Positions 1 through 19,905 of a stretch of 19,905 nt of DNA are shown one piece after another. Origin of the DNA: Butyriboletus loyo (taxonomy: Eukaryota > Basidiomycota > Agaricomycetes > Boletales > Boletaceae). Numbering within the stretch: the stretch's first letter is position 1; each line of letters starts with the position of its first letter. The translations under genes and the position numbers were made by a program. The stretch lies in contig JBBPSI010000351.1 in the NCBI GenBank assembly GCA_038093515.1, positions 1-19,905 of the forward strand, written 5' to 3'. The notes under the pieces are model-generated. The model did no database searches. It was given only the letters and a program-made list of their open reading frames with translations, and was not told the DNA's origin.

Positions 1-820
1 GACTTATCCGAAAGAGTTGAGTGAACTGCACGGAAGGGTGGTAGTGAGTTGAAAGGGGATGCAGGATTGTAAGTGTCCATGGGAGCATGCGAAGTGCTTG
101 GGGACGTTCCTACACTACGCGATGAGCGATGACTAGCCCGCTGTACAGAACTTGAACCAGATTCATATTCATCATCAAAGCCTGGAGAACGAGATGGCCC
201 GTCAATATCTTCCCATGGAGTTGCACTGTGGTCGTCAAGGTCGCTAGAAAAGTAAGAACCAGAGTTCGTTTGTGTGCCCCAATGACGTGGAGGGAATTCA
301 TTATCCTTTTTCTTTTTCCCGAGGAAAGAAAACCGTTGCGTGTTTGAGCTAGTTGTATTTGTTCCATTGGTGCCGTCAAACACATATGGAACTTGTCCTT
401 CGGCCCGATCGTCGATCCAGCTCCGAGTTCCAGGTCTACTGGTGCACGATTCCAAAGTTTTCACCAACGGTTCGGCCCAGTCTGGACATGGCACAACTCC
501 ACTGAGCAGCATCTTGACCGTAACGTCTTGATTGTAAGCGAGAGCATTGGCATCTTGCCGCTCGACGATAACGGACCCTTCAATAGACACGCCTCCGAAG
601 AGCCCCCGGGTCTTCGAATAGCTATACCTGTCACGAACGGTGAAAATGTGAACCAAGTACTTGGTAGACAGACGACTTACATCGCAGCGACTTTTCCGCT
701 AGAATTCAACGAACCGATTGCCTCCCCGTTCCGGCCTAAAGGTCCTATAGCAATACTCAAGTTTCCGCCCAGAGTCAATGATCCAGCAGCAATACGTATC
801 GTCAGCAACCTTCGTTCAAT
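1..820 (-). pseudogene. SYLF (Ysc84/SH3YL1-type) domain protein, 3' part, N-terminus lost
   Basis: Seen: the minus strand is open from 820 to the left edge once a 53-nt intron (628-680, GTAAGT...ACAG) is removed. The product reads AAGSLTLGGNLS, GPLGRNGEAIGSLN, then across the splice AAMYSYSKTRGLFGGVS and EGSVIVERQDAN. These are the core motifs of the C-terminal half of the SYLF domain. After it come about 130 residues of Ser/Pro-rich low-complexity linker (GKKKKDNEFPP; PWEDIDGPSRSPGFDDEYES) that run off the window. Known of the family: SYLF proteins bind phosphoinositides and actin at endocytic sites and often carry a C-terminal SH3, which would lie outside this window. Odd: the N-terminal half is absent; an in-frame TAA at 821-823 and an LTR fragment from about 831 replace it, so the gene looks beheaded. 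This is probably the only ordinary host gene recognised here. Confidence 0.85.
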
Positions 821-830
821 TTACGTATTG

Positions 831-1083
831 CTCGACCCTGTACTTCTTCTTGTATATACTTGTATAGTAATTAGTCTCATGCACTGCTTGGTCTGTGCGT
901 GTTCCCTTGTAATATAAAAGGCTTGTGGTTTGGGCTAGGATTCCCTAGCTTTAACCACTTGTCTATTTGCTGGTAACAGTTGAGGATTAAGGTGACAGCT
1001 CCTTCATTTATCGTTGCCAGTTCTTTGTGTAGAACTGCAACAGTAGCAGACTGCTTGTGGAGATTATTCGGACTAGCATTCAA
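831..1083 (+). mobile_element. LTR fragment (family A/A2, chromovirus LTR), left end missing
   Basis: This matches the middle and end of the LTR at 16272-16782 (reverse-complemented) and of the LTR at 9401-9935. It starts near the block ACCCTGTACTTCT and keeps TGGTCTGTGC (889-898), a TATAAA box (913-918) and the conserved stretch AGGATTCCCTAGCTTTAACC. It stops within the TAGCATTCAACTG segment, short of the family's terminal TAACA. The left join is with the SYLF gene. The right join is with the end of the Myb/SANT gene, whose stop codon (1080-1082) lies inside the junction. No target duplication is visible, so a rearrangement is more likely than a clean insertion. Confidence 0.75.
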
Positions 1084-1522
1084 CTGTCCTTTGATTTCTT
1101 AACATACCCCTTGAGATCCTGTAGCTTTTTCTGCACCCACTTGTTCTGCATATTGTCCTCAAATGTGACAAAGAATTTGACTGCACTCTTATTCTTCAGA
1201 TCACTCATGTAGTCAGCCAATATCATCTTGTCCTCATCTGGGATCTCGAGTGAATTGAGGATCTTGGCAGTGCAGGTGATAATGTCAGACTCAGATGCTT
1301 GTGGCGCAGGTTCAAACCTGACAATGACTTGCTTGAGTGATTCTGCAATGTCTTCCATAGCATCTGATGCTTTTACCTGTGCCTGCGTGGCAGCTAACAA
1401 GGGTTGTGTCCGCTTGGCTTTGCTGCCCCCAGTGGATCCTACCTTGCTTGCACCTTGCTTTCACTTGTTGCAGCTAATGCTGGTGATGACAGATGAGGTA
1501 GCCAGCAAGCCTGACCATCTGG

Positions 1523-2342
1523 TGTTACAGTTTTACCCCTAAGTGTACCCTGCCACTCGTTTTCCCATGCTCACACATTCCCACTGCCCTCACCATCTCC
1601 CAATGCCGCCCATCACCCGCTCCCCAGTCGCCTAGTGGACGTTATCCACTTCCCCAGTCCTTCCACGATTCTCAGTACTGCAACACTGAGATAGCCCCTA
1701 TGTTGTCGCCCTGTCGGGCCGGACCCACAGCTGAGCTGTCGCGTCCTCCTGTTCTTTATCCAATGACATTTGTTACATCATGTGACTAGCACGTGACTAG
1801 ATTATGACGTGTCTTGACTAGCGTGCCGAGACCCATATCCAAGGTCTCTGCTACTTGTGTCCCCTTCGCCCTGTGGGGCCCGCCTCATGGACATTGTCAC
1901 TTTGCCTTCAGCTCTTCTCATTCACTGACAATGTCACCATCTTACTCGGAGCTTCACTCCCTTATTACTGGCACTCTGCCGCTTCTTCATTCGCTGTTAT
2001 GACTCGCGTCAACTCATAACCCCTTGCCCTTGCTGCCACGCACAGCTTGGTCTGTGCACAAGTATCTATTTGTATATATACCAGCGTACTTAGCATAGTA
2101 CAGCTTCCCTAGCTAATTCTATGCATCTACCAAGTGCCTAGCAATCTAGCAATATACCCTCTCTGCTGATAAAGCCAATTAGAGCCTGCTCAATCTCGTC
2201 TGGTCGCCACCACATGATATCTCACCAACACTAGCTTTGCAGAAGCCTGATAGTGTCATCTACGTGAGTCAGCATCTTTCCGATTAGGCTCGAGCCCCTA
2301 TTCAAGCACTCGCTGCTAGTTGTTTTGCACACCAATGTAACA
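1523..2342 (+). mobile_element. Solo LTR, family B, with 5-bp target duplication TCTGG
   Basis: Starts TGTTACAG and ends TGTAACA, flanked by TCTGG at 1518-1522 and 2343-2347. Internal promoter: TGGTCTGTGC at 2048-2057 and TATATATA at 2073-2080. A second copy is at 14233-15049 and a 5' piece at 13885-14020. Deleting the LTR plus one TCTGG restores the frame of the Myb/SANT gene (PLPSR then WSGLLATSS), so the insertion site is certain. No internal retroelement genes remain, which points to LTR-LTR recombination. Confidence 0.92.
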
Positions 2343-2404
2343 TCTGGAGGGGAGTGGGCTGTGTGATAAAAATGAAGATGGAGTTGATGGCAGAATCGAG
2401 TTGG

Positions 2405-2870
2405 GGTTTGAAGCAAAGCTGGTGGCAGGGCCCAAAGTGAAGGCAGTGGGGTCGAAGGTAAAGGCAGCACCAGGGCCTGGAGCAAAGGTGGTGGGGTCAG
2501 AGGTGAAGGCAGTGGTGGGGCCTGAGGTGGGGTCCAAGGTGAAAGCAGGAGTGGGGCCTGATATAAAGTTGGCAGTGGGGCCCAAGGTGAAAGCAGCAGC
2601 AGGGCCCAAGGTGAAGGTGGTGGCAGGGCCCAAGGTGAAAGCGGCAGTGGGGCCTGAAATAAAGATGGTGGCGGGGCCTAGAGTGGAGGCAGTGGCAGAG
2701 CCCAAGGTGAAAGCAGCAGTGGGGCCTGAGATAAAGGTGGTGGCGGGGCCCAAGGTGAAGGCAGTGGCAGGGCCTAGAGTGGAGGTGGTGGCAGAGCCCG
2801 ATGCAAAGGCAGTAGCAGGGCTTGGAGCAAAGGCAGCAGCAGGACCTGAAGTGAAGGTGGTGGGGGATGT
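2405..2870 (-). repeat. 24-bp coding minisatellite (octapeptide repeats)
   Basis: About 18 imperfect 24-bp units. On the minus strand they encode octapeptides of the type A-T-x-F-T-L-G-P (variants TFISGP, AFTLDP, AFTSDP). Most changes between units are substitutions that keep the frame. The repeats join the Myb/SANT domain to the helical C-terminus of the accessory protein. The plus strand is also open (GPKVKA-type repeats) purely because the unit length is a multiple of three. Confidence 0.85.
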
Positions 2871-3733
2871 AAATTGATAGACAGTGGGCAAATATTGGGT
2901 TGGAGTTGGCAGCATGTGTTGATGACTGGCAGGTACAATTGAAGTGTGAGGGGTGTGCGACAGAGGTATATCACCTGGAAAAAAAACATGCTGCCTCTTC
3001 TTTGCAGTGCCTGGTAGAAGAATATCAGCAATATCAGCAAAATAGGGGAATCTCTTGTTGGCAAAAGGTTTTGCAGTGGGGTGTGACTTGAGAGAAAGCT
3101 CATATCATGATTCATTGGCAGGAAATGATATGCAAACCTTCAGATATCCTTCCCATACAGCTTGTGTTTCAGGAGTGATTGATGCACCCTCTGCATCACT
3201 ATACTGAAATTCCGATGCCATCCTGAGAGATTGGACTGCAAAGTACTCCACCTTCAACTATAGAATAGAATAGAATAGAATTTGGTTGACTGAAAACAAT
3301 GGCCCCCAAAAAAAAACCTTTGTCCATTTGGATGGGCAGGATTGCACAGATTTCAGCTTTGATCGGGGGGGAATTTTCTGGTTGATATGGTTGGCAGCTT
3401 GTCAATATGTTGCAGTCTTGAAATTGTTGTCTCCCAAGGTATCTTTGTGAGTGTGGAGGAACTGCAGGAATTCTGCTGTTTTGTGATCTAGCCAAATTGT
3501 GCGCTTTTGTCAACCATCATCCAGGACTTGTAAGGATGGTGTGAGGTTGGATCGGAGAGAGCAGAAGGAACAAGAGGATGAACTCATTGAGCCAGTCATG
3601 AGTTTCTTCCCTGTGTGAGGATAGTCACGCATTGTAGTGCACGCAGTAGGAAAGGTCAGTGTGTGGGAAGACATGTCGCCCAGTTGGATGCTCACATGAC
3701 TGGTTGTCCTTCATGCCCACATGATTTGACAGT

Positions 3734-3849
3734 TTTTGGTAGAGAGCTGCAGCTTGTGCAGCTAGTAGCACAACTAGGAGAACAACCCTATTTCTAGGGG
3801 ACTGGTGAATGACTTGAGCCTTGAGATCCATGGTGGTAATTTTGTGCAA
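3734..3849 (-). pseudogene. Harbinger transposase, N-terminal stub of about 40 residues
   Basis: The minus strand encodes MHKITTMDLKAQVIHQSPRN followed by RVVLLVVLLAAQAAALYQK. This is almost identical to the start of the transposase at 9333 (MHKITTMDLKAQLIHQSPRN). Homology stops at about 3734, where the sequence passes into unrelated DNA (3600-3733) and then into the Myb/SANT gene on the same strand. The rest of the transposase has therefore been deleted and the copy could not transpose on its own. Confidence 0.85.
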
Positions 3850-4105
3850 GTGTTATCACACCTTTCAGACAATCAGTGAGGATTTGTTGTGTGACTGTGT
3901 GAAAAATGTGGCTTTCATGCTTGCACCCACTGTTTGCTAGCTGCCAATGTGTTCAACACATTCTCAAGTTCAAGCTTACCCAGCTGAAGACAAGTTGGGC
4001 ATACAAGCAAATGAACGTGCTCATATTCATTCACTTGCACACTCATCACCACCACCATCCCTGCCACATCCCTCATGCACCCAACGTGAGTCAAGCACAT
4101 GAGTG
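3850..4105. repeat. Harbinger terminal/upstream DNA, copy 1
   Basis: Non-coding DNA upstream of the transposase start. It is repeated at 9334-9400 plus 9936-10041; the second copy is split by an LTR A. The two match through the sequence around GTGACTGTGTGAAAAATGTG, TTCATGCTTGCACCCAC and CCCAGCTGAAGAC up to about 4018. After that, copy 1 holds about 75 bp that copy 2 lacks. A terminal inverted repeat could not be identified. The His-rich open frame here is not a convincing gene. Confidence 0.65.
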
Positions 4106-5124
4106 TGTTATGAGACAATGGTTGTTATCAAGTCACACGGGGTTCCGCAACTGTTGCAGCTATACACAGTAACTGGCGAGGTGTAATGAGGATAGCTCAA
4201 GCCTTAATCTCTCAACTGTTGCCAGTGAATAAGACAAGTTGTAACGATAGCAACGCACGGTCGAATGCCAGTACGAATACAACACCACAAGCGGTCCACT
4301 ACAGTTGCAGCTCTACACAAAGAACTGGCAAGTATGAACTAGGAGTCTTAGCTTAATCCTCAACTGTTGCCAGCGAATAGACAAGTGGTTAAAACTAGGG
4401 AATCCTAGTCTAACCATGAGTCCTTTTATATTGTACAAGGATGCGCACAGACCATGCTGTGCGTGTGAGGAATTACTATACATGGCTAGACTAAAGAAGA
4501 GAAGCACAGTGGTGATTAACCACACGAGGCGCGGGGATCATAAAGAAGGGAAGTAAACGGAGATTAAATACATGTGTCGTGACGTCATAGAGTCTAGGCC
4601 TGGTCTAGGCCATGACATCATATGCTTAGTCAGCAAGAGATCACATGTAAGTTCCCACGATCACGTGCACTATGTCACATGACCTTTGAAAGCGAAATCG
4701 ACTAAGTCCAAAGTGAAAGTGTACAAAGTGTATGAATAAAATGTTATGATTATAACACAAGTGGTTAAAGCTAGGCAATCCTAGCCCAAACCACGAGCCT
4801 TTATATATTACAGGGAAACACGCACAGACCAAGCAGTGCATGAGACCATTTACTATATATGTATATACAAGAAGAAGTCAGGGTCGACAGAGATTAAATA
4901 GAAGTCGACAGTGATCAAAAAGAAGAGAAGCAAATGGAGATTAAATACATGAGGCATGATATCATAGAGTCTGGGCCAGTCTGGATCATGACATCATATG
5001 CTTAGTCATCCTGTGGTCACATGTATAATCCCACGATCACGTGCATTGAGTCACGTGACCTTTGAAAGAGAAATATGACGAAGTCCAAATGCAAAAGATA
5101 GTTATAAGAGGCACGATTATAACA
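4106..5124 (-). mobile_element. LTR, family A2 (chromovirus-type), split by a nested LTR A
   Basis: Minus-oriented LTR. Left end TGTTATGAGAC (compare TGTTATGAAGG at 16272) and right end ATTATAACA at 5124. It is about 500 bp once the nested LTR 4240-4757 and one duplicated CAAGT are removed. Reverse promoter: GCACAGACCA (4822-4831) with a TATATAAA-type box 14 nt away. Its outer flanks differ: Harbinger DNA on the left, a scrap of LTR C on the right. There is no target duplication, so the locus has been rearranged. Confidence 0.75.
4240..4757 (-). mobile_element. Solo LTR, family A, nested in LTR A2, target duplication CAAGT
   Basis: Starts TGTAACGATAG and ends ATGATTATAACA, flanked by exact CAAGT at 4235-4239 and 4758-4762. 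Reverse promoter: GCACAGACCA (4445-4454) and TTTTATA (4424-4430), 14 nt apart. It keeps many CpG sites (CACGAGGCGCGGGGAT), so it is younger than the A2 copy it entered. Confidence 0.92.
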
Positions 5125-5156
5125 GTGGAGAGAAAAAGTATACCACTACCGTAACA
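5125..5156 (-). mobile_element. 32-bp terminal scrap of LTR family C
   Basis: This is the reverse complement of the first 32 bases of the LTR at 17880 (TGTTACGGTAGTGGTATAC and onward), identical as read. It directly abuts the truncated gypsy reverse transcriptase on its right and LTR A2 on its left. Confidence 0.8.
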
Positions 5157-6783
5157 TTGGCCAGTCTCAGATGGCATCTGTCTTCTTCGACTGCATTTCA
5201 ACACCGTTCCTGGAAACTACCATACCTAAAAAGTCCACCTTGTCCGAAGAGAATACACATTTTTCTGGTTTTACATATAGATTGTTTTCTCGAAGGCGTT
5301 GGAGTACTTCTTTTACTTTTTCCTCATGCTCTGCCCTCGTTTTTCCTTTTGTGAATATCATAACATCGTTGATATAAATAATGACACATGCATACATGTC
5401 GTTGAATATGTTGTTCATCATATTTTGGAAGGTGGGCGGGGAGTTGGTAAGCCCAAAGTACATGACGGTGGGTTCGTATGCCCCGATTGGTGTAACAAAT
5501 GCGGCTTTCCACTCGTCTCCTTCCTTAATACAGATGTTATTAAATCCCCATCAGAGGTCCAATGCAGTAAAGATATCGGTGCCTTTAAGCCTATCGATTA
5601 ACTGTGGAATCAGGGGTAATGGGTAACCGTTTTTAATGGTTCCATCATTTAGATAACGGTAGTCCATGACCAATCACTTGTCTCCAGTTTTCTTGGGAAT
5701 GAAGAACACAGGGGCCGTCTGAGGTGACTTTGATGGTCTTATGTAACCCTTCTTTAGTTCTTTTTCCATGAAACTCCTGATTTGGTCTTGTTCTTCATCG
5801 GACATTGGAATAATGCGACCCTTTTTTGGTATGAAATCGGGTTTGAGATCTATTGCATGATCCCAAGGTTTCCGCTCAGGCATTCTTGCTGCCTCGTCCT
5901 CGGAGAAAACATCTAAGTAGTCATGATATACAGTGGGTACTTTTTCAGCAACCCCGGGTTCTATCGTACAGCAAGAAGTAAGGTTTGATGAAGAAATAGA
6001 ATCTGCGATAACTTTACAGTAGGGAGAACAGTGATTGAAAGAAATAGTTTTGAAATGCCAATCAATGTCCGGATTATGGCGTGCGAACCAGTCGTAGCCA
6101 ATAATCATTTGATGAGAACCAAGAAGTGAAACGTAAGCCTCGATGGCTTCATAATGTCCATCAATTTCCATAAACAAGGAAGCTTTGTGCGTAATGCGAC
6201 CTATTGCTCCTTTAGAGCCATCAGCATTGATAACCTCCATGGATTTAGGTAATGGAATCAGATCAATTTTGCATGTATCACAATAGTTTTTGTCAATGAA
6301 GGTATTGACTGCTCCCGTATCCAGCAAAGCCTTAAGCGAACGAGTTTGCCAAGTAGCATTCAACTGGTAGGTGATTTTCACCACCAGGGAATAATCACCA
6401 CCGAACATCAAAGAAGATTTTGTAGGGGCTTTATAATTATAAGACGAAAGTGAAGATCGTGTGTTCATTTGTCTCAAAAGAGAATTAAGCACACACTTTC
6501 CCAGTGCCAAGCTTGTGATAGGAGACTCTCTTTCAGGTTCTATAGATATATTTTTTGACATACATGGAAAAGAATCATCATCATCCCCTTCGCAATCAAT
6601 CAATCCGGGAACATCTACGCTTACATCTGAAGATGAATTCGTAAATACTGAACTAATCGACAACTCAGGTTCCTTATCTAAAAGTTCATTTCCATCTACG
6701 TTAGAGTCTGAAAATGTACATAGTGAAGAGAAAGAATTGCAAAATGAAGAAGAAAAAGAAATATTGTCCAGTCCCTTAGACAC
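5157..6783 (-). pseudogene. Ty3/gypsy Pol remnant: aspartic protease and reverse transcriptase, truncated
   Basis: Seen: the -1 frame relative to gag opens before 6783 and runs to 5674, then continues in the same frame past stops to 5157. Order: an acidic Ser-rich spacer (about residues 1-120); aspartic protease with LLDTGAVNTFID (DTGA near residue 155); the RT start FMEKELKKGYIRPSKSPQTA; then [15 protein letters not shown]-stop-WGFNNI, MYFGLTNSPPTFQNMMNNIF and the active-site box YIND where the family has YxDD. Three in-frame TGA codons stand where the family has Arg (DK-stop-LVMDYR, LDL-stop-WGF, DAI-stop-DWP), consistent with CGA-to-TGA. The sequence ends at the RT thumb, so RNase H and integrase are missing; LTR C sequence abuts the cut. 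Dead: the catalytic Asp is lost as well. Confidence 0.88.
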
Positions 6784-6803
6784 CCCTGCACAAAGCGACT
6801 TCT

Positions 6804-7157
6804 TTATTTTAAAGACCTCATGGCCTTTTCCTTTGCTTCACAAGCGAACAAGTCCGCCCAGTAAGCCCTTGTGTCTTCTCCCATGTATGCGGCACATTGG
6901 GAGGTTTCACCTTGTTGCGGTGCTCCAACCGCAGGTGATGCTGGTAAAGGCCTTGACTGATAATTGTTTGGAGGGGTTACCTCCACAGAGTTGACTGGAA
7001 CCCAGCCTTGTACATAAGTCCTGTCGGCTTGCTGAATCCATTGCTGCTGTACTTTCAGGCAAGCATTGGATCCGGCTTTATCCTGATGGTTGGGATTCTG
7101 AGGACAATTGGGGCAGATGTGCCTGACGTTACTGCAGCCAAAACTGTTGAAACGGTA
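6804..7157 (-). pseudogene. Ty3/gypsy Gag, C-terminal part
   Basis: The minus strand reads a Cys/His cluster (GCSNVRHICPNCPQNPNHQD, a zinc-knuckle-like but non-canonical arrangement), then VQQQWIQQADRTYVQGWVP and a Pro/Gln-rich tail. It ends EAKEKAMRSLK and a TAA at 6804-6806. The pol frame follows in the -1 frame. The N-terminal two thirds of gag are missing, because LTR D starts at 7159. Confidence 0.72.
6807..6813 (-). promoter_or_regulatory. Candidate -1 ribosomal frameshift site TTTAAAA
   Basis: On the minus strand the last gag codons read tcT TTA AAA followed directly by TAA. This is the canonical X XXY YYZ slippery heptamer in the correct phase. Slipping back one base continues as F-K-I-K-K-S-L-C-A-G-V-S into the long protease-RT frame without a stop. 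No downstream pseudoknot was worked out. Confidence 0.7.
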
Positions 7158-7158
7158 G

Positions 7159-7605
7159 TGTTCTATTTCTGTATTTCACTTACAGTCACTATGTTTCTAG
7201 ACTGGTCTATATGACATCATTGTCTAGACCTAGTCACGCTTATCACATTACAAATAGCTCTTATTATGCTATTGGACAATATGCTTAGTCTTATCTCTTA
7301 TCTCTATCATATCGTCATGTATTTCATACTATACCTTATAAAGGTACTATACAGAACATAAGTACAAACACTCATGTACTGTATATAAGACAGCCCTTAT
7401 GGCTTGTCGCTTTTCTCTAGATCTTTCAGTTCTATCATCACTACTGCGATATCTCTAAGTTGAGCCTTGCTCCTTATACTCTGTTTGCGATACTCTCACT
7501 CTTGTATTATCAGTGAGTCTTTCCACTGATAGGTTTACCCTTGCATCCTTCATTGCCCTCGGTGCGCCTGCTCGGACTTTACCAATTCCGAAAACAATTA
7601 TAACA
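7159..7605 (+). mobile_element. Putative LTR, family D
   Basis: Begins TGTTCTATTTC and ends ATTATAACA, with a TATA-type sequence (GTATATAAG near 7382) followed by pyrimidine-rich DNA as in LTR R/U5 regions. It cuts the gypsy gag. The flanks share only GGTA (7154-7157 and 7607-7610), one base out of register, so no clean target duplication. Orientation follows the TATA box and is tentative. It lacks the TGGTCTGTGC motif seen in the other families. Confidence 0.5.
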
Positions 7606-7612
7606 GGGTATG

Positions 7613-8107
7613 TGTTATGCTTGGACTGGGTAAGTACGAGCATAGACTTGGATATAGTTCTGGAACTCAAGAAGTCTTCTAGACATTCAAGTCTAACCTT
7701 CGAGATGAAGGATTTATCTGGTGTTTGAGTTGAAGAAAGACGACTCGCTACTAGAGACGAGAGGACGAGGATATCGATGATGATTCCAAGTAGATCTAGC
7801 TTAGAGTACAACATAGCTAGATCTCATTGTATTTATAATACAGGGGAACGCGCACGGACCAAGGATAAAAGAAGAAGGAGGGCTATCATACAATATGGAG
7901 GAGAATTGCCATTGGGTGAAGGGAAGTCGTACGATAGAAGGTTATGGAATATTCCATAGAAGTACCTTAAAGGGAAGCGATAGATTGAGGGTTAGATCTC
8001 GCTATCTAAGAAGCGAAAGAAGAATATTCCGAGTTGCGTTGGCTAAAGGATAAGCTATCGTGAGATATGCTTAAGTAGAAAAGAAAAGAAAAGAAAGAAT
8101 CGTAACA
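7613..8107 (-). mobile_element. Putative solo LTR, family E
   Basis: On the minus strand it begins TGTTACGATTC and ends AGCATAACA, 495 bp. Promoter module: GCACGGACCA (7852-7861; TGGTCCGTGC on the minus strand) with TATAAA (reverse of 7832-7837) exactly 14 nt away. Flanks GTATG (7608-7612) and TTATG (8108-8112) match at four of five bases. It truncates the C-terminus of the Harbinger transposase. Many CpG sites remain, so it is fairly young. Confidence 0.65.
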
Positions 8108-8109
8108 TT

Positions 8110-9333
8110 ATGTCTTGTAGCTTTGTATTGACTATCACTGTGATTATTGCATACTCTGGCTCAAAGAGTGCTTCAGGTTCAAGAGTGCACATGAAGTTGT
8201 GTATGGCACAAAGGGCAGCAGGAATTTGTGCCTGTATCTCCATGCTGTATTCAGGAGGAAGCTGGAGGATCCGCCATTGGTGCTTGAGGACACCAAAGAT
8301 TTGTTCAATGATACCTCAAAGTGATGAATGTTGAAGATTGAAAAGCTCTTCCTTTGTTGTTGGCCTATTGAAAATTTTATCATTTAGATTGTCACAACAA
8401 TTAGCTGAACACCTTACCTTAAATTTGCCTGGTGCCATTCCTTCAAATGATAGCGAACACCACAATAGGGGACAAGCAAGGCATCCCAAGCTCCAAACCC
8501 TGCATCTCCAAGGAGATAGTATCACTCTGGCACCTGAAAGCTATGAATATGGGCCTCATTCCATAGAGCTGCATCTGAAGATGCCCCATCTCATCCAGTC
8601 ATACCATATATGAAATGGAAATCAAAGTTACAAGCAAAGAGGCAGTTTTGGGAGAGAAAGCCTTTGCGGTTGCAAATATTGACATGCTCTTCAGGGGAGA
8701 CAAAGGCATGAATATGGGTACCATCAACTGCACCAATGCAGTTTCGAAATGCACAATAATGGGGATTATTGGTAATGGAATCAGAAATTGGAGAATCAAA
8801 TGTTGGCAACTTGACCTGAGATGTATAAAATGGATGGGATGAAAAGAACACTGTCATCTTTTTGAAATATCTTTAGACATCATTAGAGATACTAGTGTAA
8901 TAGTAGATATCTCTATCACCTACTTTGTTATAGTAGTTGGAGAATGTTGAAACTATTCACCAACAAGGTGTGAGCTAAGACCTGTAACACAGTTGTATAG
9001 AAATATTCCTAGCTGCTCCTCAACAGAAATGGAATGGTGGGATTTAGTGAAGCCATGGTGGATGAGGATCTCAACAAGGGAATTGAAAACCTCATGGCTA
9101 ATACCAAGATTTGTATGGATGCGGTCTGGATGGCCATTGAGTAGTTCAATCATCCAACCTTCTCCACTTAAGATTGAGGTATGATAAGGAATATGAGGTG
9201 TTTGAGAAAGAAACACATTTTGATAGAGAACTGCAGCTTGTGCAGCTAGTAAAATGATTAGGAGAACAACCCTATTTCTAGGGGACTGGTGAATGAGTTG
9301 AGCCTTGAGATCCATGGTGGTAATTTTGTGCAA
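8110..9333 (-). pseudogene. PIF/Harbinger transposase (DDE_Tnp_4-type), copy 2
   Basis: Seen: minus-strand frame from MHKITTMDLKAQ with two introns (8871-8923, GTAGGT...AAAG; 8365-8417, GTAAGG...ATAG, both 53 nt). Order: a hydrophobic N-terminal segment (VVLLIILLAAQAAVLY); a helical domain (HPDRIHTNLGISHEVFNSLV; HHSISVEEQLGIFLYNCVTG); then the catalytic core with GAVDGTHIHAFV (first Asp), LLGDAGFGAWDALL (second Asp) and IEQIFGVLK (Glu). The tail reads QIPAALCAIHNFM and EPEALFEPEYA. In-frame stops: TAG after LVGE (8953-8955) and TGA in MTG-stop-DGASSD, VPE-stop-YYLLG and SSL-stop-GIIEQ, at least two of them where the family has Trp or Arg. The catalytic triad itself survives. The C-terminus is cut by LTR E. 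Known: Harbinger transposases act with a Myb/SANT protein, of which one relic lies at 1080-3599. Confidence 0.88.
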
Positions 9334-10041
9334 GTATTATCGTGCCTTTCAGATAATCAGTGAGGATTTGTTGTGTGACTGTGTGAAAAATGTGGCTAAC
9401 TGTTATAATCATAACAGTTATTTGTACATTTCAAACTTTGGACTTAGTCATTTCATCGCAACTTCACTTTCAAAGGTCACGTGACTCAATGCACATGATT
9501 GTGAGAACTTACATGTGATCTCCTGCTGACTAAGCATATGATGTCATGGCCTAGACCAAGCCTAGACTCTATGACATCACGACACATGTATTTAATCTCC
9601 GTTTGCTTCTCTTCCTTTTGATCACTGCGCCTCATGTGATTAATCACTGATGTGCTTCTCTTCTTTATGATCCCCGTTGATCCTGTAGTCTAGCCATGTA
9701 TAGTAGTTCATCTCATGCACAGCATGGTCTGTGCGCATATCTGTACAATATTTAAAGGCTCGTGGTTAGACTAGGATTCCCTAGTTTTAACCACTTGTCT
9801 ATTCGCTGGCAACAGTTGAGGATTAAGTTGAGACTCCAGTTTACATCTGCCAGGAACTTGTGTATCCTGCAATCGTTGTGGACCGCCTGTGAAAGGTACT
9901 ACATGCTAGCATTCGACTGCGCATTGCCTGTAACACTTTCATGCTTGCACCCACCATTTACTGGCTGCCAATGTGCTTGACACATCCTCAAGCTCAAGCT
10001 CACCCAGCTGAAGACGAGTCAGGCACACAAGCGAATGAACG
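9334..10041. repeat. Harbinger terminal/upstream DNA, copy 2, split by LTR A
   Basis: 9334-9400 and 9936-10041 together match 3850-4020. The join TGTGGCT/TTCATGCTTGC is intact in copy 1 (3908-3922), which therefore shows the unoccupied site. After AATGAACG, copy 2 passes to GAGTGTGTTGAATG and unrelated DNA. Confidence 0.75.
9401..9935 (+). mobile_element. Solo LTR, family A
   Basis: Starts TGTTATAATCATAACA and ends GCCTGTAACA, 535 bp. Promoter: TGGTCTGTGC (9725-9734), then TATTTAAA (9749-9756) after 14 nt. The flanks CTAAC (left) and CTTTC (right) differ at two bases. The empty site in the other Harbinger copy reads CTTTC, so the left duplicate has probably mutated. No internal genes remain. 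Confidence 0.88.
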
Positions 10042-10780
10042 GAGTGTGTTGAATGATGCAAGACAGGACTGAGAGTGAAGAACCCTGCTACAGGAAGAAC
10101 TCAATCCAATCAAAGGCAAAGAAATAAAGAAAAGGGTGCAATATGATTGACACCAAGGAGAAGTAGAGAGGAAATGAAGAGAGAAACACCAGGGAAGGTT
10201 GTTTCCACTGATGCCTTTACAGAAAACCCATAATTCTGAACTTCCTCCACTGTGGAACAGACTGGAGAGGACATGGAAATGTGAGAAGATGGACAGAATC
10301 TGTTGGCTATTGCTTGAAGATCAAGGAACAAGAACAGCAGGTGACTAGACAATTGCACAGAGAGGCAGGAAAGTCAAAAAGTAATATTTTAGGTTGTAGT
10401 TACAACCTTTTTATAGTCTGGGAATTTCCCAAGACTTGAAACACTAAGGATAAGCAGAAACTAAGTATAAATGTCAAAGAAATCATTGACAGAATGTACA
10501 TAATCATAGTGGTTGTCATAGAAGTTGAACAGATATAATAAGTACAAGATCAAATAGAAAGGAATCTACCTGCAAGCACTTTCTGGACACACAGAACCTT
10601 GACATGGAATCTTGGTGACCATGGAAATACCAGAATAGATCAGAACTTGACAAGGAAGAGGGAAGGAAGTGAGAAGAGTTTCAAAGTGATTGTTTGCAAT
10701 GCATGTGAGTGCTGAATTGCCTGGAGGAGGAGTAATTGTGACCTAGAGGATATGTGTTCTCTACATCTGTGGGGGTCTTT
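10042..10780. other. Unassigned AT-rich DNA, possibly a decayed LTR
   Basis: No convincing gene. It holds a near-perfect 18-bp palindrome (10391-10408, AGGTTGTAG/TTACAACCT), an inverted pair around GGGAATTTCCC, and a minus-strand TATAAAAAGG. These would fit a decayed LTR on the minus strand starting near TGTTGAATG (10047), but its far end was not found. The 82-residue minus frame at 10110-10358 resembles no family I know. Confidence 0.35.
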
Positions 10781-11099
10781 GATTCTGACCATCCTCAGTC
10801 AGTCACATGATGCTGATGTAAGTGGTGTGGCAACACATGCACAAACAAAAACTTGCTGATCATTGATTGTCCATGCTTTCCTTCTTTCCTTTTGTACAGA
10901 CACTTTCTTCTCCATTTGGATGCTACTTCCATTTCACTCTAGATTATTCTAGAGTCACATTCCCTTTCCACTTTTGACTCATTATGATTCTTATGACCCA
11001 TTGTAGGCATGGTCTGTGCATGGGTCCCATTAGTATAAATACCAGCCCCATGTACTAGTACAAACCATCTAGTTCCACGCAATTCATTGCTAGCAGCTA

Positions 11100-11315
11100 C
11101 AATAGGCAACAAAACCATTGGAATGTTGGCAACATTTTGATTGTTAAGCTAATAACTCAAGAACCACTAAAGGCAAACCTCCTAAACCTACCCATAGCAG
11201 AAGGCCATAATCAAGGGCTTTCCAAAAATATATACATTGCTTATGTAATTCATTCTATATCAGGAGATATTCACCAATCAAGCAAGGGTACTCATTGCAA
11301 CAGTTTTGTTGCTGA
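11100..11315 (+). repeat. Left terminal inverted repeat of the Tc1 element
   Basis: Pairs with 12465-12670. Its inner end carries CATTGCAACAGTTTTGTTGC (11293-11312). The outer end carries the same 20-mer inverted, with three mismatches (11106-11125). Each repeat is thus bounded by mirror-image copies of one motif. Confidence 0.92.
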
Positions 11316-11332
11316 TATCAAGGGTATCTAAA

Positions 11333-12415
11333 TTAGTATGAAGTATATCCTTCTTTGGCTTTAATCACCTCCTGAATCCTTCTAGGCATACTCTCAATCA
11401 ACTCCTGACACTGTGCAATCCCAATCCTATCCCACTCTGCCTGTACACGCTCCCACAACTCCAAAACCCCCTTAGGTGACTCAGGATACTCTGCTAGCCT
11501 TCTTTTGAGAAGAAACCATAGGTGTTCTATGGGGTTGAGGTCTGGAGACTGAGCAGGCCACACCATGACCTCAAATCCATTGTCAGCAAACCACTCCTTG
11601 GCTCTCCTGCTGGTATGCTTGGGGTCATTATCCTGCTGAAAGATAATGTCCTCTGGAGTTTTTCCATAATACTGAAGGGTTTGTTGGAGTTCATCCTCCA
11701 TGATCTGCACATAAAGATTAGCATCCATCTTACCATCAATCTTGCAAGCCATTCCAACTCCTTCCCAGGTCATACAACCCCATATCATCACTAATCCTCC
11801 TCCAAACTTCACTATACCTTCCACCAGCCTATCACTTAGGCCCTTTCTGGCCTTTTTCCACACCCATTTCCTTCCATCTGACCCAATGCGATTGATTTTG
11901 GTCTCATCTGACCATATGACATGCTTCCAGTCCTCCACAGTCCAATCCTGATGGCTTAAAGCAAAGTCCATTCTTGCCCTCCTATGACGCATAGAGAGAA
12001 GGGGGTGTTTCTTCTTCACCACAGCCTTCCTGAGGTGACAACGAATGGTTTGGGGGGAGATGGGATGGTTCTTGATGTCCTGAAGAGTTTTGGTAACCTG
12101 GACAGCATTTTCAGCCTTCCCAGTACCAATAAGACAAATGACATGGCACATGTCAGTGGGAGTTATGAGGGATGGGCGACCACCAGAGGCTTTGAGTAGG
12201 TCTGGACAGTGTTTGGAGTGAAGTCTACTAATGGTAGAGTGGTTGAGACCAGTAGAATGTGAGATCTGGCAAGTGGATTGACCCATTTCCAGGCAGGAGA
12301 TGATTTGGTTGGTTTGTTTAATAGAAAGGGATTTCATGATGTAAGTAATGGAAAAAGCGATGGTGTTTTGATGTGTTTGCACAATGTTGAACTTCTTATG
12401 CATCACATGACCCAT
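11333..12415 (-). CDS. Tc1-like transposase, DD34E, intact
   Basis: Role: cut-and-paste transposase for the surrounding element. Seen (numbering from the first Met): a helix-turn-helix region (MKSLSIKQTNQIISCLEMGQ to about residue 70), a GGRPS linker, a second helix-turn-helix (about 90-135), then the DDE core with HVIWSDETKINRIG (Asp170), IIFQQDNDPKHTS (Asp262) and SPDLNPIEHLW (Glu297). The last two have 34 residues between them. It ends EVIKAKEGYTSY. No stops or frameshifts. Met27 (12335-12337) is a likelier start, because the HTH begins right there and 335 residues is a usual Tc1 length. The sole gene between the inverted repeats. All three catalytic residues are present, in contrast to every other transposon gene here except the right-edge gag. 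Confidence 0.95.
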   Translation of the reverse strand: MGHVMHKKFNIVQTHQNTIAFSITYIMKSLSIKQTNQIISCLEMGQSTCQISHSTGLNHSTISRLHSKHCPDLLKASGGRPSLITPTDMCHVICLIGTGKAENAVQVTKTLQDIKNHPISPQTIRCHLRKAVVKKKHPLLSMRHRRARMDFALSHQDWTVEDWKHVIWSDETKINRIGSDGRKWVWKKARKGLSDRLVEGIVKFGGGLVMIWGCMTWEGVGMACKIDGKMDANLYVQIMEDELQQTLQYYGKTPEDIIFQQDNDPKHTSRRAKEWFADNGFEVMVWPAQSPDLNPIEHLWFLLKRRLAEYPESPKGVLELWERVQAEWDRIGIAQCQELIESMPRRIQEVIKAKEGYTSY

Positions 12416-12464
12416 TGCTTATGTAATACTCAGCCACAACATATGATTCTAACATTTTATAGGG

Positions 12465-12670
12465 TCAGCAACAAAACTGTTGCAATGAGTACCCTTGCTT
12501 AATTGGTGAATATAGAATGAATTACATAAGCAATGTATATATTTTTGGAAAGCCCTTGATTATGGCTTTCTGCTATGGGTAGGTTTAGGAGGTTTGCCTT
12601 TAGTGGTTCTTGAGTTATTAGCTTAACAATTAAAATGTTGCCAACATTGCAACAGTTTTGTTGCCCACTG
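12465..12670 (-). repeat. Right terminal inverted repeat of the Tc1 element
   Basis: Reverse complement of 11100-11315. GCAACAAAACTGTTGCAATG lies at the inner end (12468-12487) and its exact reverse complement at the outer end (12645-12664). Confidence 0.92.
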
Positions 12671-12749
12671 TAGATGAGGGTTTGGGTACAATACATGTTA
12701 TCATATTGAGAGTCTGCTATCTAGTTTATATACTAGATCTACATATTTG

Positions 12750-13846
12750 ATGTGCTTATGGGCCATGAGACTCAAGTTTCACTTTACCTGTGGATAGCTG
12801 ATACTGGCACCACTACACATATCACCAATAACTGAGATGTGATTACTGATTTTGTAAGTCTTAATAAAGAAATTCAAGGAATCAGTACCTTGTCCACACA
12901 AGCATTGGGACGTAGAAATTAAAAATTATGCACTCATGTTGGTGATAAATTGTACATAGTTGCATTGAGTAATGTACTCTATGCTCCTACTATTAAAACT
13001 AATGTACTGTCTATTGGATCCCTTGATGATGCAGGCAGCAGAGCCATAACCAGTAATGGTAAATTAAAGTTACTAAATCAGGATGGCCAGGAATTTGCCA
13101 AAGAGTGCATACTTAAGTGTGGACATAATCATGCCTGAAATGTCCAATACAGTATATACTAATGAGGACTGGGAAATCTGGCATAGGAAATATGGACATG
13201 TGAGCCTTGAAGGCCTGAAAAAATTATTTAATAAAAATCTTGATGGATTTAATGTTGACAAGCAATCACATGATTTTGATTGCAACACATGTATTCAGGT
13301 GAAGCAATCATGTGCTCCATTTTCTAAAGAGGCTTCTAACCAAGCCAATAAACCAGGTGGACTTATGCACACAGATGTGTGGGGGCCAGCCTGAGTTATG
13401 AGTATTAAGGGAGCTCGATACTACATAGATGATTGCACCAGACAGTACACAATATTATTTATGAAATCTAAAGACAAGACAACTATTAGAGTACAGGAAT
13501 ATCTATCCTATATAGAAACAAAATGGGCTATGAAGCCACAGCACATACGTGCCAATAATGGTATGGAATATGTCAATCAAACCTTATTGACATGGTGCCA
13601 TGAACATGGCATATAGGTGGAGTTAACCACTCCTTGCCCACCTTCCCAAAATGGTATAGCTGAGCCATTTAATCACACACTCCTTGAATTATTGCATGCA
13701 ATGATTATCACTAGTGATATACCTAAATATTTATGGCCTGATGTGGTAACACATGCTGCATATCTCAGAAATAGGTCATATACTCGAGCCCTAACAGACT
13801 TGACACCTGAGGAAATGTGGACAAATAAGATGTTGAACATATATTA
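12750..13846 (+). pseudogene. Ty1/Copia Pol remnant: protease, GAG-pre-integrase, integrase core
   Basis: Plus strand, largely one frame with stops. Order: protease motif YLWIADTGTTTHITNN; NVLYAPTIKTNVLSIGSLDD (end of the protease/pre-integrase linker); WHRKYGHVSLEGLKKLF and CNTCIQVKQS (His and Cys residues of the pre-integrase zinc finger); LMHTDVWGPA (first catalytic Asp); IRANNGMEYVNQTLL, where the family has RxDNGxEY so the second Asp is Asn; PSQNGIAEPFNHTLLELLHA (catalytic Glu region). It ends near LTPEEMWTNKML, before the reverse transcriptase. Stops: TGA after ITNN and after DVWGPA, TAG after HEHGI, all explicable as C-to-T from CGA or CAG, plus a TAA near 12925. Gag and RT are missing. 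Dead element. Confidence 0.87.
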
Positions 13847-13884
13847 GAATTATATAATATACTGATTACATAATATGTGTAGTC
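13847..13884. other. Short AT-rich spacer
   Basis: Downstream of the Copia remnant, up to the start of the LTR B fragment. Nothing recognisable. Confidence 0.5.
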
Positions 13885-14020
13885 TGTTACAGTTTTACCC
13901 CTAAGCATACCCTGCCACTTGTTTTTCCACACTCACACTCATGCATCCCTGCTGCCCCCACTGTCCTGCAATGTCACCCATTGCCCACTCCCTAGTCACT
14001 AGTGAATGCCATCCACTTTC
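13885..14020 (+). mobile_element. LTR family B, 5' fragment (136 bp)
   Basis: TGTTACAGTTTTACCCCTAAG and the following bases match the starts of the LTRs at 1523 and 14233. It is cut at CATCCACTTTC by an LTR A-type sequence. The rest of this B copy is not found on the far side (15333 on), so the locus was rearranged or deleted. Confidence 0.8.
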
Positions 14021-15332
14021 TGTTATGACCGCAGGAGTAATCCCAACAGAACATATCACAAGCAGTTCACTACAAGTTGCAGCTCTACACAAAGAGCTGG
14101 CAAAGGTTTATAGAATGTAGCAGAGTACCTTAGTCCCTCAACTGTTTCCAGCAATCAAGACAAGTGGTTAAAGCTAAGGGATCTTAGCTCAAACCATGAG
14201 CCTTTATATATTGTACAAGATGGCACACAGACTGTTACAGTTTTACCCCTAAGCATACCCTGCCACTTGTTTTCCCACACTCATGTGTCCCCACTGCCCC
14301 TGCCATCCTGTGATGCTGCCCATCGCCTGCTCCCCAGTTGCTAGTGGATGTCATCCACTTCCCTGGTTGTTCCCAGATGTCTCTGTACCACAATACTGAG
14401 ATAACCCCTATGTTGCCACCCCATCGGGCTGGACCCTCAGCTGAGCTGTCACGTCTCTCTTTTCCTTTACCAATGACATTTGGTTCATCATGTGACTAGC
14501 ACATGACTAGATTATGATGTGTCTTTATCTACGTGCCAAGTCCTGTATCCAAGAGCTCTGCCATTCACGTCCCCTTTGCCCTGTGAGCCCCTCCTCATGG
14601 ACATTGTCACTTCACATTCAGACCTTCCTATTTGTTGATGATGTCACCATCTTGCTTAGAGCTTCACTCCCTCGTTATCGGCACTTTGCTGCTTTCCCAT
14701 TCACCATTATGACTTGAGACAACTCATAACCCTCCACCCTTGCTGCCATGCATAGCTTGGTCTGTGCACCATATCTTATAGTATATATATGCGTACTTAG
14801 ACAGTACGAGCTCTCTAGCTAATTCTACGCATCTACCAAGTGCCTAGCAATCTAGCATTATACCCTTCCTGCCAATAGAGCCGATTAAGAGCCTGCTTGA
14901 TCTTGTCTGGTCACCACCACATGACATCTTGCTGACACTAGCTCTGCAGAAGCCCAATAGCGTCATCTACGTGAGTCAGCACTTTCCTTATTAGGCTCGA
15001 GCCCCTATTCAAGCGCTCACTGCTAGTTGTTTCACACATCAGCATAACAGCACACAGACCAAGCTGCTCAGGTGCACAGACCTAGCTGTGCATGTGATAA
15101 ACTACTACATATGGTTAGACTAAGAAGCCAACAGCAATTAGAAAGAAGAGAAGCAAATGGAGATTAAGTACATGAGGTATGATGTCATAGTCTAGACTTT
15201 GATGATGTCATGGACCAGTCTGGACCATTATGTCATAGGCTCTGTCTAGATTCTGATTACATGTACTGTCCCATGACCTTTGAAAGTAAGAGGTGAAGTC
15301 CAAAGGTGTGGAAATAATATAGTATTATAACA
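14021..15332 (-). mobile_element. LTR family A-type, minus, split by an LTR B
   Basis: Left part 14021-14232 (TGTTATGACCGCAGG...AAGTGGTTAAAGCTAAG...TTTATATATTG). Right part 15050-15332, ending GTATTATAACA, with AGAAGAGAAGCAAATGGAG shared with other A copies. The LTR B at 14233-15049 entered at the GCACACAGAC promoter motif. Outer flanks CTTTC and GTACA do not match. Confidence 0.78.
14233..15049 (+). mobile_element. Solo LTR, family B, second full copy
   Basis: Starts TGTTACAGTTTTACC and ends CAGCATAACA, collinear with 1523-2342. Promoter TGGTCTGTGC (14758-14767), 14 nt, TATATATA (14782). Flanked on both sides by the 10-bp GCACACAGAC (14223-14232 and 15050-15059), longer than the 5-bp duplication of copy 1. 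More C-to-T changed than copy 1. Confidence 0.88.
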
Positions 15333-15383
15333 GTACATATATGCTCTCATCTCTATTCTCTTGTATTAATCATATTTCCAGAC

Positions 15384-16271
15384 ATGGATATATCTGACAC
15401 AGGATGTTACACATTGCTGAGAGAGACTGCAGCTGCATTGAATAATGCATCACTGCAAATATTGTCAGTTACAGCACAGGAGAGGAATATCCTGCTCTGT
15501 ATTGAGTATGCAGTCAGACAGTGAGTGAAACAATTTCTGGATGTAAAGCATAGTATATTGATACCATAAAGTGTCTTGGTACCTTATTCTGAGTCCAGGA
15601 CTGCTCAAAGGCAAAATCTCAATCTGGGTGAGGCATTGGCAAGTTGGTTTCCATACACAGGGGTAAGAATTTGAGTCATTTAAAAATTATTGGGATAAAT
15701 CTTCTTATGCTTGAATGATATTGATGGATGGCTAGGTAATTAACATTACATGAAATAAAAAAGAGCTTACTGATCAATTGATTAATTCTGTCCATGAAGA
15801 GAGTATGTGATACATTATGTATTGAAGTTGTGATAAGCTCACATGCTTTATCATACTAACAGGATGTAAGTGGTATATTGAAACAATTTTTTAAAGTTAA
15901 CCTATTCTATCACTCTTGCATTAAAAGCTGGTGAGTAATTTAATGCAGACTTGAAAATATGAGTTCTGTTTATGAAGGATTTGATTTCAAAGGAAGTAAG
16001 TCACAAAGGAATACATGCAAATCAGCACATTAATAATGGATTTGTTCATGCCTATTTCTATTTTGGTATCATTAGGAAGTAAGTGATCTGAAATACACTA
16101 GGAAAAAGTCTGGCTAATATATTGATGTTTGTTTTCATGTAACATAATAGGAAGTAAGTGGTCTGATTATACCTGAAAGACACAAAACTAATACTTTCAT
16201 ATCCATTAATATAAAGAAAGTAAGTGGCATATGAATGAAAATGTCCATCTCAGCAACTGCCATTTCCATGA
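15384..16271 (+). pseudogene. Unrecognised intron-rich gene with a run of 3-nt candidate microexons, 3' end lost
   Basis: I do not recognise the family. Exon 1 (15384-15520) starts MDISDTGCYTLLRETAAALN and ends IEYAVRQ. A 78-nt intron (15521-15598, GTGAGT...TCCAG) leads to exon 2 (15599-15662: TAQRQNLNLGEALASWFPYT, then a split Gly codon). The donor GTAAGA follows at 15663. After this no ordinary exon is seen. Seven AG-NNN-GT cassettes appear instead, each with a donor-like sequence: AGA 15800-15802 (GTATGT), GAT 15863-15865, CTG 15928-15930 (GTGAGT), GAA 15993-15995, GAA 16076-16078, GAA 16151-16153 and AAA 16217-16219 (GTAAGT for GAT, the three GAA and AAA). Intervals of 60-80 nt fit fungal introns. 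Joined, they stay in frame. The chromovirus LTR at 16272 cuts the gene. The 5' side may also be incomplete: TTTCCAG just before the ATG looks like an acceptor, and LTR A ends at 15332. Alternative: diverged tandem repeats. Confidence 0.5.
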
Positions 16272-16782
16272 TGTTATGAAGGCAACCAAGGGACTAAGCC
16301 ACTCAGAATACTATCACTTCACAGGTGGTAGACTCCAGTTGCAGTAGTACACAAACTACTGGTGATGGTAGAGAAAGAGCTATGACCTTAATTCTCAACT
16401 GTTATCAGTGAGTAGACAAGTGGTTAAAGCTAGGGAATCCTAGCCCAAACCACAAGCCTTATATATTATAGAGAACTGCACACAGACCAAGTAGTGCATG
16501 AGACTAATTACTATACAAGTACATACAAGTAGAAGTACAGGGTTGATGGAGATTAAATAGAAGCAACAGTGATCAAAAGGAAGAGAAGACAAACAGAGAT
16601 TAAATACATGAGGTGTGACATTATAGAGTCTGGGTCAGTCTAGACCATGACATCATATGCTTAGTCAGCCTTTGGTCACATGTATAATCCCACGATCATG
16701 TGCGCTAAGTCGTGTGATCTTTGAAAGAGAAATGGTGAAGTCCAAAGTGCAAAAGTCTGTTATAAGATATACAATTATAACA
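16272..16782 (-). mobile_element. 3' LTR of a chromovirus (family A2)
   Basis: On the minus strand starts TGTTATAATTG directly after the polypurine tract and ends GCCTTCATAACA, 511 bp. It carries a slightly decayed promoter motif (CACAGACCA near 16481) and a TATATAAG-type box. As the polypurine tract and integrase lie immediately to the right, this is the genuine 3' LTR. It ties the A/A2 LTR families in this window to chromodomain-bearing gypsy elements. Confidence 0.9.
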
Positions 16783-16797
16783 CTTCCCCCCCCTAGG
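16783..16797 (-). other. Polypurine tract of the chromovirus
   Basis: The minus strand reads CCTAGGGGGGGGAAG directly before the LTR start TGTTATAATTG. It overlaps the integrase stop codon (TAG, 16793-16795). It would prime plus-strand DNA synthesis. Confidence 0.85.
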
Positions 16798-17879
16798 ACT
16801 TGTATTCCAGACAAGTTCCTTGATAGGAGGTTCCATGTTCAGGACTGAATTCTTTAAATAATGATGAAAATTCAAACAAAAATAGGCCTTGTAGAGGTTG
16901 AGGGGCAGAAGGGTGGGCATGATGATAGTCTGCAATAACATCCTGTGAATTTCCCAGATTGGATACTGGTTCCCATGTCCTGTCCATCTCATCATAGCCC
17001 CTCCAGTGCATGAGGTACTCCAACTGTTTGCGTTTCATCCATGAGGCAACAATGTAGTCTACCTCGAATTCCATGTATCCTTTGTCTGTGATGTTGATGG
17101 GATCAGGACAGATGACAGGTTGCCCTGCAAGGGTTTCCCGATATGGTTTGATATGTGAAATGTTAACCACCAGATGAATTTGCATGCTGCTCAGCAGCTG
17201 CAGTTGTACAGCATTCAGCTTGAGAGCTATGATCTGGTATGGACCAATCCAATGCTGTGTGAGCTTTGGTGCAGTGTACAGTAACTTCAAGTTTTCTGTA
17301 CTCAGCTACACCTTGTCTCCAATTTGGTAATCAGGCACAGCTGATTGTCTATTATTGGCCTGTGATACCATTCACTTTCAAGCTTCTTCTAACACTTCTT
17401 TGATCTCAGCATGTGCTTTCCCAGCAGTACGTGTGAAATCTCCAGCCAATGTATAAGAAGACTTCTCAAACCCAATTCTAGGATAATAATTATGAGTAAT
17501 AGAAAATGGAATAGTATCCGTGGCAGTGGTAAGAGAGTTATTGTGATTGAACTAAGCAATCTTAATCCACTCAGTCCAGGTTTCTTGTTTTTTGGCCACA
17601 TAAGTATGTAAATATTGTTCCATTTCCCTATTTATCCTTTTGGTTTGACCATCAGATTGGGGATGATAGGCCATAGAGAATTTCTGGGAAATGCCAAGAA
17701 GCTTGCAAAGCTCTGTGGTAAAGTCTGATACAAATTGTGGACCACAGTCCTGAAACTATAGTAATAGGAAGTCCATGAATGCACCAAACATTGTCTCTAA
17801 ATATAGTAGCTAGCTCCTTAGAAGAGGTAGTCATCTTACAAGGGACATAAACAACTTCTTTGGAGAAGCGGTCGACTAT
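16793..17879 (-). pseudogene. Chromovirus Pol C-terminal part: integrase core, GPY/F module, chromodomain
   Basis: Minus strand. The integrase enters at VDRFSKEVVYVPCKMTTSSK, with IHGLPITIVS, then a 1-base insertion, then in the next frame CGPQFVSDFTTELCKLLGI, MAYHPQSDGQTKRINREMEQ and HTYVAKKQETWTEW. The expected catalytic Glu (QTER in the family) is Lys here. Stops follow near IKIA, EEA and DKV. The last open stretch (17290-16793) holds QHWIGPYQI (GPY/F module), NISHIKPY, and a chromodomain at about residues 73-125 (YMEFEVDYIVASW, KQLEYLMHWRGYDEMDRTWE). This ends at the polypurine tract. Known: the chromodomain steers integration to marked chromatin. Upstream pol is missing because LTR C starts at 17880. 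Dead element. Confidence 0.9.
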
Positions 17880-18234
17880 TGTTACGGTAGTGGTATACTT
17901 TTTCTCTCCACTACCACTTGGACTACTGTCTTCGCCTAGCTTGCTGCTAGTTCCCTTTGAACGGTATTAACCATTCTAGCTTAGTCATCATCTCTCGCGC
18001 ATGGACGTGCTTTCTTTCGTACTCCAGAATCTTCTTTCATACTCTTTCCTCATTTGTACTTCCACTTCCACAGCTTGTTTAGGAGCATGGTCTGTGCGCA
18101 GACCTCAGTAATATAAAGACCTGGTCTTTACCCACATGTACTCTATCTAGTTCTACGCAGCTCTCTGCTAGCAATTAGTTTCCACTCCAGACTCTTAGTG
18201 TGCGCACTAAGATATAGTCTGAGACCCAGCTCAG
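17880..18234 (+). mobile_element. LTR family C, 5' part; probable 5' LTR of the right-edge element
   Basis: Starts TGTTACGGTAGTGGTATAC. Promoter TGGTCTGTGC (18088-18097), 14 nt, TATAAAG (18112-18118), then TCTAGTTCTACGCAG. It inserted in the chromovirus integrase. An LTR A takes over at 18235. It probably resumes after 18725, but its far end is not fixed; GCGTAACA ending 18977 and GGTAACA ending 19117 are candidates. CpG content is high, like that of the gag downstream. Confidence 0.65.
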
Positions 18235-18725
18235 TATTATAATCATAACATTTTATCCGTACACTTTGTACACTTTCAATTCGGACTTAGTCGTTTTCAC
18301 TTTCAAAGGTCACGTGACATAGTGCACGTGATCGTGGGAACTTACATGTGATCTCTTGCTGACTAAGCATATGATGTCATGGCCTAGACCAGGCCTAGAC
18401 TCTATGACATCACAACACATGTATTTAATCTCCGTTTACTTCTCTTCTTTTTGATCCCCGCGCCTCGTGTGGTTAATCACCGTTGCGCTTCTCTTCTTTA
18501 GTCTATCCATGTATAGTAATTCCTCACACGCACAGCATGGTCTGTGCGCATCCTTGTACAATATAAAAGGGCTCGTGGTTAGACTAGGATTCCTAGACTT
18601 GTCTATCTGGCAACAGTTGAGGATTAGTTGAAGCTCCTTGATTCCATCTTGCCAGGTCTGTAGACCTGCAACTGTAGTGGACACCTGAAAGGGTACTACG
18701 TTAGCATTCGACTGCGCGTTCAACA
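18235..18725 (+). mobile_element. LTR family A, young copy
   Basis: Starts TATTATAATCATAACA (TG mutated to TA) and ends GCGCGTTCAACA. Promoter TGGTCTGTGC (18538-18547), 14 nt, TATAAAAG. Very close to the nested copy at 4240-4757 (for example TCCCCGCGCCTCGTGTGGTT). Flanks CTCAG and CTTGG match at only three of five bases, so a target duplication is doubtful. Confidence 0.8.
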
Positions 18726-19488
18726 CTTGGTTAAAACTTCAGATACACACCCGGTCCCCAGGGTAGGGGTACGTGCTTGTCGGTGATTGGCCAATGCGTT
18801 CGTTTCTCTATCCATACCAGTAGGCCTCCACTTGACGGAGCAGAAATCCCGCTGAAGGGAAAACCCGGTACTCAGGGTTAAGAGTCGTTACTGCGCGTTC
18901 AGCAGTTTTCATTTCTGATTGCCCCCGCCGCTTTTAGGGGAACCCCTTGGAAGGGTAGATTTGTGTCTCGCGTAACATACCTGTCATATTCATTCTCCGT
19001 CGCTCCCTTGGAGTTGATAGTCTGCGCTAGGGTCGTGCCTAGTTTGCAAAGAGCGACTTCGGGACCCCCAAATCCCGTTGGCTGAGCTATTCCCAAACCG
19101 TAGTCCCTGTGGTAACACGGGAGGTAGAACCTAGAAAAAATATTCAAAATTTGTCAATTAGTCGTAACTAGGTCTTTACCCGTTCTTGTCCATTACCGGA
19201 CAAAACTTCGTTGGAGATATTACCTCCGTTCGAAAAAATACTTTTTACGTTCTACTTGTTGCAGAGTCCCCCAGAGTCACCTTGGAAGATAGGAGACAGT
19301 AAGGGTCTTTACACCTTGTAGCTTTCATTTTTTGTTTTTGCCGAAGAAGCTGGTTCAGCCGAAGAAAAAGGTTGCCGAAGAAGATTCAAGAATCACCCCT
19401 TTTCCTCCACCCCCAACTTCTTTAATTTCCGCTTACCAAACTGGGTTCCGAGTACTCCACAGATTTCCCAGATGACGACCAAAAAAGG
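18726..19488 (+). other. CpG-rich non-coding DNA, probable rest of LTR C plus untranslated leader
   Basis: No convincing gene; the 82-residue minus frame at 18899-19147 resembles nothing known to me. 18726-19130 is clearly more GC- and CpG-rich than the rest of the window. 19141-19320 is AT-rich. 19340-19385 holds three GCCGAAGAA direct repeats. A primer-binding site was not identified with confidence; TGGTAACACGGGAGG at 19110-19124 starts with TGG as expected but I cannot match it to a tRNA. Confidence 0.45.
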
Positions 19489-19905
19489 ATGTCTGATCCC
19501 GGTCTGTCCTATGCCCCCGCTCCCACCGATTATGTACCAGCCGCCGTCTACGACAACCAGACATTGCGCGCCCTCTTCGCGCAGTGGCTGGAAAAAGATA
19601 CCCAAGGAGGAATTTCGAAAAAGGTTGCTGACCCAGGGGAATGGGACGGCGACAGAGAAAAGTTCCACCACTGGTGGACTTCCCTTAAAGTCTGGGTGTC
19701 CGTCAACACCTGGAAAACAGACAAACTCAGAACGGTCGCGGTTCTCAGCCGCATTAAAGGCAAGGGCCAGGACTTTTCGCAATTGGTCCTGGAAGATTAT
19801 GTCATGGAGGAAGAAAGATACATAGATCCCCTCGACAAATCTAAGGGCAGGAAGAAGGATCTGGCTTGGCCAGAATGGGAGTACCTTCAGGCCATGATCA
19901 GGGGC
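19489..19905 (+). CDS. Gag of a Ty3/gypsy-type retroelement, N-terminal part, open at window edge
   Basis: ATG at 19489 begins MSDPGLSYAPAPTDYVPAAV, then TLRALFAQWLEKD, then the capsid-like block DPGEWDGDREKFHHWWTSLK, VNTWKTDKLRTVAVLSRIKG, QDFSQLVLEDYVMEEERYID and KDLAWPEWEYLQAMIRG. The W-D-G-D-x-x-K-(F/Y)-x-x-W-W pattern followed by K-x-x-x-(V/A)-L-S-R-(I/M) is typical of fungal gypsy Gag (target selection and particle assembly in the cytoplasm). The frame is open upstream only to a TAA at 19423, so ATG 19489 is the natural start unless an upstream exon exists. No stops or frameshifts to the edge. CpG-rich codons contrast with the decayed gag at 6804-7157. Likely internal to the LTR C element. 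Confidence 0.75.
   Translation, partial: MSDPGLSYAPAPTDYVPAAVYDNQTLRALFAQWLEKDTQGGISKKVADPGEWDGDREKFHHWWTSLKVWVSVNTWKTDKLRTVAVLSRIKGKGQDFSQLVLEDYVMEEERYIDPLDKSKGRKKDLAWPEWEYLQAMIRG

Follow-up and report, generated by a model that had tools for sequence, protein, structure and literature searches.

Judging from the sequence of the window and of its paralogs, the gene copy described here is probably a truncated member of a multi-copy, Boletales-like GTPase family, in which one stretch of the protein would be built from tens of one-codon exons, diversified by recombination and maintained under selection. The window, i.e., the whole 19,905-nt stretch of DNA that was analyzed, is contig C351 of a 30.3-Mb assembly made of 420 contigs. 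If the arrays are transcribed as predicted, codon-sized exon arrays would represent a recurrent fungal means to vary a presumed recognition protein, occurring in two phyla and on two different nucleotide-binding scaffolds. The arrays are also an extreme substrate for asking how the spliceosome joins more than 50 consecutive 3-nt exons.

The window copy and its borders

The relic of the GTPase-family gene copy spans 939 bp of the forward strand (15333..16271) and comprises the end of an intron, exons 1 and 2, and seven one-codon cassettes with their introns. A previous, sequence-only reading had proposed two ordinary exons ahead of the cassettes, and these fit two segments with GT donors on the same strand: exon 1 (139 nt, 15382..15520, ...MDISDTGCYTLL...EYAVR), followed by GTGAGT and found in 12 copies in the genome both by DNA and by protein, and exon 2 (64 nt, 15599..15662, ...LNLGEALASWFPYTG), which ends in phase 0, is followed by GTAAGA and has 10 copies by DNA. 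Seven AG-NNN-GT cassettes follow, also on the forward strand, namely AGA (15800..15802), GAT (15863..15865), CTG (15928..15930), GAA three times (15993..15995, 16076..16078, and 16151..16153) and AAA (16217..16219). Their letters and positions are exactly those reported by that reading, and the recomputed spacing between them was again 60, 62, 62, 80, 72, and 63 nt. The suggestion that the encoded residues are mostly charged holds for the seven codons of the window (R D L E E E K) and not for the family, whose mid-array cassettes spell mixed residues.

The run of cassettes in the window is far beyond chance: the pattern AG-N3-GTRWGT had seven matches in 15599-16271, whereas 2000 dinucleotide shuffles gave 0.0445 on average and never more than 2; the pattern occurred twice more elsewhere in the window. 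When AG-to-donor spacings from 0 to 9 nt were scanned in the same interval, only 3 nt (seven matches) and 1 nt (one match) were represented. Tandem Repeats Finder returned no row within the cassette region of the window.

The window copy is a relic, cut at both ends by LTR-type repeats. On the right, a 511-bp repeat of the form TGTTA...TAACA (16272..16782, no strand assigned) interrupts the array just before the next cassette of the paralogs; it has partial copies elsewhere in the window, and its segment 16324-16413 matches 31 places in the genome. On the left, directly 5' of the relic, lies the end of a related LTR-type repeat (15123..15332, no strand assigned, with 15123 a working edge), which terminates in TATAACA and shares with the right-hand repeat patches of 71-85% identity. 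Homology of the window copy to the 11 other copies starts at 15333 (two of them start a few bases in) and in most of them breaks near 16271-16290. The GTPase part is gone from the window copy, where a tblastn search with residues 1-330 of the modeled protein retrieved only exon 1.

Paralogous arrays and protein relatives

Twelve exon-1 places were retrieved from the genome, with longer stretches for ten of them. As the sequence-only reading had proposed to verify, cassettes are present at matching positions across the 12-copy alignment, save one unit lost in the paralog L012. AG and GT were intact in 82 of 82 cells (the seven cassettes of the window in 12 copies, with two L012 cells gapped), that is in 12/12 copies for AGA, GAT, CTG, the third GAA and AAA, and in 11/11 copies with letters there for the GAA at 15993, whose unit is deleted in L012, and for the GAA at 16076. 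In the same alignment, all 28 AG/GT columns were invariant, as compared to 263 of the 524 other intron columns. L012 has lost exactly one unit and kept a clean cassette, which is what unequal exchange would produce.

In most copies the array runs on past the cut point of the window. Where both ends could be seen, in five copies (C6, C46 plus, C159 twice, and C149), it is predicted from sequence to hold 39-58 cassettes, a count that varies partly with the permissiveness of the donor pattern. The gene order in the paralogs is P-loop GTPase exons, conserved across nine aligned copies, then the array of 3-nt exons, and then ordinary exons, of which the last has 12 copies in the genome and a stop codon in none of them. 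The GTPase part of the paralogs corresponds to MMR_HSR1 in Pfam (27.9 bits against a curated cut-off of 21.9; 23.8 bits, same cut-off, for the whole modeled protein), and Pfam gave no match for the exon 1-2 part or for the last exon alone. A Foldseek search against PDB returned dynamin-like and G-alpha matches with a low TM-score. In the C8 copy (L015, L032, L049) the first part of the array lies about 8 kb from its last part and the last exon on the contig, so that something seems to have been inserted in the array. The C395 array (L045, C395:1-2800) has 17 codons, which repeat a stretch of the C75 array (L034), and the two contig ends may thus be one locus or two haplotypes.

One paralog, C149, was modeled in full, giving 69 exons, 58 of them of 3 nt, in one open frame of 538 aa over 6541 bp, with 67 GT-AG introns and one GC-AG intron. 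Cassettes were picked by pattern and spacing. The limits of the post-array exons, including those at the GC-AG intron and at a GTTTGT donor, were set manually, guided by the alignment and in such a way that the frame was preserved, which makes this part of the frame open by construction. One of the 58 cassettes is an AGG before a GTAAAT donor; cassettes of this kind (7 of 359) are doubtful because the relative P0003, discussed below, reads without AGG.

No stop codon occurred in the 359 cassettes of ten copies, for which about 10.0 would be expected from base frequencies, nor in the subset of 142 not ending in T (4.2 expected). Seven arrays found among ten additional places provided 123 further cassettes, again with no stop codon; 98 of them are new, since 17 duplicate cassettes of C75 and 8 come from the C46 minus copy aligned earlier. 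At the other three of these ten places, C274 (1186-bp contig end), C107 (1490-bp contig end), and C146, the cassette run was absent; C146 has the GTPase exons and no exon 1 match. Over the arrays, the distance from AG to GTAAGT was 3 nt in 275 cases, 1 nt in 11, 0 nt in two, 2 nt in one, and never 4-12 nt. Of 344 introns, 225 had a CTRAY motif 10-48 nt upstream of their acceptor, as compared to 87.8 in shuffled sequences. The unit motif TTGATAGNNNGTAAGTGG has 136 matches in the genome and its reversed control none, and 132 of the 136 sit in loci of the GTPase array family, the other four not having been placed. The intact AG and GT in 82 of 82 cells amid diverged introns, the phase 0 throughout and the open frame of C149 strongly support the initial view that conserved splice sites fit these data better than a plain tandem repeat. 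Based on these sequence data and on apparent cDNAs of relatives, the cassettes are very probably coding exons of one codon each, joined in the mRNA of this fungus.

A protein search with the C149 model returned 369 relatives, and the named genera among the best 120 of them were Butyriboletus, Imleria, Chiua, Boletus, Rhizopogon, Suillus, Pisolithus, Leucogyrophana, and Tylopilus. The closest named one among the matches listed was P0001, from Butyriboletus (74% identity over 62%). Six named relative species were checked and all belong to the Boletales, to which we take the remaining named genera to belong as well; judged by these relatives, the host phylum of the array family is Basidiomycota, and an ectomycorrhizal lifestyle of this fungus is likely. 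The double-cassette pattern was found in no stretch of the viral contigs and in three stretches of the bacterial genome contigs.

Five of the relatives (P0003, P0004, P0007, P0047, and P0054) derive from JGI contigs of 1.5-1.9 kb in which the GTPase part has no introns, and these contigs are therefore probably cDNA. Past the WFPH motif, all five proteins continue with a tract and then a C-terminal part. P0003 reads FANLDR, as do the cassettes of both C159 paralogs when AGG is omitted, a match of six residues only. P0004 and P0007 are identical at 247 of 299 residues before the tract, at 6 of 15 aligned within it and at 76 of 118 after it, the tracts being 15 and 29 residues long. A search with P0054 found 30 proteins, whose named members are all from Suillus. 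The C-terminal region, used as a query by itself, retrieved nothing but P0001, so that its likeness to the JGI proteins is drawn from alignments over the full length. Among the annotated relatives, P0001 ends soon after the WFPH motif, P0067 and P0122 pass from WFPH straight to the C-terminal part, skipping the tract, and P0118 and P0121 look like read-through past the exon-2 donor. These annotations suggest that gene predictors cannot cope with this region and that genes of this kind are cut short or misread when annotated automatically.

Codon diversity and its possible origin

Among 139 young units, diversity was 0.63 at codon position 1 and 0.72 at position 2, as compared to 0.056 at position 3 and 0 at AG and GT, considering that these units were picked by their match to the donor-side consensus and diversity on that side is lowered by construction. 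In the seven older cassettes of the window, the mean diversity of codon positions 1 and 2 was 0.294 against 0.122 in the introns, a value reached in 1 of 100000 resamples. The young 72-nt introns were identical in 24 of 69 cases, from four copies, and in the 303 unit pairs with identical 72-nt introns the upstream codon was common to 44 (14.5%, with 11.4% expected by chance), the downstream codon to 43, and both codons to 6. Such codon variation next to near-identical introns looks like a way to vary a protein stretch without breaking the gene. In the paralog arrays the ends of the tract were more conserved and its middle hypervariable.

Repeated codon strings were searched within and between copies, in arrays where assembly errors may have altered the order of identical units. 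Within copies, six strings of three codons were seen as compared to 2.7 in shuffled arrays (14 of 200 shuffles were as high) and two strings of four as compared to 0.3; between copies, the values were 14 vs. 8.7 for length three and 0 vs. 0.96 for length four, and the search found no string of five. This excess is only mild, and codon-block repeats were discarded as proof of recombination. Repeat-induced C-to-T mutation was likewise dropped as the source of codon variation, because all four bases were found at codon positions 1 and 2. In C158 (L043, C158:1-2800), nine GCT cassettes in a row would form a poly-alanine tract of one-codon exons, indicating that codons can be homogenized too. In the flanking exons, dN between paralogs was mildly below dS (0.138 and 0.259 for exon 1 of C6 and C46; 0.282 vs. 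0.533 for their last exon) and near parity in some close pairs, such as the last exon of C46 and C149 (0.043 and 0.044).

In the mechanism that we propose, all one-codon exons would be in phase 0, and the short introns between them carry strong signals, namely GTAAGT donors, a CTRAY branch motif (about two thirds of the introns) and, in young units, TTGATAG acceptors. These introns could be removed one by one through intron definition, and the joined codons would form a tract that links the GTPase part to a helical part at the C-terminus. As neighboring introns match each other, unequal recombination between them could add, remove or reorder single codons, leaving frame and splice sites unharmed, and selection would retain the new codons; the likely purpose would be to make a recognition surface diverse, in the manner of fungal nonself-recognition genes. 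We hold the chances to be evenly balanced that recombination between matching introns, together with selection, is the source of the codon diversity, and we assign a recognition function to the variable tract only tentatively. Also tentative is the wider picture of a codon-shuffling system, in which recombination would permute, add and delete single amino acids in an immune-type GTPase and produce a heritable, antibody-loop-like tract that arose apart from the mini-exons of truffle NLR genes. If true, recombination would use the introns as handles on single amino acids, which would be exon shuffling carried to its limit.

Since the mid-array units consist of near-identical 72-nt introns plus 3 nt, the array could also be a noncoding minisatellite inside one long intron, whose 75-nt unit contains AGNNNGTAAGT by accident and which the mRNA skips, as the direct passage from WFPH to the C-terminal part in P0067 and P0122 would imply. 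This appears improbable, considering that old units with diverged introns still have AG and GT in every aligned cell, that none of the 359 and 123 cassettes is a stop codon, that the codon bases are more variable than the introns, and that the tract is present in the intron-free JGI relatives. Alternative splicing, by which subsets of cassettes would be included and one gene would yield many tracts, and by which tract length could be tuned as the sequence-only reading suggested, deserves more weight, although we still deem it rather unlikely: every unit is 3 nt long and in phase 0, so that any subset holds the frame, and this kind of splicing is stated for the truffle mini-exons in the available excerpts of four papers (PMC4986451, PMC10197012, PMC3689799, PMC9815663). 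It does not, however, require the DNA itself to be hypervariable between copies, as it is here, and the near-invariant GTAAGT of the young units, themselves selected for a donor-side match, is at least as compatible with constant inclusion.

Two further explanations separate the history of the codons from that of the introns. If near-identical introns had recently been inserted into an older exon in the manner of introner-like elements, the codons would be old and the introns new, and the near independence of codons from intron sequence would be explained; nonetheless 132 of the 136 matches of TTGATAGNNNGTAAGTGG lie within loci of the family and are not spread over other genes, it would be unusual for introns to insert at every third nucleotide and always in one phase, and the old arrays of C6 and C75 are laid out in this same way although their introns have diverged, all of which makes this origin very doubtful. 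Mutation directed at codon positions 1 and 2, acting in place of selection after recombination, would account for their diversity of 0.63 and 0.72, as opposed to 0.056 at position 3, and for units with identical introns sharing codons little above chance. Selection on the amino acid combined with homogenized introns would, however, give the same picture with no need for a new enzyme, and we consider targeted mutation hardly likely. Precedents for such selection include the zinc fingers of PRDM9 and the WD repeats of Podospora.

Known systems and other features of the window

Iotti et al. in 2012 are said to be the source for the 3-bp mini-exons of truffles. The NACHT-ANK (nank) genes of Tuber melanosporum contain, according to the available excerpts of four papers, tens of codon-sized, 3-bp mini-exons that are alternatively spliced (PMC4986451, PMC10197012, PMC3689799, PMC9815663), and the statement of the sequence-only reading that no fungal gene built this way had been described is therefore not supported. 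On the same excerpts, both systems have tens of consecutive codon-sized exons, an expanded fungal family and a nucleotide-binding domain, but the truffle genes belong to the Ascomycota, whereas the array family described here belongs to the Basidiomycota and carries a GTPase of MMR_HSR1 type; in the modeled protein of 537 aa, Pfam gave no match at E 0.1 for either NACHT or ankyrin. The near independence of codons from identical introns was shown for the bolete arrays. The array architecture is thus known in one ascomycete family, and it is here new in phylum and in protein family, not a first.

The WD repeats of Podospora hnwd genes, as far as the consulted excerpts describe them (PMC4986451, PMC9815663), resemble the bolete arrays in having near-identical units, a few hypervariable and apparently selected positions, and exchange among units and family members; there, however, the protein unit repeats, whereas here the intron repeats, with one coding codon per unit. 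Immunity-related GTPases (Irga6, Irgb6, Irgb10, and GM4951) also count among the closest known systems. Isolated fungal microexons, represented by the one-nucleotide exon of Fusarium CYP621A (PMC12940212) and by the case of Trichoderma Xlr2 (PMC11121469), are, in the excerpts available, similar to the bolete cassettes as very small exons that annotation misses, but they are single exons in constrained motifs, as opposed to long arrays of variable codons. In a literature search limited to titles and the start of abstracts, with preprints and most subscription journals outside its scope, one-codon exons in a GTPase were not found among the papers listed.

The remainder of the window holds several further features. 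A chromodomain ORF (16793-17290, minus) adjoins the LTR-type repeat that cuts the array, and a GAG-pre-integrase ORF (13083-13394, plus) suggests a copia-type element. Pieces of a gypsy-type retroelement (5167-6783, minus) include ORFs for a reverse transcriptase (RVT_1) and a gag-type aspartyl protease. An uninterrupted ORF of 360 aa (11333-12415, minus) encodes a transposase of Tc1/mariner type, with matches to DDE_3 (60.9 bits) and HTH_Tnp_Tc3_2 (31.8 bits), and degenerate tandem repeats of 24, 48, 72, and 96 nt are located at 2401-2877, in a frame of 158 aa with a high content of G, P, K, V, and A.
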